A stretch of DNA of 64,000 nucleotides from NCBI RefSeq assembly GCF_022524485.1, contig NZ_JAKXMK010000016.1, forward strand, positions 186,001 through 250,000. The letters are read 5' to 3'. The notes beneath the pieces were generated by a model, which did no database searches, had not been told where the DNA came from, and saw only the letters and a list, made by a program, of their open reading frames with translations. Source of the stretch: Pseudonocardia alaniniphila (lineage in GTDB: Bacteria > Actinomycetota > Actinomycetes > Mycobacteriales > Pseudonocardiaceae). Positions 1-64,000 of the stretch are shown here, one piece after another; positions within the stretch are counted from its first letter, which is position 1; every line of letters begins with the position of its first letter. The position numbers and the translations under genes were made by a program.

Positions 1-222
1 TGGCGGCGGGAGTAGGTCGAGGATGTTCCCGCGGCCTCGCCGCAGCTGCCCGGCTGCCTCGAGCCGGTCGAGGATCGAGGTCGGCTCCTCGGCCGGTACG
101 AGATACGCCACCAGCTCGCCCCGTACCGTGACCGGCACCCGCTTCCCGGCCTTGGCCATGGCGACGTACCGCGAGGCGTGCTGGCGCAGCTCGCGGATGC
201 CGATGCTCTCAGGGTCACCCAC
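1..222 (-). CDS. Type II toxin-antitoxin system antitoxin, Phd/YefM (prevent-host-death) family, partial
   Basis: The visible 74 codons run from a GTG start to the window edge, so the C-terminus is missing. The peptide begins VGDPESIGIRELRQHASRYV and continues AKAGKRVPVTVRGELVAYLVP. This is the standard Phd/YefM fold: an 'IRELRQHASRY' helix, then a small beta sheet that binds DNA. Such proteins neutralise a partner toxin (often a PIN-domain VapC RNase) and repress their own operon. The toxin would lie beyond position 1 and is not seen. A perfect 20-bp palindrome sits 9 bp upstream of the start and is the likely autoregulatory operator. The family call is firm; the partner toxin is inferred. 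Confidence 0.8.
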   Translation of the reverse strand, partial: MGDPESIGIRELRQHASRYVAMAKAGKRVPVTVRGELVAYLVPAEEPTSILDRLEAAGQLRRGRGNILDLLPPP

Positions 223-230
223 GCAACGAA

Positions 231-250
231 TGTAGCACCGGCGTGCTACA
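231..250. promoter_or_regulatory. Perfect palindrome at the antitoxin promoter, probable operator
   Basis: TGTAGCAC (231-238), four bases, then GTGCTACA (243-250): two perfect 8-base arms. It lies just upstream of the antitoxin GTG start, where Phd/YefM-type antitoxins usually bind to repress their own operon. Binding is inferred from position and symmetry only. Confidence 0.6.
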
Positions 251-265
251 TCGCACTCTGCCTAC

Positions 266-331
266 GTCGCAGCGCCTGTGGTCACCTCGCAGCGCGCCGA
301 CACGCTGCGAGGTCGTACGACGAGCTGCGAC
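266..331. terminator. Nested inverted repeats downstream of the MBL hydrolase gene
   Basis: An inner hairpin has perfect 11-base arms (284-294 and 303-313) around an 8-base loop. Outside it, GTCGCAGC (266-273) pairs with GCTGCGAC (324-331). It begins about 15 bases beyond the stop of the minus-strand hydrolase gene and before the antitoxin promoter, the expected place for a factor-independent terminator. There is no clear U-tract, as is common in actinobacteria. Confidence 0.5.
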
Positions 332-346
332 GACGGTCGGGATGGG

Positions 347-982
347 CTAGTGACCCCGCGCGATCCACTCCTCCAGGTGGGGAGCCTCTTCGCCGATCGT
401 GGTGGGGTCGCCGTGGCCGGTGCGCACGACCGTGTCGCCGGGCAGTGCGAGCAGCTTCTCCCGGATCGACGTGATGATCGTGTCGAAGTTGGAGTACGAC
501 CGCCCGGTCGCTCCCGGCCCGCCCTGGAACAGGGTGTCGCCGCTGAAGACGGTGCCGAGCTCGGGCGCGTACAAGCAGGACGAGCCGGGGGAGTGTCCCG
601 GCGTCTGCAGCACCCGCAGCTCCACCCCGCCCGCGGTCAGCACGTCACCGTCGGCGAGCTCCCGATCGGGCGCCCGGTTCGGGTGGGTCATCTCCCAGAG
701 CGGCGCCTCGGCCGGGTTGAGCAGGATCGGGGCGGCGAACCGGTCGGCCAGTGCGGGCGCCCGGTTCACATGGTCGTCATGGGCGTGGGTGCACACGACG
801 GCCACAACGCGCCGCCCGCCGACGGCCGCTGCGATCTTCTCCTCGTCGTGGGCAGCGTCGATGACGAGCACCTCGTTCTCGTCGCCGACGATCCAGACGT
901 TGTTGTCCACCTCCCACGTGCCGCCGTCCAGCGAGAACGTCCCGGATGTGACGACGTGGTCGATCGGGCCGGGGGGCGTCAC
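347..982 (-). CDS. MBL-fold metallohydrolase linked to mscR, possible S-formylmycothiol hydrolase
   Basis: A 211-residue metallo-beta-lactamase-fold protein, in the size range of glyoxalase II-like hydrolases. The metal-binding THAHDDH motif lies near residues 65-71. Further His/Asp ligands are visible in [15 protein letters not shown] and RTGHGDPT. The ATG overlaps the mscR stop by 4 bases (ATGA), so translation is probably coupled. In mycobacteria the same kind of hydrolase sits next to the mycothiol-dependent formaldehyde dehydrogenase. That makes hydrolysis of S-formylmycothiol to formate and mycothiol an attractive role, but this is inference from context; the MBL fold is certain. Confidence 0.85.
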
Positions 983-2064
983 AGCATTACCACCGATCGC
1001 AGCACCTCGCCCTTGTGCATCTTCTCGAACGCGGCCTCGACGTCCTCGAGCCCGATCGTCTCGCTGACGAACTTGTCGAGCGGCAGCCGTCCCTGCAGGT
1101 GCAGGTCGACGAGCAGCGGGAAGTCACGGCTGGGCAGGCAGTCGCCGTACCAGGACGACTTGGTGGCGCCGCCGCGGCCGAAGACGTCGATCAGCGGCAG
1201 GTCGATCGTCATGTCCGGCGTCGGTACGCCGACGAGCACGACGGTGCCGGCCAGGTCGCGGGCATAGAACGCCTGCTTGAACGTCTCGGGCCGGCCGACC
1301 GCGTCGACCACGACGTTCGCGCCGTTGCCGTCGGTCAGCGCCTGCACGCCCTCGACCGGATCCTGCTGCCGCGAGTTGATGGTGTGGGTGGCGCCGAACT
1401 CCTTCGCCCACTGCAGCTTCCGGTCGTCGACGTCGATCGCGATGATCGTGGTGGCCCCGGCGAGGTTCGCGCCGGCGATCGCGGCGTTGCCCACGCCGCC
1501 GCAGCCGATGACGGCGATCGAGTCGCCGCGCCCGACCTTGCCCGTGTTGATCGCCGCGCCGATGCCGGCCATCACTCCACAGCCCAGCAGGCCCGCCGCC
1601 TCCGGCTTGACCGCCGGGTTCACCTTCGTGCACTGCCCGGCGTGGACCAGCGTCTTCTCGATGAACGCGCCGATACCGAGAGCGGGGGTGAGCTCCTCGC
1701 CCGACTCCAGCGTCATCTTCTGGGCGGCGTTGTGGGTGGAGAAGCAGTACCACGGCTCACCGCGGCGGCACGCGCGGCAGGTGCCGTCGACGGCACGCCA
1801 GTTGAGGATCACGAAGTCCCCCGGCTCGACGTCGGTGACGCCCTCGCCCACGGACTCGACGATCCCGGCTGCCTCGTGGCCGAGGAGGAACGGGAACTCG
1901 TCGTTGATCCCGCCCTCGCGATAGTGCAGGTCGGTGTGGCAAACGCCGCAAGCCTGCACCTTCACCACGGCCTCACCCGGGCCCGGATCCGGCACGATGA
2001 TCGTCTCGAGCGAGACCGGCTCGCCCTTCTTGCGAGCGACGACCCCGCGCACCTTCTGCGACAT
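979..2064 (-). CDS. mscR: S-(hydroxymethyl)mycothiol dehydrogenase / S-nitrosomycothiol reductase
   Basis: A 361-residue zinc-dependent medium-chain alcohol dehydrogenase. The catalytic zinc Cys lies in [10 protein letters not shown] (Cys42), with LLGHEAAG following. A structural zinc loop is seen in [14 protein letters not shown], and the NAD-binding motif in [12 protein letters not shown] near residue 190. The loop sequence and length match the mycothiol-dependent class (AdhE2/MscR of mycobacteria), which oxidises the formaldehyde-mycothiol adduct to S-formylmycothiol and reduces S-nitrosomycothiol. It is the first gene of a two-gene operon with the MBL hydrolase. The operon diverges from the enoyl-CoA hydratase, with 77 bp between them. 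Confidence 0.92.
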
Positions 2065-2141
2065 GTTCTCCCTCGACTCTCTGCTCTGGACGGTCTCCTG
2101 CGCAGCGTGCCATGGGATGGGACTGCGCGTAGGTTTCGGGC

Positions 2142-2906
2142 GTGATCGAACTGGAGGATGACGGCAGCGGTGACGATCGCGTCGCGGTGCTGCGGCTCGA
2201 CCACGGTCCGGTCGGGGCGATGGATGTCGAGCTGTGTGACGCCATTGCGGAGCGGTTCCGCGCCCTCGCCGCCAGCCCCGTCCGGGCCGTCGTCGTCACC
2301 GGAACGGGCCGCGCCTTTTCGGCAGGTGTCGACCTGAAGCGGTTCCTGGCCGGTGGCGCGCCGTACGTCGAGCGGTTCCTGCCGGCGTTGTGCGAGTCGT
2401 TCCGGGCGGTGTTCGAGCTGTCGAAGCCCGTGGTCGCGGCGCTCAACGGGCATGCGATCGCCGGGGGCTGCGTGCTGGCCGCGTGCGCGGACGTCCGGCT
2501 GATGGCCGACGGCGGCGGACGGATCGGGGTGCCGGAGGCCCGGGTGGGCCCGCCGTTCCCGCGAATCGCGATCGAGGTGCTGCGCCACACCGTGGGTGAC
2601 GTGGTGGCGCGCAGGCTGACGATCGGTGCCCTGACCTACCCACCGGCCGAAGCGCTGTCCATGGGGCTCGTCGACCGCGTGCTGCCGCCGGAGGAGGTGC
2701 TCCAGCAGGCCGTCGCCACGGCGAGGGCGATGGCCACGGAGGTGCCACCGGACACGTTCGCGCTGACGAAGGCACAGCTGCGCCGTGACGCCCTGGAGCG
2801 CACCTCCCGGTACGCCGACGAGGACGCGGCGGTGACGGAGCTGTGGAGCCGTCGCGCCGCCGATGGCTGGACGGCCCGCTACCTGGAGTCCGTCACGCGA
2901 GGGTGA
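2142..2906 (+). CDS. Enoyl-CoA hydratase/isomerase family protein
   Basis: 254 residues from a GTG start; crotonase fold. The CoA/oxyanion-hole region is [11 protein letters not shown] (about residue 60) and the second oxyanion segment is [19 protein letters not shown] (about 105). A glutamate at PEARVGPPF sits where the first catalytic Glu of hydratases lies. The C-terminal half departs from canonical hydratases, so the reaction could be hydration, isomerisation or another crotonase chemistry. It stands alone between mscR (divergent) and a TetR gene (convergent), giving no pathway clue. Confidence 0.8.
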
Positions 2907-2916
2907 GTGAGGATCG

Positions 2917-3489
2917 TCACGGTCTGGTGAGCGTGGCGACCACCGAGTCCACGTAGTCGCGCCGGTCGGCCCCTTGGGGAACGAGCTCGGGGCTGGTGGA
3001 GGCGAGGTGCACGTGCCCGAGGAAGGCCGTGTAGGCGAGAAAGCCTCGCCTGCTGGCCGGGTCGGGCGGAAAGCCGGCGGCAGCAAACAGCCCGGTGATG
3101 TAGTCGATCCGCCGCCGGGTGACCCGGGCGAACACGGGCGCCACCAGCGGGTGGCTCGCGTTGGCCTGAAGGGTGAGCATCGCCCGGTCGACGGGCTGTT
3201 CAGCGGGGTGCGACAGTGTCAGGTCCAGGAGCTTGCGGAGCCTGCTGTGCGGGTCGGGCTCGGCATCGATGAGCGAGATGACCTCTTCGGTGTTGACCCG
3301 CTCCCATCGCAGCAGCGCCGCCTCGAGCAGGGCGTCCCGATTGCTGAAGTGCCAGTAGAAGCTGCCCTTCGTGGTGCCCAGCCGAACGGCGATGGGCTCC
3401 ACGGCCACGGCGGCGAGCCCGCCTTCGGATAGGGCGTCGAGTGCGGCCACCGTCCAGTCACCCGCGGTCAGCCGCTTTCGCTCTGCCAC
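2917..3489 (-). CDS. TetR/AcrR family transcriptional regulator
   Basis: 190 residues. The N-terminal helix-turn-helix is clear: EGGLAAVAVEPIAVRLGTTKGSFYWHFSNRDALLEAAL, at residues 22-60. The C-terminal ligand-binding domain is not assignable. The GTG start directly abuts a GGAGG, too close for a normal ribosome-binding site, so the mRNA may be leaderless or the start may lie slightly downstream. Two palindromes sit 3-43 bp upstream of the start, so it very likely represses itself. The target is unknown: it converges on the enoyl-CoA hydratase gene and faces away from the DUF3224 gene. Confidence 0.88.
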   Translation of the reverse strand: MAERKRLTAGDWTVAALDALSEGGLAAVAVEPIAVRLGTTKGSFYWHFSNRDALLEAALLRWERVNTEEVISLIDAEPDPHSRLRKLLDLTLSHPAEQPVDRAMLTLQANASHPLVAPVFARVTRRRIDYITGLFAAAGFPPDPASRRGFLAYTAFLGHVHLASTSPELVPQGADRRDYVDSVVATLTRP

Positions 3490-3491
3490 CT

Positions 3492-3532
3492 CCGTACGCT
3501 AGCGTACGGACAGACCATACGGTGGCGTATGG
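3492..3532. promoter_or_regulatory. Tandem palindromes at the tetR start, probable operators
   Basis: Site 1 (3492-3509) is a perfect 18-bp palindrome, CCGTACGCT|AGCGTACGG. Site 2 (3515-3532), CCATACGGT|GGCGTATGG, matches in 7 of 9 arm positions. Their centres are 23 bp apart, about two helical turns, so two repressor dimers could bind one DNA face. Location upstream of the tetR GTG supports autoregulation. Confidence 0.72.
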
Positions 3533-3595
3533 ATCGGCCGTGTTTTCCGGGTCGGTCCGAGCTGCGCTCTCAGCCTGGGACAGCCGAGGAGAGCT

Positions 3596-3668
3596 TGTCG
3601 GGCACGAGGCAGTCCAGCCGCCCGGGCGTGAGGGGTCGCTCGGATGCTGCGATACCTCGTGCCCGACA
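3596..3668. repeat. 14-bp inverted repeat with 45-nt spacer
   Basis: TGTCGGGCACGAGG (3596-3609) is repeated exactly in inverse at 3655-3668. It lies in the 200-bp gap between the TetR and DUF3224 genes. It could form a cruciform or a leader hairpin ahead of the downstream gene. No known element is recognised. Confidence 0.5.
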
Positions 3669-3730
3669 CTGACCGTGCGGCTGTCGCGTTCGTCCAATCC
3701 CGGCACGAGCACCGTGGGCATGATCGCGGC

Positions 3731-4123
3731 ATGACGAGCACGAGCGGACGGTTCGACCTCACGCGCTGGGACGAGGAGGTCATCGACGACGCCGATGGCG
3801 CGAAGCTGGTGCGGGTGAGCAACTCGAAGACGTTCGAGGGCGGCATCGCCGGCACGAGCGACGCGGAGCTGCTGCAGGCGCTCGCGCAGGAGGGCTCGGC
3901 GGCGTACGTCGGCATCGAGCGGGTGCGCGGCGAGATCGACGGGCGCAAGGGCACCTTCGTGTTCCGTCACTCGGCGGCCGGGAGTACCGGCGGCGGAGAC
4001 TTTCGCGTGGACGTGGTGCCCGACTCCGCCACCGGCGACCTCAGGGGCCTTCGCGGCGAGCTCTCGATCGTCAAGACTCCCGAAGGGGAGCACACCTACA
4101 CGTTCGACTACGAGCTGCCCTGA
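3731..4123 (+). CDS. DUF3224 domain-containing protein
   Basis: 130 residues counted from the ATG that gives MTSTSGRFDLTRWDEE, which matches the usual length and N-terminus of the family. An upstream in-frame ATG would add 29 unrelated residues. Features visible are an acidic N-terminus, the KTFEGGIAGTSDAELL segment and a beta-rich C-terminal half (GTFVFRHSA..., FRVDVVPDSATGDL). The family has a lipocalin-like barrel and no known activity. It converges with the thioesterase gene. Confidence 0.75.
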   Translation: MTSTSGRFDLTRWDEEVIDDADGAKLVRVSNSKTFEGGIAGTSDAELLQALAQEGSAAYVGIERVRGEIDGRKGTFVFRHSAAGSTGGGDFRVDVVPDSATGDLRGLRGELSIVKTPEGEHTYTFDYELP

Positions 4124-4129
4124 CGCGAC

Positions 4130-4549
4130 TCAGGCGCGCAGCGGCGCGGGCTCGCCCAGCGCGTCGGCGATCAGCGCCGGGATCTCCCGCTTCCCCGAAC
4201 CGTCCGTGGCGATCACGACGTAGACGGTGCGGCCCGTGCAGGTGACCTCGCTGCCGTCCCGGCGCACCTCGAAGTCCAGGGCGAAGCTGGTGCGCCCGAT
4301 GCGCGCGGTGGCCACGACCACCTCGATCTCGTCCTGCCAGCGCACGCCGGAGCGCCAGTCGATCTCCGAGCGCACGAGCTGCACGTCGTAGCCGGCCTCC
4401 ACCATCGCGCTGTAGGGGAGGCCCCGCGCCTTGAGGAACGCGGTCATCGCGTCGTCGAAGTACGCGAGGTACCACGAGTTGAAGACCACGCCCTGGGCGT
4501 CGACCTCCAGGTAGCGGACCGAGACGGGGTGGCTGAAGAGCTCGCCCAC
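4130..4549 (-). CDS. Acyl-CoA thioesterase, 4HBT hot-dog fold (YbgC/FadM type)
   Basis: 139 residues. The N-terminus VRYLEVDAQGVVFNSWYLAYFDDA carries the conserved Asp of 4-hydroxybenzoyl-CoA thioesterase-like enzymes (D17 region). Later segments SEIDWRSGVRWQDEIEV and FEVRRDGSEVTCTGRTVYVV form the central sheet. Enzymes of this type hydrolyse acyl-CoA to free acid and CoA; the chain specificity cannot be read. The GTG start lies 1 bp after the stop of the PEBP gene, so the two are co-transcribed and probably translationally coupled. Confidence 0.85.
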   Translation of the reverse strand: MGELFSHPVSVRYLEVDAQGVVFNSWYLAYFDDAMTAFLKARGLPYSAMVEAGYDVQLVRSEIDWRSGVRWQDEIEVVVATARIGRTSFALDFEVRRDGSEVTCTGRTVYVVIATDGSGKREIPALIADALGEPAPLRA

Positions 4550-4550
4550 C

Positions 4551-5084
4551 TCAGCCCTTGTTCTCGTGGGTCCCGACGATCACGGCGCGGGCGAGCGTGT
4601 GGCTGAACAGGTTGAAGCCGAGGAACGCGGGAGTGGCGCCCTCCGGGACGCCCAGGCTGTCGACGTCCACGGCGTGCACGGCGACGTAGTAGTGGTGCGG
4701 GCCGTGTCCGGGCGGCGGGGCCGCGCCGATGAAGCGCTTGGCGCCTGCGTCGTTGGCCAGCTGGATGGCCCCGCCGGGCAAGCCGGAGCCGTTGTCGTCG
4801 CCTGCGCCGCTCGGGAGCGAGGTGACCGACGCGGGGATATCGAGCACCGCCCAGTGCCAGAAGCCGGAGGCGGTGGGGGCGTCGGGGTCGTACACCGTGA
4901 CGGCGAAGGAGCGGGTGCCCTCCGGGAACCCACTCCACTCCAGCTGTGGCGAGACGTCCTGGCCACCGGCTCCCATGATCCCGCTGAGCTGGGCGTTGTC
5001 GAGCGCCTGGCCGTCGGTGACGTCGCTGCTCGTCACCGTGAACGACCCGACCTCGGGCAGTTCGTCGTACGGATTACGGCTCAT
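4551..5084 (-). CDS. YbhB/YbcL family Raf kinase inhibitor-like protein (PEBP fold)
   Basis: 177 residues of the phosphatidylethanolamine-binding-protein fold. Family signatures visible: [30 protein letters not shown] near residues 43-72, [10 protein letters not shown] (about 73-82), and the [13 protein letters not shown] strand. The anion-binding pocket is formed by the DPDAP and GPHHY segments. Bacterial members have no settled function. No signal peptide is seen, so it is probably cytoplasmic. First gene of a two-gene operon with the thioesterase. Confidence 0.88.
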
Positions 5085-5157
5085 CGTCCGTCCTTCCTCT
5101 CGTCGTCATGAGCGATGGCGTGGTGTGCGGCCCGATCATCGTCCATGGCCCGAGGGA

Positions 5158-5886
5158 TCACCCGATGCGCTCGCGGATCGTCTTGTTGACCGCCCTTCCG
5201 AACGCGGTCATGACACCGCGCATGGTGAGGGGTTTGAGCTGTGAGAGAGCGGCAGCGAGCCGGCTGCGTTCCTCCGCCGGACGGCCGCGGTCGCGGTAGG
5301 GCTGCAGTATCTCGTCCTGGAACAGCTTCATCAGGTCCTCGGCCAGTGCCGTGGTGTGCTGCTCGATGAGCTGGTGGACGTGCTGCCAGTGCTCGGTGGG
5401 CAGCCCGGAGTCGAGCACGGCGACCCCGATGCCGAGCACGGTGGTGCCGTGCAGCCGCACCCGGCCGTCGTCGAGCGGGGTGACGGCGCCGAGCTCCACG
5501 AGTGTTGCGAGCTCGTCGTGGGACAAGGTGCGCCCGGTGCGGCGGTCCAGCTCGGCGCGGTCGATCTCCTCGATCTCCTCGGGCACCCAGGGAGCCAGCA
5601 GGGCGCGCTGCAGGGCGAGCTCGGCCGCGCCCGCCCGCGCCGGCAGGCGCTCCAGGTGGCCCTCGATGGCCGACAGCGTGAACCCCAGCGCGGACAGCTC
5701 GCTCACCAGCTCCAGCCGGGCCAGGTGGTCGGGCCCGTACAGCCCGGTGCGCCCGCGCAGCTGCGGCGGTGGGATCAGCCCGCGCCCGGCGTAGAACCGG
5801 ATGTTGCGCACCGTGATTCCCGAGCGCTCGGCCAGCTGGTCGATGGTCATGAGATCGCCCTGATCGGGACCGAAGGTGGCCACCAT
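5158..5886 (-). CDS. MerR family transcriptional regulator, probable regulator of the fadA-fadB operon
   Basis: 242 residues. The N-terminal winged helix is intact: MTIDQLAERSGITVRNIRFYAGRGLIPPPQLRGRTGLYGPDHLARL. The first 11 residues of this reading may not be translated, since an internal ATG (MTIDQLAERSG) fits the usual MerR start. The C-terminal domain is larger than in metal sensors and has no metal-binding Cys pair, so a small organic effector such as an acyl-CoA is plausible. It diverges from the thiolase gene across an 88-bp region holding a strong palindrome. Confidence 0.85.
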   Translation of the reverse strand: MVATFGPDQGDLMTIDQLAERSGITVRNIRFYAGRGLIPPPQLRGRTGLYGPDHLARLELVSELSALGFTLSAIEGHLERLPARAGAAELALQRALLAPWVPEEIEEIDRAELDRRTGRTLSHDELATLVELGAVTPLDDGRVRLHGTTVLGIGVAVLDSGLPTEHWQHVHQLIEQHTTALAEDLMKLFQDEILQPYRDRGRPAEERSRLAAALSQLKPLTMRGVMTAFGRAVNKTIRERIG

Positions 5887-5915
5887 GGCGTCACATTACG
5901 TCACGGCTTGACCTA

Positions 5916-5936
5916 TGTGACAGTGCTACTGTAACA
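5916..5936. promoter_or_regulatory. Operator-like palindrome between merR and the thiolase gene
   Basis: TGTGACAGT (5916-5924), GCT, ACTGTAACA (5928-5936): the arms match in 8 of 9 positions. It sits just downstream of a possible -35 (TTGACC, 5908-5913) of the thiolase promoter and inside the divergent promoter region, as expected for a MerR-controlled pair. The direct assignment to this MerR is inferred. Confidence 0.6.
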
Positions 5937-5974
5937 AAAGTGGAAATGAGCTCGGCCGTCGATGAGAGGTTCGC

Positions 5975-7198
5975 ATGAGCGAGATCCCCGAGGCGTACAT
6001 CTATGACGCCGTCCGCACGCCGCGCGGCCGCGGCAAGGCATCCGGTTCCCTGTACGAGGTCAAACCCATCTCACTGGTCGTCGGCCTGATCCACGAGCTC
6101 AGGAACCGGTTCCCGGATCTGGACCCGTCCACCATCGACGACGTCGTGCTCGGCGTCGTGTCGCCGATCGGCGACCAGGGCGGCGACATCGCCAAGGCCG
6201 CGGCGATCACGGCCGGGCTGCCGCACACCGTGGCCGGGGTGCAGCTCAACCGCTTCTGCGCCTCGGGCCTCGAGGCCGTCAACGTCGCGGCCCAGAAGGT
6301 GCGCTCCGGGATGGAGGAGATGGTCCTCGCCGGCGGCGTGGAGGCCATGTCGCGGGTGCCCATGGGCTCCGACGGCGGCGCCTGGGCGATGGACCCCGAG
6401 ACCAGCTACGACACGGGCTTCGTGCCGCAGGGGATCGGCGCCGACCTCATCGCCACGCTCGAAGGCTTCTCCCGCGAGGACGTCGACACCTTCGCGGTCG
6501 AGTCGCAGACCCGCGCGGCCAAGGCGTGGGCCAACGGCTACTTCGCCCGCTCGGTGGTGCCGGTGAAGGACCGCAACGGCGTCACGGTGCTGGACCGCGA
6601 CGAGCACATCCGCGCAGGCTCCACATTGGAGAGCCTCGCGGGCCTGCAGCCGTCGTTCGCGATGATCGGCGATGCCGGCGGGTTCGACGCCGTGGCGCTG
6701 CAGCGCTACCACTGGGTCGAGAAGATCGACCACGTCCACCACGCCGGCAACTCCTCGGGCATCGTCGACGGCGCCGCCCTGTGCCTCATCGGCACCGAGG
6801 CCGCCGGCAAGGCCGCAGGGCTCACCCCGCGTGCCCGCATCGTCTCCACCGCGCTGTCCGGAGCCGACCCCACGATCATGCTCACCGGTCCGGCGCCGGC
6901 CAGCCGCAAGGCGCTGGCGAAGGCCGGCCTGAGCGTCGAGGACATCGACCTGTTCGAGATCAACGAGGCGTTCGCGGCCGTGGCGCTGCGGTTCATGCGC
7001 GATCTCGACCTCCCGCACGACAAGGTCAACGTCAACGGTGGCGCGATCGCCATGGGCCACCCGCTGGGTGCCACCGGCGCGATGATCCTCGGCACGCTGG
7101 TCGACGAGCTCGAGCGCCGGGATCTCCGCTACGGCCTGGCCACGCTGTGTGTCGGCGGCGGCATGGGTATCGCCACTGTCGTCGAGCGCATCTCCTGA
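5975..7198 (+). CDS. fadA: Acetyl-CoA C-acyltransferase (thiolase), fatty acid beta-oxidation
   Basis: 407 residues, full thiolase length. The nucleophilic Cys95 is in [12 protein letters not shown]. The other catalytic motifs are present: [11 protein letters not shown] (about residue 330), [15 protein letters not shown] with the catalytic His, and CVGGGMGIA with the second Cys. It performs the last beta-oxidation step, 3-ketoacyl-CoA plus CoA to acetyl-CoA and a shortened acyl-CoA. The FadB gene follows after 80 bp that contain a tandem repeat. The two would form the two-subunit beta-oxidation complex found in actinobacteria. Confidence 0.93.
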
Positions 7199-7256
7199 GC
7201 GGAGCTTGCGGAGCGAACATCATCGTTCCTGAGCGGAGCTTGCGGAGCGAACATCA
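7193..7256 (+). repeat. Tandem direct repeat spanning the fadA stop codon
   Basis: A 30-bp unit occurs exactly twice (7193-7222 and 7227-7256; period 34). Its core is GCGGAGC-TT-GCGGAGC. The first copy contains the fadA TGA stop. A related motif lies across the stop codon of the GntR gene at 13541-13562. These GAGC-rich elements look like a dispersed intergenic repeat family rather than a regulatory site of this operon. Confidence 0.8.
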
Positions 7257-7278
7257 GCGCAGAAGGGAACCTACAACC

Positions 7279-9435
7279 GTGACCGAGCCACAGGCCGTCC
7301 GCTGGGAGCGCGGCGAGGACGGGATTGTCGTCGTCACCCTCGACGACCCCGGCCGCAGCGCCAACACGATGAACGAGCGGTACGTCGCCGCGATGGGTGC
7401 GTGTGTCGACGCGCTCGTCGCCGACAAGGAGAACATCACCGGCGTGATCATCACGTCGGCGAAGAAGACGTTCTTCGCAGGCGGTGACCTCGACTCGATG
7501 AGCAAGGCCACAGAGGCCGACGCCGGGGCGGTCATGGAGAACTCCATGACCGTCAAGAAGCAGCTCCGCAGGCTGGAGACCCTCGGCCGTCCGGTGGTCG
7601 CCGCGATGAACGGCACCGCGCTCGGCGGCGGTCTGGAGATCGGGCTGGCCTGCCACCACCGCATCGGGCTCGACGCTCCCAAGGTGGTCTACGGACTGCC
7701 CGAGGTGACGCTCGGCCTGCTGCCCGGTGGCGGCGGGGTCGTGCGGATCACCCGGATGCTCGGCATCGCCGACGGCTTCATGAAGGTGCTGGCGCAGGGC
7801 CAGCGGCACAAGCCCGCTGCCGCGGTCGAGATCGGCATCGTCGACGAGCTCGCCGCCGGCCACGAGGAGATGCTCGACAAGGCGCGGGCCTGGATCGCCG
7901 CCAACCCCGACGCCGCACAGCCGTGGGACAAGCCGGGGTACAAGGTGCCCGGCGGCACCCCGGCCACGCCGAAGCTCGCCGCGATGCTCCCGGCGTTCCC
8001 CGCCAACCTGCGCAAGCAGCTCAAGGGCGCCCCGATGCCGGCCCCGCGCAACATCCTCGCCGCGGCGGTGGAGAGCACCCAGGTCGACATCGACACCGCC
8101 TTCCGCATCGAGGCGCGCTACTTCGTCGAGCTGGTCACCGGTCAGGTCTCGAAGAACATGACCAAGGCGTTCTTCTACGACCTGCAGGCCATCAACGGCG
8201 GGAAGTCCCGTCCCGAGGGCTACGACAAGTGGCAGCCGCGCAAGGTCGCGGTGCTCGGCGCCGGGATGATGGGCGCGGGCATCGCGTACTCCTGCGCGCT
8301 CTCGGGCTGGGAGGTCGTGCTCAAGGACGTCTCGCTGGAGGCGGCGGAGAAGGGCAAGACCTACTCCGAGGGCCTCGTCGCCAAGGGCGTCAAGCGCGGG
8401 AAGACCACCCTGGAGAAGGGTGAGGCGCTGCTGCAGCGCATCACCCCGACCGGTGACTACAACGACCTCGCGGGCTGCGACATCGTGATCGAGGCGGTGT
8501 TCGAGTCGGTGCAGCTCAAGCAGGAGGTCTTCCGCGAGGCCGCCAAGTACATCGAGCCCGACGCGCTGCTGTGCTCCAACACCTCGACGCTGCCGATCAC
8601 CGAGCTCGCCGCTGGTGTCGACCGCCCGGGTGACTTCATCGGGCTGCACTTCTTCTCCCCGGTGGACAAGATGCCGCTCGTCGAGATCATCCGCGGCGAG
8701 CGCACGTCCGACGCCACCCTCGCCAAGGCGTTCGACGTGACGATCGGGCTGAAGAAGACCCCGATCGTCGTCAACGACAGCCGCGGCTTCTTCACCAGCC
8801 GCGTGATCGGCACCTTCCTCAACGAGGGCGTCGCGATGCTCGGCGAGGGCATCGACCCGCAGACGATCGAGCAGGCGTCGGCGCAGGCCGGCTACCCGGC
8901 CCCGGTGCTGCAGCTGATGGACGAGCTGACGCTCACGCTGCCGCAGAAGATCCGCAACGAGTCGCGCGCGGCGTTCGAGGCGGCGGGCGGCACGTGGAAG
9001 GGGCACCCGGCCGAGGCCGTGATCGACCGGCTGGTCGGGGATTTCGACCGCAAGGGCAAGAGCTCGGGTGCGGGCTTCTACGAGTACGCCGAGGGCAAGC
9101 GGGTGCGGCTGTGGCCGGGCCTGCGTACCGAGCTCGGGGCGACGAACCACGACGTCGACCTGCACGAGCTCGCCGAGCGGATGCTCTTCGTCGAGGCGAT
9201 CGAGACGCAGAAGTGTCTCGACGAGGGCGTGCTCACCTCGGTGCCCGACGCCAACATCGGCTCGATCTTCGGCATCGGTTTCCCTGCCTGGACGGGCGGG
9301 GTCGCGCAGTACGTCGAGGGCTACCCGGGCGGCGTGGCCGGATTCGTCGCGCGGGCTGATGAGTTCGCACGCAAGTACGGCGAGCGCTTCCAGGTGCCGG
9401 AGAGCCTCCGCAAGCGGACGGCCGACGCCGCCTGA
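7279..9435 (+). CDS. fadB: Multifunctional fatty acid oxidation protein: enoyl-CoA hydratase / 3-hydroxyacyl-CoA dehydrogenase
   Basis: 718 residues from GTG. Residues about 1-190 are a crotonase domain with FFAGGDL, NGTALGGGLEIGLAC and the Glu of GLPEVTLGLLPGGGG. From residue about 322 a Rossmann domain begins, KVAVLGAGMMGAGIAYSCA. The dehydrogenase signature DxxxxxVFESVQLK and the catalytic-region IGLHFFSPVDKMPLVEII follow. Two C-terminal 3HCDH domains end the protein, including SSGAGFYEY. It converts enoyl-CoA to 3-ketoacyl-CoA for the upstream thiolase. Length and domain order match actinobacterial FadB. Confidence 0.95.
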   Translation: MTEPQAVRWERGEDGIVVVTLDDPGRSANTMNERYVAAMGACVDALVADKENITGVIITSAKKTFFAGGDLDSMSKATEADAGAVMENSMTVKKQLRRLETLGRPVVAAMNGTALGGGLEIGLACHHRIGLDAPKVVYGLPEVTLGLLPGGGGVVRITRMLGIADGFMKVLAQGQRHKPAAAVEIGIVDELAAGHEEMLDKARAWIAANPDAAQPWDKPGYKVPGGTPATPKLAAMLPAFPANLRKQLKGAPMPAPRNILAAAVESTQVDIDTAFRIEARYFVELVTGQVSKNMTKAFFYDLQAINGGKSRPEGYDKWQPRKVAVLGAGMMGAGIAYSCALSGWEVVLKDVSLEAAEKGKTYSEGLVAKGVKRGKTTLEKGEALLQRITPTGDYNDLAGCDIVIEAVFESVQLKQEVFREAAKYIEPDALLCSNTSTLPITELAAGVDRPGDFIGLHFFSPVDKMPLVEIIRGERTSDATLAKAFDVTIGLKKTPIVVNDSRGFFTSRVIGTFLNEGVAMLGEGIDPQTIEQASAQAGYPAPVLQLMDELTLTLPQKIRNESRAAFEAAGGTWKGHPAEAVIDRLVGDFDRKGKSSGAGFYEYAEGKRVRLWPGLRTELGATNHDVDLHELAERMLFVEAIETQKCLDEGVLTSVPDANIGSIFGIGFPAWTGGVAQYVEGYPGGVAGFVARADEFARKYGERFQVPESLRKRTADAA

Positions 9436-9443
9436 CGCGTCGA

Positions 9444-9490
9444 ACGAGCGGCACTCTCGCCCGAACCTAATGGGGCAGAGTGCCGCTCGT
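9444..9490. terminator. Bidirectional terminator between fadB and the GCL-like gene
   Basis: Perfect 14-base arms ACGAGCGGCACTCT (9444-9457) and its inverse (9477-9490) enclose a 19-base loop. The hairpin lies between convergent genes and overlaps the last codons of the minus-strand gene. The CGGCACTCTCG part recurs near 24799-24809, so it may come from a dispersed repeat. Confidence 0.7.
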
Positions 9491-10555
9491 CGCATCCGAT
9501 ACGACGGCGGCGAGATCGCCGGTGCGCTCCCATACCTTGCGTTGCCTGCTTGCGCCTGTGCCGCGCTCCAGCAGGCCTTTCAGCAGCTCGTGAACCGTGT
9601 CGTGGTCGCCTGCTTCCTCCAGCGCCGGTCGCACGTGCTCGATCAGCCGTCCGACCACGTCTTCGGCAGGAGCGGGGCGCCAGGTTCCCGGATCGAGCAG
9701 GTCGCCCTCCATCCCGGAGCGACCGGCGCGCCACGCGGCGAGCCGGAGCACCTCGGTGCGCACCGGGTCGGGCTCCTCGCCCGCTCGCCAGGCTTGTATC
9801 GCGGTCTGGACGAGCGCGCGCGTGAGCGCCGCGACCAGCACGGCGTCGTCGGGTTCCCGGCACACGTCGGCCACGCGTATCTCGACCGTCGGGTGCTGCC
9901 GCGACAGGCGGGCGTCGAGGTAGAGCATCCCCTCGTCCAGCACCGTCCCGGTGGCGAGCACCGAGTCGACGAACCGCCGGTAGGCGGCGACGGAGCCGAA
10001 CGGCCCGTACGGGCCCGCGGACGGCCACCGCCCCCAGACCTGGCTGCGGTAGCTGGCGTAGCCGGAGTCCTCGCCGAGCCAGAACGGGGAGTTCGCGCTC
10101 ACCGCGATGAGCGGGGCCAGCCAGGGCCGGATCCGGTCCAGGACGGCGACGCCCTCCTCCGCGGACTCGATCGCCACATGGACGTGGCACCCGCAGGTGA
10201 GCTGCTCGTAGGCCGTACGTCCGAAGCGGCGGGCCATCTCCTCGTAGCGGCGCGACGGGGAGACGGTCGGTTCCACCGGGAGCGGGGATGTGGCCAGCGC
10301 GGCGAGAGCCACCCCGACGTCACCTGCCGCGCTCGCAGCGGTCGACCGTGCCGAGCGCAGCTCCGCCCCCAGCTGGTCGAGGGTGTGGCAGGGCTTCGTG
10401 CCGGTCTCCAGCTGCTCGCGGTGCAGCTCTCCGGTCAGCTCGTCCTCGTCGGAGTCGGTGACGGCGAGCGCCACGTTGCCGACCGCTCGCGGCCGACCGG
10501 TCTCCGCGTCGACCAGCAGGAACTCCTCCTCGACACCGACTGTCCGCACGTTCAC
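9467..10555 (-). CDS. Carboxylate-amine ligase, YbdK/glutamate-cysteine ligase 2 family
   Basis: 362 residues from the GTG at 10555, chosen because family members begin close to RTVGVEEEFLLVD. An upstream GTG at 10600 would add 15 residues. Motifs: the VGVEEEF metal/ATP-binding glutamates (residues 9-11), LEQ-type TGELHREQLETGTKPC, the YEQLTCGCHVHVAI segment, and TVEIRVADVC. These ATP-grasp-like enzymes make a gamma-glutamyl bond; weak glutamate-cysteine ligase activity is known for YbdK. In a mycothiol organism the substrate need not be cysteine. It diverges from the DedA gene. Confidence 0.85.
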   Translation of the reverse strand: MNVRTVGVEEEFLLVDAETGRPRAVGNVALAVTDSDEDELTGELHREQLETGTKPCHTLDQLGAELRSARSTAASAAGDVGVALAALATSPLPVEPTVSPSRRYEEMARRFGRTAYEQLTCGCHVHVAIESAEEGVAVLDRIRPWLAPLIAVSANSPFWLGEDSGYASYRSQVWGRWPSAGPYGPFGSVAAYRRFVDSVLATGTVLDEGMLYLDARLSRQHPTVEIRVADVCREPDDAVLVAALTRALVQTAIQAWRAGEEPDPVRTEVLRLAAWRAGRSGMEGDLLDPGTWRPAPAEDVVGRLIEHVRPALEEAGDHDTVHELLKGLLERGTGASRQRKVWERTGDLAAVVSDATSGTLPH

Positions 10556-10661
10556 GCGCAGAAGTATGGCGCTCTCGACGAGATCCGCTCGGTGTGGCAC
10601 GGCCGGGTGGACGCACCTCGTACGGGCGGTTGAAGCGGGATCTATCGGGCATCATGGACAT

Positions 10662-11270
10662 GTGGCCGACTGGGTGTTCGGGATCGTCGACCGTCTCGGA
10701 GCAGTCGGTGTGGGGCTCCTCATCCTGCTCGAGAACCTGATTCCACCGATCCCGTCCGAGGTCATCCTTCCCCTGGCGGGGTTCCGCGCGCGCACCGGAG
10801 CGCTGAGCGTCCTCACCGTGTGGCCTGCGGCGACCGCCGGTTCGGTGCTGGGGGCGCTGGTGCTCTACGGCCTCGGCGCCTGGCTCGGTTACGACCGTCT
10901 CCACCGCTTGGCCGACCGTCGCTGGTTCGTGCTCGCGAGCCAGAAGGACATCGAGCGGGGGCACCAGCTGTTCGAGCGACACGGGGGCAAGGTGGTGCTG
11001 CTCGCCCGGTGTGTCCCACTCGTGCGCAGCATCGTGTCGATCCCCGCGGGCGTCTCCGGTATGCCGCTGGGCAGGTTCGTGCTGCTCACGGCCATCGGCA
11101 GCGGGGTGTGGAACGCGGTGTTCATCGGGCTCGGGTGGGTGCTCGGCGAGAACTGGGACCACGTGGAGGGCTGGCTCGGGCCGGTCGGCTACGTGGTGCT
11201 CGGCCTCCTCGTCGTCGGGTTGGTGATCCTCGTGGTGCGTCGGATTCGCGCCCGCGCCCTCGTTTCCTGA
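10662..11270 (+). CDS. DedA family membrane protein (VTT domain)
   Basis: 202 residues from GTG, giving VADWVFGIVDRLGAVG. Signatures: the ENLIPPIPSEVILPLAGF segment near residues 23-40, the amphipathic re-entrant loop, and the RCVPLVRSIVSIPAGVSGMP motif whose arginines are essential in this family. About five hydrophobic segments are seen. DedA/VTT proteins move phospholipids or lipid carriers across the membrane and support membrane homeostasis. The next gene, 131 bp downstream, is unrelated. Confidence 0.88.
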   Translation: MADWVFGIVDRLGAVGVGLLILLENLIPPIPSEVILPLAGFRARTGALSVLTVWPAATAGSVLGALVLYGLGAWLGYDRLHRLADRRWFVLASQKDIERGHQLFERHGGKVVLLARCVPLVRSIVSIPAGVSGMPLGRFVLLTAIGSGVWNAVFIGLGWVLGENWDHVEGWLGPVGYVVLGLLVVGLVILVVRRIRARALVS

Positions 11271-11401
11271 CCAGCATGTTCGGCCGTTCGGCGGCGCAGG
11301 TGCGTCCGAATGTCGGCCACTCTGCCCCCCGGCTTGCCCTGCCACCGCGCTCTGGGTCAAGCTTCCGCGCCGGTTGCCGTTTCGGGCCGGTAGTCGGCCG
11401 G

Positions 11402-12205
11402 ATGATCGAGGTGGACGTGACGACGGAGCAGGAGTGGGCCGAGGACCGGAAGCGGTTCGCCGCCGGCGGTTCGGACGGCTCCGCGGCCCTCGCAGATGCG
11501 GGCCCGCTCGCGCGGGAGTTCGTGGATCTCGCCGCGAAGCTCGTGGGTGAGGCGTCGGTGCACGGTGTGCTGCAGCGAGTCGTGGAGGCCGCTCGATCCG
11601 CGGTGCAGGGTGCCGACCTCGTCAGCGTCACGCTGCGGGCGCCGGGCGGCTTCCACACGCCCGTCGAGACCGATCCGCTGGCCACCGAGCTCGACGAGGT
11701 GCAGTACCGCCTCGACGAGGGTCCGTGTGTGGAGGCCACCCGCATGGCCGGGCTCGGGATGACCTACTGCTCCGACCTCGGCAACTGCCCCGAGTTTCCC
11801 CGGTTCGGGCGCGCCGCCGTCGGCATGGGTGTGGGCAGCATCCTCGCGGTGGGCATGTTCCCCCACGGCGGCGACGCTCCGCGGATGGGCGCGCTGAACA
11901 TCTACTCGCACGAGGTCGGTGGCCTCGACGAGCAGGACCGGGAGATCGCGCTCGTGCTGGCGGCGCACGCGTCCACGGCGCTCGCGGCCACCATGGCGTG
12001 CACGGCCGCCGACCTGGAGGCCGCGCAGCTGCGTGAGGCCCTGAACACGCGCGACATCATCGGCCAGGCCAAGGGCATCCTCATGGAGCGCCGCAAGATC
12101 TCCGCCGACGAGGCGTTCGACCTGCTGCGCTCGGCCTCGCAGTCGCTGAACATGAAGCTCACCAAGGTGGCACAGACGTTCGTGGAGCGGCGTGCGGACA
12201 TCTGA
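11402..12205 (+). CDS. GAF and ANTAR domain-containing regulator
   Basis: 267 residues from the ATG giving MIEVDVTTEQEW. Residues about 40-195 form a GAF sensor domain (VQGADLVSVTLRAPGG, LDEGPCVEATRMAG). Residues about 205-262 are an ANTAR RNA-binding domain with the conserved IIGQAKGILMERRKISADEAFDLLRSAS motif. ANTAR proteins bind paired hexaloop hairpins in nascent RNA and block termination. GAF-ANTAR proteins of this architecture are common in actinobacteria and usually have no linked histidine kinase. No candidate two-hairpin target was recognised nearby. Confidence 0.9.
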   Translation: MIEVDVTTEQEWAEDRKRFAAGGSDGSAALADAGPLAREFVDLAAKLVGEASVHGVLQRVVEAARSAVQGADLVSVTLRAPGGFHTPVETDPLATELDEVQYRLDEGPCVEATRMAGLGMTYCSDLGNCPEFPRFGRAAVGMGVGSILAVGMFPHGGDAPRMGALNIYSHEVGGLDEQDREIALVLAAHASTALAATMACTAADLEAAQLREALNTRDIIGQAKGILMERRKISADEAFDLLRSASQSLNMKLTKVAQTFVERRADI

Positions 12206-12211
12206 ACGCAC

Positions 12212-13045
12212 ATGATCCGTCTTGCCGGTGTCCGCAAGCGCTACCGCGGCAGGCTCGAGGTGCTCGCCGGCGTCGACCTCGAGTTGACGCCGGGGCGCCC
12301 CGTGGCAGTCGTCGGCGGCAACGGCACCGGCAAGTCCACGCTCCTGCGGATCGTCGCCGGGTGCGCCGCCCCGACGGCGGGAACGGTCTCGGGCCGGCCG
12401 AAGGTCGTCGGGTTCCTGCCCGGCGCGTTCCCGGCATCCCCGCGGATGCCCGTCCGGGCGTACCTACGCCACATGGCGGCGCTGCACGGTGTTCGCGCCG
12501 CGGACGCCGCACGTGGCGCCGGCGCATTGCTCGACGCCCTTCGCTTCACCGGTGACCTGGACGATCCGGTCGCACGGCTCTCGACGGGCAATGCGCAGAA
12601 GGTGGGCCTCACCCAAGCCCTGACCTGCCGTGCAGAGCTTCTGGTGCTCGACGAACCGTGGTCCAACCTGGACACGTCGGCGGCCGCCGCGCTCGACGCC
12701 CGGCTCGGCGCCGAGCTCGCCCGCGGGGCCGGAATGCTCCTCGCCGACCACACAGGACGTGCCGGCGCGCTGCCCGCGGCCACGGTGCTGCGTCTCGCCG
12801 ACGGCGTGCTGAGCCCTGCCACGGGCGAGAGCGGCGCGCATGCGATCGGGCACACGGTGGTGGAGCTGCTCTGTCCCGACGGCACGGCCGACGTCCTGCG
12901 CCGCCTCCCGCCGGTGGACGACTTCCGCACCGGGCCGGGCCGGCTCGTCGTGCGGGTGCCCGCCCGCCATGGCGACGCCCTGCTCGCCGCAGCGCTCGCC
13001 GCCGGCTGCTCGGTGGTCGGTGTGCGGCGGGACGGACGCTCCTAG
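12212..13045 (+). CDS. ABC transporter ATP-binding protein (orphan)
   Basis: 277 residues. Walker A is GGNGTGKST (about residues 35-43) and Walker B is LLVLDEP (about 147). The signature motif reads LSTGNAQK instead of the usual LSGGQ, a substitution seen in some exporters. No permease gene is adjacent: the next genes encode a GntR regulator and a complete ATPase/permease pair of their own. The start lies 6 bp after the GAF-ANTAR stop, so the two may share a transcript. Substrate and partner are unknown. Confidence 0.85.
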   Translation: MIRLAGVRKRYRGRLEVLAGVDLELTPGRPVAVVGGNGTGKSTLLRIVAGCAAPTAGTVSGRPKVVGFLPGAFPASPRMPVRAYLRHMAALHGVRAADAARGAGALLDALRFTGDLDDPVARLSTGNAQKVGLTQALTCRAELLVLDEPWSNLDTSAAAALDARLGAELARGAGMLLADHTGRAGALPAATVLRLADGVLSPATGESGAHAIGHTVVELLCPDGTADVLRRLPPVDDFRTGPGRLVVRVPARHGDALLAAALAAGCSVVGVRRDGRS

Positions 13046-13172
13046 CCGTCACGGCCTGCGGCGGCTGCCGGTCCGGCCGCGCCGCTGATCTCCCATGTTG
13101 TCGATTGACAAGGCGTCCCGTTACCGTCATGGTTAGCTACATGAGTAATGAACCGACGGACCGACGAGGTCG

Positions 13173-13544
13173 GTGGTCGGCGTGAAGGACGACGGGCGGC
13201 CGCTGTTCGCGCAGATCGCCGAGCAGATCGAGAGCCTGATCGTCGACGGATCACTGGCCGAGGAAGCACAGGTGCCTTCGACCAACGATCTGGCGGCCTT
13301 CCACCGGATCAACCCGGCCACGGCAGCGAAGGGCGTCAACCAGCTGGTGGCGGACGGGCTGCTCTACAAGAGACGAGGAATCGGAATGTTCGTCGCGACC
13401 GGGGCCCGGACGCAGTTGCTGGAGCGCCGCCGCGAGGACTTCGCGCGCCAATACCTGGCCCCGCTGCTGGTGGAGGCCCGCAAGCTCGGCATCGACGCCG
13501 AGCAGATCAAGAAGATGATCGATGTCTGGGGGGACCAGGGATGA
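13173..13544 (+). CDS. GntR family transcriptional regulator, YtrA subfamily
   Basis: 123 residues, typical of the short YtrA group that has only a winged helix and a dimerisation tail. The winged helix spans PLFAQIAEQIESLIVDGSLAEEAQVPSTNDLAAFHRINPATAAKGVNQLVADGLLYKRRGIGMFV. The tail LLERRREDFARQYLAPLLVEARKLGID is amphipathic. Either GTG at 13173 or the one at 13182 could start it. It leads an operon with an ABC ATPase and a membrane protein, the classic YtrA arrangement, and probably represses that operon until cell-envelope stress. Confidence 0.88.
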   Translation: MVGVKDDGRPLFAQIAEQIESLIVDGSLAEEAQVPSTNDLAAFHRINPATAAKGVNQLVADGLLYKRRGIGMFVATGARTQLLERRREDFARQYLAPLLVEARKLGIDAEQIKKMIDVWGDQG

Positions 13545-13629
13545 GCGAGCTTCCGAGCGAATCAGTGTCACAGCGCCCGCGCACGGTGACGTCTCCTGAT
13601 GGGCCGGCCGAGCGCAGCGAGGGCGAGCG

Positions 13630-14535
13630 ATGAGCGTCATCAGCATGAATGGCGTCACCAAGCGGTACGGCCAGGTCACCGCGCTGGACGGGGTGAGTGT
13701 CGAGCTGGCCGAGAATCAGATTCACGGCCTGCTCGGGCGCAACGGAGCCGGCAAGACCACGGTGATGCAGATCCTCACGGGCCAGGCTTTCGAGACCAGC
13801 GGCACGGTGGAGGTCTTCGGACAGCATCCCTACGAGAACGCCGCGGTGCTGAACCGTGTGTGTTTCATCAAGGAGAGCCAGAAGTATCCGGACACCTTCC
13901 GCGTCAAGCACGCCATTCGCGCCGCGGAGCTGCTCTTCCCGAACTGGGACGCCGCATTCGCCGCGGAGCTGATGGCCGACTTCGCCCTGCCGGGCAACCG
14001 TACGATCAAGAAGCTCTCGCGGGGGATGCTGTCGGCCGTCGGAGTGATCATCGGGCTGGCCTCGCGGGCTCCGCTGACGTTCTTCGACGAGCCCTACCTC
14101 GGCCTCGACGCCGTGGCGCGGCAGATGTTCTACGACCGGCTGCTCGCCGACTACGCCGAGCACCCTCGCACCGTCGTGCTGTCCACGCACCTGATCGACG
14201 AGGTCAGCGATCTGATCGAGCACGTCGTCCTGATCGACAAGGGACGGATTCTCATCGACGAGGACGCCGAGACGCTGCGTTCCCGCGCGGTCACCGTCAC
14301 CGGGCCACGAGCATCCGTCGAGTCGTTCGTCGCCGGGCGCACCGTGCTCCACCGCGAGGAGGTGGCCGGCTTCCTGCGCGCCACGGTCTCCGGCATTCCC
14401 GACCGTCCGAGCGTGGGCGGCCTCGACTTCGAGCCGGTGTCGCTGCAGCAGCTCGTGGTCCGCACGACGCAGCAGAACGTTCCGCGCAACGGGCAGCCGG
14501 TGGGTGCCGGCACCGGAGAAGGGGGTGCCCGATGA
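13630..14535 (+). CDS. ABC transporter ATP-binding protein (YtrB-like)
   Basis: 301 residues. Walker A is GRNGAGKTT (about residues 36-44). The Q-loop region is VCFIKESQKYPDTF, the signature is degenerate (KLSRGMLSAV), Walker B is LTFFDEPYLGLD, and the H-loop is VLSTHLIDEV. It sits 85 bp after the GntR gene and overlaps the permease start by 4 bases (ATGA). This ATPase would power the single downstream membrane protein. The substrate is unknown; related systems respond to cell-wall antibiotics. Confidence 0.9.
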   Translation: MSVISMNGVTKRYGQVTALDGVSVELAENQIHGLLGRNGAGKTTVMQILTGQAFETSGTVEVFGQHPYENAAVLNRVCFIKESQKYPDTFRVKHAIRAAELLFPNWDAAFAAELMADFALPGNRTIKKLSRGMLSAVGVIIGLASRAPLTFFDEPYLGLDAVARQMFYDRLLADYAEHPRTVVLSTHLIDEVSDLIEHVVLIDKGRILIDEDAETLRSRAVTVTGPRASVESFVAGRTVLHREEVAGFLRATVSGIPDRPSVGGLDFEPVSLQQLVVRTTQQNVPRNGQPVGAGTGEGGAR

Positions 14536-15230
14536 AGCGGGTGTTCGACGTCGCACGCATCCAGACGGTCAACTGGTTCTGGATCTTCGCCTTTCCGCCG
14601 CTGCTGCTCTTCTTGGTGTTGGTGCTCAACGTGGGGCTCTTCGCGGCCATCGGGGACGTGACACCACCGGAAGGCCGCACCACGGGGGCAGTGCTGTCGA
14701 TCTACATGGTCATGCTCATGGCGCACCTCCAGACGATGACGCAAGTCTTTCCTTTCGCCCTCGGCCTCAGCGTCACCCGGCGCGCCTTCTATGCAGGCAC
14801 GGGACTCGTGGTCGGGGCACAGTCGGTGCTCTTCGGTCTGCTTCTGCTGGTCATGGGGCTCATCGAGACGGCGACCGGTGGGTGGGGGACCAACCTCAAG
14901 TTCTTCGCCATCCCGTTCCTGATTCAGGACAACCTGCTTGCGCAATGGCTCGTGTACACCGTTCCGTTCGTTGCGCTCTCCGCGATCGGCGTGTTCATCG
15001 GCGTGGTCTTCAAGCGATGGGGTCAGCCCGGCGTCTACGCGCTGACCGTCGGCACGGTGTTGGTGCTGGCCGGTGCCGCGATCGTCGTCACCTGGCAGCG
15101 CTGGTGGCCTGCGGTCGGCTCGTTCTTCACCGATCAGTCGATCTTTTCCCTGCTGGTGGTCTACCCGCTGGTGATCGCGCTCGTGCTCGGTGGCGGAGGC
15201 TGGCTCGCGATCCGGCGCGCCACGCCGTAG
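14532..15230 (+). CDS. ABC transporter permease-like membrane protein
   Basis: 232 residues with about six hydrophobic segments: FWIFAFPPLLLFLVLVLNVGL, GAVLSIYMVMLMAHL, VVGAQSVLFGLLLLVMGLI, WLVYTVPFVALSAIGVFIGVV, VGTVLVLAGAAIVVTW and VVYPLVIALVLGGGGWLAI. The soluble loops are short. It is coupled to the upstream ATPase by an ATGA overlap and is the last gene of the GntR operon. No sequence signature names a substrate. Confidence 0.82.
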   Translation: MKRVFDVARIQTVNWFWIFAFPPLLLFLVLVLNVGLFAAIGDVTPPEGRTTGAVLSIYMVMLMAHLQTMTQVFPFALGLSVTRRAFYAGTGLVVGAQSVLFGLLLLVMGLIETATGGWGTNLKFFAIPFLIQDNLLAQWLVYTVPFVALSAIGVFIGVVFKRWGQPGVYALTVGTVLVLAGAAIVVTWQRWWPAVGSFFTDQSIFSLLVVYPLVIALVLGGGGWLAIRRATP

Positions 15231-15294
15231 CCCGCGCCGATCCGGACGATTCCCACCCCGCACACCGCAGTTTCTGCAGATTTATGCCCCATCT

Positions 15295-15337
15295 ATGGCC
15301 GGCCATCCGAACCTGTATTGGACGGATGGCCGGCCAT
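15295..15337. promoter_or_regulatory. Large inverted repeat and conserved promoter element upstream of cassette 1
   Basis: Perfect 15-base arms (15295-15309 and 15323-15337), each containing the palindrome ATGGCC|GGCCAT, flank a 13-base spacer. Positions 15295-15330 match 26189-26224, upstream of the second maleylacetate reductase, in 30 of 36 bases, including an unbroken GTATTGGACG. A shared LysR-type operator is the simplest reading. Confidence 0.72.
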
Positions 15338-15377
15338 CACGCATGGTGAAAGCAACTCGTGCCGTGGGGGAGCGACA

Positions 15378-16415
15378 ATGCGAGAATTCACCTACAACGC
15401 ACTTCCTGCACGAATCGTGTTCGGCTCCGGGGCGGCGCGCACCCGGCTCGCGCCCGAGATCGAGCGGTTGGGGGCCCGGCGGGTGCTGCTCGTGGCCTCG
15501 GATCGCGACACGGCCCGGGTGCGGGAGCTCGTCGCCCCTGTCGCCGAGCGGGTGGCCGCAGTGTTCACCGCGGTGCGCGAGCACGTGCCGCTGGCCACGG
15601 CCGAGGCCGCCCGCGCCGCCGCGGCCGAGGTCGATGCGGACGTCGTGCTGTGCATCGGTGGTGGGTCGACCACCGGGGCTGCAAAGGCTGTCGCGCTCAC
15701 GGCTCGGATTCCGGTGGTTGCCGTGCCGACGACGTATTCGGGTTCGGAGGTCACGCCGGTGTGGGGTCTGACGGTGGATGGTCGCAAGACCACGGGCGTG
15801 GATCCGGTCGTGTTGCCTCGGGTGGTCGTGTACGACCCGGAGTTGACGGCGTCGCTGCCGCGGGAGTTGGCCGTCGCGAGTGGCTTCAATGCGCTGGCGC
15901 ACGGGGTCGAGGCGTTCTGGGCGAGCGGGCGCAACCCGGTGAGCACGGCGGTCGCCGAGGACGGGATCGCTGCCATTGTGGCTGGTCTGCGGAAGGATGA
16001 TCCTGTTTCGCTGCTGCGTGATGCGTGGTTGACGGCGAGCGCTTTTGCCGCTGCTGGTTCGGGGTTGCATCACAAGCTGTGTCACGTGCTGGGCGGCACG
16101 TATGACCTGCCGCATGCGCGCACTCACGCCGTGGTGTTGCCGCATGTTTTGGCGTTCAACGCGCCCGGGGCTCCCGATGCGGTGGCGCGGGTCGCGCGGG
16201 CGTTGGGTGTCGATGATCCGGTTCGTGGGTTGCGGGAGCTGGCTGACGAGATGGGCGTGCCCCGCGGGCTGCGTGAGCTGGGTTTGAATGAGGAGCAGAT
16301 CGACGAGGTCGCGGCGTTCACCGAGCCCGTGGTACCGGAGGACAACCCCGTGCCTGCCGACGCCGGCGCGTTGCGGCGATTGGTGCGCGCCGCGTGGGGA
16401 GGCGAGTGGAACTGA
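15378..16415 (+). CDS. Maleylacetate reductase (cassette 1)
   Basis: 345 residues, iron-type alcohol dehydrogenase superfamily. The nucleotide-binding [11 protein letters not shown] lies near residues 98-108 and [14 protein letters not shown] follows. The metal/active-site histidines are in [24 protein letters not shown]. It reduces maleylacetate to 3-oxoadipate with NAD(P)H, the step after hydroxyquinol ring cleavage. It is closely similar to the reductase at 26277-27314 and has the same length. Residues 98-175 are almost identical in the two copies, while the first 90 residues differ more. This copy uses more T-ending codons than its neighbours. Confidence 0.9.
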   Translation: MREFTYNALPARIVFGSGAARTRLAPEIERLGARRVLLVASDRDTARVRELVAPVAERVAAVFTAVREHVPLATAEAARAAAAEVDADVVLCIGGGSTTGAAKAVALTARIPVVAVPTTYSGSEVTPVWGLTVDGRKTTGVDPVVLPRVVVYDPELTASLPRELAVASGFNALAHGVEAFWASGRNPVSTAVAEDGIAAIVAGLRKDDPVSLLRDAWLTASAFAAAGSGLHHKLCHVLGGTYDLPHARTHAVVLPHVLAFNAPGAPDAVARVARALGVDDPVRGLRELADEMGVPRGLRELGLNEEQIDEVAAFTEPVVPEDNPVPADAGALRRLVRAAWGGEWN

Positions 16416-16418
16416 GAT

Positions 16419-16468
16419 CGGCAGCGACGGGGAACGGCAGCGACGGGGAACGGCACTGACAAGGGGAA
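16419..16468 (+). repeat. Short tandem repeat between the reductase and monooxygenase genes of cassette 1
   Basis: The 16-bp unit CGGCAGCGACGGGGAA occurs exactly twice (16419-16434 and 16435-16450) and is followed by a degenerate third copy to about 16468. In cassette 2 the dioxygenase gene fills this place, so the repeat may mark a deletion junction. Confidence 0.75.
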
Positions 16469-16515
16469 TGGCAGTGGAGAACAGGCTCGACATCGCGCTG
16501 GGGTCGCTCTCGTGA
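16468..16515 (+). CDS. Possible 15-residue leader peptide coupled to the monooxygenase
   Basis: ATG to TGA encodes MAVENRLDIALGSLS. A purine-rich AAGGGG precedes the ATG. The TGA overlaps the GTG start of the monooxygenase (GTGA, 16512-16515), which would allow translational coupling. It could equally be a remnant or chance. There is no similarity to the dioxygenase that occupies this position in cassette 2. Confidence 0.35.
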   Translation: MAVENRLDIALGSLS

Positions 16516-18263
16516 CCGCGGATCTTCAGACGGACGTGCTGGTGATCGGCAGCGGCCCGGCGGGTGGCGGGGCGGCACTCGCCCTGGCCACGCTGGGCGT
16601 CGATCACACGGTGATCACCAAGTACCGCTGGACGGCCAACACGCCGCGGGCGCACATCACCAACCAGCGCACGATGGAGATCTTCCGCGATCTCGGCATC
16701 GAGGACGACGTGCTTGCCCAGAGCACCGCACACGAACTGCTCGGGGACACGGTGTTCTGCACCAGCCTCGCGGGCGACGAGATCGGACGGGTCCGCACCT
16801 GGTACACGAGCCCGGCACGCGAGTCCGACTACAGGCTGGCGAGCCCCTCACCCAACTGCGACATCCCGCAGACCTACCTCGAGCCGATCGTCATCGGTCA
16901 CGCCGCATCGAGGGGAAGCCGGGTCCGATTCGATACCGAGTTCGTCGGTCTCGTGCAGGACGCCGACGGGGCCACCGTCACGGTGAGGGACCGGCTCAGC
17001 GGTCACGAGTACGACATCCGCGCGAAGTACGTGATCGGCGCCGACGGCGGACGCAGCGCCGTGGCCGCCGATGTCGGGCTCCCGTTCGAGGGCAGGATGG
17101 ACCTCGCCGGCTCGATGAACATCGTGTTCCACGCCGACCTCTCGCAGTACGTGGCCCACCGGCCCAGCGTCCTGTACTGGGTGCTGCAGCCCGGCGCGGA
17201 GGTCGGTGGCATCGGCATGGGTGTCATCCGCATGGTCCGGCCGTGGAACGAGTGGCTGATCGTCTGGGGTTACGACATCACCCAGCCGCCGCCTGAGGTC
17301 GACGACGAGATGGCGATCAAGATCGTTCATGAGCTGGTGGGCGACGACTCGATCCCGGTGACGATCCGCTCGACGTCCCTGTGGGGCAACAACAAGATGT
17401 ACGCCACCCGCTATCGGGCCGGGCGGGTGTTCTGCATGGGCGATGCGGTGCACCGGCATCCGCCGTCGAACGGGCTGGGCTCGAACACCTCGATCCACGA
17501 CGCCTACAACCTGGCGTGGAAGCTCGCCTACGTGCTGCGCGGGAGCGCCGGTGAGGCGCTGCTCGACAGCTACGACGCCGAGCGGGTGCCGGTGGGAAAG
17601 CAGATCGTGCTGCGGGCGAACAAGAGCATCGAGGAGTTCGGCCCGATCTTCGACGCACTCGGGCTGATCGGCGAGAGCGACCCGGAGGTGATGCGCCGGC
17701 ACATCGCGGCGCGCGGGGCCAACACTCCGGAGGCCGCGGTCCAGCGCACGAAGCTGCGCGCGGCGCTGGAGCTCAAGAACTACGAGTTCAACACCCACGG
17801 CGTGGAGATGGGGCAGCGGTACGCCTCGGCGGCCGTGGTGCAGGACGGCACCCCGGAGCCGGAGTACACGCGCGACCCCGAGCTCCATTACCACCCCACC
17901 ACCTGGCCGGGGGCGCGTCTGCCCCACGTCTGGCTCGGGCGCGACGGGCGCCGCGTCTCCACTCTCGATCTCGCCGGCAAGGGCCGGTTCTGCCTGCTCA
18001 CCGGCATCGCGGGCGAGGAGTGGGCCGGTGCGGCCGCGAAGGCGTCCGAGGAGCTCGGTGTGGAGATCGCCGCGCACGTGATCGGGCCCGGCCGGGAGTA
18101 CATCGATCTGTACGACGACTGGGCGCGGGTGCGAGAGGTGGAGGAGGACGGGTGCGTGCTCGTCCGGCCCGATGCCTACGTCGCGTGGCGCTCGGCAGGC
18201 CTCGCGGAGGATCCGGCGGCGGAGCTGCACCAGGTGCTGTGCGCGGTGCTGGCCCGCGGCTGA
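16512..18263 (+). CDS. FAD-dependent phenol-type monooxygenase, TfdB-like (cassette 1)
   Basis: 583 residues, class A flavoprotein hydroxylase. The FAD-binding GSGPAGGG lies at about residues 14-21, the DG motif in [16 protein letters not shown] (about 176), and the GD motif in [22 protein letters not shown] (about 305). A thioredoxin-like C-terminal domain follows. Length and motifs fit the 2,4-dichlorophenol 6-monooxygenase/phenol hydroxylase group. With maleylacetate reductase, hydroxylation of resorcinol or a similar phenol to hydroxyquinol is the likely role. It is close to the protein at 28171-29922, with equal length. No dioxygenase lies in this cassette. Confidence 0.9.
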   Translation: MTADLQTDVLVIGSGPAGGGAALALATLGVDHTVITKYRWTANTPRAHITNQRTMEIFRDLGIEDDVLAQSTAHELLGDTVFCTSLAGDEIGRVRTWYTSPARESDYRLASPSPNCDIPQTYLEPIVIGHAASRGSRVRFDTEFVGLVQDADGATVTVRDRLSGHEYDIRAKYVIGADGGRSAVAADVGLPFEGRMDLAGSMNIVFHADLSQYVAHRPSVLYWVLQPGAEVGGIGMGVIRMVRPWNEWLIVWGYDITQPPPEVDDEMAIKIVHELVGDDSIPVTIRSTSLWGNNKMYATRYRAGRVFCMGDAVHRHPPSNGLGSNTSIHDAYNLAWKLAYVLRGSAGEALLDSYDAERVPVGKQIVLRANKSIEEFGPIFDALGLIGESDPEVMRRHIAARGANTPEAAVQRTKLRAALELKNYEFNTHGVEMGQRYASAAVVQDGTPEPEYTRDPELHYHPTTWPGARLPHVWLGRDGRRVSTLDLAGKGRFCLLTGIAGEEWAGAAAKASEELGVEIAAHVIGPGREYIDLYDDWARVREVEEDGCVLVRPDAYVAWRSAGLAEDPAAELHQVLCAVLARG

Positions 18264-18270
18264 GACAGAG

Positions 18271-18293
18271 GACGTCCTGGGCGGACGGCAGGA
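18271..18293. terminator. Hairpin between convergent monooxygenase and beta-helix genes
   Basis: CGTCCTG (18271-18277) pairs with CAGGACG (18287-18293) around a 9-base loop in the 34-bp gap between convergent stops. Probable terminator for one or both genes. Confidence 0.5.
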
Positions 18294-18297
18294 CGCA

Positions 18298-19446
18298 TCA
18301 CTCGCACTTCTTGTCGACCGCCACCAGCTCACCCGCCGGCCGGAAGCCCTCGACGCGGTTGTTCTCGATGCGGTTGCCGCAGCCCGAGGTCTCCGGCTCG
18401 GTGATCACGTGCGTCTCGATGATGTTCTTCAGCGCCGGGGCGTTGCCCGTGGTGACGTTGCCGGTGACGGTGCTGTCGTAGCCCTTCACGTCGACCACCG
18501 AGTCGGCGAAGTTCTCGCCGCTGATCGCCGACCCGTCGAACCGGTTGCCGGTGATCAGCGTGCCGCCGGTCTCCTCCTTGACGTCCACGTTCTCGGCGGT
18601 GATCCGCTGGAAGGTGTTGCCCACGACGCGGTTGTTCATCGACAGGTCGGGCTGCCCGCCGCTGTACTTCTTCCAGTTGCTCTTCGCACTGCCGACGTAG
18701 ACGCCCTCGCCGAACTGGGGCTGGTTCAGCCCGGTGTTGCGGATCGTCGAGCGCTGGATGGTGTTGTTGCTGGACCCGCCGCGGAAGTGCACCGCCTCGT
18801 CACCGGTGTCGCTCACGGTGAGCGAGTCCAGCAGGAGGCCGTTGCTGCCGTCGGTCATGATCCCCTTGCCGCCGCCGGACACGGCGAAGCCGACGAGCTG
18901 CCAGTGGCTCGCGCCGTCGAGGTGCACGGTGTAGCCCTTGCCGCTCCCGGTGATCACGGCACCCTTGGGGCCGGTGAGCGTGATGGGCGCGGACGCGGTG
19001 CCGGAGCGGCTGATGACGACCGGCTCGTAGGTGCCGGCGGCCATCCGGATCGTGTCGCCGGGCCGGGCTGCGGCCAGTGCCCGTTCGAGCTCGGACGTGT
19101 CCGTGACGCTCGTCGTGGCGCCCCGGCCCTTGACCACCGCCAGCAGGTCGGCGCCCACCGCTGCAAGCCGCTTCCCGGAGTCGTCGGCCGGCGTGGCGTC
19201 CTCGGCCTTCTCGTCGGGCGCCGCCTCCTGCTCCGCTGCCTCCGCCTTCGGAGATGACTCCTCCCCGTCGGAGTCACGCGAGGCCTCGCGCTTCGCCGAG
19301 TCGGACGTGGCGTCCTTGCGGGGATCAGCGGCAGGGGCGACGGCGTCGGAGCGCGCGGCGTCGGCGCTGTCGGCACCGAGTATGGGAACCGCCCACACGA
19401 CCACCGCGACGACGAGCAGCATCCACCGTGGAACCTGCATCAGCAT
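18298..19446 (-). CDS. Secreted right-handed beta-helix (pectate-lyase-like) protein
   Basis: 382 residues. An N-terminal signal sequence is clear: MLMQVPRWMLLVVAVVVWAVPILGADSADA. Residues about 35-110 form a low-complexity, charged linker rich in Glu, Asp and Ala. From residue about 125 a parallel beta-helix begins: AARPGDTIRMAAGTYEPVVIS, then repeated NNRVVGNTF, GNRFDG, DSTVTGNVTTGN and GCGNRIENNRVEG turns. This matches polysaccharide lyase-like or inverting-hydrolase folds, but I cannot identify catalytic residues. The substrate is probably a surface or plant polysaccharide. It is an isolated gene, convergent with the monooxygenase. Confidence 0.8.
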   Translation of the reverse strand: MLMQVPRWMLLVVAVVVWAVPILGADSADAARSDAVAPAADPRKDATSDSAKREASRDSDGEESSPKAEAAEQEAAPDEKAEDATPADDSGKRLAAVGADLLAVVKGRGATTSVTDTSELERALAAARPGDTIRMAAGTYEPVVISRSGTASAPITLTGPKGAVITGSGKGYTVHLDGASHWQLVGFAVSGGGKGIMTDGSNGLLLDSLTVSDTGDEAVHFRGGSSNNTIQRSTIRNTGLNQPQFGEGVYVGSAKSNWKKYSGGQPDLSMNNRVVGNTFQRITAENVDVKEETGGTLITGNRFDGSAISGENFADSVVDVKGYDSTVTGNVTTGNAPALKNIIETHVITEPETSGCGNRIENNRVEGFRPAGELVAVDKKCE

Positions 19447-19531
19447 GACCTCCGCAGCCGGGGTTGGAGCAGGTCAGAGGCTAGGGGGCAGGGTTCGGGC
19501 CGCGTGGCGTTTTCGATCATTCCGCCGGTGA

Positions 19532-20344
19532 TCAGTCGCCGGCGATCGCCGATCGGTCGTCCGAATGGTCCACGCGCTCGAGCAGACGGCCTAATGCGCC
19601 GTTGAACGCGTCGGGCCGCTCGAGATTGGGGAGGTGGGCCGCTCCCTCGATGACCAACAGCTCGGCGCCCGGCACGCGCTCCGCGATCGCGCGCGCGTCG
19701 GCAGGGGGTGTGAACTCGTCCTCGGCCCCGACGACCACCACGGTCGGTACGGCCACCGACCCGAGCCGCGGGAGATGGTCGGGTCGATCGGCCCGGGCGC
19801 GCTGTGCCGCCGCCGCGCCGACCGGGTCGGTGGCCCGCATCATGGCGAGCACGTGGTCGGCGACAGCGCCGGACGCGTGCGGGCTGACCATCCGGTAGAG
19901 CACCTCCACCGCGTACGGATCCATGCCCTCGTCGAGCAGCCTGCCGGCCATGCTCAGGCGCTGGTCGCGGTCCGCCTCGCCGGCAGCCGTGGTGTCGGCC
20001 AGCAGGAGCCCGGCGACCCGGCCGGGGTGCCTGCGCTGCAGTTCCAGCACGATTTGGCCGCCCATCGAGAGGCCCGCCAGGACGGCACGCGGCACGCGCA
20101 GCCCGTCGAGGAGGCCGACGAGGTCGTCGGCGAAGTCCGCCCAACCATGCACGGCTCCTGGGCTCGCCCCGTAGCCCCGCAGGTCGGGGACGATCACGCG
20201 GCGCTCGGCCGCGAACCGCTCCAGCTGCGGGCGCCACATCGTCCGGTCGAAGGGGTGCCCGTGTACGAGCAGCAGCGGAGTGCCGCGCTCGGGACCTGCG
20301 TCGTCGTAGGCGAGGGTCACGCGGTCCAGGCCGATGGTGCGCAT
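19532..20344 (-). CDS. Alpha/beta hydrolase
   Basis: 270 residues from MRTIGLDRVTLAYDDAG. The oxyanion region is LLLVHGHPFDRTMW (about 25-38). The nucleophile elbow is LAGLSMGGQIV (Ser near 96). The acid is in GAEDEFTPPADARA (about 215) and the His in EGAAHLPNLERP (about 244). The order and spacing fit hydrolases of the 3-oxoadipate enol-lactonase/haloperoxidase type. The true substrate is unknown, although an enol-lactone role would fit nearby aromatic catabolism. It diverges from a MocR regulator, its likely controller. Confidence 0.85.
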   Translation of the reverse strand: MRTIGLDRVTLAYDDAGPERGTPLLLVHGHPFDRTMWRPQLERFAAERRVIVPDLRGYGASPGAVHGWADFADDLVGLLDGLRVPRAVLAGLSMGGQIVLELQRRHPGRVAGLLLADTTAAGEADRDQRLSMAGRLLDEGMDPYAVEVLYRMVSPHASGAVADHVLAMMRATDPVGAAAAQRARADRPDHLPRLGSVAVPTVVVVGAEDEFTPPADARAIAERVPGAELLVIEGAAHLPNLERPDAFNGALGRLLERVDHSDDRSAIAGD

Positions 20345-20358
20345 CGTCGCTCCTCTCG

Positions 20359-20388
20359 TTGACGCTCGCAGTCTGCCCGGTGCAATAT
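20359..20388 (+). promoter_or_regulatory. Probable sigma-70-like promoter of the MocR gene
   Basis: TTGACG (20359-20364) and CAATAT (20383-20388) are separated by 18 bp, about 30 bp upstream of the mocR ATG. CAATA recurs at 20396 and 20405, giving three direct CAATA repeats, a pattern seen at MocR binding sites. Confidence 0.45.
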
Positions 20389-20420
20389 CGGCGTTCAATA
20401 CTGTCAATAGCCTCGGAGCA

Positions 20421-21758
20421 ATGTTGGTGGACAGATACCTCACGCTCGCCGACTCCGTCGCCGCCGACATCCGGGCGGGCCGGCTGCGACCCGGCGACCG
20501 GCTGCCCACCCAGCGGCGGTTCGCCCGCGACCGAGGCATCGCGGTGTCCACAGCCGCCCGTGTGTACACCGAGTTGGTGCACCGCGGCTTGGTGACGGGC
20601 GAGGTCGGCCGCGGCACCTTCGTGCGCGCAGCCCCTCCCGCGCCCGGTCTCGCACTGGCCGAGCCCGCCGCCGCAGGGCGGGTCGACCTGGAGATGAACA
20701 TCCCCGTGCTCCCGCAGCAGGGGGAGATGCTTGCACCGATCATCGAGGGATTGCTCCGACCCGGCGTGCTCGGCGCCTCCCTCACGGCTACCACGGTGAC
20801 CGGCACGCCCGCGGCCCGCGGGGCGGCAGCCGCTCTCCTGGCGCGGACGGGTTGGACCCCGGAGCCGGACGGCGTGCTGTTCGCAGGCAACGGCAGGCAG
20901 GCGATCGCCGCGGCCGTCTCCGCGCTGGTGCCACTGGGCGGGCGGCTGGGCGTCGAGGCGCTGACGTACCCGGTGGTGCGGGGCATCGCGGCTCGGCTCG
21001 GGATACAGCTCGTCCCGATCCCGACGGACGACGGCGGCCTGCTGCCCGACGCCGTGCGTGCCGCCGGGCGGCTCGACGCCGTCTACCTCCAGCCCACGCT
21101 GCACAACCCGCTCGGCACGACGATGACGCCCGCTCGCCGCGCTGCGCTCGCAGAGGTGCTCGCCGAGCGCGATCTGATGGCCGTGGAGGACACGATCTAC
21201 GCGTTCCTGCGGGACGCCCCGGCCCCGCTGGCGGCGTTCGCGCCGGAGCGGACCGTTCTCGTCGACAGCCTGTCCAAGCGCGTCGCACCCGGTCTCACCC
21301 TCGGGTTCGTGGTGCCGCCCGCTGCCGTGCACGAGCGGATCGCCGTCGCACTGCGGTCCGGCGGATGGACGCCCCAGGCGTTCGCACTGGAAGCTGCCAC
21401 CCGCTTCATGGCCGACGGGGTGGTGGCTGCGATCGAGACGGCCAAGCGCGCCGATGCCGCCGCCCGGCAGGCGCTGGTCGCCGAGCGGCTCGCGGGGTTC
21501 GTGCTGCGCACGGACCCCTCCTCCTACCACTGCTGGTGGGAGCTCCCCGCGCCGTGGCGGGCGGAGACGTTCGTGGCCGCGGCGGCCCGGCGTGGCATCG
21601 CGGTGACCCCGGCGGCGGCCTTCGCGGTGGGCGCTGCCCATGCGCCGAGCGCCGTGCGCCTCGCACTCGCGGCCCCACCCGTGCCGGTGCTGGCCGCCGC
21701 GCTCGACGCGCTCGCGCTGCTGGGCAGAGGAAACCCTGCCGACGACGAGGTGGAGTGA
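20421..21758 (+). CDS. MocR-type PLP-dependent transcriptional regulator (GntR/aminotransferase fusion)
   Basis: 445 residues. Residues 1-70 are a GntR winged helix (DRYLTLADSVAADIRAGRLRPGDRLPTQRRFARDRGIAVSTAARVYTELVHRGLVTGEVGRGTFV). A type I aminotransferase domain follows, with QPTLHNPLGTTM (about 218), EDTIYAFLR, and the PLP lysine in VDSLSKRVAPGLTLGF (about 286). MocR proteins sense an amino compound or PLP through this domain. It faces away from the alpha/beta hydrolase gene, which may be its target; the GNAT gene follows 22 bp downstream and is probably co-transcribed. Confidence 0.92.
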   Translation: MLVDRYLTLADSVAADIRAGRLRPGDRLPTQRRFARDRGIAVSTAARVYTELVHRGLVTGEVGRGTFVRAAPPAPGLALAEPAAAGRVDLEMNIPVLPQQGEMLAPIIEGLLRPGVLGASLTATTVTGTPAARGAAAALLARTGWTPEPDGVLFAGNGRQAIAAAVSALVPLGGRLGVEALTYPVVRGIAARLGIQLVPIPTDDGGLLPDAVRAAGRLDAVYLQPTLHNPLGTTMTPARRAALAEVLAERDLMAVEDTIYAFLRDAPAPLAAFAPERTVLVDSLSKRVAPGLTLGFVVPPAAVHERIAVALRSGGWTPQAFALEAATRFMADGVVAAIETAKRADAAARQALVAERLAGFVLRTDPSSYHCWWELPAPWRAETFVAAAARRGIAVTPAAAFAVGAAHAPSAVRLALAAPPVPVLAAALDALALLGRGNPADDEVE

Positions 21759-21780
21759 CGCGAGCGGTTACGGTGAGCAC

Positions 21781-22392
21781 ATGCCCGTAGTCCGCCCCTA
21801 CCGGCCGGCGGACCGCAGCGCGCTGGTCGACATCTGCGTCCGCACCGGGGATGCCGGCGAGGACGCCCGCGCGCTGTACCCCGATCCCGAGCTGCTGGCG
21901 AACATCTTCGCCCTGCCCTACGTCGAGTACGAGCCGCAGTTCGCGTTCGTCGTCGACGACGGCGGGCAGGCCGTCGGTTACGTGCTCGGGACGTCGGACA
22001 CACCGGCGTACGTCACGTGGCTCCGGCGGGAGTGGCTGCCCGCGCTGAGCCGGCGCTACCCGCCGCCGACCGGCCGTCCGGCGACGCGCGCCGAGGGGAT
22101 GATCGCTCTCCTGCACCAGCCCGAGCGAATTCTCGTGCCCGAGGTGGCGGCGTACCCGGCCCACCTCCACATCGACCTGTTGCCCGCGTACCAGGGCGCA
22201 GGCAACGGGCGGGCACTGATGACCGCCTTCCTCGCAGCACTGGCCCGGGCCGGGATCACAGCCGTGCACCTGGGCATGGCCAGCACCAACACCCGGGCGG
22301 GAGCGTTCTACGGCCGGATGGGTTTCCACGAGATCCCGGTGCCGGCCCAGCGCGACTCGACCTACTTCGGCCGCTCCACCGATCCGCTCTAG
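21781..22392 (+). CDS. GNAT family N-acetyltransferase
   Basis: 203 residues. The acetyl-CoA-binding motif A is HLHIDLLPAYQGAGNGRALMTAFLAAL (about residues 138-164). It is followed by VHLGMASTNTRAGAFYGRMGFHEIP, the usual C-terminal GNAT signature. The N-terminus VVRPYRPADRSALVDICVRTGDAG resembles acetyltransferases acting on small amines. The substrate is unknown. The likely co-transcription with mocR suggests an amine or amino-acid target. Confidence 0.88.
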   Translation: MPVVRPYRPADRSALVDICVRTGDAGEDARALYPDPELLANIFALPYVEYEPQFAFVVDDGGQAVGYVLGTSDTPAYVTWLRREWLPALSRRYPPPTGRPATRAEGMIALLHQPERILVPEVAAYPAHLHIDLLPAYQGAGNGRALMTAFLAALARAGITAVHLGMASTNTRAGAFYGRMGFHEIPVPAQRDSTYFGRSTDPL

Positions 22393-22400
22393 CCCGGCCG

Positions 22401-23714
22401 CTACCGCGCCACGCGCCAGGTCTCGCGGATGGCCAGCACGGCGACGAGGCTGATCAGGGCAGTGCCCACCATGTAGGCCGACACCGACAGCGACGTGCCG
22501 GTGGAGGTCTGGAGCGCGACGGCGACCAGCGGTGCGAAGCCACCGCCGAGCACCGCACCCACGGCGTAGGAGAACGAGGCTCCGCTGTAGCGGTACCGGG
22601 GCTCGAACATCTCGGCGAACAGGGCCGACTGCGGTCCGTAGGACGCGCCGAGCCCGATCGTCAGCACGATCACGGCGATGATCATCAGGGCGGTCGAACG
22701 GGTGTCGACCAGCAGGAAGAACGGCACCGGCCACACCACCAGCAGCACCGATCCCACGAGGTAGACCGGCTTGCGGCCCACCCGGTCGGACCAGATCGCC
22801 GACACCACGATGCTCACCAGCCACGAGATGCTGCCGACGATCACCACCACCAGCATCGTCGTGCGGCTCACGCGGAGCACCGACGTGCCGTAGGAGAGCA
22901 GGTAGGCCAGGAAGACATAGCCGATGGCCGTGTTGGCGATGAAGCTGACCGACGCGATCACCAGTTCCCGCGGCCGCTCGCGCAGGACATCGATCATGGG
23001 CAGCCGGGCGCGCACCTGCTCGGCCTTGAGCGCCCGGAACACCGGGCTCTCCTCGATGCGCAGGCGGATGAAGAGGCCGACGCCGACGAGCACGATGCTG
23101 AACAGGAACGGCAACCGCCAGCCCCAGCTCGCGAACTGCTCGTCGTTCATGGTCGCGTCGATGACGACGAACACCAGCTGGGCGAGGATCAGCCCGGCTG
23201 GTACTCCGACCTGTGAATAGGACCCGTACTTGCCGCGGTGCCCCTCCGGAGCGTGCTCGACCGCCATGAGTGCGGCGCCGCCCCATTCACCTCCAGCGCT
23301 GAGGCCCTGCAGCAGACGCAGGAACACGAGCAGGATCGGCGCGGCCACGCCGATCTGGTCGAAGGTCGGGAGCAGCCCGACCCCGACCGTGGCCACACCC
23401 ATGAGCACCAGCGACGCGACGAGCATCGCCTTGCGGCCGATCCGGTCGCCGAAGTGGCCCCACAGGATCCCGCCGACCGGACGGGCGAGGAAGCCGACGC
23501 CCAGCGTGGCGAACGAGGCCAGCGTGGCCGAGGCGGGCGACAGCGTCGAGAAGAACTGCGAGCCGAAGACCAGCGCTGCGGCCGTGGAGTAGATGAAGTA
23601 GTCGTACCACTCGATCGTCGTGCCGACCGCGCTGGCGAGTGCCACCCGCCGCAGCTGCTCCGGCTCGGACTGCACCTCGGCAGCAGCTACGGCCGGCGTT
23701 CTCTCCGCGTCCAC
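22401..23714 (-). CDS. MFS transporter, metabolite:H+ symporter (MHS) family
   Basis: 437 residues from the GTG at 23714, which has GGGGGA upstream. A GTG at 23753 would add 13 residues but overlaps an inverted repeat. MHS signatures: GTTIEWYDYFIYSTAAALVF, LGVGFLARPVGGILWGHFGDRIGRK and LQGLSAGGEWGGAALMAVEHAPEGHRGKYGS. About 12 membrane helices are present. The family imports organic acids and osmolytes (shikimate, ketoglutarate, proline/betaine types), so a carboxylate is likely. It is last in a minus-strand run after the HNH and 84-residue genes. Confidence 0.9.
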   Translation of the reverse strand: MDAERTPAVAAAEVQSEPEQLRRVALASAVGTTIEWYDYFIYSTAAALVFGSQFFSTLSPASATLASFATLGVGFLARPVGGILWGHFGDRIGRKAMLVASLVLMGVATVGVGLLPTFDQIGVAAPILLVFLRLLQGLSAGGEWGGAALMAVEHAPEGHRGKYGSYSQVGVPAGLILAQLVFVVIDATMNDEQFASWGWRLPFLFSIVLVGVGLFIRLRIEESPVFRALKAEQVRARLPMIDVLRERPRELVIASVSFIANTAIGYVFLAYLLSYGTSVLRVSRTTMLVVVIVGSISWLVSIVVSAIWSDRVGRKPVYLVGSVLLVVWPVPFFLLVDTRSTALMIIAVIVLTIGLGASYGPQSALFAEMFEPRYRYSGASFSYAVGAVLGGGFAPLVAVALQTSTGTSLSVSAYMVGTALISLVAVLAIRETWRVAR

Positions 23715-23736
23715 CCGCTGTCCCCCGTTCGTGTGG

Positions 23737-23758
23737 GCACTGTTGGCGCACACAGTGC
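23737..23758. promoter_or_regulatory. Operator-like inverted repeat upstream of the MHS transporter
   Basis: GCACTGT (23737-23743), an 8-base spacer, then ACAGTGC (23752-23758): perfect 7-base arms, 22 bp upstream of the chosen GTG start. The spacing fits a dimeric repressor. The regulator is not identified. Confidence 0.55.
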
Positions 23759-23789
23759 GAGGGGTGGACCTCGGGTGTCAACAGAGAGG

Positions 23790-24044
23790 TCAGCCCTCGG
23801 GACGGTCGAGCACGGCGGCCAGGACGGAGTGCAGGACCTCGGCGTCGGCCGGGTCGTGCAGCTCGGCCTTGCCGCCGCGCACCGTGTACCACTCGTCGGC
23901 CTCTTCGTACCGGACGCTGACCTGGACCTCGCCGTCGTCGGCGCAGGTGGTGCGTAGCTCCAGGGCTCCGGTGATCACGCCGACGTCGTCGGTCCAGACA
24001 CCGCCTGGTGGTGCGGTGATGAGGGAACTGTGCTCAGTGGACAT
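23790..24044 (-). CDS. Small conserved-type protein of unknown function
   Basis: 84 residues from the ATG giving MSTEHSSLITAPPGGVWTDD. I do not recognise a family. It is acidic, begins with beta-strand-like segments (GVITGALELRTTCADDGEVQVSVRYEEADEWYTV) and ends in a helix (PADAEVLHSVLAAVLDRPEG). The start lies 2 bp after the stop of the HNH nuclease gene, so the two are coupled. A role together with the nuclease is possible but unsupported. Confidence 0.6.
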   Translation of the reverse strand: MSTEHSSLITAPPGGVWTDDVGVITGALELRTTCADDGEVQVSVRYEEADEWYTVRGGKAELHDPADAEVLHSVLAAVLDRPEG

Positions 24045-24046
24045 CG

Positions 24047-24688
24047 TCAGCACCTGTTCAGCATGTCGAGGAGCGCGGAGCGTTCGGCGGAGGTTACCGA
24101 AAGATCCCATTTCGACTTGGTCTCGATCCAGAGTTCTGCGTAGGTGCACCAGTACTCGGTGAGCTCGGGCTTCCACAGGTTCGGCGGCTGGTCACCCTTG
24201 GCCTGGTTGACGTTGTCGGTGACGGTGAGCAGTCCGGGGCCGTCCAGGTCGTTGGCGTATGCCTTGCGTCGTTCGTCGTCCCAATCCGCAGCGCCGGAGC
24301 GCCACGCCTCGGCGAGCGGCACGATGTGGTCGATGTCGACATCTGCCGGGTCCGTCCAGGTCGTGTCGTCGTACGGCGAGTGCCAGGTGCCCTTGACGAT
24401 CTTGCACCCAGAGTCGACGACGACGTCGGTGCCGTCGCGCTCCAACACGAGGTCGCGGGTGTCGCAGCCCTTGCCCTGGCTCGACCAATGCGGGAACCGA
24501 TCGCGGGAGTAGCCGCGCATCGACGCGGGCGCACGCTCGACCAGCGCCGAGAGTTCGGCATGCGCCTGGTCCGTGGAGACGGGCCGGGCGTCGGGGAGAA
24601 CGGGTGTGATCGTGCAGCCGCTGAGGCCGACGACGAGCAGCAGGGCCGCGAGGCCGGCCGCCGAGATCCGCACGAGGTGTCCGAGCAC
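24047..24688 (-). CDS. Secreted HNH endonuclease-family lipoprotein (DUF1524)
   Basis: 213 residues. A lipoprotein signal ends in the lipobox LSGC with Cys25. The nuclease core is DVDIDHIVPLAEAWRSGA (about residues 117-134) followed by NDLDGPGLLTVTDNVNQAKGDQPPNLWKP, matching the DHxxP and N...K signatures of DUF1524 HNH proteins. Two Cys in KGCDTRDLVL and DSGCKIVKG may form a disulphide, fitting an extracytoplasmic protein. Such proteins are widespread in actinobacteria and probably degrade external DNA for nutrition or defence. Co-transcribed with an 84-residue protein. Confidence 0.87.
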   Translation of the reverse strand: MLGHLVRISAAGLAALLLVVGLSGCTITPVLPDARPVSTDQAHAELSALVERAPASMRGYSRDRFPHWSSQGKGCDTRDLVLERDGTDVVVDSGCKIVKGTWHSPYDDTTWTDPADVDIDHIVPLAEAWRSGAADWDDERRKAYANDLDGPGLLTVTDNVNQAKGDQPPNLWKPELTEYWCTYAELWIETKSKWDLSVTSAERSALLDMLNRC

Positions 24689-24921
24689 GCCCCACTAGCT
24701 CCTATCCCGGTTGCCGGCACGGGGCGAACCCACGGCCACGACGGGGCGATCATGCCATCCGCCGGGTACAGGTGGATCACGGCCCGATTGCTACATGAAC
24801 GGCACTCTCGGGCGGACCTTTGGAGCGAAAGCGCCGTCGATACCGGGCGAAATGACTGGATTAGGCAGCGGGGCCAGCGGCTATTCCGCTTACGCGAATC
24901 AACGCGAGCGGCTCCGAGTTC

Positions 24922-25221
24922 ATGGCGGTGGCGATGAGGGTGCTCCGGGTGTTCGGGGGAGTCCTGCTCTGGCTCGTCGCGACGGTCCTTCTCGTCGTCG
25001 CGCTCGTCCTGTGCCTCTCGGTCCTTCTCCTGCCGGTCGGCCTGCTGCTGGGGTTCGCCGCGGTGCGCCTCTACGGCGTGGGGTTCCGGCTGCTGCTCCC
25101 ACGATCGCGCGACATCCGCAAGGGCCTGCGCAAGGAAGGGCGCAGGTGGCGACGGAAGATGCCGCTGCCACAGAAGCGTTCCGGGTGGCTGGCGAGGACG
25201 GCGCGCCGAGTGAGGCGGTGA
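24922..25221 (+). CDS. Small membrane protein
   Basis: 99 residues. One long hydrophobic stretch (LLWLVATVLLVVALVLCLSVLLLPVGLLLGFAAVRLYGVGFRLLL) can form one or two membrane helices. The C-terminal 40 residues are strongly basic (RDIRKGLRKEGRRWRRK..., RTARRVRR) and would face the cytoplasm. An internal ATG (MRVLRVFGG) is an alternative start. I do not recognise a function. The gene stands alone and converges with the LysR gene. Confidence 0.6.
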   Translation: MAVAMRVLRVFGGVLLWLVATVLLVVALVLCLSVLLLPVGLLLGFAAVRLYGVGFRLLLPRSRDIRKGLRKEGRRWRRKMPLPQKRSGWLARTARRVRR

Positions 25222-25236
25222 GCACCGCCGCGCATC

Positions 25237-26178
25237 TCATTGCCGGCGGGTGCGGGCGAAGGCGGGGCCCAGGACGTCGGGTTCCGGAGTGTCCAGTGCC
25301 AGCCGCAGGAAACGCTGTGCCGGAGGGCTGGGGGCGTCGGCGCGCCGGCGCAACAGACCCGTCTCCACCACCGGGACGGGCCGGGTCAGCGGCCGCGTCA
25401 CCGCGTCCGGGCCGCACACGCGCTCCACGGATGCCGGCAGCACCGAGACGCCGAGACCCGCGCCGACGAGCGCCACCGCGGACTGGACGAGGTCGACCTC
25501 GTTCAGTGCGGGCTCGAAACCCGAGAGCCGGCACGCTCCCAGCAGGTGTGGCGCGAGCCCTCCCCACACGGTCCGCCCCGGGCAGAAGAACGGCTCGCCG
25601 GCGAGGTCACTCAGGTCGACGCGGTCGCCGAGAGCATCTGCGCGGGCCCGCGGAACCACGGCGACCAGTGGTTCCCGGCGCGCGACCGCGACGTCGAGGT
25701 CGGGCCCGACGCCGCTCGCGGCTCCACCGGGTGGAAGGTGCACCAGGCCGAGATCCGCGCGGCGGGAACGTACGTGCTCGGCGACGGCATCGGTGTGGCC
25801 CTCCAGGAAACGCAACTGCACGTCAGGTCGGGCGGCATGGAATCGGCTCAGCAGCGGCGGCAGCACGGACCATGCCGTTGCCGGCACGAACGCGAGCGCC
25901 AGCCGTCCACTTCGGCCTTGCCCGGTGCGCCGCACCGACTCCGCCGCAGCATCCACATCGGACAGCACACGCCGGGCGTGGTCGACGAGGTGCCGGCCGG
26001 CCTCGGTGAGATCGACGCCCCGCCGGTGGCGCACGAAGAGCGCAACACCCAGCTCGTGCTCCAGCCGTGCGAGCTGGGCCGACAGCGGCGGCTGGGTGAG
26101 GTGCAGCCGCGTGGCGGCCCGCGTGACGGAGCGCTCCTCGGCGACCGCGAGGAAGTACCGGAGCTGTCGCAGGTCCAT
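25237..26178 (-). CDS. LysR family transcriptional regulator of the hydroxyquinol cassette
   Basis: 313 residues. The N-terminal helix-turn-helix is standard: MDLRQLRYFLAVAEERSVTRAATRLHLTQPPLSAQLARLEHELGVALFVRHRRGVDLTEAG. A periplasmic-binding-protein-like effector domain follows (GRLALAFVPATAWSVLPPLLSRFHAARPDVQLRFLEG onward). It diverges from maleylacetate reductase 2 with 98 bp between starts, the classic LysR layout. It probably activates the reductase, dioxygenase and monooxygenase genes with an aromatic intermediate as effector. Because the same promoter element precedes cassette 1, it may control both. Confidence 0.88.
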   Translation of the reverse strand: MDLRQLRYFLAVAEERSVTRAATRLHLTQPPLSAQLARLEHELGVALFVRHRRGVDLTEAGRHLVDHARRVLSDVDAAAESVRRTGQGRSGRLALAFVPATAWSVLPPLLSRFHAARPDVQLRFLEGHTDAVAEHVRSRRADLGLVHLPPGGAASGVGPDLDVAVARREPLVAVVPRARADALGDRVDLSDLAGEPFFCPGRTVWGGLAPHLLGACRLSGFEPALNEVDLVQSAVALVGAGLGVSVLPASVERVCGPDAVTRPLTRPVPVVETGLLRRRADAPSPPAQRFLRLALDTPEPDVLGPAFARTRRQ

Positions 26179-26188
26179 GGTTCATCGT

Positions 26189-26224
26189 ATGGCCGGCCTT
26201 CATAACCGGTATTGGACGAATAGC
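26189..26224. promoter_or_regulatory. Conserved element between lysR and maleylacetate reductase 2
   Basis: Matches 15295-15330 in 30 of 36 bases, sharing ATGGCCGGCC and GTATTGGACG. It starts 11 bp from the lysR ATG and ends 52 bp before the reductase GTG. The right-hand inverted arm present in cassette 1 is lost here. Likely LysR operator. Confidence 0.7.
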
Positions 26225-26276
26225 AGATCTGGCCTCACTGTGACGTGTGAAACGAGGCGGGGCTGGGAGGCACACG

Positions 26277-27314
26277 GTGCGGGAGTTCACCTACGAGGCG
26301 CACCCCGCGCGGATCGTCTTCGGGACCGGCGCGGCGCGCACCCGGCTCGCCGACGAGGTCGGCCGGCTCGGCACCACCCGGCTGCTGCTCGTGGCCTCGG
26401 ATCGCGACGCGGAGCGCGTCCGCTCGCTCGTCGCGCCGCTGCGCGATCGCATCGCTGCGACGTTCACCGCGGTGCGCGAGCACGTGCCGCTCGCCACTGC
26501 CGAGGCCGCACGGGCATCGGCCGCCGCCGTGAACGCCGACGGCGTGCTGAGCGTGGGCGGTGGGTCGACCACCGGGGCTGCGAAGGCCGTGGCGCTCACG
26601 GCCCGGATCCCGGTGGTTGCTGTGCCGACGACGTATTCGGGTTCGGAAGTCACGCCGGTCTGGGGTCTGACGGTGGAGGGTCGCAAGACCACGGGGGTCG
26701 ATCCGGTCGTGTTGCCCCGGGTGGTCGTCTACGACCCGGAGCTGACGGCGTCGCTGCCGCGGGGGTTGGCGGTCGCGAGTGGTTTCAACGCGCTGGCTCA
26801 CGGAGTCGAGGCGTTCTGGGCGCCGCGGCGCAATCCCGTGAGTGCCGCCATCGCCGAGGACGGGATCGCCGCGATCGTGGTCGGCCTGCGCAAGGACGAT
26901 CCTGTCGCGCTGCTGCGCGGTGCCTGGCTGACGGCCAGCGCGTTCGCCGCCGCCGGTTCGGGGTTGCACCACAAGCTGTGTCATGTGCTTGGTGGCACCT
27001 ACGACCTGCCGCATGCGCGCACTCATGCCGTGGTGCTGCCGCACGTGCTCGCGTTCAACGCACCGGGCGCCCCCGATGCGATGGCGCGGGTCGCGCGAGC
27101 GCTGGGCGTCGGCGATCCCGTTCGTGAGCTGCGGGAGCTGGCTGACGAGATGGGCGTGCCTCGGGGCCTGCGTGAGCTGGGTTTGCGTGAGGGGCAGATC
27201 GACGAGGTCGCGGCGCTCACCGAGCCTGCGGTACCGGAGGACAACCCCGTGCCGGTCGGTGGCGGGGCACTGCGGCGGCTTGTGCGCGCCGCGTGGAGTG
27301 GGGAGGACACGTGA
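26277..27314 (+). CDS. Maleylacetate reductase (cassette 2)
   Basis: 345 residues from a GTG preceded by GGGAGG, giving [20 protein letters not shown]. It has the same motifs as the copy at 15378: [25 protein letters not shown] and the [22 protein letters not shown] histidine segment. It converts maleylacetate, formed by the dioxygenase encoded next, to 3-oxoadipate. The stop overlaps the dioxygenase GTG by 4 bases (GTGA). The whole downstream operon is tightly coupled. Confidence 0.92.
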
Positions 27315-28174
27315 CCCAGCAGGAGCGGGAGGAGGCGGTGACCGATGAGGTCGTCGCCAGCTTCGCCGGGACGAAGGACGAGCGGCTCCGCGAGATCGTG
27401 CAGAGCCTCACGCGGCACCTGCATGCGTTCGCGCGGGATGTCCGGCTGACGCAGGAGGAGTGGGAAGCGGGGATCGGCTTCCTGACCCGCGTCGGGCACA
27501 CGACCGATGACAAGCGGCAGGAGTTCATCCTGCTCTCCGACGTGCTCGGGCTCTCGATGCTCACCGTCGGGATCAACGCCCCCGCCTCGCCGGGGGCCAC
27601 CGAGTCGACGGTGTTCGGGCCGTTCTTCGTGGAGGGCGCTCCTGAGGTGCCGATCGGCGGCGACATCGCCCGCGGCGCGAAGGGCACCCCGTGCCGGGTG
27701 ACCGGCAGCGTCCGCTCGACGGACGGGTCGCCGCTAGCCGGGGCCCGGATCGAGGTGTGGGAAGCCGACGAGGACGGCTTCTACGACGTGCAGTACGACG
27801 GCGACCGGTCGGCCGGGCGCGGATGGCTGCGCTCGGGGGCGGACGGGGAGTACGCGTTCTGGTCGGTGCGCCCGTCGCCCTACCCGATCCCCGACGACGG
27901 CCCGGTGGGCGACCTGCTCGCCGCCACCGGCCGCGGCCCGATGCGTCCGGCACACCTGCACTTCAAGGTCGACGCGCCCGGCCACCGCACCCTGATCACG
28001 CACGTCTTCGCGGCGGGCGACCCCTATCTCGAGCACGACGCGGTGTTCGGCGTCAAGGAGAGCCTGGTCGTCGACTTCGCCGAGCACCCGGCAGGCGCTG
28101 CCCCCGACGGGCGGGTCCTCGACACCGCCTGGACCAGCCTGAACTTCGACATCGTCCTGGAGGCGAGGCCATGA
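27311..28174 (+). CDS. Hydroxyquinol 1,2-dioxygenase (intradiol ring-cleavage dioxygenase)
   Basis: 287 residues. The N-terminal helical dimerisation domain ([22 protein letters not shown]...) is followed by [10 protein letters not shown]. The iron(III) ligands are Tyr158 (GFYDVQYDG), Tyr191 ([11 protein letters not shown]), His215 and His217 (RPAHLHFKV). Their spacing matches hydroxyquinol dioxygenases. It cleaves 1,2,4-trihydroxybenzene between the two ortho hydroxyls to maleylacetate, the substrate of the preceding gene. It overlaps both neighbours by 4 bases. This gene is absent from cassette 1. Confidence 0.92.
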
Positions 28175-29922
28175 GCGAGACCCTGCAGACCGATGTCCTG
28201 GTGATCGGCAGCGGCCCGGCGGGTGGCGGGGCCGCGCTGGCCCTGGCCACGCTGGGCGTCGATCACATGGTCGTCACCAAGTACCGCTGGACGGCCAACA
28301 CGCCGCGGGCGCACATCACCAACCAGCGCACGATGGAGATCTTCCGGGATCTCGGCATCGAGGACGATGTACTGGCGCAGGGAACACCGCACGACCTGAT
28401 GGGCGACACGGTGTTCTGCACCAGCCTCGCCGGGGACGAGATCGGGCGGGTCCGCACCTGGGGTACGCACCCGGCGCGGGAGGCCGACTACACGCTGGCC
28501 AGCCCGTCGCCGAACTGCGACATTCCACAGACCTTCCTCGAGCCGATCGTGATCGGCCACGCCGCTTCCCGCGGCAGCAGCATCCGGTTCGACACCGAGT
28601 ACCTGCGGCTCGTGCAGGACGACGAGGGCGTCACCGTGACGGTGCGGGATCGCGTGACCGGAAGCGAGTACGACATCCGCGCCAAGTACGTGATCGGCGC
28701 CGACGGCGGGCGCAGCGCCGTGGCCGCCGACGTGGGGCTGCCGTTCGAGGGCCAGATGGACGTGGCCGGCTCGATGAACATCGTGTTCCACGCCGACCTG
28801 TCGCACCTGGTCGAGCACCGGCCGAGCGTCCTGTACTGGGTGCTGCAGCCCGGTGCGGAGGTCGGTGGCATCGGGCTGGGCCTCGTGCGGATGGTGCGGC
28901 CGTGGAACGAGTGGCTGATCGTCTGGGGCTACGACATCACCCAGCCGCCGCCCGAGGTCGACGACGAGATGGCCACCCGGATCGCGCACGAGCTGATCGG
29001 CGACGACTCGATCCCGGTGACGATCCGCTCGGTCTCGTTGTGGGGCAACAACAAGATGTACGCCACGCGGTACCGGGCGGGGCGGGTGTTCTGCATGGGG
29101 GATGCCGTGCACCGGCATCCGCCGTCGAACGGGCTGGGCTCGAACACCTCGATCCAGGACGCCTACAACCTGGCGTGGAAGCTCGCCTACGTGCTGCGCG
29201 GGAGCGCCGGTGAAGCACTGCTCGACAGCTACGACGTGGAGCGGGCGCCGGTGGGCGAGCAGATCGTGCTGCGGGCGAACAAGAGCATCGAGGAGTTCGG
29301 CCCGATCTTCGACGCACTCGGGCTGACCGGGGAGTCGGATCCGGAGTTGATGCGCCGGCACATCGACGCGCGGGCGGCGAACACCCCGGAGGCGGCCCGG
29401 CAGCGGGCAGATCTGCGGGAAGCGCTTGAGCTCAAGAACTACGAGTTCAACGCGCACGGTGTGGAGCTGGGTCAGCGGTACGTGTCCGGTGCGGTGGCGT
29501 CCGACGGCACCACGGAGCCGGAGTACACCCGCGACCGCGAGCTGTACTACCACCCGACCACCTGGCCGGGCGCGCGGTTGCCGCACGCGTGGCTGGGCCG
29601 CGACGGGCGCCGGGTCTCCACCCACGACCTGGCCGGGAAGGGCCGGTTCTGCCTGCTCACCGGCATCGCGGGCGAGGAGTGGGCCGACGCGGCGGCGAAG
29701 GTCGCCACCGAGCTCGGCGTCGAGGTGGTCGCGCACGTGATCGGACCGGGCCGGGAGTACATCGACCTCTACGACGACTGGGCGCGGGCCCGCGAGGTCG
29801 GCGAGGACGGCTGCGTGCTGGTCCGCCCGGACACCCACGTGGCCTGGCGCGCGGCCGCGCTGGCAGACGACCCAGCGGCAGACCTGCGCAGAGCCCTGAC
29901 GACAGTGCTGGCCCGCCCCTAG
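28171..29922 (+). CDS. FAD-dependent phenol-type monooxygenase, TfdB-like (cassette 2)
   Basis: 583 residues, with an ATGA overlap to the dioxygenase. FAD motifs are as in the paralogue: [22 protein letters not shown] and [17 protein letters not shown]. Active-site-region segments such as [24 protein letters not shown] are identical in both copies. It probably forms hydroxyquinol from resorcinol or a related phenol. The two copies differ mostly at scattered positions (for example STAHELLG versus GTPHDLMG near residue 73), so they may have different substrate ranges. Confidence 0.92.
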
Positions 29923-29939
29923 AACCCGAATCACGACTG

Positions 29940-29989
29940 TGGAGCCGTAGTGCTGTCGGGAGGCCGTCCCGGACAGCTCTACGGCTCCA
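29940..29989. terminator. Strong bidirectional terminator hairpin
   Basis: TGGAGCCGTAG (29940-29950) pairs with CTACGGCTCCA (29979-29989). An inner stem CTGTC (29953-29957) pairs with GACAG (29972-29976). It lies between the convergent monooxygenase and FAD/Fe-S dehydrogenase genes. Confidence 0.75.
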
Positions 29990-29993
29990 TAAC

Positions 29994-32897
29994 TCAGGGG
30001 GCTAGGGCTGCGCGGATGAGTTCTACCGGGTGGTGGGCTTTGTGCGTGGTGCCGTGGGCTATCTGTTGGCGGCACGAGACGCCTGTCGCCGCCACCACCG
30101 TCGAGTCGGGTTCGCGTCGCACGGCTGGGAACAGGCGGTCCTCGCCGACCTGCATCGAGACCTCGTAGTGCTCGGCCTCGAAGCCGAACGATCCCGCCAT
30201 CCCGCAGCACCCGGCGTCGAGCTCGACCACCTCGGCCCCCGGGATCCGCTTCAGCAACGCCACCGTGGCCGCGGTGCCCACCTCGGCCTTCTGGTGGCAG
30301 TGCCCGTGGAAGAGGATGCGCTGCCCCGCGGGCCAGGCGTCCTCCCGCAGCTTCAGGGCCCCGCTGTCGATCGCTTCGACCAGCAGTTCGTCGACGAGCC
30401 GCGCGCGGCCCGCCACGTCTGCGACGCGCGGGTCGTCGCCGAGCAGGGCGCGGTGCTCGTCCTTCAGCGTCAGCAGGCAGGACGGCTCCACGCCCACGAT
30501 CGGCCCTGACGTCGCGCCGAGCGCATCGACCAGACCGGACGCCTGACGTTTGGCCTGGTCGAGCAGGCCCTTCGAGAATGCCGCGCGTCCGCAGCAGCCG
30601 GAGTCCTCGAGGCGCACGTCCCAGCCGGCGCGTTCCAGCAGCTCGATCGCGGCCATCCCGACCGCGGGCTCGGTGAAGCTCGTGAACGAGTCGGCGAGGA
30701 AGGTGAGCGGGCCCCGGTTCGTCTGCGCTGCGGCAGGTCGCCGCCGGAACCAGCGCGGCAGGGTTCGCCGGGCGAACACCGGTAGGGGACGCTGCGGCGC
30801 GATGCCGAGGGTGCGACCCATCAGCGTGCGCAGCGCGGGGACCCGGCCGGGCAGGTTCGACAGCGGTGCGGTGGCCGAGCCGAGCCGGTTGAGCCGTCGG
30901 ATCGCGCCGAAGACGCGGGAGCGCAGCGGCGTGCCCTCCACCTGGTGCGCCTGGTGCAGGGCCTCGCTCTTCAGCGTGGCCATGTCCACCGACAGCGGGC
31001 ATTCGCTCTTGCAGGCCTTGCACATCAGGCACAGATCGAGTGCGTCGTGCAGGCCTTGGTCGGTGAGCCCGACTCGCGGGTCCGGCTCCGACAACGCCTT
31101 GACCAGGGCGTTCGCCCGGCCGCGCGTGGAGTCGTGCTCGCGGCGCGTGGCCATGTACGACGGGCACATCACGCCGGCGTCGCTCTTGCGGCACACGCCG
31201 ATGTTCATGCACCGGTCGGCGGCGCCCCGCATGCCACCCGAGCCGCCGGCCACCACCGTGAAGTCCAGCGCGGTGCGCAGCAGGGGCGCCGGGGTCAGCG
31301 CCGCGTCGCGCAGGTTCTCGGTCATCGACGGGGCGTCGACGATCTTGCCGGGGTTGAGCCGGTTCTCCGGGTCGAAGATCCCCTTCACACGGCGCATCGC
31401 CTCGTAGAGGTCGTCACCGAACAGCGACCGGTTGAACTCGCTGCGGGCGAGCCCGTCGCCGTGCTCCGAGGAGTTGACGCCGCCGAACTCCGTGACGAGG
31501 TCGCGGATCTCCTCGGCCACCGCGCGCATCCGCAGCACCTCGTCGGGCCGCGACAGGTCGACGAACGGGCGGATGTGCAAGCAGCCCACGGAGCAGTGGC
31601 CGTAGAACCCGGCCCGCAGCTCGTGCCGGTCGAGCACCTTCGCGAAGCGTTCGGTGTACTCGGCGAGCCGCGCGGGTTCGACCGCCGTGTCCTCGACGAA
31701 CGCGAGCGGCCGGTTCGTGCCCGTGCCCGCTGCCATCAGCAGCCCGAGGCCCGACTTGCGGACCTTGAGTAGTGCCCCCTGCTGTGCGGGCGTCTCGGCG
31801 CGAAGGGTGTGGTAGCCGTGGTTGTGGCGCTCCCAGAGGGCGGTGAGCCGGTCGAGCTGCCCGGTGAGCTCCGCCGGGTCGTCACCGGTGAAGGAGACGA
31901 ACAGCAGCGCGTCGGGGTCGTCCTGCAGGATCGTGCCCAGCGCGGCGTACTCGATGCGCTCCCGCGAGAGGTCGAGGATCGTGCGGTCCATCAGCTCGAC
32001 GGCCGACGGGTCGCAGCTGAGCGCGTCCTCCGTGGCGGCGATCGCGGCGGGCGTGGAGCGGAAGTGGCCCACCGCGATCACGGTGTGCTTCGGCTTGGGC
32101 ACCAGGCCCACGGTCGCCTCCGTGGCCACCATGAGCGTGCCCTCCGAACCGACCACGAACGTGGCGAGGTCGAAGGTGGCGGGGTCGGAGCTCGCAGCGG
32201 CTGCCAGCCGATCCAGCCGGTATCCGCCCGACCGGCGCCAGAAGCCCGGGTACCCGCTCGCGATCGGGTCGCGGAACTCCTCGACCAGTGCGGGCAGGTC
32301 GCGGTAGAGCCGCCCCTCCAAGGTGGTGGCGGCGGCGCGGCGCGCGCGTTCGGCCCCGTCGACCGGGGCGAAGTGCGCGGTGGTGGCGTCCGAGAGCACC
32401 ACGTCGAGCGTGCGGACGTGGTCGATCGTCATCCCGTAGCGCACCGAGCCGCTGCCTGCGGAGTTGTTGCCGATCATCCCGCCGAGCGTGGCGCGGTTGG
32501 ACGTGGATGTGTCGGGGCCGAACATCAGGCCGTGCTCGCCCGCGGCGCGGTTGAGCTGGTCCTGCACCACCCCGGGCTGCACGCGTGCGGTACGGGCCTC
32601 GGGATCGAGGTCGAGGATCGTGCTCATGTGCCGGGAGAAGTCGAGCACGAGTGCGTCGCCGACCGTCTGCCCGGCGAGGCTGGTGCCCGCGCCGCGCGGC
32701 AGCACGGCGACCCCGTGCTCGGCGGCCAGCGTCACCGCGGCCACGACGTCGCCGGCGTGCCGCGGGGCCACCACCCCGCGCGGCGTGATCGAGTACATGC
32801 TCGCGTCACGCGAGTAGAGGTGGCGGGTGTAGTCGTCGAAGGAGACCTCACCCTCGATCTCCCGGGCGAGGGCCTGCGCGAAATCGGTGGTCGTCAT
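29994..32897 (-). CDS. FAD-binding and Fe-S-binding 2-hydroxy-acid dehydrogenase (GlcD/GlcF fusion type)
   Basis: 967 residues. The N-terminal FAD_binding_4 domain has LPRGAGTSLAGQTVG and GGMIGNNSAGSGSVRYGMT (residues 60-150). The FAD-oxidase C-terminal domain runs to about 540, with the histidine-rich GFYGHCSVGCLHIRP and NSSEHGDGLARSEF. Two ferredoxin-type clusters follow: CMNIGVCRKSDAGVMCPS and CLMCKACKSECP. Then come two CCG domains (DSGCCGRAAF, DAGCCGMAGSFG). This is a membrane-associated oxidoreductase for glycolate, D-lactate or a D-2-hydroxy-dicarboxylate. Its ATG overlaps the aminotransferase stop, linking the two reactions. Confidence 0.9.
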   Translation of the reverse strand: MTTTDFAQALAREIEGEVSFDDYTRHLYSRDASMYSITPRGVVAPRHAGDVVAAVTLAAEHGVAVLPRGAGTSLAGQTVGDALVLDFSRHMSTILDLDPEARTARVQPGVVQDQLNRAAGEHGLMFGPDTSTSNRATLGGMIGNNSAGSGSVRYGMTIDHVRTLDVVLSDATTAHFAPVDGAERARRAAATTLEGRLYRDLPALVEEFRDPIASGYPGFWRRSGGYRLDRLAAAASSDPATFDLATFVVGSEGTLMVATEATVGLVPKPKHTVIAVGHFRSTPAAIAATEDALSCDPSAVELMDRTILDLSRERIEYAALGTILQDDPDALLFVSFTGDDPAELTGQLDRLTALWERHNHGYHTLRAETPAQQGALLKVRKSGLGLLMAAGTGTNRPLAFVEDTAVEPARLAEYTERFAKVLDRHELRAGFYGHCSVGCLHIRPFVDLSRPDEVLRMRAVAEEIRDLVTEFGGVNSSEHGDGLARSEFNRSLFGDDLYEAMRRVKGIFDPENRLNPGKIVDAPSMTENLRDAALTPAPLLRTALDFTVVAGGSGGMRGAADRCMNIGVCRKSDAGVMCPSYMATRREHDSTRGRANALVKALSEPDPRVGLTDQGLHDALDLCLMCKACKSECPLSVDMATLKSEALHQAHQVEGTPLRSRVFGAIRRLNRLGSATAPLSNLPGRVPALRTLMGRTLGIAPQRPLPVFARRTLPRWFRRRPAAAQTNRGPLTFLADSFTSFTEPAVGMAAIELLERAGWDVRLEDSGCCGRAAFSKGLLDQAKRQASGLVDALGATSGPIVGVEPSCLLTLKDEHRALLGDDPRVADVAGRARLVDELLVEAIDSGALKLREDAWPAGQRILFHGHCHQKAEVGTAATVALLKRIPGAEVVELDAGCCGMAGSFGFEAEHYEVSMQVGEDRLFPAVRREPDSTVVAATGVSCRQQIAHGTTHKAHHPVELIRAALAP

Positions 32898-34063
32898 CCG
32901 GCGTCCCGCAGGTGCTCCAGCGCGGCGTCGAGGCCGCCCGGCTTGATCGGCACCCCGGCGAGCTGCAGTCCCATCTGGACGCCCGCCAGCGTGCCGGCCA
33001 GCGTCAGGTCGTTGAAGTGGCCGAGGTGCCCGATCCGGAACACCGTGCCGGCGAGCCGCCCGAGCCCGGTGCCGAGCGACATGTCGAACCGCTCGAGGAT
33101 GATCCGGCGCACCGCGTCGGCGTCGTGACCGGTGGGCAGCAGCACCGCCGTCAGCGAGCCGGAGTACTCCCGTTCGTCGGCGCACAGCACCTCGAGCCCC
33201 CACGTCCGCACGGCGGCACGGGTGGCCGCGGCGTGGCGCTGGTGGCGGGCGAACACGGCGGGCAGGCCCTCTTCGGCGAGCATCGCGAGCGCCTCACGCA
33301 GGCCGTAGAGCAGGTTGGTGGCGGGTGTGTAGGGAAAGAACCCGCGGGCGTTCGCCTCCAGAATCGGCGCCCAGTCCCAGTAGCTGCGCGGCAGCCCGGC
33401 CGAGCGCGACGCGACGAGGGCCTTCTCGCTCACCGCGTTGAAGCCCAGCCCGGGCGGCAGCATGAGGCCCTTCTGCGAGCCCGCGACGGTGACGTCCACG
33501 CCCCACTCGTCGTGCCGGTAGTCGATGGAGGCGAGCGAGGAGATCGTGTCGACGAGCAGCAGGGCGGGGTGCCCGGCGGCGTCGATGGCGGCTCGGACCT
33601 CGGGCACCCGGCTCGTGACGCCGGTGGACGTCTCGTTGTGCACCACGCACACGGCCTTGATCGTGCGCTCGGGGTCGGCGGCCAGCCGCTGGCCGACGGC
33701 GGCAGGGTCCACGCCGCGGCGCCAGTCGCCCGGGATCACCTCGACGTCGAGCCCGACCCGTCCGGCGAGCTCGGCCCACAGCGTCGAGAACTGGCCGGTC
33801 TCGCCGATCAGCACGCGGTCGCCGGGGCTGAGCGTGTTGACCAGGGCCGCCTCCCAGGCGCCCGTGCCGGACGACGGGTAGATCACCACCGGCGCCGTGG
33901 TGCCGAACACCGGGCCGAGCGCCGGCAGCAGGGCTTTCGTGAGCTCGGCGAACTCCGGGCCGCGGTGGTCGATCGTGGGTGCCGCCATCGCTCGCAGCAC
34001 CCGGTCCGGCACGTTGGTCGGGCCCGGGATCTGCAGGAAGTGACGCCCGCCGGTCGGACTCAT
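32894..34063 (-). CDS. Class V aminotransferase, alanine/serine-glyoxylate aminotransferase type
   Basis: 389 residues. The N-terminus FLQIPGPTNVPDRVLRAMAAPTIDHRGPEF is the family signature for binding the substrate carboxylate. The PLP lysine is Lys198 in VAGSQKGLMLPPGLGF. LLLVDTISSLASIDYRHDEWGVD carries the PLP-pyridine Asp. Enzymes of this group transaminate glyoxylate to glycine using alanine, serine or ureidoglycine. Its neighbour could make glyoxylate by oxidising glycolate, so the pair may turn glycolate into glycine. First gene of the minus-strand operon. Confidence 0.9.
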   Translation of the reverse strand: MSPTGGRHFLQIPGPTNVPDRVLRAMAAPTIDHRGPEFAELTKALLPALGPVFGTTAPVVIYPSSGTGAWEAALVNTLSPGDRVLIGETGQFSTLWAELAGRVGLDVEVIPGDWRRGVDPAAVGQRLAADPERTIKAVCVVHNETSTGVTSRVPEVRAAIDAAGHPALLLVDTISSLASIDYRHDEWGVDVTVAGSQKGLMLPPGLGFNAVSEKALVASRSAGLPRSYWDWAPILEANARGFFPYTPATNLLYGLREALAMLAEEGLPAVFARHQRHAAATRAAVRTWGLEVLCADEREYSGSLTAVLLPTGHDADAVRRIILERFDMSLGTGLGRLAGTVFRIGHLGHFNDLTLAGTLAGVQMGLQLAGVPIKPGGLDAALEHLRDAG

Positions 34064-34095
34064 CGATGCCTCCAGGTGCGTCCTCGTTGTCGCTT

Positions 34096-34248
34096 TGCGG
34101 AAGACATCTACCGCATCGCGGGCAGGGGCGACAGGTCGTGTGACGGATGTGCGCGCTCCACCACTGCTCATCGTGCGTGCCAGACCTTGACCTGGCAGTG
34201 TGACCCGAACCATACTGCAACACGGAAACCGTCTTCCGCATTACGGAA
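34096..34248. promoter_or_regulatory. Divergent control region with repeated CGGAA/TTCCG sites
   Basis: TTCCG-CATTA-CGGAA (34234-34248) is a perfect 15-bp interrupted palindrome, with a further CGGAA at 34223-34227. TGCGGAAGAC (34096-34105) is the exact inverse of GTCTTCCGCA (34231-34240). Located between the aminotransferase and carrier starts. This resembles IclR-type operators, and an IclR gene ends the plus-strand operon. Confidence 0.6.
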
Positions 34249-34277
34249 CATTGTCGTCCCTGTCGTGAGGAAGTGGC

Positions 34278-35669
34278 ATGTCCTACCAGGTGATATCGAT
34301 CCTCGCGCTGGTGGCGGCGTTCGTCCTCGCCACCGTGCTCCCCATCAACCTCGGCGCGATCTCGCTCGTCGCCGCGCTCGTCATCGGGACGCTGGCGATC
34401 CCCGGGAGTCCGGACGACGTCGCCGACGCGATCTTCGCCGGTTTCCCGGGCAGCCTGTTCGTGATCCTCGTAGGGGTCACGTTCCTGTTCGCGATCGCCC
34501 GCGCCAACGGGACCGTCGACTGGCTCGTGCACGTGGCCATGAAGGGCGTGGGCGGGCGGATCGCCCTGATCCCGTGGATCATGTTCTTCGTCACCGCTCT
34601 GCTCACGGCGTTCGGTGCCGTCGTACCCGCTGCGGTCGCGATCATCGCCCCTGTCGGCATGGGCTTCGCCGTCCGCCACAAGATCAACCCGGTGCTGATG
34701 GGCCTGTCGATCATCAACGGGGCCAGCGCCGGTGGGTTCTCCCCGCTCAGCATCTTCGGCGTGATCACCAACGGTGTCGTCGCGGACAACAACCTGCCCG
34801 GCAGCCCGCTGATCCTGTTCCTCGGCAGCCTCGTGTTCAACGTGCTGCTCAACATCGTCGTGTTCCTGCTCTTCGGCGGCCGCGAACTCCTCGGCCGGGT
34901 CGCGGACACCAGCGGCGAGGCCACGGACGCGACCGCTGACGCCGCGGCGGTCGCCCTTCGCAAACCCGGCACCAGCGAGAGCGCATCCGACGGGCCGGGT
35001 GCCGCGCGGGCCACCACCTCGGGCACCACGGGGGCAAGTTTCACCGACGGCGAGCACCCGCCGGTCACCTCGCTCGACCTGAACCGCTCGCTCACGCTCG
35101 TCGCGCTGATCGGCGTGGCCATCGGGGCGCTGGCCTTCCAGCTCGACGTGGGCCTGCTCGCCGTCACCGCCGCGGTGCTGCTCTCGCTGCTCGCCCCGCA
35201 CACCTACAAGGGCGCGGTGGCCCAGGTCGCCTGGCCGACGGTGCTGCTGATCTGCGGAATCGTCACCTACGTCAACCTCATGCAGGACATCGGCACCGTC
35301 GACTTCCTCGGCAACCAGGTCGCCGCGATCGGCGTGCCGCTCCTCGCGGCGCTCGTGGTCTGCTACATCGGTGCCGCGGTGTCGGCTTTCGCCTCCACCA
35401 CCGGCATCCTCGGCGCCCTGATCCCGCTGGCCGTGCCGTTCCTGCTCGCGGGTGAGGTGGGGGCGATCGGTCTCATCACCGCGCTGGCGATCTCCTCGTC
35501 GGTGGTCGACTCGAGCCCGTTCTCCACCTCGGGCGCGCTGGTCACGGCCAACGCCCCGGAGGACCGGCGCGACTACGTCTACCGCCGGTTGATGCGGTGG
35601 GGCTTCTCGATGGTCGCGGTCGCACCGCCCGTCACGTGGCTGCTGTTGGTGGTGCCGGGTTGGCTGTAG
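34278..35669 (+). CDS. SLC13-type permease with MatC N-terminal domain (dicarboxylate carrier)
   Basis: 463 residues, about 11-12 hydrophobic segments in two halves. The halves are separated by a hydrophilic, Ala/Thr/Gly-rich cytoplasmic loop (residues about 210-265). The N-terminal half (INLGAISLVAALVIGTLAI, VILVGVTFLFAIARANGTVDWLV, SIINGASAGGFSPLSIFGVITNGV) is the MatC_N domain of malonate/dicarboxylate carriers. The C-terminal half has the inverted-repeat signature SAFASTTGILGALIPLAVPF and SSSVVDSSPFSTSGALV. It would import the acid that the downstream CoA-transferase activates. Confidence 0.85.
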   Translation: MSYQVISILALVAAFVLATVLPINLGAISLVAALVIGTLAIPGSPDDVADAIFAGFPGSLFVILVGVTFLFAIARANGTVDWLVHVAMKGVGGRIALIPWIMFFVTALLTAFGAVVPAAVAIIAPVGMGFAVRHKINPVLMGLSIINGASAGGFSPLSIFGVITNGVVADNNLPGSPLILFLGSLVFNVLLNIVVFLLFGGRELLGRVADTSGEATDATADAAAVALRKPGTSESASDGPGAARATTSGTTGASFTDGEHPPVTSLDLNRSLTLVALIGVAIGALAFQLDVGLLAVTAAVLLSLLAPHTYKGAVAQVAWPTVLLICGIVTYVNLMQDIGTVDFLGNQVAAIGVPLLAALVVCYIGAAVSAFASTTGILGALIPLAVPFLLAGEVGAIGLITALAISSSVVDSSPFSTSGALVTANAPEDRRDYVYRRLMRWGFSMVAVAPPVTWLLLVVPGWL

Positions 35670-35671
35670 GC

Positions 35672-36898
35672 ATGCAGCACGAGACCGCGTCCGAGGGGTC
35701 GCTCGCCGGCGTCACGGTGCTCGAGATCGGCGTCTTCATGGCCGGGCCCTTCGCCACCATGCAGCTCGCCGACCTCGGCGCCCGGGTCATCAAGGTCGAG
35801 AACCCGGCAGCCCCTGACCCCACCCGTTCCACCGGCCCGTTCCTCGAGGGCTCCGACTCCTCGCGGCACAGCTCGCCGTTCGCGCGGCTCAACCGCAACA
35901 AGGAGTCGGTGGCACTGGACCTGAAGTCCGAGGCAGGACGCGAGGCGTTCCTGCGGCTGGTGGCCGGCGCCGATGTGCTCGTGGAGAACCTGCGGCCCGG
36001 TGCGATGCGGCGCCTCGGACTCGGACCGGACGAGCTCGCCGAGCTCAACCCCGGACTCGTGTACGCCTCGGCGTCCGGCTTCGGGCAGGACGGGCCGCTG
36101 GCCGCGCTGCCGGGGCTCGACATCATGGCTCAGGCGCGCTCCGGGCTCATGAGCATCACCGGGTCACCGGACGGCGACCCGGTGAAAGTGGGCGTGCCGA
36201 TCTGCGACCTCGTCTGCGGGCTCTACACAGCACTCGCGGTCACTGCCGCCCTGCACCACCGGGACCAGCCGCACGGCGACGGCCGGGGCCAGCAGATCGA
36301 CGTCTCGCTGCTGGAGTCGGGCGTGTCGCTCGCGGTGTGGGAAGCCGGGAAGTACTTCGCCACCGGGGAGGTGGGGCGGCCGCTGGGTTCCGCGCACCAG
36401 GCGCAGGCGCCGTACCAGGCGGTGCGGTGCGCGGACGGCTGGGTGACGGTCGGCGCGATCACGCCGAAGACCTGGAACGGGCTCTGTGCGGCCCTCGACC
36501 TGCCGCACCTGCACGCCGACCCTCGCTACGCCGACTCGGACGGCCGGCACGCCCATCACGCGGAGCTCGTCACCGAGATCGAGAAGGCCACCACGGCCCT
36601 GGCGGCCGCCGACGTCGTCGCGGCGCTCGACCTCGCCGGCGTCCCGTGCGCGCCGATCAACGACTACGGCCAGGTGTTCACCGATCCCCACCTCTCGCGC
36701 CGAGACTTCTTCTGGGACGCCGAGCATCCCGATGCCGGCCCGGTCCGCCAGCTCGGCTCGCCGATGCGGCTGTCGGCCACGCCGGCCCGGCGGGGCGGTG
36801 CGGGCCCGGCGCTCGGGGCCGACTCACGCGCCGTCCTCGGTGAGGTCGGGTACACCGACGCCGAGATGGATGCTCTGCTCGGGACGATGGCGCCATGA
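35672..36898 (+). CDS. CaiB/BaiF family CoA-transferase (family III)
   Basis: 408 residues. Signatures: GVTVLEIGVFMAGPFATMQLADLGARVIKVENP at the N-terminus, FARLNRNKESVALDLKSEAGR, the VLVENLRPGAMRRLGLG segment, and the catalytic Asp in MAQARSGLMSITGSPDGDPVKVGVPICD. It transfers CoA between acids without ATP. It starts 2 bp after the carrier gene and overlaps the crotonase gene by 4 bases (ATGA). The acid imported by MatC is the likely acceptor and succinyl-CoA or acetyl-CoA a possible donor; neither can be read from sequence. Confidence 0.9.
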   Translation: MQHETASEGSLAGVTVLEIGVFMAGPFATMQLADLGARVIKVENPAAPDPTRSTGPFLEGSDSSRHSSPFARLNRNKESVALDLKSEAGREAFLRLVAGADVLVENLRPGAMRRLGLGPDELAELNPGLVYASASGFGQDGPLAALPGLDIMAQARSGLMSITGSPDGDPVKVGVPICDLVCGLYTALAVTAALHHRDQPHGDGRGQQIDVSLLESGVSLAVWEAGKYFATGEVGRPLGSAHQAQAPYQAVRCADGWVTVGAITPKTWNGLCAALDLPHLHADPRYADSDGRHAHHAELVTEIEKATTALAAADVVAALDLAGVPCAPINDYGQVFTDPHLSRRDFFWDAEHPDAGPVRQLGSPMRLSATPARRGGAGPALGADSRAVLGEVGYTDAEMDALLGTMAP

Positions 36899-37665
36899 GT
36901 GACTTGCTCGTCGACCGCGACGGACCCGTCCTGCGCGTCACCTTCAACCGGCCGGCGTCGCACAACGCGCTGACGTTCGCCATGTACGAGGGCCTGTACG
37001 ACGCCTGCGAGCGGGCGGATGCGGAGGACGACGTCAGAGTGCTGGTGCTGCGTGGCGCCGGGGGCCGGGCATTCGTGTCGGGCACCGACATCGCCCAGTT
37101 CGAGGGCTTCGACGGGCCTGCCGGCGTGGCGTACGAGGAGCGGATCAGCCGCGTCGTGCGCAGGCTGGAGGACACGACCGTGCCCACCGTTGCTGCTGTC
37201 GACGGCTACTGCATCGGTGGCGGCCTCGCCCTCGCCGCCGCCTGCGATCTCCGCATCGCCACCGCTGCGTCACGGTTCGGGGTGCCGGTGGCGCGCACCC
37301 TGGGCAACTGCCTGTCGATGGACACCTACGCCCTACTGCTGGGGCATCTCGGCCCGGCGCGCACTCTCGACATGCTGCTGCGGGCCCGCCTGCTGAGCGC
37401 CGAGGAGGTGCACGCCGCGGGGTTCGTCACCCAGCTCGCCGACGACACCGCGGCCCTCGACGCGTCCCTCGCGGAGACCGTCGACGCGCTGGCGTCGCAC
37501 GCCCCGCTGAGCATGTGGGCCACGAAGCAGTCGCTCGTCAGGCTGCGCCGGGCCGGGCTCCCGAACGGCGACGACATCGTGGCGCGGGTGTACGGCAGCG
37601 CCGACTTCCAAGCCGCGGTTCGCTCCTTCGGGGCCAAGGAGCGTGCAACGTGGAAAGGGGAATGA
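36895..37665 (+). CDS. Enoyl-CoA hydratase/isomerase family protein
   Basis: 256 residues, crotonase fold. RAFVSGTDIAQFEGF (about residue 55-70) and DGYCIGGGLALAAACDLRIA (about 101-120) form the CoA pocket and oxyanion hole. The first catalytic Glu position is in FGVPVARTLGN, where no Glu is evident, and the second also is not obvious. It may therefore not be a plain hydratase. The ATGA overlap with the CoA-transferase indicates it acts on the newly formed CoA thioester. Confidence 0.85.
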   Translation: MSDLLVDRDGPVLRVTFNRPASHNALTFAMYEGLYDACERADAEDDVRVLVLRGAGGRAFVSGTDIAQFEGFDGPAGVAYEERISRVVRRLEDTTVPTVAAVDGYCIGGGLALAAACDLRIATAASRFGVPVARTLGNCLSMDTYALLLGHLGPARTLDMLLRARLLSAEEVHAAGFVTQLADDTAALDASLAETVDALASHAPLSMWATKQSLVRLRRAGLPNGDDIVARVYGSADFQAAVRSFGAKERATWKGE

Positions 37666-37722
37666 CGCCTGGCGGATAACCTGCCAGGTCCCGCAACTCG
37701 GCGGATCCTGAACCGGAGAACC

Positions 37723-38502
37723 ATGGCTGGTGTGGCGCAACCCGACCGCAGTGGCGGCGTGCAGTCCCTCGACCGGGCGTTCGCCCTGCTCGAGCACATG
37801 GCGGACGCCGGCGGCGACGTCGCGCTCTCCGAGCTCGCCGTCCGCTCCGGGCTGCCGCTGCCCACGATCCACCGGATCGTCCGCACGCTCGTGGCGTCGG
37901 GGTACGTCCGGCAGCTGCCGTCCCGGCGCTACGGACTGGGTCCGCGGTTGATCGGGCTCGGTGAGGCCGCGTCCCGGATGCTGGGGGAGTGGGCGCGCCC
38001 GCAGCTCGCCCAGCTGGTGGACCAGGCGGGCGAGACCGCCAACCTCGCGATGCTCGACGGCGACGCCGTGGTCTACGTGGCGCAGGTCCCGTCGCGGCAC
38101 TCGATGCGGATGTTCACCGAGGTCGGCCGCCGGGTGCCGGTGCACTGCACCGGCGTGGGGAAGGTGCTGCTGGCGCAGCTCCCACCCGCACAGGTGCAGG
38201 CCATGCTGATGCGCGCCGGCATGGTTGCCCAGACCCCCCACACCATCACCGATCCCGATCGGCTCGCCCGCGAGCTCGACCGCGTCCGTCACCAGGGCTA
38301 CGCCGTCGATGACGCCGAACAGGAAGTGGGCGTGCGCTGCGTCGCCGTCGCCGTTCCCGGCGGGCGCTCCACCACCGCGCTGTCCGTGTCGGGCCCGGAG
38401 ACCCGCGTGACGTGGGCGGTGGTCGAGCGCACCGTTCCGCTGCTGCAACAGGCGGCTGCGGCGTTGGCAGGGCAGCTCGCCGGGCGGGGGGTCACGGCGT
38501 AG
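37723..38502 (+). CDS. IclR family transcriptional regulator
   Basis: 259 residues. The N-terminal winged helix VQSLDRAFALLEHMADAGGDVALSELAVRSGLPLPTIHRIVRTLVASGYVRQLPSRRYGLG lies at residues 13-73. The effector domain has the IclR signature YAVDDAEQEVGVRCVAVAVPG near residue 195-215. It lies 57 bp after the crotonase gene in the same direction and probably senses the acid or its breakdown product. It likely controls both arms of the divergent locus through the CGGAA/TTCCG sites. Confidence 0.9.
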   Translation: MAGVAQPDRSGGVQSLDRAFALLEHMADAGGDVALSELAVRSGLPLPTIHRIVRTLVASGYVRQLPSRRYGLGPRLIGLGEAASRMLGEWARPQLAQLVDQAGETANLAMLDGDAVVYVAQVPSRHSMRMFTEVGRRVPVHCTGVGKVLLAQLPPAQVQAMLMRAGMVAQTPHTITDPDRLARELDRVRHQGYAVDDAEQEVGVRCVAVAVPGGRSTTALSVSGPETRVTWAVVERTVPLLQQAAAALAGQLAGRGVTA

Positions 38503-39065
38503 TGAACGAGGAACATCTGCGGCTGTGCGCGAGCGCCGAGTGGGCGCAGCTCGTGGCCGACGACCTGTTGCCCTGGGTGCTGGGTGAGGACCTCCTGATC
38601 GGGGAGGACGTGCTGGAGATCGGCGCCGGCCCCGGCCTGGTCACGGATCTGCTCGTGGAGCGCGCGCCGCGCGTCACCGCGGTGGAGATCGACCCGGTAC
38701 TGGCGTCGGCGCTGCGGGAACGCATGAGCGGCAAGCCGGTGGACGTGGTCACCGCCGATGCCACGGCGATGCCGCTGCCGGACGGCCGGTTCTCCTCGGC
38801 GTTCTGCTTCACGATGCTGCACCACATTCCCGACGCCGAAAGTCAGGACCGCGCGCTGGCCGAGATCGCCCGCGTGCTGCGGCCGGGGGGTGTGCTGCTC
38901 GGCACCGACGGCGAGGACACCCCGCCCCGGCGGGCTCTGCACGTGGACGACATCTTCAACCCCGTCGACCCGGACGTGCTGCCCTCCCGGCTCGCCGCCG
39001 CCGGGTTCAGCGACGCCGAGGTGGAGAGCAACGGCGACCGGTTCCGGTTCCGCGCGCGCCGCTGA
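38502..39065 (+). CDS. Class I SAM-dependent methyltransferase
   Basis: 187 residues from a GTG that shares one base with the IclR stop. The SAM-binding motif I is VLEIGAGPGLVTDLL (about residues 36-50), followed by VTAVEIDPVLA, TADATAMPLPDGRFSSAFCFTMLHH and LAEIARVLRPGGVLL. The fold is complete but the substrate is unknown. Coupling to iclR makes it part of the same transcript, though its chemistry does not obviously belong to the catabolic pathway. Confidence 0.85.
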   Translation: MNEEHLRLCASAEWAQLVADDLLPWVLGEDLLIGEDVLEIGAGPGLVTDLLVERAPRVTAVEIDPVLASALRERMSGKPVDVVTADATAMPLPDGRFSSAFCFTMLHHIPDAESQDRALAEIARVLRPGGVLLGTDGEDTPPRRALHVDDIFNPVDPDVLPSRLAAAGFSDAEVESNGDRFRFRARR

Positions 39066-39117
39066 TCCACGCTCTGGGCCTAGGACGGCCCGCCCCCGGC
39101 GTATCGCGAGGCGGCGC

Positions 39118-40131
39118 CTATCTGGCTCGGCGGAGGGTCTCGCGCGGGTTCTCTCCGTAGAGGGCGTGGTGCGCGGCGGCGAACTTGCCCAGGTTGGCGA
39201 AGCCCCACCGGGTGGCCACCGACGTCACCGTGACCAGGGCGGGGTCGGCCGCGCGCAGTTCCTCGTGCGCGTGCCGCAGCCGCACCGCGCGCAGGTACGC
39301 CATCGGCGAGGTGTTCAGGTGACGTTTGAAGCCCTCTTGCAGGGAGCGCACGCTCACGAAGCAGCGCCCGGCCAATCCGGCGGTGGTCCACGGCTCTGCG
39401 GGCAGGGCGTGAATGAGGTCGACGGCGGCCCGGATCGCTGCGGGGGCCGCTGCGACCGGTTCCTCCGCCAGTGCCGCGCGCCCACCGTGGTCGGTGGCCA
39501 GGAGCAGGCCGTGGATGAGCGCGTCGACCAGCGGCCGGGCGATCAGCGGCTCACGGGCCAGTCCGTCGTCCCTGGCCAGCTGCCCGCGCAGCAGCAGCAC
39601 CAGCTGGGCCCAGTCACGGCCGGCGCCCCTGGCGATGTCCAAGGAGGGTGAGAGCAGGAGCTGCTGGTCGACCGGCGCGCTCCCGTACTCCACCTGGGCG
39701 GCCAGCGCCTCCTCCACCGCGAGCCGGTCGATCTTCACACACAGCTGCCGGCTCCCGGCTCCCCATAGAGGCAGCGACGTATCGCCGTCCGGTATGTAGA
39801 CACCGGCCCGCGTCGGATCGATCACGACCTGCGTACCCCGATGCTCGGACTGGATCCGGCCGGACAGCGGCAGGTTGACGTGGTAGGTGCCGTGGAACGA
39901 GCCGCAGTCCATTCGTACGTCGGCGCCGAAGGTGATGTCGCTGATCGTGATCGGGCCGGCGTCGACAATGCGCTGCCGGAGGAAGAACTGCTTCGGATCA
40001 TCCAGCTGGAACAGCCGCTGGTGCGGATACAACGCCGACCCACACCACATCTCGGCTTGAGTGAAATCAGTGGTGTGCTGCCAGGATTCCCCCGCCGCAT
40101 CCCCAGCCAGCAGATCATTGTCGGCCACCAT
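39118..40131 (-). CDS. AraC family transcriptional regulator
   Basis: 337 residues. The N-terminal part (FRxxDITFGADVRMDCGSFHGTYHVNLPLSGRIQ..., VYIPDGDTSLPLWG) is the cupin-like AraC_binding_2 sensor domain. The C-terminal 100 residues hold the two helix-turn-helix units: LAGRCFVSVRSLQEGFKRHLNTSPMAYLRAVRLRHAHEEL and VTSVATRWGFANLGKFAAAHHALYGENPRETL. Such regulators often activate aromatic or fatty-acid catabolic genes. The acyl-CoA synthetase gene ends 110 bp upstream of it in the same direction and may be a target. Confidence 0.9.
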   Translation of the reverse strand: MVADNDLLAGDAAGESWQHTTDFTQAEMWCGSALYPHQRLFQLDDPKQFFLRQRIVDAGPITISDITFGADVRMDCGSFHGTYHVNLPLSGRIQSEHRGTQVVIDPTRAGVYIPDGDTSLPLWGAGSRQLCVKIDRLAVEEALAAQVEYGSAPVDQQLLLSPSLDIARGAGRDWAQLVLLLRGQLARDDGLAREPLIARPLVDALIHGLLLATDHGGRAALAEEPVAAAPAAIRAAVDLIHALPAEPWTTAGLAGRCFVSVRSLQEGFKRHLNTSPMAYLRAVRLRHAHEELRAADPALVTVTSVATRWGFANLGKFAAAHHALYGENPRETLRRAR

Positions 40132-40241
40132 GTCATGCTACGCACGCACGCTACTGAACCGGCACCTCGTGTTTGTGATAGTGGCGGGAGCGTGATCAAT
40201 TAATCCAGGGCGGTGTTCTTACAATCCCCTTACAAGGGTCG

Positions 40242-41921
40242 TCAGGAGAGATCCTGCGCGTCCGCGGCACCGTTCAACCACGCTCTCAGCAGTTCCTTGC
40301 GAACCTTTCCGGTCGAGTTCCTCGGCAGTCGGTCCAGCCGTTCGAGCCGGGTCGGCAGATACCAGTCCGTCATACCCCGCGCGCTGAGGTACTCCCGCAG
40401 CTCCTCCAGGGTCAGGGCGATCTCACCCCGGAAAGTGATCACGGCGCACGCAAGCTCGGCACCGTGCTCGTCGAAGTAGCCGACCACCGCGATGTCGTCG
40501 ACCGCCGGATGCTGCAACAAGAGGTCTTCCACGTCGGCGATCGGGATCATGAACGCGCCGCCGACCCGGTCGGCGACCCTTCCCATCAGGCGAATACCAC
40601 CGTGCCCGTCCCAGGTCGCGAGGTCACCGGTGTCGTACCAGCCGCCGTCGTGCTCCCTGATCACGGTCAGCTGGTTGTCCTCGCCTCGCACGGTGGCCAG
40701 GCACACCGCCGGCCCACGGACGAAGATCCGGCCCGGCCGCTCAGGAGTGACCGGCGCATCGGATCGGAGGTCGATCTCGTAGCCGGGGAAGGGGCGCCCG
40801 TCGCTCTGCAGCGTCCAGTCGATGGGGTCGTCGGCCCTGGTGATGGTCGCACAGCCGATCTCGGTCATGCCGAACTCCGAACGCAGGCCGAGTCCGAAGG
40901 TCTCGATCACGCTCTTCACGACCCGGCTGGGGATCTTCGTGCCCGTGGCGGCCATGACCCGCAGCGACGGCAACCTCGTCGGACGCTCCGACGCCGCGGT
41001 CACGAGCTGGTCGTGGTAGCTGGGCGCGGCGATCATGACCGCGACCCGGGCCTGCTCGAGCACCGCCAGGCCCGCTGCCCCCGACCAGGTGTCGAGCAGC
41101 ACGGCACGCGCGCCGGTCTGCAGCGGGATGTGAAGGGAGAAGACGGTTCCGAGGCTGTACATCGCGCTGTGCGGGGTGAAGACGGCGTCCGCCGCGGTGA
41201 TCGACTCGGCCTCGGCCAGTCCCGATGAGCCCGCGTACCACGTGTTCTGGGTTCCCAGGACCCCTTTGGGCTGCCCCGACGTGCCCGAGGTGAAAAGGAC
41301 GATGGACACGGCGTCCGGATCCTCTTCCGCGTCGTCCAACGCAACGGGATGGCGCTCTTCCCACGGCGTGCTCTCGAAGAACTCGCCGAACTCGATCTCG
41401 GCGCCCGGTTCGGCCCGGCCGAGGACCACCAGCTTGCGCAGTCCGGGCAGATGCGGGGCGACCGATCGCGCCATCTCGGCATGGTCGAACCCGTCCCACT
41501 CGTCGATGGTCACGAATACCTCGGCGTCCACCCGCGCGAGAAGCCGTTCGAGCTCGCGTCGCCGGATCGTCGTCATGACGGGAGCGACGACCGCGCGAAG
41601 CCGGATTGCCGCCAGGTGCAGGGCGCAGGACTGCCACCAGTTCGGCAACTGCATGGCGACGACCTGTCCCGGCCTGACGCCGAGCTCGTACAGCGCGCCG
41701 GCGAATCTCTCCACCAGATGCGCGTACTCGCCGTAGGTGACGGTTGTTCGCCGCCCCTCCGATCCGAAGGCGTCGATCGCCACCGCATCGGGCGTGGCGT
41801 CACGCCACTTTCGAAGATCGTTGATGAGACCGGTATCCCGCCACCTGCCGCCGGCTCGGTACTTCCTTGCTAATTCGGTCGAAGCCCGCAGGGTGTACGT
41901 TCCTGCCCGATTCACGCCCAT
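40242..41921 (-). CDS. AMP-dependent acyl-CoA synthetase/ligase
   Basis: 559 residues from the ATG at 41921 (MGVNRAGTYTLRASTELARKYRAGG); a TTG at 41930, better spaced from AGGAGAGG, is an alternative. ATP-binding P-loop: IVLFTSGTSGQPKG (near 195-208). Further motifs: GLRSEFGMTEIG, GWYDTGDLATWDGHGGIRLMGRVADRV and the catalytic lysine in PRNSTGKVRKELL. It activates a carboxylic acid as its CoA thioester through an adenylate; closest in type to cyclohexanecarboxylate/medium-chain ligases. The gene diverges from the LacI regulator. The substrate is not assignable. Confidence 0.87.
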   Translation of the reverse strand: MGVNRAGTYTLRASTELARKYRAGGRWRDTGLINDLRKWRDATPDAVAIDAFGSEGRRTTVTYGEYAHLVERFAGALYELGVRPGQVVAMQLPNWWQSCALHLAAIRLRAVVAPVMTTIRRRELERLLARVDAEVFVTIDEWDGFDHAEMARSVAPHLPGLRKLVVLGRAEPGAEIEFGEFFESTPWEERHPVALDDAEEDPDAVSIVLFTSGTSGQPKGVLGTQNTWYAGSSGLAEAESITAADAVFTPHSAMYSLGTVFSLHIPLQTGARAVLLDTWSGAAGLAVLEQARVAVMIAAPSYHDQLVTAASERPTRLPSLRVMAATGTKIPSRVVKSVIETFGLGLRSEFGMTEIGCATITRADDPIDWTLQSDGRPFPGYEIDLRSDAPVTPERPGRIFVRGPAVCLATVRGEDNQLTVIREHDGGWYDTGDLATWDGHGGIRLMGRVADRVGGAFMIPIADVEDLLLQHPAVDDIAVVGYFDEHGAELACAVITFRGEIALTLEELREYLSARGMTDWYLPTRLERLDRLPRNSTGKVRKELLRAWLNGAADAQDLS

Positions 41922-42091
41922 TCGGATCAATTCCTCTCCTGTTGACTGTCGGCGCTGTTCAGAAGGTAATTTCTTCCTCAGCCTGATGGAGTGGCAGGCC
42001 GAATTCCGTTCCGAAAGCGCGGACTCTTGGCTCGTCAGCGCGAAACCCGGCGACCGGCAGGCGCCGGCGCGGTCTGCAAGGGCACGTAAGC

Positions 42092-42109
42092 CTTGCAAGA
42101 TCTTGCAAG
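42092..42109. promoter_or_regulatory. Perfect 18-bp palindrome, probable LacI operator
   Basis: CTTGCAAGA|TCTTGCAAG, 21 bp before the lacI-type ATG. It matches the CTTGCA-type operators known for MalR/AglR-class LacI repressors of actinobacteria. It sits in the 209-bp region divergent from the acyl-CoA synthetase gene and supports autoregulation. Confidence 0.75.
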
Positions 42110-42130
42110 ACCCTGCGCTAGGGTTGCGGC

Positions 42131-43138
42131 ATGACGCGGCGGCTGGCGGTGGTGGCGAAGAAGGTCGGCGTCAGCGAGGCCACGGTCAGCCGGGTGCTCA
42201 ACGGCAAGCCCGGTGTCTCCGAGGCCACCCGCGACGCCGTACTCACCGCGCTCGACGTGCTCGGCTACGAGCGGCCCACCAGCCTGCGCGGCGAACGCGC
42301 CCGCCTGGTCGGCCTGGTCCTGCCCGAGCTGCAGAATCCGATCTTCCCGGCGTTCGCCGAGGTCGTGGGCGGTGCGCTGGCCCAGCAGGGCCTCACCGCG
42401 CTGCTGTGCACGAGCTCCACAGGCGGCGTGAGTGAGGCCGCGTATGTCGACCTGCTGCTCCAGCAGCAGGTGTCCGGCGCGATCTTCGCCGGAGGCCTCT
42501 ACACCGAGGCCGACGCCAAGCACGATCACTACCGGCTCCTGCTGCAGCGCAAGCTGCCCACCGTGCTCACCAACGCCGCCGTCGACGCCTTGGGTCTCCC
42601 GCAGGTGTCCTGCGACGACGGTGCGGCCGTCGAGCAGGCGTTCAGCCACCTGGTGTCGCTGGGTCACCGGCGGATCGGACTGCTACTCGGGCCGGCCTCG
42701 CACGTTCCCTCGCAGCGCAAGCTCGCCGCGTTCGTCGCCGCCACCGCACGGGCCGGTCACGCCGAGCAGGCCGCGCTGGTGGAGCACGCGATGTTCTCGC
42801 TGGAGAGCGGGCAGGCCTCGATGATGCGGCTGCTCGACCGGGGCGTCACCGGGGTCATCTGCGCGAGCGACCCACTCGCCCTCGGCGCCATCCGGGCGGC
42901 ACGCCGGCGCGGACTGTCGGTGCCCGGCGACCTCTCGGTGATCGGTTACGACGACTCGGCGCTGATGAGCTGCGTCGACCCCGCGCTCACCACGATCCGC
43001 CAGCCCATCGAGGCGATGGGCCGGGCCGCCGTCGACCTGCTGGTGCACCAGATCGAGGGCAGCGCGGTGGGCACCGCCGAGCTGATGTACGAGCCGGAGT
43101 TGGTGGTCCGCTCCTCGACCGGGCCGGTGAAGCCTTGA
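42131..43138 (+). CDS. LacI family transcriptional regulator of the alpha-glucoside operon
   Basis: 335 residues. The N-terminal helix-turn-helix and hinge are typical: LAVVAKKVGVSEATVSRVLNGKPGVSEATRDAVLTALDVLGYERP. The sugar-binding domain continues RARLVGLVLPELQNPIFPAFAEVVGGAL and includes VTGVICASDPLALGAIRAARRRGLSVPGDLSVIGYDDS. It sits 100 bp upstream of the glucosidase gene in the same direction and almost certainly regulates it and the sugar importer, with an oligosaccharide as inducer. Confidence 0.92.
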   Translation: MTRRLAVVAKKVGVSEATVSRVLNGKPGVSEATRDAVLTALDVLGYERPTSLRGERARLVGLVLPELQNPIFPAFAEVVGGALAQQGLTALLCTSSTGGVSEAAYVDLLLQQQVSGAIFAGGLYTEADAKHDHYRLLLQRKLPTVLTNAAVDALGLPQVSCDDGAAVEQAFSHLVSLGHRRIGLLLGPASHVPSQRKLAAFVAATARAGHAEQAALVEHAMFSLESGQASMMRLLDRGVTGVICASDPLALGAIRAARRRGLSVPGDLSVIGYDDSALMSCVDPALTTIRQPIEAMGRAAVDLLVHQIEGSAVGTAELMYEPELVVRSSTGPVKP

Positions 43139-43238
43139 TCATGTAGAGAAATCGACTCGAAATCGTCGAACTCTTGCTGGATTCTGACGACCATCGCTAC
43201 CGTCCTCGCACACGATCGGGTGATGCGAGCGGGGGCGC

Positions 43239-44897
43239 ATGGACGAACGGGCTGCGCGCGACGGGCAGTGGTGGCGCGATGCGGTGATCTACGAGATCTA
43301 TCCCCGCAGCTTCGCCGACGCCGACGGCGACGGTGTCGGAGACCTGGCGGGCGTCCGGTCCCGCCTGGGCTACCTGCGCGATCTCGGGGTCGACGCCATC
43401 TGGTTCACGCCCTGGTACCTCTCGCCGATGGCCGACGGCGGCTACGACGTCACCGACTACCGCACGATCGATCCCGCGTTCGGCACGCTCGCCGAGGCGG
43501 AGGAGCTGATCAGGGACGCGCTGGCTGTCGGCATCCGAACGATCGTCGACGTCGTCCCGAACCACGTGTCCGACCAGCACCCCTGGTTCCAGGCCGCGCT
43601 GGCAGCAGCGCCGGGCTCGCCGGAGCGGGCCCGGTTCTGGTTTCGTCCCGGCTGTGGTCCGGGTGGCGGCGAGATGCCGACGCGCTGGCCGTCGATGTTC
43701 GCCGGTGACACCTGGACCCGCACCAAGAACGCCGACGGCACCCCGGGTGAGTGGTATCTGCACCTGTTCAGCACGGGGCAGCCGGACCTGGACTGGAGCC
43801 ACCCGGACGTCCGGCGCGAGCACGAGGACGTGCTGCGCTTCTGGTTCGACCGTGGTGTCGCGGGTGTGCGGATCGACTCGGCTGCCCTGCTGGTGAAGGA
43901 CCCGGCGTTGCCGGAGATCCCGGCCGATCCGGGGCCGGGCGAGCACCCCAACACCGATCGCGACGAGTTGCACGACATCTACCGCGGCTGGCGGGAGATC
44001 GCCGACTCGTACCCGGCCGACGAGGACCCCGGCCGCCGGATCCTGGTCGGCGAGATCTGGCTGCCCGACGTCGAGCGGTTCGTGCGCTACCTGCGACCCG
44101 ACGAGCTGCACACGGCGTTCAACTTTGACTTCCTCGCCCGCCCCTGGGACGCCGCACAGCTGCGCGAGTCGATCGACGCCACGCTGGCCGCCCACGCGCC
44201 GGTGGGCGCGCCCGCCACCTGGGTGCTGTCCAATCACGACGTCACGCGGCCGGTCACGCGCTACGGCCGTGCGGAGTCGGGATTCTCGTTCGCGGCCAAG
44301 CGGGCGGGCACTCCTACAGACCCCGAGCTGGGTGTGCGGCGCGCGAGGGCGGCCGCGCTGCTGTCGGCGGCACTGCCCGGATCGCTCTACATCTATCAGG
44401 GCGACGAGCTCGGCCTGCCCGAGTTCGAGCAACTCGACGACGAGCTGCGGCAGGACCCGATGTACCTGCGCTCCGGCGGCCGTGACCCCGGCCGGGAGGG
44501 CTGCCGTGTTCCGCTGCCATGGGCGGGTGACCGGCCGCCGTTCGGATTCTCCCCGCCCGGCACCCAGGCCACGTGGCTGCCGCAGCCTGCGGAGTGGGCG
44601 GCGCTGACCGTCGCCGCACAGGAGGCCGACCCCGGCTCGATGCTCGCGCTGTACCGGGCCGCACTGCGGATCCGCCGCGACGAACCCGGACTGGGCGACG
44701 GCCCGATGGAGTGGCTGTCCTCCGCAGACGGAGTGCTCGCGTTCCGGCGCGGCCCGTCGTTCACCTGCGTCGTGAACCTCTCGCCCGGGCCGGTGACGCT
44801 CCCCGGGCACACCGCGGTGCTGCTGTCGAGCGCACCGCTGCCGAACGGCGAGCTACCCACCGACACGGCCGCCTGGCTGCGCAACGAGAGGGAGTGA
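43239..44897 (+). CDS. Alpha-glucosidase, glycoside hydrolase family 13
   Basis: 552 residues. The four GH13 regions are intact: DVVPNHVS (about residue 104), GVRIDSAALL with the nucleophilic Asp (about 210), ILVGEIW with the acid/base Glu (about 271), and LSNHDVTRP (about 331). The N-terminus WWRDAVIYEIYPRSFADADGDGVGDLAGV matches oligo-1,6-/alpha-glucosidases (AglA type). No signal peptide: it acts in the cytoplasm on oligosaccharides brought in by the downstream ABC importer. The solute-binding protein gene starts 2 bp after its stop. Confidence 0.93.
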   Translation: MDERAARDGQWWRDAVIYEIYPRSFADADGDGVGDLAGVRSRLGYLRDLGVDAIWFTPWYLSPMADGGYDVTDYRTIDPAFGTLAEAEELIRDALAVGIRTIVDVVPNHVSDQHPWFQAALAAAPGSPERARFWFRPGCGPGGGEMPTRWPSMFAGDTWTRTKNADGTPGEWYLHLFSTGQPDLDWSHPDVRREHEDVLRFWFDRGVAGVRIDSAALLVKDPALPEIPADPGPGEHPNTDRDELHDIYRGWREIADSYPADEDPGRRILVGEIWLPDVERFVRYLRPDELHTAFNFDFLARPWDAAQLRESIDATLAAHAPVGAPATWVLSNHDVTRPVTRYGRAESGFSFAAKRAGTPTDPELGVRRARAAALLSAALPGSLYIYQGDELGLPEFEQLDDELRQDPMYLRSGGRDPGREGCRVPLPWAGDRPPFGFSPPGTQATWLPQPAEWAALTVAAQEADPGSMLALYRAALRIRRDEPGLGDGPMEWLSSADGVLAFRRGPSFTCVVNLSPGPVTLPGHTAVLLSSAPLPNGELPTDTAAWLRNERE

Positions 44898-44899
44898 CG

Positions 44900-46273
44900 A
44901 TGAGGTCCATCCGGAAGACCGCGACCGTGGCATCGGCGGCGCTGGTCGTCGCAGGCCTCCTGGCCGCATGCAGTGGCTCGACCGACGATCCGAGCGCCGG
45001 TGGGAAGACGGCGATCTCGGTCGTCAGCCTCAAGCCCGGTAGCGAGCAGGCCGCCTTCGATGCCTTCGAGAACCAGGTGAGGCAGTTCGAGGCCGCGAAC
45101 CCGGACATCGACGTGACCAGCCAGGAGTACGAGTGGACGGGCCCCACGTTCACCGCGCAGCTCGCCGGGGGCACCCTGCCCACCGTCTTCACGGTGCCCT
45201 TCACCGACGGCGGCGCGCTGATCGAGCGCGGTCAGCTCGCCGACCTCACCCAGTACGTCCAGGGCTTCGGCTACGCCGACAAGTTCAACGAGACCGTGCT
45301 GCGGTCCGGGCAGAGCGCAGACGGCGGGATCTTCGGCGTGCCGACGGCGGCCTACGGCGTCGGCCTGCACTACAACCGCACCCTCTTCACCCAGGCCGGG
45401 CTCGACCCGGACAAGCCCCCGACCACATGGGACGAGGTGCGCAGCTACGCCAAGCAGATCGCCGAGCGCACGGGGCAGGCCGGCTACGCGCAGATGACCG
45501 AGGAGAACACGGGCGGCTGGATGCTGACCTCGCTCACCTACGCCCTCGGCGGCCGGATGCAGGAGGCCGACGGCGACAAGGTGGAGGCCACGATCGACAA
45601 CCCGGCGGCGCAGGAGGCGCTCACGCGGCTGCGTCAGATGCGCTGGCAGGACAACTCGATGGGGAGCAACTTCCTCTACGACTGGGGAACGATCAACCAG
45701 GAGTTCGCCGCGGGCCGGATCGGCATGATCATGGGCGGGTCGGACATCTACGAGTCGCTGGTGCAGCAGAACAACATCAACCCGGACGACTACGGGCTCT
45801 CCGTGCTGCCGCTCGCCCCGGGCGGCTCCGCCGGGCTGCTCGGCGGCGGCACGCTCGCCGCGGTGAACGTGAAGGCCTCGCCCGAGCAGCAGGCCGCCGG
45901 GGCGAAGTGGATCGACTTCTACTACATGGCCAAGTACTTGAAGCAGGACGCCGCTGTGCTCGACGCGAAGACGCTGGCCGAGAGCGACCAGCCGGTCGGC
46001 CTGCCGGAGCTGCCGGTCTTCGACCGGGCGACGCTCGACCAGTACAACGAGTGGATCACGCAGTACGTCAACGTGCCGCTCGACCAGATGCGCTTCTTCT
46101 CCGACGGGATCTTCGACCAGGACCTCGCCGGTGAGCCCACGGCGCGCACCCAGGAGATGTACGCGGTGCTGGACTCCGTCGTGCAGGCCGTGCTCACCGA
46201 CCAGGGCGCCGACATCGGCGCGCTGCTCCGCACGGCCGACTCCGACGTCCAGGCGATCATCGACCGAGGCTGA
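44900..46273 (+). CDS. Extracellular sugar-binding lipoprotein of an ABC importer
   Basis: 457 residues. The signal peptide ends in LLAAC, with the lipid-modified Cys24. The rest is a family 1 extracellular solute-binding fold: GSEQAAFDAFENQVRQFEAANPDIDVTSQEYEW at the start and the LGGGTLAAVNVKASPEQQAAGAKWIDF segment near residue 315. Partner of the two permeases that follow. With the LacI regulator and alpha-glucosidase, an alpha-glucoside such as maltose, trehalose or sucrose is the likely ligand. The ATPase is not in the window; a shared MsiK-type ATPase is probable. Confidence 0.92.
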   Translation: MRSIRKTATVASAALVVAGLLAACSGSTDDPSAGGKTAISVVSLKPGSEQAAFDAFENQVRQFEAANPDIDVTSQEYEWTGPTFTAQLAGGTLPTVFTVPFTDGGALIERGQLADLTQYVQGFGYADKFNETVLRSGQSADGGIFGVPTAAYGVGLHYNRTLFTQAGLDPDKPPTTWDEVRSYAKQIAERTGQAGYAQMTEENTGGWMLTSLTYALGGRMQEADGDKVEATIDNPAAQEALTRLRQMRWQDNSMGSNFLYDWGTINQEFAAGRIGMIMGGSDIYESLVQQNNINPDDYGLSVLPLAPGGSAGLLGGGTLAAVNVKASPEQQAAGAKWIDFYYMAKYLKQDAAVLDAKTLAESDQPVGLPELPVFDRATLDQYNEWITQYVNVPLDQMRFFSDGIFDQDLAGEPTARTQEMYAVLDSVVQAVLTDQGADIGALLRTADSDVQAIIDRG

Positions 46274-46275
46274 GC

Positions 46276-47163
46276 ATGCGCACCTGGGTCCGGCGCGGTG
46301 GCCTGAGCACGCTGGTCTTCCTGCTGCCGCTGCTGGTGATCTTCGGCGTGTTCTCGTGGCTGCCGATCGTCCGGGCAGCGGTCATGAGCGTGCAGCAGAC
46401 CAACCTGGTGACCGCGCCGGAGTTCGTGGGCCTGGAGAACTTCGAGTCGGTGCTGGGCGATCCGCTGTTCTGGACCGCGGTGCAGAACACCGGCATGTTC
46501 GCGCTCATCGCGCTCGTGTTCGGCTACCCGCTCCCGCTGGTGCTGGCCGTGCTGATGAGCGAGGTGCGCCGGTACCGCGGGCTGTTCAGCGCCATCGCCT
46601 ATCTGCCGGTGGTGGTGCCGCCCGTGGTGGCCGTGCTCATGTGGAAGTTCTTCTACGACGCCCGCCCCGACGGGGTGTTCAACACCATCCTCGGCTGGGT
46701 GGGCCTGGGCCCGCACCAGTGGCTGCAGTCGGCCACCACCGCGATGCCGTCCCTCGTGCTGGAGGCCACGTGGGCGGCGGCCGGTGGCACGGTGATCATC
46801 TATCTGGCCGCGCTGATCGGGGTGCCCGCTGATCTGTACGACGCCGCTGACGTCGACGGCGCGTCGATCTGGCGCAAGATCTGGCACATCACGCTGCCGC
46901 AACTGCGCGGGGTGCTGCTGGTCACCCTGATCCTGCAGATCATCGGGACCTCGCAGGTGTTCCTCGAGCCCTTCCTCTTCACCGGGGGCGGCCCGGCGAA
47001 CTCGACGCTCACCGTGCTGCTGCTGATCTACAACTACGCCTTCGGCTCCAGCCTCGGCGGCGACTACGGGGCGGCCACCGCATTGAGCCTGATGCTCGCG
47101 GTGTTCCTGGCTGCGCTGTCCGCCCTCTACTTCTGGCTAACCCGATCCTGGAGCAGTTCATGA
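46276..47163 (+). CDS. Sugar ABC transporter permease (MalF type)
   Basis: 295 residues, about six membrane helices, beginning STLVFLLPLLVIFGVFSWLPIVRAA. The cytoplasmic EAA loop that contacts the ATPase is DLYDAADVDGASIWRKIWHITLPQLRG (about residues 188-214). It starts 2 bp after the solute-binding protein gene and overlaps the next permease by 4 bases. Forms the inner-membrane channel with the MalG-type partner. Confidence 0.93.
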   Translation: MRTWVRRGGLSTLVFLLPLLVIFGVFSWLPIVRAAVMSVQQTNLVTAPEFVGLENFESVLGDPLFWTAVQNTGMFALIALVFGYPLPLVLAVLMSEVRRYRGLFSAIAYLPVVVPPVVAVLMWKFFYDARPDGVFNTILGWVGLGPHQWLQSATTAMPSLVLEATWAAAGGTVIIYLAALIGVPADLYDAADVDGASIWRKIWHITLPQLRGVLLVTLILQIIGTSQVFLEPFLFTGGGPANSTLTVLLLIYNYAFGSSLGGDYGAATALSLMLAVFLAALSALYFWLTRSWSSS

Positions 47164-48161
47164 GCACGCCGACCAGCACGCGGCCCGCGATCTCGAGTGG
47201 CACACGGCCCGTTGCTGCCGACGCCGCTGCCCGCCGGCACGTCCGCAGGCCGGGTCGGAGGGCGCTGCGAGGGTCCGACGAGCAGCCGCCGCGCGGGATC
47301 GTCTCGGACGCCGAGCGTCGGACGCCCTCGGTGCGGGTCGCGCTGGGGGTCGTTCACACGGTGGTTCTGGTGCTGTTGCTGGTGATCGGGCTCGGGCCGA
47401 TCCTGTGGCTGGTCAAGGCCTCGATCAGCACCACACAGGACACCCTCCGCAGCCCGATGGCGCTGTTCCCCAGCGGGGTGGACTGGGCGAACCTGGCCAC
47501 CGCGTGGTCGCGGGTGCACATCGACCTGCACGTCGCCAACAGCCTGATCATCGCCTCGGGCTCATGGTTCGTGCAGCTGGTCGTCGCGACCACCGCCGGC
47601 TACGCGCTCTCGATCCTGCGGCCCCGGTACGGGCCGGTGCTGTACTGGCTGGTGCTCAGCACGCTGTTCGTCCCCGCGGTCGTGCTGCTCGTACCGCTCT
47701 ACCTCACCGTGCTCGAACCACCGCTGCTCGGTGTCTCGCTGATCAACACGTTCTGGGCGGTGTGGCTACCGGCCGGCGCGAACGCCTTCAACGTGCTGCT
47801 CACGAAGCGGTTCTTCGACAACCTGCCGCAGGAGATCTTCGACGCGGCCAGGATCGACGGGGCGGGCCCGTTCCGGGTCTTCTGGTCGGTGTTGCTGCCG
47901 ATGTCCCGCCCGATACTCGGCGTGGTGTCGGTGTTCGCCTTCATCTCGGCCTGGAAGGACTTCCTCTGGCCGCTGCTCGTGCTGTCCGACCCGGACATCC
48001 AGCCGCTCTCCGTGCGGCTGCCCACCCTGGCGCGCTCGACCGAGCTGGACGTGCTGCTCGCGGCGCTGACGATCTCGGCGCTGATTCCGATGGTGTTGTT
48101 CCTGGTGTTCCAGCGGACGTTCCTGCGCAGTGCGGGTCTCAGCGGTGCGCTCAAGGGCTAG
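47160..48161 (+). CDS. Sugar ABC transporter permease (MalG type)
   Basis: 333 residues. The first 55 are a hydrophilic, Arg/Ala-rich extension not usual for MalG proteins. Six helices follow, starting VHTVVLVLLLVIGLGPILWLV. The EAA loop is EIFDAARIDGAGPFRVFWSVLLPMSRP near residues 223-249. A start further downstream (for example near the first helix) would give a more typical 280-residue protein, but the ATGA overlap favours this start. Last gene of the operon; a hairpin follows. Confidence 0.9.
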   Translation: MSTPTSTRPAISSGTRPVAADAAARRHVRRPGRRALRGSDEQPPRGIVSDAERRTPSVRVALGVVHTVVLVLLLVIGLGPILWLVKASISTTQDTLRSPMALFPSGVDWANLATAWSRVHIDLHVANSLIIASGSWFVQLVVATTAGYALSILRPRYGPVLYWLVLSTLFVPAVVLLVPLYLTVLEPPLLGVSLINTFWAVWLPAGANAFNVLLTKRFFDNLPQEIFDAARIDGAGPFRVFWSVLLPMSRPILGVVSVFAFISAWKDFLWPLLVLSDPDIQPLSVRLPTLARSTELDVLLAALTISALIPMVLFLVFQRTFLRSAGLSGALKG

Positions 48162-48165
48162 CGGT

Positions 48166-48229
48166 GATCACCGCGAGACCGGCGCGATCGCCCCGCGAAG
48201 GGCGCTCGGGCGGGGTTCGCGGCGATCAG
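48166..48229. terminator. Terminator hairpin after the sugar transport operon
   Basis: Nested stems: TGATC (48166-48170) with GATCA (48225-48229), and CCCCGC (48192-48197) with GCGGGG (48211-48216). It lies between convergent stops and overlaps the end of the small minus-strand gene. Confidence 0.6.
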
Positions 48230-48465
48230 CGGAAGAAGAAGCGTGACCGCTGGGGACGGCGACGTGCGTTGCGCCTGTCCCACAGGTCGCTGCATGAGCG
48301 GCAGGGCTCGCCGTCCGGGGCGCACATCGGAGCAGCAGCGACCATGTGGCCGCAGACCGCCGAGTAGTAGCCGCTGTCGTGGGCCACGCCCTGAGTGAGT
48401 TCGCTGTCCGGCACGGCGTGAGCGCGCCCGTCGGTGACGCAGGTGACCGAGACGGTCGTCGCCAT
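48226..48465 (-). CDS. Small Cys-rich protein of unknown function
   Basis: 79 residues from the ATG giving MATTVSVTCVTDGRAHAV. Cysteines occur in SVTC, SAVCGH, MCAPDGEPCRSC and form a CxH-x(n)-CxxxxxCxxC pattern that could bind zinc. The C-terminus is strongly basic (WDRRNARRRPQRSRFFFR). I do not recognise a named family. It faces the sugar operon and diverges from the DUF397 gene; the 245-bp region between them holds the TGCAA repeat array. Confidence 0.6.
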   Translation of the reverse strand: MATTVSVTCVTDGRAHAVPDSELTQGVAHDSGYYSAVCGHMVAAAPMCAPDGEPCRSCSDLWDRRNARRRPQRSRFFFR

Positions 48466-48582
48466 CGACAACACGCCGACTGCCGTCGGCTGGTGTGATC
48501 TGTTCACGGCCCCCCGTCCGCACACAGTTGCGTCCGCATGTGCCCGAGAGCACGTCGTCCAAGATCAGTTTGCACCGTCACG

Positions 48583-48658
48583 CTTGCATTCGCAAGAGTG
48601 TCTGCAACAGCATCTGCAACGCTGTCTGCAACAGCATCTGCAATTGCATCTGCAAGGC
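48583..48658. repeat. 12-bp tandem TGCAA repeat array with adjacent palindrome
   Basis: Five 12-bp units run without gaps from 48599 to 48658 (TGTCTGCAACAG, CATCTGCAACGC, TGTCTGCAACAG, CATCTGCAATTG, CATCTGCAAGGC). Just before them CTTGC-ATTC-GCAAG (48583-48596) is a perfect palindrome. The array ends 52 bp before the DUF397 start. It looks like a multi-site binding region for a regulator. Confidence 0.8.
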
Positions 48659-48710
48659 ACGCTCCTCGGCGGAAGCGCTGGGGAGGCCCGAACCAGTCGG
48701 AGGGTCGGAC

Positions 48711-48950
48711 ATGCACCACCACGACGGGAGCAGCGTCGCTGCTGATCTCCTCGGCTCCGTCGCCTGGCGGAAGAGCCAGGCCAGCAACCCCAACGGCGAC
48801 TGCGTAGAGCTCGCTCATCTCGACTGCGGCACCATCGCCGTGCGCAACTCGCGCGACCCGCGAGGCCCCGCGCTCCTCTACACGCGGGCGGAGATCGCCG
48901 CCTTCATCCGAGGAGCCAAGGACGGGGAGTTCGACGACCTCATAGCTTGA
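48711..48950 (+). CDS. DUF397 domain-containing protein
   Basis: 79 residues. The DUF397 core is visible: AWRKSQASNPNGDCVELAHLDCGTIAVRNSRDPRGPALLYTRAEIAAFIRGAKDGEFDDL. In streptomycetes such proteins occur next to XRE/DUF5753 regulators (the WhiJ-like sets that control development). Some pairs behave like antagonist partners. Here DUF397 comes first and the XRE gene follows 92 bp later, whereas the usual order is the reverse. Likely a small cytoplasmic partner of the XRE regulator. Confidence 0.9.
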   Translation: MHHHDGSSVAADLLGSVAWRKSQASNPNGDCVELAHLDCGTIAVRNSRDPRGPALLYTRAEIAAFIRGAKDGEFDDLIA

Positions 48951-49042
48951 TCCACAGGAGATCGGTCACGGTCGAGGAGGACGGTCTATGCTCGTCGATC
49001 ACGGAAGGCCGGATCATGCAGTTTCGTCGTGAAAGGTGAGCT

Positions 49043-49945
49043 GTGCCAGCAGAGCCGACAGGCCGATCTCCACTGGGTCCGCCCGATCCCATTCAGCAGG
49101 GTGGGCCCACCGTCCTGCGCATCGTCCTCGGCACGCACTTGCGGCGGTTGCGCGAGGCCAACGGCATCACGCGCGAAGCCGCAGGTGACGCCATCCGGGC
49201 CTCCCACGCCAAGATCAGCCGCCTGGAGCTGGGCAGGGTCGGCTTCAAGGAACGCGACATCGTCGACCTCCTCTCGCTCTACGGCGTCACCGAGGCCGGC
49301 GAGCGCGAGGAGTACCTCAGCCTGGCCCGGCGGGCCAACTCGCGGGGCTGGTGGCACCAGGACAGCGCCCTCCTGCCGAGCTGGTTCGAGACGTACCTCG
49401 GGCTCGAGCAGGCGGCCAGCGTCATCCGCACCTACCAGGTGCAGTTCGTGCCCGGCCTGCTGCAGAGTGAGGAGTACGCGCGCAGCGTCATCCTGGTCGG
49501 CCACCAGGACGAGTCCGCCGACGACATCGACCGGCGGGTGCGGCTGCGGATGAACCGCCAGAAGATGCTCACCGAGCCCGGGGCGCCCCAGCTCTGGGCC
49601 GTGATCGACGAGGCTGCGCTGAGCCGGCCCTTCGGCACCCGGCGGGTCATGCACGACCAGATCGAGCATCTGCTCGAGATGACCTCGCTGCCGAACGTCA
49701 CCGTGCAGGTTCTCCCGTTCGAGTTCGGTATCCACGCCGCGGCGGGCGGTCCCTTCACGATTCTCCGGTTCGCCGAGGCCGACCTGCCCGACGTCGTCTA
49801 CCTCGAGCAGCTCAACAGCGCCATCTACCTCGACAAGCGCCCGGAGGTCGAGGATTACCTCGCTGTCATGGAGCGGGTGAGCGTGCAGGCCGAGACACCG
49901 GCCGAGACGAAGGCGATCCTGCGGAAGAAGCTCCTCGACGACTGA
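49043..49945 (+). CDS. XRE family regulator with DUF5753 (WhiJ-like)
   Basis: 300 residues from GTG. The helix-turn-helix is LGTHLRRLREANGITREAAGDAIRASHAKISRLELGRVGF (about residues 30-70). The C-terminal 180 residues are DUF5753 (Scr1-associated), including IRTYQVQFVPGLLQSEEYARSV, LWAVIDEAALSRPFG and VTVQVLPFEFGIHAAAGGPFTILRF. These proteins pair with DUF397 partners in morphological control. The methyltransferase gene converges on it. The TGCAA repeat array upstream of the DUF397 gene is a candidate target. Confidence 0.93.
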   Translation: MPAEPTGRSPLGPPDPIQQGGPTVLRIVLGTHLRRLREANGITREAAGDAIRASHAKISRLELGRVGFKERDIVDLLSLYGVTEAGEREEYLSLARRANSRGWWHQDSALLPSWFETYLGLEQAASVIRTYQVQFVPGLLQSEEYARSVILVGHQDESADDIDRRVRLRMNRQKMLTEPGAPQLWAVIDEAALSRPFGTRRVMHDQIEHLLEMTSLPNVTVQVLPFEFGIHAAAGGPFTILRFAEADLPDVVYLEQLNSAIYLDKRPEVEDYLAVMERVSVQAETPAETKAILRKKLLDD

Positions 49946-49951
49946 GCCGGC

Positions 49952-50782
49952 TCAGCCCGGCTTCCGGGCCAGACCTGCGGCGAGCAGGGTGTGCACGGCG
50001 CTGTCGGTGGGCGTGAGCCTGTCGGCGTGCCAGTCGTTGCAGTACACGAGGCCGGGCTCGAGCATCTCGAGCCCCTCGAACATGCGGTACATGTCTTCCC
50101 ACGTGCGGAAGCGGCCTGTGCCCAGGCCGCCTTCGAGGAAGGCCTTTTCGAGTGCCTTCGCGCGATCCTCGTCGTCGTCGAGGAAGTGGCTGATCAACAT
50201 GTGCGAGCCGGGGGAGAGCCGTTCCCGGATCGCCTCCACCGCCGGATAGACGTCGTCGTCGGTCAGGTGGTGCAGGACGCTCGCTGCGATGACCGCGAGC
50301 GGCTCGTCGAAGTCGATGAGTTCGGCGACGTCCGGATCGTCGAAGATCGACTCTGCGATGCGGGCGTCGGCGGCGATCACGGTGCTGGTGTTCTCCCGGC
50401 TGAGCAGGGCTCGTCCGTGGACGATCACGACCGGGTCGTTGTCGACGTAGACCACGCGGATGTTGCGGTCGATGCGGTGCGCGATCTCGTGGACGTTGCC
50501 GACGGTGGGCAGACCCGAGCCGATGTCGATGATCTGCCGGATTCCGACGTCGCGCACGAGGTAGGGCACCGCCCGGCGAAGGAAGTTGCGGTTGTCCCTC
50601 GCGAGATGGCCGGCGTTCGGATCCACCGCGTACATCGCATCGGTGGCCCGCCGGTCGACCTCGAAGTGGTCCTTGCCGCCGAGGATGTAGTCGTACACAC
50701 GCGCGATCGAGGCCTTGGTCCGATCGATGTCCGGCACGCTGTACAGGCTCGCGTTGCCGGTTCTGTCTGCCCGGCCAGCCAT
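49952..50782 (-). CDS. SAM-dependent methyltransferase, DUF574 (Methyltransf_19) family
   Basis: 276 residues from ATG at 50782; a GTG directly before it at 50785 is equally possible behind GGAGGAG. Family marks: PDIDRTKASIARVYDYILGGKDHFEVDR at the N-terminus, a SAM site QIIDIGSGLPTVGNVHEIAH with VVYVDNDPVVIVHGRALL, and AVIAASVLHHLTDDD. This actinobacteria-specific family is often found beside DUF397/XRE pairs, as here. Its methyl acceptor is unknown. Confidence 0.92.
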   Translation of the reverse strand: MAGRADRTGNASLYSVPDIDRTKASIARVYDYILGGKDHFEVDRRATDAMYAVDPNAGHLARDNRNFLRRAVPYLVRDVGIRQIIDIGSGLPTVGNVHEIAHRIDRNIRVVYVDNDPVVIVHGRALLSRENTSTVIAADARIAESIFDDPDVAELIDFDEPLAVIAASVLHHLTDDDVYPAVEAIRERLSPGSHMLISHFLDDDEDRAKALEKAFLEGGLGTGRFRTWEDMYRMFEGLEMLEPGLVYCNDWHADRLTPTDSAVHTLLAAGLARKPG

Positions 50783-50897
50783 CACGGTTCTCCTCCAACG
50801 GCGGCCTCGTCGACGACCTCATGTCAATCGCGATGATCGCTTCGGGGAGTCTAGCGATCTGCATACACGGCCGTGCCGAAGCCTCGCATACCTGAAA

Positions 50898-52181
50898 TCA
50901 CCGCTCGTCGCCGTCTCGAACGGCTGTGGCCAGCGAGAATGCTGAGGCTTCGGAGAAAAGCGGGGCGGGCGTCCGCTCGTCGGCGGCGCCGGTGCGGCAC
51001 AGCAGCGTCGGCGCCGTGGCGATGACCGCGAGCGCGAGCGCCGTCGCGAACACCAGCAGGCCGACCTGCGGGGTGCTGTAGCGCACCAGCAGACCCAGAC
51101 CGATCACCGGGATCGTCAGGCCGAGATAGCCGGCCACGAACAGGCCGGCGAGTGCCTCGGCACGGGCGTTCTCCGGGGCGAGTGTCACGACCGTGCTGAG
51201 GTTGCCCCGGAACAGGATGCCGCCACCCAGTCCGGCGACGACCCCGCCGGTGAGGAAGCCGGCGAGACTCGGCACGGGCAGCCACACCGCGGCCACCAGC
51301 AGGGCCAGCCCGACCAGGAGGATCGGGATTCCCGTGGTCAGCAGGCGGCGCATGCCGATCATCGAGGTGGCCAGCTGCGCGGCGACCGCGGAGGTGAAGA
51401 CCACGAACGTCACGGCGCCGGCAAGGGCGACCGACGGATGGTGGAGCGGGCCGGACAGGTAGCTCGGCGCGACCGAGGTGAACAAGCCGAGCGCGGCGAA
51501 GACGGCGAACATGCCGGTCGCTGCCGCCAGGTAGCGGCCGCGGACGTGGTGCGGCACCGACACGCGCTGAGGTCGGTAGCGGGTTCGCGGCGTCATCGGA
51601 GCCCGGGTCTCCGGAGCGGCGAGCACGAGCAGAAGCCCGGCCACCAGCGCGATGACGAACACGAGGTACGGGACGGTCAAGGGATGGCCTGCCCACTGGG
51701 CCAGGGCACCCGACAGCATCGTCCCGACGCCGAAGCCCCACACGTTCGATGCGGTACCGACCACCTGGGCCCGGCGGTTCGTTGCGCGGGGACGGTGACC
51801 TGCGTGGAGCTCGCCCAGCCATGCCGTCGCCGTGGAGGTGAAGGCGCCGATCCCGAGTCCGGTCAGGGACCGCGCGACGATCAGCCCGGGCAGTGCAGGC
51901 CAGAAGAGGAAGACCGCGGCTGCCACGATCTCCAGGAGCAGCGCCGGCACGAGCACACGCCGACGGCCGTGCGAGTCGGACAGGTGCCCGGCGAGGACGA
52001 GACTGACCACCGCGCAGACCGAGTAGGCGGCGTAGACGATCGTCACGACGAACGCCGAGAAGCCGTCCCGCTCACGGTAGAGCGTGTAGAGCGGGCCAGG
52101 GGCCGTCGAGAATGCGATGACCGTCAGGAACACGGCGGCGACGGACCAGAATCCGAAGCCGTAGCGGCGACCAGGAGACAT
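50898..52181 (-). CDS. MFS transporter (drug/metabolite exporter type)
   Basis: 427 residues from the ATG giving MSPGRRYGFGFWSVAAVF, which follows GGGGG. Upstream in-frame residues are not membrane-like and are excluded. About 12 helices. The MFS loop motif is GHLSDSHGRRRVLVPALLLEI (about residues 57-77). Related to exporters of the EmrD/AraJ kind; substrate unknown. The 3' end has a hydrophilic tail (GAADERTPAPLFSEASAFSLATAVRDGDER). Preceded by a 223-bp gap holding no obvious gene. Confidence 0.87.
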   Translation of the reverse strand: MSPGRRYGFGFWSVAAVFLTVIAFSTAPGPLYTLYRERDGFSAFVVTIVYAAYSVCAVVSLVLAGHLSDSHGRRRVLVPALLLEIVAAAVFLFWPALPGLIVARSLTGLGIGAFTSTATAWLGELHAGHRPRATNRRAQVVGTASNVWGFGVGTMLSGALAQWAGHPLTVPYLVFVIALVAGLLLVLAAPETRAPMTPRTRYRPQRVSVPHHVRGRYLAAATGMFAVFAALGLFTSVAPSYLSGPLHHPSVALAGAVTFVVFTSAVAAQLATSMIGMRRLLTTGIPILLVGLALLVAAVWLPVPSLAGFLTGGVVAGLGGGILFRGNLSTVVTLAPENARAEALAGLFVAGYLGLTIPVIGLGLLVRYSTPQVGLLVFATALALAVIATAPTLLCRTGAADERTPAPLFSEASAFSLATAVRDGDER

Positions 52182-52404
52182 GCCCCCAGCGTGCGATCGC
52201 CGGGCCATCGGGCGCGACGAAGGAACGCGCTGGTCGGCATCGCGAGTCGCGATAACGCTGGGCGCGGAACTGCCTTCGTCGCCGTCGTAGAGGCGGCGAG
52301 GGCTTGGCACCCGGAGGGCGCCGGCTCGCTCGGCGATCCGGTGCGGCGGCCGTGGCGTTGCCGCCACGATCCGCCGCACGGCAGGTGCCGAGGAGCCAGG
52401 GGCG

Positions 52405-53637
52405 TCAGACGGTGATGAGCTCTGTGGCCTGCAGGCCGAGCTCGTCGAGAAGGGCCCGCACCTCGTCGACGTAGACGGGGTTCATCAGCAGCACCGTTCG
52501 CGGCGGTGCCGACACGAGATCGCGCGGCGCGACGATCGGGAGCCCCAGCCCGCCGATGTAGTGGTTCTGCAGGCCCGGGTTGATGTCGACCACCGCTGAC
52601 ACCGCGTCGGCGTGCTCGCGCAGCATGTTGAGGAAGGTGAGGCCCTTCGCCCCACCGCCCCAGACGACGACGGTGTCGCCTGCGGCGCGGCGGTCGTCGA
52701 GCCACGAACCCCAGTGGGTGATCCGCCCGATGGTGTGGGTGGCGAACCCCTCGCAGAGCTGGTGCAGCCGGTCCAGCTCGGCGGCCGGACCGGGTTCTCC
52801 GGCGGTGTCGCCGTGCGCGGGCGCGGCCTCGGCCACCACGTACTGGTCGGTGTAGGTGGTGCGCACCTCGAGCACGTCGAACCCCAGCCGGCTCAGGTAG
52901 CCGCCGAGGGTGGCGGGGGTGAAGTAGGAGCAGTGCTCGTACTGCAGATCCCAGAACGCGCCGTCGGTGAGGATGCGACCCAGGTCGGGCACCTCGGCCA
53001 GCAGCACGGGAACGCCGGCGGTGCGCATCCCACGAAGGATGTCCGCCCCGAACACGGCGAGCTCGGGGATGTGCTCGAGCGTGTGCCGGCAGACGACCGC
53101 GGCGGTGCCGGGTTCCACCATCTCGGGGGAGTAGAACGCGGGCACCGCGCGCAGCCGCTGTGCGAGGTCGGCGGGAACGCGCTCGGGGCCGAAGTGCGGG
53201 TCGATCCCGGTGGCGCTCCCGACCCCGGCGCGGAGCAGCTCGGCGGCGAAGTCGCCCGCGCCGCAGCCGATCTCGACGACGTGCCGGTCGAGCAGATCGT
53301 GGCGCTTCACCCACTGCTCACTCAGCTCGGCGGCGTACGCGGCGAAGCGGGGAGACAGGTGCTGGGACTCCTCGTGCTCACCGGTGTAGTCCAGCTTGGA
53401 CATGTCGAAGGCCCGGTTGAACACGACGCCGCACGTGCCGCACAGGGCGAGCTCCTGGTCCCCGGTGGTGACGGCGCGGGCCTCGGCTGCGGTGGCGAAG
53501 ACCGCGGTGCCGTGCACCGGGAGCTCCGTCAACCGGATGAACGCGGGTGGTGCCGGGGCGGAACAGGACGGGCAGGCGGCCAGCTCACCGCGCTTCGTGG
53601 TTCCGTCCGGAGTGGCGGAGACGCTCAGATCGAGCAT
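52405..53637 (-). CDS. SAM-dependent C-methyltransferase, NDP-sugar type with N-terminal zinc domain
   Basis: 410 residues from the ATG with GAGGTGA upstream. Residues about 20-75 form a zinc site with CPSCSAPAPP and LCGTCGVVFNRAF. The SAM fold has VVEIGCGAGDFAAELLRAG (about 118-136), TAAVVCRHTLEHI and VPVLLAEVPDLGRIL. The C-terminal third (VVVWGGGAKGLTFLNML..., INPGLQNHYIGGLGLPI) is the Methyltransf_14 domain. This layout is that of TylCIII/NovU-like sugar 3- or 5-C-methyltransferases. No other deoxysugar genes are nearby, so the substrate is open. Confidence 0.87.
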   Translation of the reverse strand: MLDLSVSATPDGTTKRGELAACPSCSAPAPPAFIRLTELPVHGTAVFATAAEARAVTTGDQELALCGTCGVVFNRAFDMSKLDYTGEHEESQHLSPRFAAYAAELSEQWVKRHDLLDRHVVEIGCGAGDFAAELLRAGVGSATGIDPHFGPERVPADLAQRLRAVPAFYSPEMVEPGTAAVVCRHTLEHIPELAVFGADILRGMRTAGVPVLLAEVPDLGRILTDGAFWDLQYEHCSYFTPATLGGYLSRLGFDVLEVRTTYTDQYVVAEAAPAHGDTAGEPGPAAELDRLHQLCEGFATHTIGRITHWGSWLDDRRAAGDTVVVWGGGAKGLTFLNMLREHADAVSAVVDINPGLQNHYIGGLGLPIVAPRDLVSAPPRTVLLMNPVYVDEVRALLDELGLQATELITV

Positions 53638-53694
53638 TTTCACCTCTAGGTGCTGATCGGCGGCCTTCGCGCCGCAGACTAGCGGGAGTCACCT

Positions 53695-54444
53695 TCATCC
53701 CCAGAAGTGGTCACCGTCGTAGTCTGTCCGGAACCGGCGGTCTCCTACCTTGAGCAGCACGTCCTGCAGCGAGAAGGTGCTGTCGAGCACCTGCCTGATC
53801 TCTTCGAGGAGGGCGCGGATCTCGCGCACGCGCTCCTCGGGGCGTTCGTGCTCCAGGTACCGGACGACCTCGCGGTAGACGGGCTCGTCCCAGCGCTGCA
53901 GCGTCGACACCGCCCCTCGCTCGAGCACCGACCGCACGGCGTCGAGCTCGTCGAACGCCGCGTCGTCGTGGCCGTGCTCCTGCAGCCGGGCGAGCTGGCC
54001 CGCCGACGGCTCGATCATCGGGAACCCGCCCCGCGACATGACGGTCAACAGGCTGTCGAGCGCGTTGGCCTTGCCACGCAGCAGCGGCGCGAGCCGCGCG
54101 ATGGATCCGGGCGCGAGGATGTTCAGCTGCGTGCTCAGCCGGTTCATCGTCGAGCCGATCCGGCCGAGCGTGAAACGTTGTTGCTGCACGACATCGCGGA
54201 TCCACGTGCCGCCGGTGAGGGCGTACGGATCGTTCCCGTGTTCCAGGTGCTGCGTCATTCTGCTGACGTATGCCCGGAGGTTCTGGACGATGTCCTCTGC
54301 GCAGAGCATCGCCTCGTTGAGCTGGGCGTACAGCATGAACAGCTCGGCGCCCATCTCGTTCAGTCGCCGTTGCCGCGCCGCGGAACCCGCCGCGGGCAGT
54401 GCCCTGGTCACGGTCTCGATGAGCACCTTCAGCAGTTCGAGCAC
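53695..54444 (-). CDS. Predicted helical protein of unknown function
   Basis: 249 residues with no recognised domain. It is mostly alpha-helical by composition: LNEMGAELFMLYAQLNEAMLCAEDIVQNLRAYVSRM and ERPEERVREIRALLEEIRQVLD look like coiled-coil or bundle helices. There is no signal peptide or membrane segment. It starts 13 bp after the prolyl aminopeptidase stop and is probably co-transcribed. It could be a four-helix-bundle regulatory or scaffolding protein; no function is proposed. Confidence 0.65.
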   Translation of the reverse strand: MLELLKVLIETVTRALPAAGSAARQRRLNEMGAELFMLYAQLNEAMLCAEDIVQNLRAYVSRMTQHLEHGNDPYALTGGTWIRDVVQQQRFTLGRIGSTMNRLSTQLNILAPGSIARLAPLLRGKANALDSLLTVMSRGGFPMIEPSAGQLARLQEHGHDDAAFDELDAVRSVLERGAVSTLQRWDEPVYREVVRYLEHERPEERVREIRALLEEIRQVLDSTFSLQDVLLKVGDRRFRTDYDGDHFWG

Positions 54445-54457
54445 GCCGCCGCCCCGC

Positions 54458-55414
54458 CTATCGGGCGAAGTCGTCGAGAGCGCCGAGCAGGCGGTCGCTC
54501 ATGGTGTCGCTGCCCTTGTGGCCGGAGTCGCTGATCGCGTGCAACTGCGCGTCCGGCCATGCCTTGGCGAGTTCCCATGCGGTGTCGAGTGGCCCACTGA
54601 GATCGAGGCGCCCGTGGATCAGGACTGCGGGGATGCCGGCGAGCCGCCCGGCGTCACGGAGGATGGCGCCCTCCTCCAGCCACGCGCCGTTGGCGAAGTA
54701 GTGCGAGCAGATGCGGACGAGGGCGAGCATGTCGGCCGACGGGCGGTCGCTGAACGGGGCGGGTTTGCCGTTCGGTTCCAGGGAGAGGACCGCGTCCTCC
54801 CATGCGCTCCAGTCGAGGGCGGCCTGTTCCCGGACGAGAGGGTCCGGGTGCTCCAGCAGGCGCGCGTAGGTGGCGACGAGGTCGCCGTCGCGGTCGGCCG
54901 CCGGCACACCGTCCCGGAACCGTTCCCATTCCTCGGGGAAGAAGCGCCCGACCCCGCGGTAGAGCCAGTCGATCTCCGAACGCCGCGTGGTGGTGACGCT
55001 GACGAGCACGATCTCCGACACCCGGTGCGGGTACCGCTCGGCGTACGCGAGGACCAGCGTGCTTCCCCACGAACCACCGCAGAGCAGCCAGCGGTCGATG
55101 CCGAGATGCTCGCGCAGCCGTTCCATGTCGGCGATCAGATGGTCGATGGTGTTGACCGACATGTCGGTGGCCGGATCGCTCGCGTGCGGGAGGCTGCGCC
55201 CGCACGCGCGCTGGTCGAACAGCACGGCGCGGTATCGGGCGGGGTCGAACTTCCGGCGCGCGTTGGCGGTGGAGCCGCCGCCGGGGCCACCGTGCACCCA
55301 CAGCGCAGGCTTGCCCTCCGGGTTGCCGCAGGTCTCCCAGTACACGAGGTTGTCGTCACCGACGTCGAGCATCCCGTGTTCGTACGGTTCGATCGGTGGG
55401 TACGGCTCGGCCAT
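54458..55414 (-). CDS. pip: Prolyl aminopeptidase (proline iminopeptidase)
   Basis: 318 residues from MAEPYPPIEPYEHGMLDVGDDN. The family marks are strong: ALWVHGGPGGGSTANARRKFDPARYRAVLFDQRACGRS (residues about 38-75), the nucleophile in LLCGGSWGSTLVLAYAERYP (Ser near 113), the acid in IHGRLDLSGP (about 269) and the His in ISDSGHKGS (about 296). It releases N-terminal proline from peptides in the cytoplasm. An upstream extension of 59 codons is out of character and excluded. It diverges from mosB. Confidence 0.93.
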   Translation of the reverse strand: MAEPYPPIEPYEHGMLDVGDDNLVYWETCGNPEGKPALWVHGGPGGGSTANARRKFDPARYRAVLFDQRACGRSLPHASDPATDMSVNTIDHLIADMERLREHLGIDRWLLCGGSWGSTLVLAYAERYPHRVSEIVLVSVTTTRRSEIDWLYRGVGRFFPEEWERFRDGVPAADRDGDLVATYARLLEHPDPLVREQAALDWSAWEDAVLSLEPNGKPAPFSDRPSADMLALVRICSHYFANGAWLEEGAILRDAGRLAGIPAVLIHGRLDLSGPLDTAWELAKAWPDAQLHAISDSGHKGSDTMSDRLLGALDDFAR

Positions 55415-55654
55415 GATCGTCCCTTCTGTCGGCCGTACCGTACGACGCCCCGGCGGCTGCGCCAGATCCACCCGAATGCGGCGGGAAGTCGCCGCCGAGG
55501 AACGCGTTGCTCGATGCCCGCGCTGCTGCGTCCGGCACACCGGGTGACGGTCCGCATATTCGGTCCGGCCACCCGAAGCGGGAGTCGTCAATCCTGCGGA
55601 GTCCTGGTTACAGTGCCCACTGACCTGCGAAAACGGGCGGTCGAGGAGGGTTCA

Positions 55655-56464
55655 ATGACTGGAGCCGCGTCCCTGGCGGAGCTGCTGATGTCGCGCTCGT
55701 TGAGCGACCCGGAGCTACAGCGGGCGACCGAGGCTGTCGAGGATCACGCCATCCTGCCCGACGTCAGCGTGCTCAAGATCGGTGGCCAGAGCCTCATCGA
55801 CCGGGGACGTGCCGCGGTGTTCCCGGTCGTCGACCAACTCGTGGCCGCCAAGCGGACCCACAAGATGTTGATCGGCACCGGCGGTGGCACGCGGGCCCGG
55901 CACGTCTACGCACTGGCCGCGGAGCTGGGCATGCCGACCGGCGTGCTGAGCGAGGTCGGAGCCGCGGTCGCCGGCCAGAACGCGCACATGCTCGGCTACC
56001 TGATGGCGAAACACGGCGTGCCGACGGTCGGACCGTCGGCGTTCGGCGTGCTCGCGCTGCAGATGGCGGAGTCAGGAGCGGTGATCTTCTCGGGCATGCC
56101 GCCCTACGACCTGTGGCAGCGGGTGCCGGGTGAGGGCGTGATCCCGCCCTACCGGACCGACGCCGGCTGTTATCTGGTGGCGCAGACCTACGGCTGCAAA
56201 CAGATGATTTTCGTCAAGGACGAGGACGGGCTCTACAGCGCCAACCCCAAGAACGACGGATCCGCCAAGTTCATCCCGAGAGCCACGGTCGACGAGCTGA
56301 TCGAGATGGACCTCCCCGACCTGGTCATCGAGCGTCCGGTGCTGGAGCTGATGCGACACGCCCGGCACGTGCGCGAGGTCCAGATCGTCAACGGCCTGCG
56401 GCCCGAGCTGGTCCGCCGCGCGCTCGACGGAGAGCACGTCGGTTCGATCATCACCGCCGCATGA
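55655..56464 (+). CDS. mosB: Molybdenum storage protein, beta-subunit-like (MosB)
   Basis: 269 residues of the amino acid kinase (UMP kinase-like) fold. By memory of the Azotobacter vinelandii protein, long stretches correspond closely: [55 protein letters not shown] and [19 protein letters not shown] followed by [18 protein letters not shown]. It ends [11 protein letters not shown]...[10 protein letters not shown]. The beta subunit forms, with MosA, an (alpha-beta)3 cage that packs polyoxomolybdate or -tungstate clusters in an ATP-dependent way. ATG is preceded by GAGGAGGG. Overlaps mosA by 4 bases. Confidence 0.88.
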
Positions 56465-57291
56465 CGCCCACGGAGCACCCCATGACCAAGCCAGGCGCCA
56501 CGTCGGCCGAGTCGGTCGCGGCCAAGGACGTCCCCTCGCTGTTGATGCGCCAGACCCTGCTGGACCGCGAGCTGGTGCGGCCGGTCGACCGGCCGGTGAT
56601 CCGCGTGCTGCCGTGGTTGCGGGTGGTGGCCATCGGCGGCACCACGATCATGGACAGGGGTCGCGATGCCGTGATCCCGCTCGTGGGGGAGCTGCGAGCC
56701 GCACTCGCCGAGCACCGGATGCTGATCCTGACGGGCGCCGGGGTCCGGGCGCGGCACATCCTCGGCGTGGGTCTGGACCTCGGCATGCCCACCGGCGTAC
56801 TCGGTGGCCTGGCAGCCACCGAGGCCGAGCAGAACGCGCACCTGCTCGCTGCCCTCCTGGCCGCCGATGGTGTCTCCTACCTGCCGCATGGCACGGTCGC
56901 CAACCAGCTGGCCACCCACCTGTCGGCGAGCCGGGCCGTGGTGGCCAACGGCTACCCGCCCTACGGGGTGCACGAGTTCCCGCCTGCGGTGGGCAAGATC
57001 CCGCCGCACCGCAGCGACGCGGGTGCGTTCCTGCTGGCCGACGCCTACGGAGCCGCGCAGCTCGTCTACGTCAAGGATGCGGACGGGGCTCCCGACGGCG
57101 GCACGAGAGTCGCGGTCAGCGAGCTACTCGGCCGAGACCGAGCGGAACTGCCCGTCGATCCGCTCGTGCTGGAGCTGATGACGCGCGCCAAGCACGTGCG
57201 GGAGATCCAGGTCGTCAACGGGCTCGTTCCCGGGAACCTGACGCTCGCGCTCGCCGGCAAGAACGTCGGGACGGTCATCCACGCTGACTGA
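56461..57291 (+). CDS. mosA: Molybdenum storage protein, alpha-subunit-like (MosA)
   Basis: 276 residues; ATG at 56461 overlaps the mosB stop, with an ATG at 56482 as an alternative. Alpha-subunit-type segments: [78 protein letters not shown] and [25 protein letters not shown]. Where Azotobacter MosA has a longer Asp/Gly nucleotide loop, this protein has the short [15 protein letters not shown], about ten residues less by my recollection. Ends [30 protein letters not shown]. No nif or moco genes are in the window. Its last 17 bases overlap the convergent membrane gene. Confidence 0.87.
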
Positions 57292-58021
57292 GCTCGCCCT
57301 CCACCGACTTCGTCCTGCGTGGCCAGAGCTTTGAGCCGACCACTCCGCCGATCGCTGCTGCGGCGACCGACAGCCCGAGGCCGAGCGCCGCCCAGCCCGC
57401 TGCCGACCGTGCGGACCTGAGCACCAGCACGGGGTCGATGACGATGCCCTGCTGCTGGGCGCCCAGGAGTGCGGCCAGCGGCCCGAGCACCGAGCTGCCG
57501 CCGATGAAGGCGAGGATGAGGATCCCGAGCATGCTCAACGCCCAGACGAGCACGCCGTGCAGCAGACCGTCGCCTGCGCCCCGCCAGGCGGTGGAAGCGC
57601 TGGCGAGCAGGCCTCCGATGAAGAACGAGATCAACGCCAGTATGCCGCTGACGATCCCGCCCGTGGTGTTGCCGCCGTAGCCCGGGCCGAGCACGCCCAC
57701 GGCGAAGAAGAAGAGCTGGAGCACAACGAACACCGCCAGCGCGACGATGACGCCGGCCCATACCGGGCCCCAGCGCACGCGGTCGCGCCCCGACGGCACG
57801 TCGGACGCGCTGTCGACCGCGGCGTGGCGGCCGGCAGGCGGCCCCTGTTCTGCGCCGCTGCCGGGCGCGTAGCCGGCGCCACCCGCGGGAGTTCTCTGCT
57901 CCGGCGCAGTCCCACCGGGCGTCGTGGTCTCGCTCGGAGGTCGCTGCTGCGGTATGCCGGGAGTTGTGGGCCGGGAACCGACATCGGTTCTCGAGGTGCC
58001 GCTCTCGTCCGGTGTGGCCAT
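57275..58021 (-). CDS. Membrane protein with disordered N-terminus (YrzE-like)
   Basis: 248 residues from [15 protein letters not shown], behind AGGAG. Residues 1-80 are a Pro/Gly/Thr/Glu-rich disordered region. Residues about 85-235 hold four hydrophobic segments: [63 protein letters not shown] and [23 protein letters not shown]. It looks like small actinobacterial YrzE-type membrane proteins of unknown function. Convergent with mosA, overlapping it by 17 bases. Confidence 0.75.
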
Positions 58022-58349
58022 GTCGATCTCCTGCTCTTCCGGCGAACGGGGAGTACCCGTTCTGCAGCTGAGGACAATTGATTCGGACTTAGGCGCAGGT
58101 TGGGCAAGGTTAGAACCGGCAGATCGGACCCGCAACCGGCAGGGGGACATACCCAGAAAAGGCCGAACAAAACCGATCAAGAAACGTCGGCAGTGGCCGC
58201 CGAGAGAGCCCTGAGCGGCGGTTGACAACCAGGAGTAGGCATTACCTTTTGCGGGCTCTGATCGTCGGATTGCGTCCTCGGTTACGCAGGGTCGGGGCGC
58301 GCGAGTGTGTTTCGTGTGATTCGTACGGTTCTGGGCGAGGATGTGACAC
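58022..58349. other. 328-bp gap without a gene
   Basis: I see no convincing reading frame. It must contain the promoter of the membrane gene that starts at 58021. A GGTTG-A-CAACC symmetric element (58220-58230) lies 120 bp before the GNAT stop; its role is unknown. Confidence 0.5.
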
Positions 58350-58805
58350 TCAGCGCCCGCGGAAGTCGAGACTCCCGAGACGCCACGCCCGGCTCAGCCA
58401 CCCCTCGACCGCTGTCGCGAGCGGCCCGTCCAGTTCGGCCCGGTCCGCACGGACCCAGCAGCGCACAGCCGTGTCGAAGCCGGGCGTCCGCGAGGGATAG
58501 ATGTAGACGCACCCGATCACCTCACCGTCCTCGGGTTCGAGGACGGTGTAGGTGAACCCGGTGCGTTGAGCGAAGTCGCGCGCGTGGCCTTGCAGGTCGG
58601 CGAGGTTCGCCTCCAGTGTCATGCCGGAGAGCGGAGGCCAGTCCCCGTAGGGGAACCCAGGAGTCACCCGGATGTGGTCGATGCTGCTGGTCCAGGCGGC
58701 GTGGTCGGACTCGTTGTGCTCCGGCCCGAGCGGCTCCAGCCGAAACCGCTCGGTGGTCAGGCCCGCCGGGACGACGAAGTCATCGGCGACGAGCTGATCT
58801 GCCAC
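58350..58805 (-). CDS. GNAT family N-acetyltransferase-like protein
   Basis: 151 residues from GTG. The sequence shows LTTERFRLEPLGPEHNESDHAAW at the N-terminus and the TGFTYTVLEPEDGEVIGCVYIYPSRTPGFDTAVRCWVRADRAELDGPLATAVEGWL region. The pattern resembles acetyltransferases of the RimJ/RimL type, but the acetyl-CoA-binding loop QxxGxG is not evident, so activity is uncertain. It starts 3 bp after the anti-sigma stop and is probably the third gene of the sigma operon. Confidence 0.7.
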   Translation of the reverse strand: MADQLVADDFVVPAGLTTERFRLEPLGPEHNESDHAAWTSSIDHIRVTPGFPYGDWPPLSGMTLEANLADLQGHARDFAQRTGFTYTVLEPEDGEVIGCVYIYPSRTPGFDTAVRCWVRADRAELDGPLATAVEGWLSRAWRLGSLDFRGR

Positions 58806-58808
58806 GCG

Positions 58809-59528
58809 TCACACCTTAGCCTCCACGAACTGCTTCCCACCCGTGTTCTGGACGACCACACCGGCCACGTCCTCGGGGGCGATCAACGCCGACCCGTCGA
58901 GCGTGGTTCCGCCGGTGGAGCCCTGCTCCGAGACCAGCCAGCCGCCCGCCGTCTCGCGGGTACCGTCCTTGGCCACCACCACGAGCTGGCAACGTTGCCC
59001 CGCGGGAATGCCGGTGACCGCCGCGCTGACGCGAACCCAGCCGGCCGCAGGCACGATGGCAGCGGTCACCCGGGCACCTGTGGACGGATCGGTCGCGCTC
59101 GCGTAGCGGGTGCCGGGGGTGGCAGGCGCGGCCGTCGTGGAGCCAGGAGCCGGACCTGCGGCGATGTTCTGCCCGTTCTCACTCAGAGTCACCCGGCCGA
59201 CGAGAACGCCCCCGACGAGCGCTACGGCCGCCACCGCCGCGGCGGCCGCGGCGGCGAGGTATCGGCGCCGGCCCTCGACTTGAGAGGACTCTGCTCTCAC
59301 CTGCCGCAGCGTTCGTTGCAGGAGTAGGTCCGCGTCCTCAGGTGGGCCGTCCAACAGCACCTCGGGGGGTACGTCTGCCAGCAGCTGCTGGAGCTCGCGA
59401 AGCACGTCGACCTCCTCCCTGCATTCGGAACAGGTGCCGAGGTGTTCCTCGACGACCTTCTTCTCCTCCGGGTCCAGTTCGTCCGCGACGTAGGAATCGA
59501 TGTCTGCATGGTCACGTGCCGCGCTCAT
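58809..59528 (-). CDS. Anti-sigma factor, RskA type with zinc-finger N-terminus
   Basis: 239 residues. The zinc anti-sigma motif HLGTCSECREEV (His29, Cys33, Cys36) lies in the N-terminal sigma-binding domain. One membrane helix, RYLAAAAAAAVAAVALVGGVLVGRV, follows near residue 90. The outer domain is the RskA C-terminal domain (ATDPSTGARVTAAIVPAAGWVRVSAAVTGIPAGQRCQLVVVAKDGTRETAG). It sequesters the sigma factor encoded just upstream until regulated proteolysis. The ATG shares one base with the sigma stop (TGATG). Confidence 0.92.
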   Translation of the reverse strand: MSAARDHADIDSYVADELDPEEKKVVEEHLGTCSECREEVDVLRELQQLLADVPPEVLLDGPPEDADLLLQRTLRQVRAESSQVEGRRRYLAAAAAAAVAAVALVGGVLVGRVTLSENGQNIAAGPAPGSTTAAPATPGTRYASATDPSTGARVTAAIVPAAGWVRVSAAVTGIPAGQRCQLVVVAKDGTRETAGGWLVSEQGSTGGTTLDGSALIAPEDVAGVVVQNTGGKQFVEAKV

Positions 59529-60067
59529 CAGGCAGCTCCTTCCATCCCTACCCGCCGTTCGGGAAACATCTGGCGCAATGCCCGCAGCGCGTAGTGCGAC
59601 CGGGACTTCACGGTGCCGGGCGGGATACCTAGCTCCTTGGCGGTTTCATCGACCGACCGCCCCTGCAGGTAGACCTGCTCGAGCACCTCACGATGTTCGG
59701 CGGACAGACGGCCCAGCACATCGAGCACAACCATGGTGTCGACCACACGGTCGGCGTGATCTCGCTCGACCGGGACGTTGGTCGGCGACTCCGGCACTTC
59801 GGCGGGTCGTGCGTTTCGGGCTCGGATCCGGTCGGTGACGATGTTGCGGACCACGGTGAGCAGCCAGCCGCGTACCGAACCTTTCCCGTTCACGAGGGAG
59901 TCCGGATGTCGCCACGCTCTCACGAGTGCCTCCTGGACGACGTCCTCAGCGGCGGCGCGGTCACTGGTCAGCCTCGTCGCGTAGGCAAGCATCGCTTTTC
60001 CGTGCTCCTCGAAGAGGGAACGCACGAGGGCTTCGTCGGCACCACCTGGCCGACGTGTCGTTCTCAT
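59528..60067 (-). CDS. ECF RNA polymerase sigma factor (SigK/SigL-like)
   Basis: 179 residues from MRTTRRPGGADEALVRSLFEEHGKAMLAYATRL. Region 2 includes DRAAAEDVVQEALVRAWRHPDSLVNGKGSVRGWLLTVVRNIVTDRIRARNARP. Region 4 is VVLDVLGRLSAEHREVLEQVYLQGRSVDETAKELGIPPGTVKSRSHYALRALR. Gene pairing with a zinc, membrane-bound RskA-type anti-sigma factor places it in the SigK/SigL-like group. Its regulon is unknown; the nearby secreted lipoprotein gene at 60888 is a candidate target. Start could also be an upstream GTG (VVGMRTT). Confidence 0.9.
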   Translation of the reverse strand: MRTTRRPGGADEALVRSLFEEHGKAMLAYATRLTSDRAAAEDVVQEALVRAWRHPDSLVNGKGSVRGWLLTVVRNIVTDRIRARNARPAEVPESPTNVPVERDHADRVVDTMVVLDVLGRLSAEHREVLEQVYLQGRSVDETAKELGIPPGTVKSRSHYALRALRQMFPERRVGMEGAA

Positions 60068-60887
60068 CCCGACCACGCACGTTTCCCTTTCCCCGCGCCC
60101 CACGACGTGGGAGCTCCGCCGGCCACGCCGGCGGTAACCACGACGTATCCCCGTAGGCACAGGCGCCCTGGCTGTTCGACGAGGTTCGGGCCCGGGTGGG
60201 CGGTACACACCGCTACAGCCGCCCTCGCGGGCGGTGGGTCGGCACCGAATGCCGACTGCGGCGTGAACACCGTCATCTACCGAAACCCTCACCTTCGACA
60301 ACCTGAGCCGGGAGCGCCGGCCACCCAGGACACGTCGCTGGGGTCGGTGAGGTTCACTGGATCTTCGCGAAATTGTCGGCGGCTTTCTCGTCGTACTGCC
60401 TGGCGGAGCAGAACGCCCCCGACCACCGCCGGAGCGGCGATGTGCCGTACGGCGGCAACGGCGTCGGGAGAACTGGCAGGACATGACCACCTCGCTTGTG
60501 CGGCGACGAGCTTCCGATCGACTTCCGCACACCACACGGCTCGTTCGGAGCGCGGGTTCAGGACTGGATGATCTGACCCACGTTCTCCTGACCAAAGGGC
60601 GTGCTCGTTCTGGCTGCCGCAACCCGGCGGGGGAGGACGGACCGCTGGTCGCGTGATCGGCGGTGCGGTTCGACCTGCTTGTCGCGCTTGCGGTGCAGTC
60701 AGCATCGCTGCCGGTGGAGCGGGTTCGCCACGGAGCCTGCCCCTGGAGTGCGCGGGAGGGTCCGGGTCTTTGCCGCCGCGTGGCGTGGGATGGATCACTA
60801 GTCGAACCACCTGGGCTTCGGTTCCGTGTGCTAGCGCGTACGGGTCGGAGCGACCGGCCCGCAAACCTCCCCGGAGAGAAGATCCTC
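60068..60887. other. 820-bp divergent intergenic region without a convincing gene
   Basis: This lies between the ECF sigma gene (minus) and the lipoprotein gene (plus). Reading frames here have low-complexity, Arg/Pro-rich products and no start with a clear ribosome-binding site. It must hold both promoters. A short stretch around 60350-60600 on the minus strand (VRHIAAPAVVGGVLLRQAV) could be a gene remnant, but I cannot support it. Confidence 0.5.
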
Positions 60888-61649
60888 ATGGCGCTCCGCT
60901 CCCTCGCCCGCCAGGCCGTCATCGTTGCGGCCGGCCTCGCCGCTCTCGCCGCGTGCGGCACCCCGGCGCCCCCGCTTCAGGCCGCTGCTCCGCCCGCGGC
61001 GGTCGCGCCGGCCCCGTCGGCCGAGCAGCAGGCGCCTGCCGACGGGTCGCAGTTCGGTCAGGTCATCGCGACCGAGGCGCCCCAGGTGGTGCGCACCCAG
61101 GGCAAGGTCGACATCTACGGTGGGGCCTCCACGACGCAGATCACGCTGTCCCCTGACCACGCCTCGAACAAGATCCAGCTGCAGGCGGTGGTCAACGCCC
61201 AGATCGGCACGTACGTCAGCGACAACGACGGCATGACGCTGTACCGCTTCGACAAGGACACCGCGAAGCCGTCGAAGTCCAACTGCCAGGGCGACTGTGC
61301 GGTGACCTGGCCGCCGCTGCTGGTCAAGTCCCCCGGGCAGATCTACAACGTCGGAGTCGACGCGTCCACGGTCGGCTACGTCGAGCGCCCCGACGGCACC
61401 TGCCAGGTGACGATCGCCGGGTGGCCGGTGTACTACTTCTCGAAGGACCAGCAGCCCGGCGACATCAAGGGCCAGGGCGTCGGCAACACGTGGTTCGCGA
61501 TCAACCCGAAGGGCGGCAAGACCGGCGCCGTGCAGCAGTCCTCGCAGCAGTCCTCGCAGGAGTCCAACGGGGGACCCCAGCCCGCGCCGGCCTCCGGAAA
61601 CGACCAGTCGGGGAACGGTCAGGGGTCCGGCGGTAGCTCCGGCTACTGA
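60888..61649 (+). CDS. Secreted lipoprotein with COG4315-type repeats
   Basis: 253 residues. Signal peptide ending in LAAC with Cys23. A Pro/Ala-rich linker follows. Residues about 90-210 hold the two-repeat COG4315 domain: YVSDNDGMTLYRFDKDTAKPSKSNCQGDCAVTWPPLLV and GYVERPDGTCQVTIAGWPVYYFSKDQQPGDIKGQGVGNTWFAI. The C-terminus is Gln/Ser/Gly/Asn-rich. Paired Cys suggests disulphides outside the cell. Such lipoproteins often accompany ECF sigma/anti-sigma genes, and this one is divergent from such a pair. Function unknown. Confidence 0.85.
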   Translation: MALRSLARQAVIVAAGLAALAACGTPAPPLQAAAPPAAVAPAPSAEQQAPADGSQFGQVIATEAPQVVRTQGKVDIYGGASTTQITLSPDHASNKIQLQAVVNAQIGTYVSDNDGMTLYRFDKDTAKPSKSNCQGDCAVTWPPLLVKSPGQIYNVGVDASTVGYVERPDGTCQVTIAGWPVYYFSKDQQPGDIKGQGVGNTWFAINPKGGKTGAVQQSSQQSSQESNGGPQPAPASGNDQSGNGQGSGGSSGY

Positions 61650-61676
61650 CAGGTCCGGGATGACAGCAAGCTTCTG

Positions 61677-61727
61677 ATCAACTCCGGGTGCGCACTCACG
61701 CAGTGCACTGGCGCCCGGAGTTGATGC
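61677..61727. terminator. Bidirectional terminator hairpin between convergent secreted-protein genes
   Basis: ATCAACTCCGGG and its perfect inverse CCCGGAGTTGAT form 12-base arms around a GC-rich loop that itself contains GCACT/AGTGC. It overlaps the 3' end of the DUF1996 gene. Confidence 0.7.
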
Positions 61728-62679
61728 ATTCCGCCACCGTTGTCATGAGTTCATCCGGCATGACGTTGATGAACCCGGCGTGGTCGGTGATCGGGTTGCG
61801 CATCTCCTCCGGGAACGAGTCGACGGCGTACCGGGCGCCCGCCGGCACCGCGTAGGCGAGTTCGATGTGCAGCTGCGGCACGGGGAACGTCGCGCCCGGG
61901 CAGGCGCCGGCTGCGTCGGGGTAGACGAGGTGGGACTTGTGGTTCGGGCTGTCGAGGGACTTGCCGTTCCAGCAGCTCGGGAAGTCGAAGATGCGGATCA
62001 CCTGCTGGCCTTCCCCGCAGAGCGGGTACTGCCGCGTGATGCGTGTGCGATCGCCGGAACAGCTCCATTGCACGTGCTCGGTGCCGGTACCGCCTTCCGT
62101 GACGGCGTGTGGGTTGCCCGTGAACGCGTCGAGGAAGCGCGGCATCGCCACGACGTTGCTCACCGGGCTCCCGCGGAACTCGATCAGTACCGACTGCGGA
62201 ACCTGGATCCAGAGGTTGCCACCGTGGCCCGGGCTGCTCTGGCCGGCCGATCCGCCCGGTGCCAGCAACACCGGCCAGAAGTAGGTGGAGCGGTCGCCGT
62301 CCGCACAGGTGGTGTCGGCCGCGGCAAGGCTCGCGTCGGTGGAGAAGGCGTTCGTGGAGACGTTGCCCACGTAGTCGTGCGCGTGGTGGGCGCCGCCGGT
62401 CACCCCGGGCGAGATGATGATGTTGTCGGAGTTGTGGATGCCCCGCTGGTTGCGACCGCAGTCCTCACGGAATGTGCCGGTCGAGCCGCCGCTCTTCGGT
62501 GCCACCGCCGGCTCCGCGACCGAGACGTCCGCGATCGCCACGAAGTCGGTCGCAGCCGGCCCCGTGTGGTCACCGCGGTCGCCACAGGCGACCAGGACTG
62601 CCCACAGGGCCACGACGACTGCGATGACCACATATCCGACCCACACAGAACGCACGGGCCGGCCCCCGAAACCGGTCAC
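61696..62679 (-). CDS. DUF1996 domain-containing secreted protein
   Basis: 327 residues. A hydrophobic signal ends LVAC with a possible lipobox Cys32. The DUF1996 domain starts with the metal-binding-like GAHHAHDYVGNVSTNAFST (about residue 95) and continues with IRIFDFPSCWNGKSLDSPNHKSHLVYPDAAGACPGATFPVPQLHIELAYAVP. Conserved Cys and His are in place. The fold occurs in secreted actinobacterial and fungal proteins of unknown function, some linked to cell-wall or cellulose binding. Convergent with the lipoprotein gene. Confidence 0.88.
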   Translation of the reverse strand: MTGFGGRPVRSVWVGYVVIAVVVALWAVLVACGDRGDHTGPAATDFVAIADVSVAEPAVAPKSGGSTGTFREDCGRNQRGIHNSDNIIISPGVTGGAHHAHDYVGNVSTNAFSTDASLAAADTTCADGDRSTYFWPVLLAPGGSAGQSSPGHGGNLWIQVPQSVLIEFRGSPVSNVVAMPRFLDAFTGNPHAVTEGGTGTEHVQWSCSGDRTRITRQYPLCGEGQQVIRIFDFPSCWNGKSLDSPNHKSHLVYPDAAGACPGATFPVPQLHIELAYAVPAGARYAVDSFPEEMRNPITDHAGFINVMPDELMTTVAECINSGRQCTA

Positions 62680-62846
62680 CAGATTCCTTCTCCTGCCCCC
62701 TGTGCCAGGCGATCTGCCGACACCGCGCGCGAGTCTAAGTACGCGCGGAGCACCAGGTCGGCCGGCCCCGAACTTTGTTGCGAGGGTAATAAGTGGCGGT
62801 GACCACGTGCGCCGGACGCGGCGTGGCTGCGGTCACTCCGGTCCCG

Positions 62847-63188
62847 TCAGGTATCGATGCCGGAGAACCGCGCGGCGAGGTCGCGATGCCTGTCCGCGGC
62901 CTGTTGTGCTTGTGCGCTGCTGACGTTCATTCCCGGCGTGCGGCTGAGGCGTTCGAGCTGCTCGGCGGAGCGCAGGTGCTGTCGGTGAGCGTGTTCGCGG
63001 CACGCCAGGCAAGTGACCCGGGCCGGCAGCGGAGATGTCATCGCACGTGGCACCCGCAGCTCGCACCCAGTCGTGACGACGCTCGGGAGGTCGCTTGCGA
63101 GGCCGAACATCGATGCGATCTTGTTGCGGGCCGCGGCGTCGGCGCCGAGGTCGGACTGCACGTGGATGTGAGGATCGCTCTCGCTCAT
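62847..63188 (-). CDS. Small conserved-type protein of unknown function
   Basis: 113 residues from the ATG giving MSESDPHIHVQSDLGADAAARNKIASMF, behind GGGGTAGAG. A CLACREHAHRQHL motif and a Cys in TTGCELRVPR could bind a metal. The tail LSRTPGMNVSSAQAQQAADRHRDLAARFSG is helical. I do not recognise a family. It is divergent from the LtrA gene and separated by 245 bp from it. Confidence 0.55.
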   Translation of the reverse strand: MSESDPHIHVQSDLGADAAARNKIASMFGLASDLPSVVTTGCELRVPRAMTSPLPARVTCLACREHAHRQHLRSAEQLERLSRTPGMNVSSAQAQQAADRHRDLAARFSGIDT

Positions 63189-63433
63189 CTCTACCCCCCG
63201 CTTGCACGTGGCCTGGGTCGGCTCGTGGCGCTCCCGGCCGTTGCCCGCGGCACTACGGCGGCCGCTGCGCACCATCGGCACGATACGGGCAGCGGCAGAG
63301 CGGGCCGGGCAAGGTGTTTCTCGTCGATCGGGCGACTTGGTCCGTTCCCATGACGATCACCGGTACTGACTAGAGTGACCGGGCCGAAGTGCGACGAAGT
63401 GTGCCTCCGCTGGTGGAGAGGACGGTGTGCACG

Positions 63434-64000
63434 ATGAGCGACGGTTCGGCGGCGGTGTCGCCACGCGGTGGTGGTCGTCCGTGGCGGGTGCCGATGGTTG
63501 CCAGGGACACCGGTGAGCGCCACCGGGCGGCGACACCACTGGAGCTGCTGTTCGACCTCACGTTCGTCGTGGCGGTCGCTGCGGCCGCGGCACAGCTCGC
63601 GCACGCGATCGCGGAGGATCACGCGGCGCAGGGGCTGTTCGGCTATCTGATGGTGTTCTTCGCGATCTGGTGGGCCTGGATGAACTTCACCTGGTTCGCC
63701 TCCGCCTACGACTCCGACGACACGCCGTACCGGCTGGTGACGCTGCTGCAGATGGGCGGCGTGCTCGTGCTCGCCGCGGGTGTACCTGCAGCGCTGAACG
63801 AGCAGGACTGGACCGCTGTGACCATCGGCTACGTGATCATGCGCGTGGCGATGGTGGTGCAGTGGCTGCGCGCAGCACACGACGACCCCGCTCACCGGAT
63901 GACGGCACACCGCTACGCCGCGGGCATCGCCGTGGTGCAGGTCGGATGGATCGCCCGGCTGGCGCTACCGGAGGCGGCCGGCATCGTCGGGTTCTTCGTG
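63434..64000 (+). CDS. Low temperature requirement protein A (LtrA) family membrane protein, partial
   Basis: 189 codons visible, open at the right edge. The ATG gives MSDGSAAVSPRGGGRPW. The family signature ATPLELLFDLTFVVAVAAAAAQLAH appears near residue 35-60, followed by GYLMVFFAIWWAWMNFTWFASAYDSDDTPYRLVTLLQMGGVLVLA. At least four hydrophobic segments are in the visible part. LtrA proteins were named for a cold-growth gene in Listeria; their transport or other role is not settled. Confidence 0.9.
   Translation, partial: MSDGSAAVSPRGGGRPWRVPMVARDTGERHRAATPLELLFDLTFVVAVAAAAAQLAHAIAEDHAAQGLFGYLMVFFAIWWAWMNFTWFASAYDSDDTPYRLVTLLQMGGVLVLAAGVPAALNEQDWTAVTIGYVIMRVAMVVQWLRAAHDDPAHRMTAHRYAAGIAVVQVGWIARLALPEAAGIVGFFV

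Follow-up and report, generated by a model that had tools for sequence, protein, structure and literature searches.

The molybdenum storage protein (MoSto) builds polyoxometalate clusters and is usually described as the store of nitrogen fixers. We take its beta subunit to be the ATP-hydrolysing pump, with Met149 as the gate; Lys42 of the Azotobacter vinelandii (Av) beta subunit presumably belongs to the nucleotide pocket, and the N-terminal arm of the alpha subunit presumably covers the ATP bound to beta. In A. vinelandii MoSto, octamolybdate is bound covalently by alpha His156 and Glu129 (PMC4504029; PMC8154434), and three alpha His140 residues hold a W3 cluster on the three-fold axis of the tungsten-loaded structure (PMC8154434). 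One legend of PMC8154434 names GluA126, but its text and PMC4504029 give Glu129, and 129 is used throughout. A 2019 study stated that protein databases contain no known homologue of MoSto (PMC6448029), and mosAB have been counted among nitrogen-fixation metal genes (PMC12903952) and as KEGG K00947 in a survey of soil and roots (PMC13188454). In the open-licence literature, as far as titles and abstract openings tell, we found no description of an actinobacterial MoSto.

Here, we report the analysis of a mosB–mosA pair in a 64,000-nucleotide stretch of the Pseudonocardia alaniniphila genome (9.37 Mb in 115 contigs, with a listed contamination of 7.29%); this whole stretch is referred to as the window. 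Sequence comparison confirms the genes as a true MoSto pair, belonging to a branch that lacks nitrogenase and in which the metal sites of alpha are consistently changed. We consider it probable that they encode a MoSto-type, ATP-driven store of molybdenum or tungsten for molybdopterin enzymes in a host without nitrogenase, in which beta would do the pumping and the cluster inventory would differ from that of Azotobacter. The features of the pair are as follows.

55643..55650, + strand: Shine-Dalgarno-like GAGGAGGG before mosB (read from the sequence; presumed function)
55655..56464, + strand: mosB, 269 aa; MoSto beta-type subunit, predicted ATP-driven molybdate/tungstate pump
56461..57291, + strand: mosA, 276 aa; MoSto alpha-type variant lacking both the octamolybdate ligands and a Lys45 equivalent
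56461..56464, + strand: four-base overlap (ATGA) of mosB and mosA (read from the sequence)

An earlier, sequence-only reading had described mosB and mosA as adjacent and overlapping by four bases, and both frames are open at exactly these coordinates; the ATGA overlap likely couples their translation. No Rfam element scored above the gathering score in the window. In a phmmer search of the sequences of solved structures, the mosB product matched A. vinelandii MoSto beta (2ogx_B and others) with an E value of 6.6e-112 and 63% identity, and the mosA product matched MoSto alpha with an E value of 2e-84 and 60–62% identity to the A. vinelandii protein. The best non-MoSto match of beta in this search was a uridylate kinase (E 2.5e-8), and alpha had no non-MoSto match at E ≤ 0.001. 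The two proteins match only the amino acid kinase family (PF00696) in Pfam, and the pair consists of two homologous subunits of this fold encoded in tandem.

The pair is not an isolated case, and beta also occurs in other Actinomycetota. Of the 62 genomes of the genus, 25 have a beta match at E < 1e-120, its own included, and 27 have one at E 1e-30, the extra two having weaker matches only. It is rare in wider samples, with 4/397 genomes of the order and 5/396 of the phylum, each count again including its own genome. A scan of named genomes with two peptide patterns, which passes over relatives with other letters in these peptides and is not a taxonomic census, retained 80 loci out of 118 relatives; 78 of these are labelled Pseudomonadota, one is from Actinomycetospora and one is from a Chloroflexota metagenome-assembled genome (MAG; L027). 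Beta is followed by alpha in tandem in all 80.

Nitrogenase was sought with PF00148 (nitrogenase component 1 family), a search that was positive in 4/14 controls. It gave no match in the P. alaniniphila genome or in three MoSto-bearing relatives, and 0/62 genomes of the genus exceeded the cut-off, the single sub-threshold match being in a MoSto-free genome. Four other actinobacterial genomes with MoSto-like genes gave none either (0/4). Since the genome has no match and the genus none over the cut-off, nitrogenase is ruled out as the client. For the named genomes, 50 loci were chosen from the 80 and 49 genomes were searched, of which 40 lay above the cut-off, each with a best E value of 3e-119 or better. 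The nine others are the genomes of Actinomycetospora endophytica (L001) and L027, neither of which gave a match, and seven proteobacterial genomes, five again with nothing and two with sub-threshold matches. Nitrogenase thus exceeds the cut-off in 40/47 proteobacterial MoSto genomes searched versus 0/25 beta-bearing genomes of the genus (Fisher p 2e-13, for sets that are not random samples and with relatedness ignored).

The sequence-only reading had also found no nif, mod or moco genes in the window. For nif and mod, this agrees with the absence of PF00148 from the genome, of ModA, ModB, ModC and HTH-TOBE from the window (tblastn, E 1e-8), and of ModA and PF02738 matches from the same contig. 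Elsewhere in the genome, where that reading had proposed to look, nif is likewise missing (no PF00148), and modABC and MoaA are present. A single contig (C36) carries ModA, ModB and MoaA above their cut-offs, a ModC-like ATPase below its cut-off and an HTH-TOBE homologue found by tblastn. PF02738 is matched 20 to 21 times, depending on the E cut-off, with two of the 21 in one frame, and these matches are about 20 predicted molybdenum-hydroxylase genes. The large subunit of aerobic CO dehydrogenase scores 1076.5 bits against a cut-off of 991.15 and carries the motif AYRCSFR, and ModA lies above its cut-off in 62/62 genomes of the genus. From modABC, MoaA and the many PF02738 matches, it follows that the host takes up molybdate, makes the cofactor and has a high demand for molybdenum. 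The storage role, which had been left undecided among several clients, is narrowed in this way: nitrogenase drops out, and molybdate uptake, MoaA and molybdenum hydroxylases are on hand. Within the genus, PF02738 counts average 14.0 in genomes with beta (n = 25) and 14.6 in those without (n = 35; two alpha-only genomes left out; p 0.52), so that the demand of molybdenum hydroxylases is no predictor of MoSto.

The gene neighbourhood of the pair itself is uninformative on metals: the neighbours scanned in the window include genes for an alpha/beta hydrolase, a methyltransferase, a sigma factor and zinc-finger proteins, and mos does not lie beside mod genes in this genome. An ECF-type sigma factor gene is immediately followed by a zinc-finger (anti-sigma-like) gene at 58809–60025, with a secreted-repeat lipoprotein gene nearby at 60828–61649. 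Separately, the window contains a duplicated two-gene unit (15417–18263 and 26277–29922) whose proteins are 87% and 86% identical; we take these to be maleylacetate-reductase-like and FAD-monooxygenase-like, with a dioxygenase-like gene (27293–28174) inside the second copy, and the unit looks like a resorcinol/hydroxyquinol-type breakdown cluster.

In relatives, the neighbourhood is more telling. In one genome of the same genus (G449), whose beta is 82% identical to that of the window, mosBA lies tail to tail with genes for HTH-TOBE, modA, modB, modC and a 189-aa protein, and ModA and ModB score above their cut-offs. The C36 cluster of P. alaniniphila has the same HTH-TOBE and modABC genes and the same neighbour, presumably acyl-CoA-dehydrogenase-like, and contains no mos. 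Among the genus loci searched, several of which end at contig ends, a mod operon adjoins mos only in G449; in G429, an HTH-TOBE gene lies about 2–3 kb from mos. ModC-like ATPases near mos in L102, L104, L107, L108, L109, L113, L115 and L116 match the ModC queries at about 35–39% and were not counted as molybdate transporters. Outside the family, molybdenum or tungsten uptake genes occur within about 6 kb in 4/4 of the actinobacterial loci found.

L131, near mos: modABC, HTH-TOBE, a second ModA and a WtpA-like gene
L132, near mos: HTH-TOBE, a ModBC-like fusion and a WtpA-like gene
L133 (genome G662): HTH-TOBE and modABC beside a divergent MoSto-like pair
L134 (genome G751): TupA-like, TupB-like and ABC ATPase genes beside a single MoSto-like gene

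This transporter neighbourhood is the strongest non-chemical sign that the actinobacterial branch handles molybdenum or tungsten. The ModA proteins encoded next to mos in G449, G551 and G662 score above the molybdate-family cut-off. The WtpA-, TupA- and TupB-like genes fall below curated cut-offs and some neighbours were identified only by mutual similarity, so those transporters may prefer either molybdate or tungstate.

Three observations on these loci may be added. The single MoSto-like gene of G751 (L134:830–1660) is 42% identical to the window beta and is the only match of its genome at E 1e-30; with tup-like genes at L134:1888–4562, it is a possible one-subunit tungsten store. The divergent pair of G662 (L133:3162–4873), both members of which are nearer to beta than to alpha, may represent an early stage of the alpha/beta split. 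The 189-aa protein of G449 (L126:4551–5120), encoded between modABC and mosAB, is a putative lipoprotein without a Pfam match; tblastn relatives occur right after mos in L027 (L027:11684–12004) and, in L011, about 7 kb away from mos (L011:9008–9541), and the protein is possibly an extra part of molybdenum uptake or storage.

The same neighbourhoods bear on a different role, in which the cage would trap tungstate or excess oxyanion, sequestering tungstate (or molybdate) and thereby shielding molybdenum enzymes rather than feeding them. Lack of MoSto makes A. vinelandii more sensitive to tungsten (PMC6448029), and the His140 retained in alpha is the W3 ligand of the tungsten-loaded structure (PMC8154434). 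The TupA- and TupB-like genes beside the G751 homologue and the WtpA-like genes near mos in L131 and L132 would also fit, although all score below the tungstate-family cut-offs, whereas the ModA proteins of G449, G551 and G662 exceed the molybdate-family cut-off. An uptake operon placed beside a store favours acquisition over detoxification. Both roles may coexist, but a trap as the main function seems to us unlikely, and a store that supplies molybdopterin enzymes is the preferred reading.

The residues of the two subunits were compared across 78 proteobacterial and 30 actinobacterial loci, the latter giving 31 alpha rows because one locus is split in two; G411, near-identical to G410 in the genus search matches, was left out of the counts. 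The positions of interest in the window, all assigned by alignment, are listed below.

55775..55777, + strand: beta codon 41, Lys, equivalent to Av Lys42 (nucleotide pocket); conserved
56096..56098, + strand: beta codon 148, Met, equivalent to Av Met149 (proposed gate); conserved
56629..56631, + strand: alpha codon 57, Ala at the site of Av Lys45
56884..56886, + strand: alpha codon 142, Pro at the site of Av Glu129 (covalent octamolybdate ligand)
56917..56919, + strand: alpha codon 153, His, equivalent to Av His140 (W3 ligand on the three-fold axis); conserved
56965..56970, + strand: alpha codons 169–170, Gly-Val at the site of Av His156-His157 (His156 is a covalent octamolybdate ligand)

Beta Lys42, Met149, Lys189 and Glu191 are kept in 78/78 proteobacterial and 28/29 actinobacterial rows, including that of the window; the only row without them is the broken beta of L110. 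Judged by its title, PDB entry 6ris is a Kb42S variant of MoSto. Alpha presents a different picture. Glu129 is kept in 75/78 proteobacterial alphas versus 0/30 actinobacterial loci, and His156 in 76/78 versus 0/29 readable loci. His157 is present in 78/78 proteobacterial alphas and in none of the actinobacterial rows, while Lys45, which aligns with beta Lys42, is present in 78/78 and, among actinobacterial rows, only in L119. By contrast, His140 is retained in 78/78 proteobacterial and 29/30 actinobacterial loci (Phe in L119). The alpha N-terminal arm (RQTLLDR region) is well conserved, and many rows, that of the window included, have a shorter segment behind the DG motif. The sequence-only reading had stated that both subunits match those of Azotobacter in many motifs and had proposed a comparison with the structural residues: the statement holds for beta Lys42, Met149, Lys189 and Glu191 and for alpha His140, and it fails for alpha Glu129, His156, His157 and Lys45.

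The loss of the octamolybdate anchors and of the alpha lysine is a new finding, common to the actinobacterial loci read. Alpha probably no longer binds ATP normally and is probably unable to hold covalent octamolybdate; Glu129 and His156 are taken here as a trait of the Azotobacter-type (proteobacterial) branch, not of the whole MoSto family. A simple tie between the loss of the anchors and the loss of nitrogenase was considered and found no support, as such genomes can keep them: Glu129 and His156 are present in 7/7 proteobacterial loci whose genomes fall below the nitrogenase cut-off, and also in L027, which has no nitrogenase match.

The same changes could have reduced storage itself, and, taken further, the proteins could be a degenerate or repurposed MoSto, i.e. 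an ATP-dependent oxyanion-binding complex (a sensor, chaperone or carrier) that makes no polyoxometalate clusters. Besides an alpha without Glu129, His156, His157 and Lys45 and with a loop after the DG motif that is shortened in many rows, this explanation draws on two genomes of the genus that keep only alpha or remnants. G414 has a truncated beta with alpha (L110:5441–6831), and G419 has an alpha-type remnant and no beta (L111:5986–6663); these suggest that loss is under way in the genus, and the pair is therefore dispensable. However, the two branches have 73 conserved alpha positions in common, including His140 (with one actinobacterial fragment counted as proteobacterial), the beta residues are fully conserved in intact genes, and both genes are present in 23/25 of the beta-bearing genomes of the genus. 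Of the other two, G422 has an alpha that continues beyond the end of its contig, and in G429 alpha is divided between two frames. We regard degeneration as quite unlikely, and retain the view of a working store with altered clusters.

The relationship of the subunits was analysed in a maximum-likelihood tree of 76 author-chosen rows, in which the bootstrap is unsettled and long branches are flagged; all alpha rows form one clade (100/100), all beta rows form another (97/99), and seven members of the amino acid kinase family encoded elsewhere in the P. alaniniphila genome separate from the MoSto rows at 88/97. The window genes group with relatives L089 and L090 in both clades. G267, from another genus of the same family, pairs with A. 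endophytica at 100/97 in the alpha tree; Actinomycetospora is also a member of the Pseudonocardiaceae. L119 branches first among the alphas and the proteobacterial alphas are nested among the actinobacterial ones (99/95), so that the octamolybdate anchors would be a proteobacterial gain. No nesting of proteobacterial within actinobacterial rows occurs in the beta tree, and among three deep relatives, one carries a His where Av has His156. We put forward a gain of the anchors in Proteobacteria as a hypothesis, and the change may have run in either direction.

An AlphaFold2 model was obtained for the alpha monomer only, using 23 aligned sequences (mean pLDDT 76, with residues 167–173 and 177–181, and hence the loop with codon 169, below 50). 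Its 15 best PDB matches are all MoSto chains, with MoSto alpha on top (first E 5.8e-28), and UMP kinases come next, from E 2.4e-9. Against UMP-kinase family models, beta scores 56.8 and 24.6 bits (cut-offs 158.05 and 243.9) and alpha 30.7 bits (cut-off 158.05), and the genome has seven further PF00696 matches outside the pair. The idea that the two proteins are common nucleotide or amino-acid kinases that share this fold and were wrongly taken for MoSto, which could appeal to PF00696 as the only Pfam match of both and to the annotation of the homologue as uridine (monophosphate) kinase in 8/10 Azospirillum plasmid records, is scarcely credible and is rejected on the family scores far under the cut-offs, the seven other PF00696 matches, and the tree and fold search. 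A placement with uridylate or other kinases, which would have spoken against the earlier identification as a MoSto-like pair, was looked for, and sequence, tree and fold all lead to MoSto instead. Given the kinase labels of the Azospirillum records, such stores may often be overlooked.

On this basis, we propose how the store for molybdopterin enzymes would work. Beta would bind ATP and molybdate and drive the metal into a cage, presumably an (alpha beta)3 assembly, and alpha would act as the cage partner that closes both the cage and the beta site. Molybdate or tungstate would be kept there as oxide clusters. With the octamolybdate anchors absent and probably no nucleotide on alpha, these clusters should differ from those of Azotobacter; they would be fewer or of other kinds, possibly trinuclear clusters anchored by His140 on the three-fold axis together with loosely bound, non-covalent ones. 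Aerobic CO dehydrogenase and about 20 related molybdenum hydroxylases would draw on the store as a molybdate buffer, and protection from tungstate would be a side effect or, on the rival view, the main role.

A broader proposal is tentative, and we give it rather less than an even chance. It holds that Actinobacteria contain a MoSto branch of their own that does not depend on nitrogenase, with beta as its sole ATP-driven pump and alpha as a pseudo-kinase partner in the cage; that the branch makes other metal-oxide clusters and no covalent octamolybdate, is coupled to mod-, wtp- or tup-type uptake and feeds molybdopterin enzymes such as CO dehydrogenase; that Proteobacteria added the anchors later, along with nitrogen fixation; and that the single-gene relatives beside tungstate transporters are simpler versions of this store. 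A branch free of both nitrogenase and anchors offers natural variants by which the residues for pumping can be separated from those that set the cluster type, and could show whether bulk molybdenum storage serves enzymes other than nitrogenase.

Among known systems, the archaeal type of UMP kinase (PyrH) shares the amino acid kinase fold with the pair, but differs from it in an identity of only about 20% in fold alignments, in sub-cut-off scores and in a separate position in the tree. The Tub and Mop stores resemble the proposed role in that molybdenum or tungsten is held for non-nitrogenase enzymes, but they are built from the TOBE domain rather than the kinase fold; Eubacterium limosum Tub holds eight tungstate ions per hexamer (PMC11980592). 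The closest system is MosA/MosB of A. vinelandii, with which the window pair shares two homologous subunits at 63% and 60–62% identity, the beta-then-alpha gene order, the nucleotide-pocket and gate residues of beta, and alpha His140. Unlike the A. vinelandii protein, the window alpha lacks Glu129, His156, His157 and Lys45 and has lost some of the loop behind the DG motif, its host has no nitrogenase, and several actinobacterial relatives have adjoining molybdenum or tungsten transporter genes. The H156A variant of A. vinelandii MoSto (PDB 6h6w, judged by its title) removes one octamolybdate ligand; the actinobacterial alpha is its natural counterpart and differs from it in that Glu129 and His157 are changed as well.
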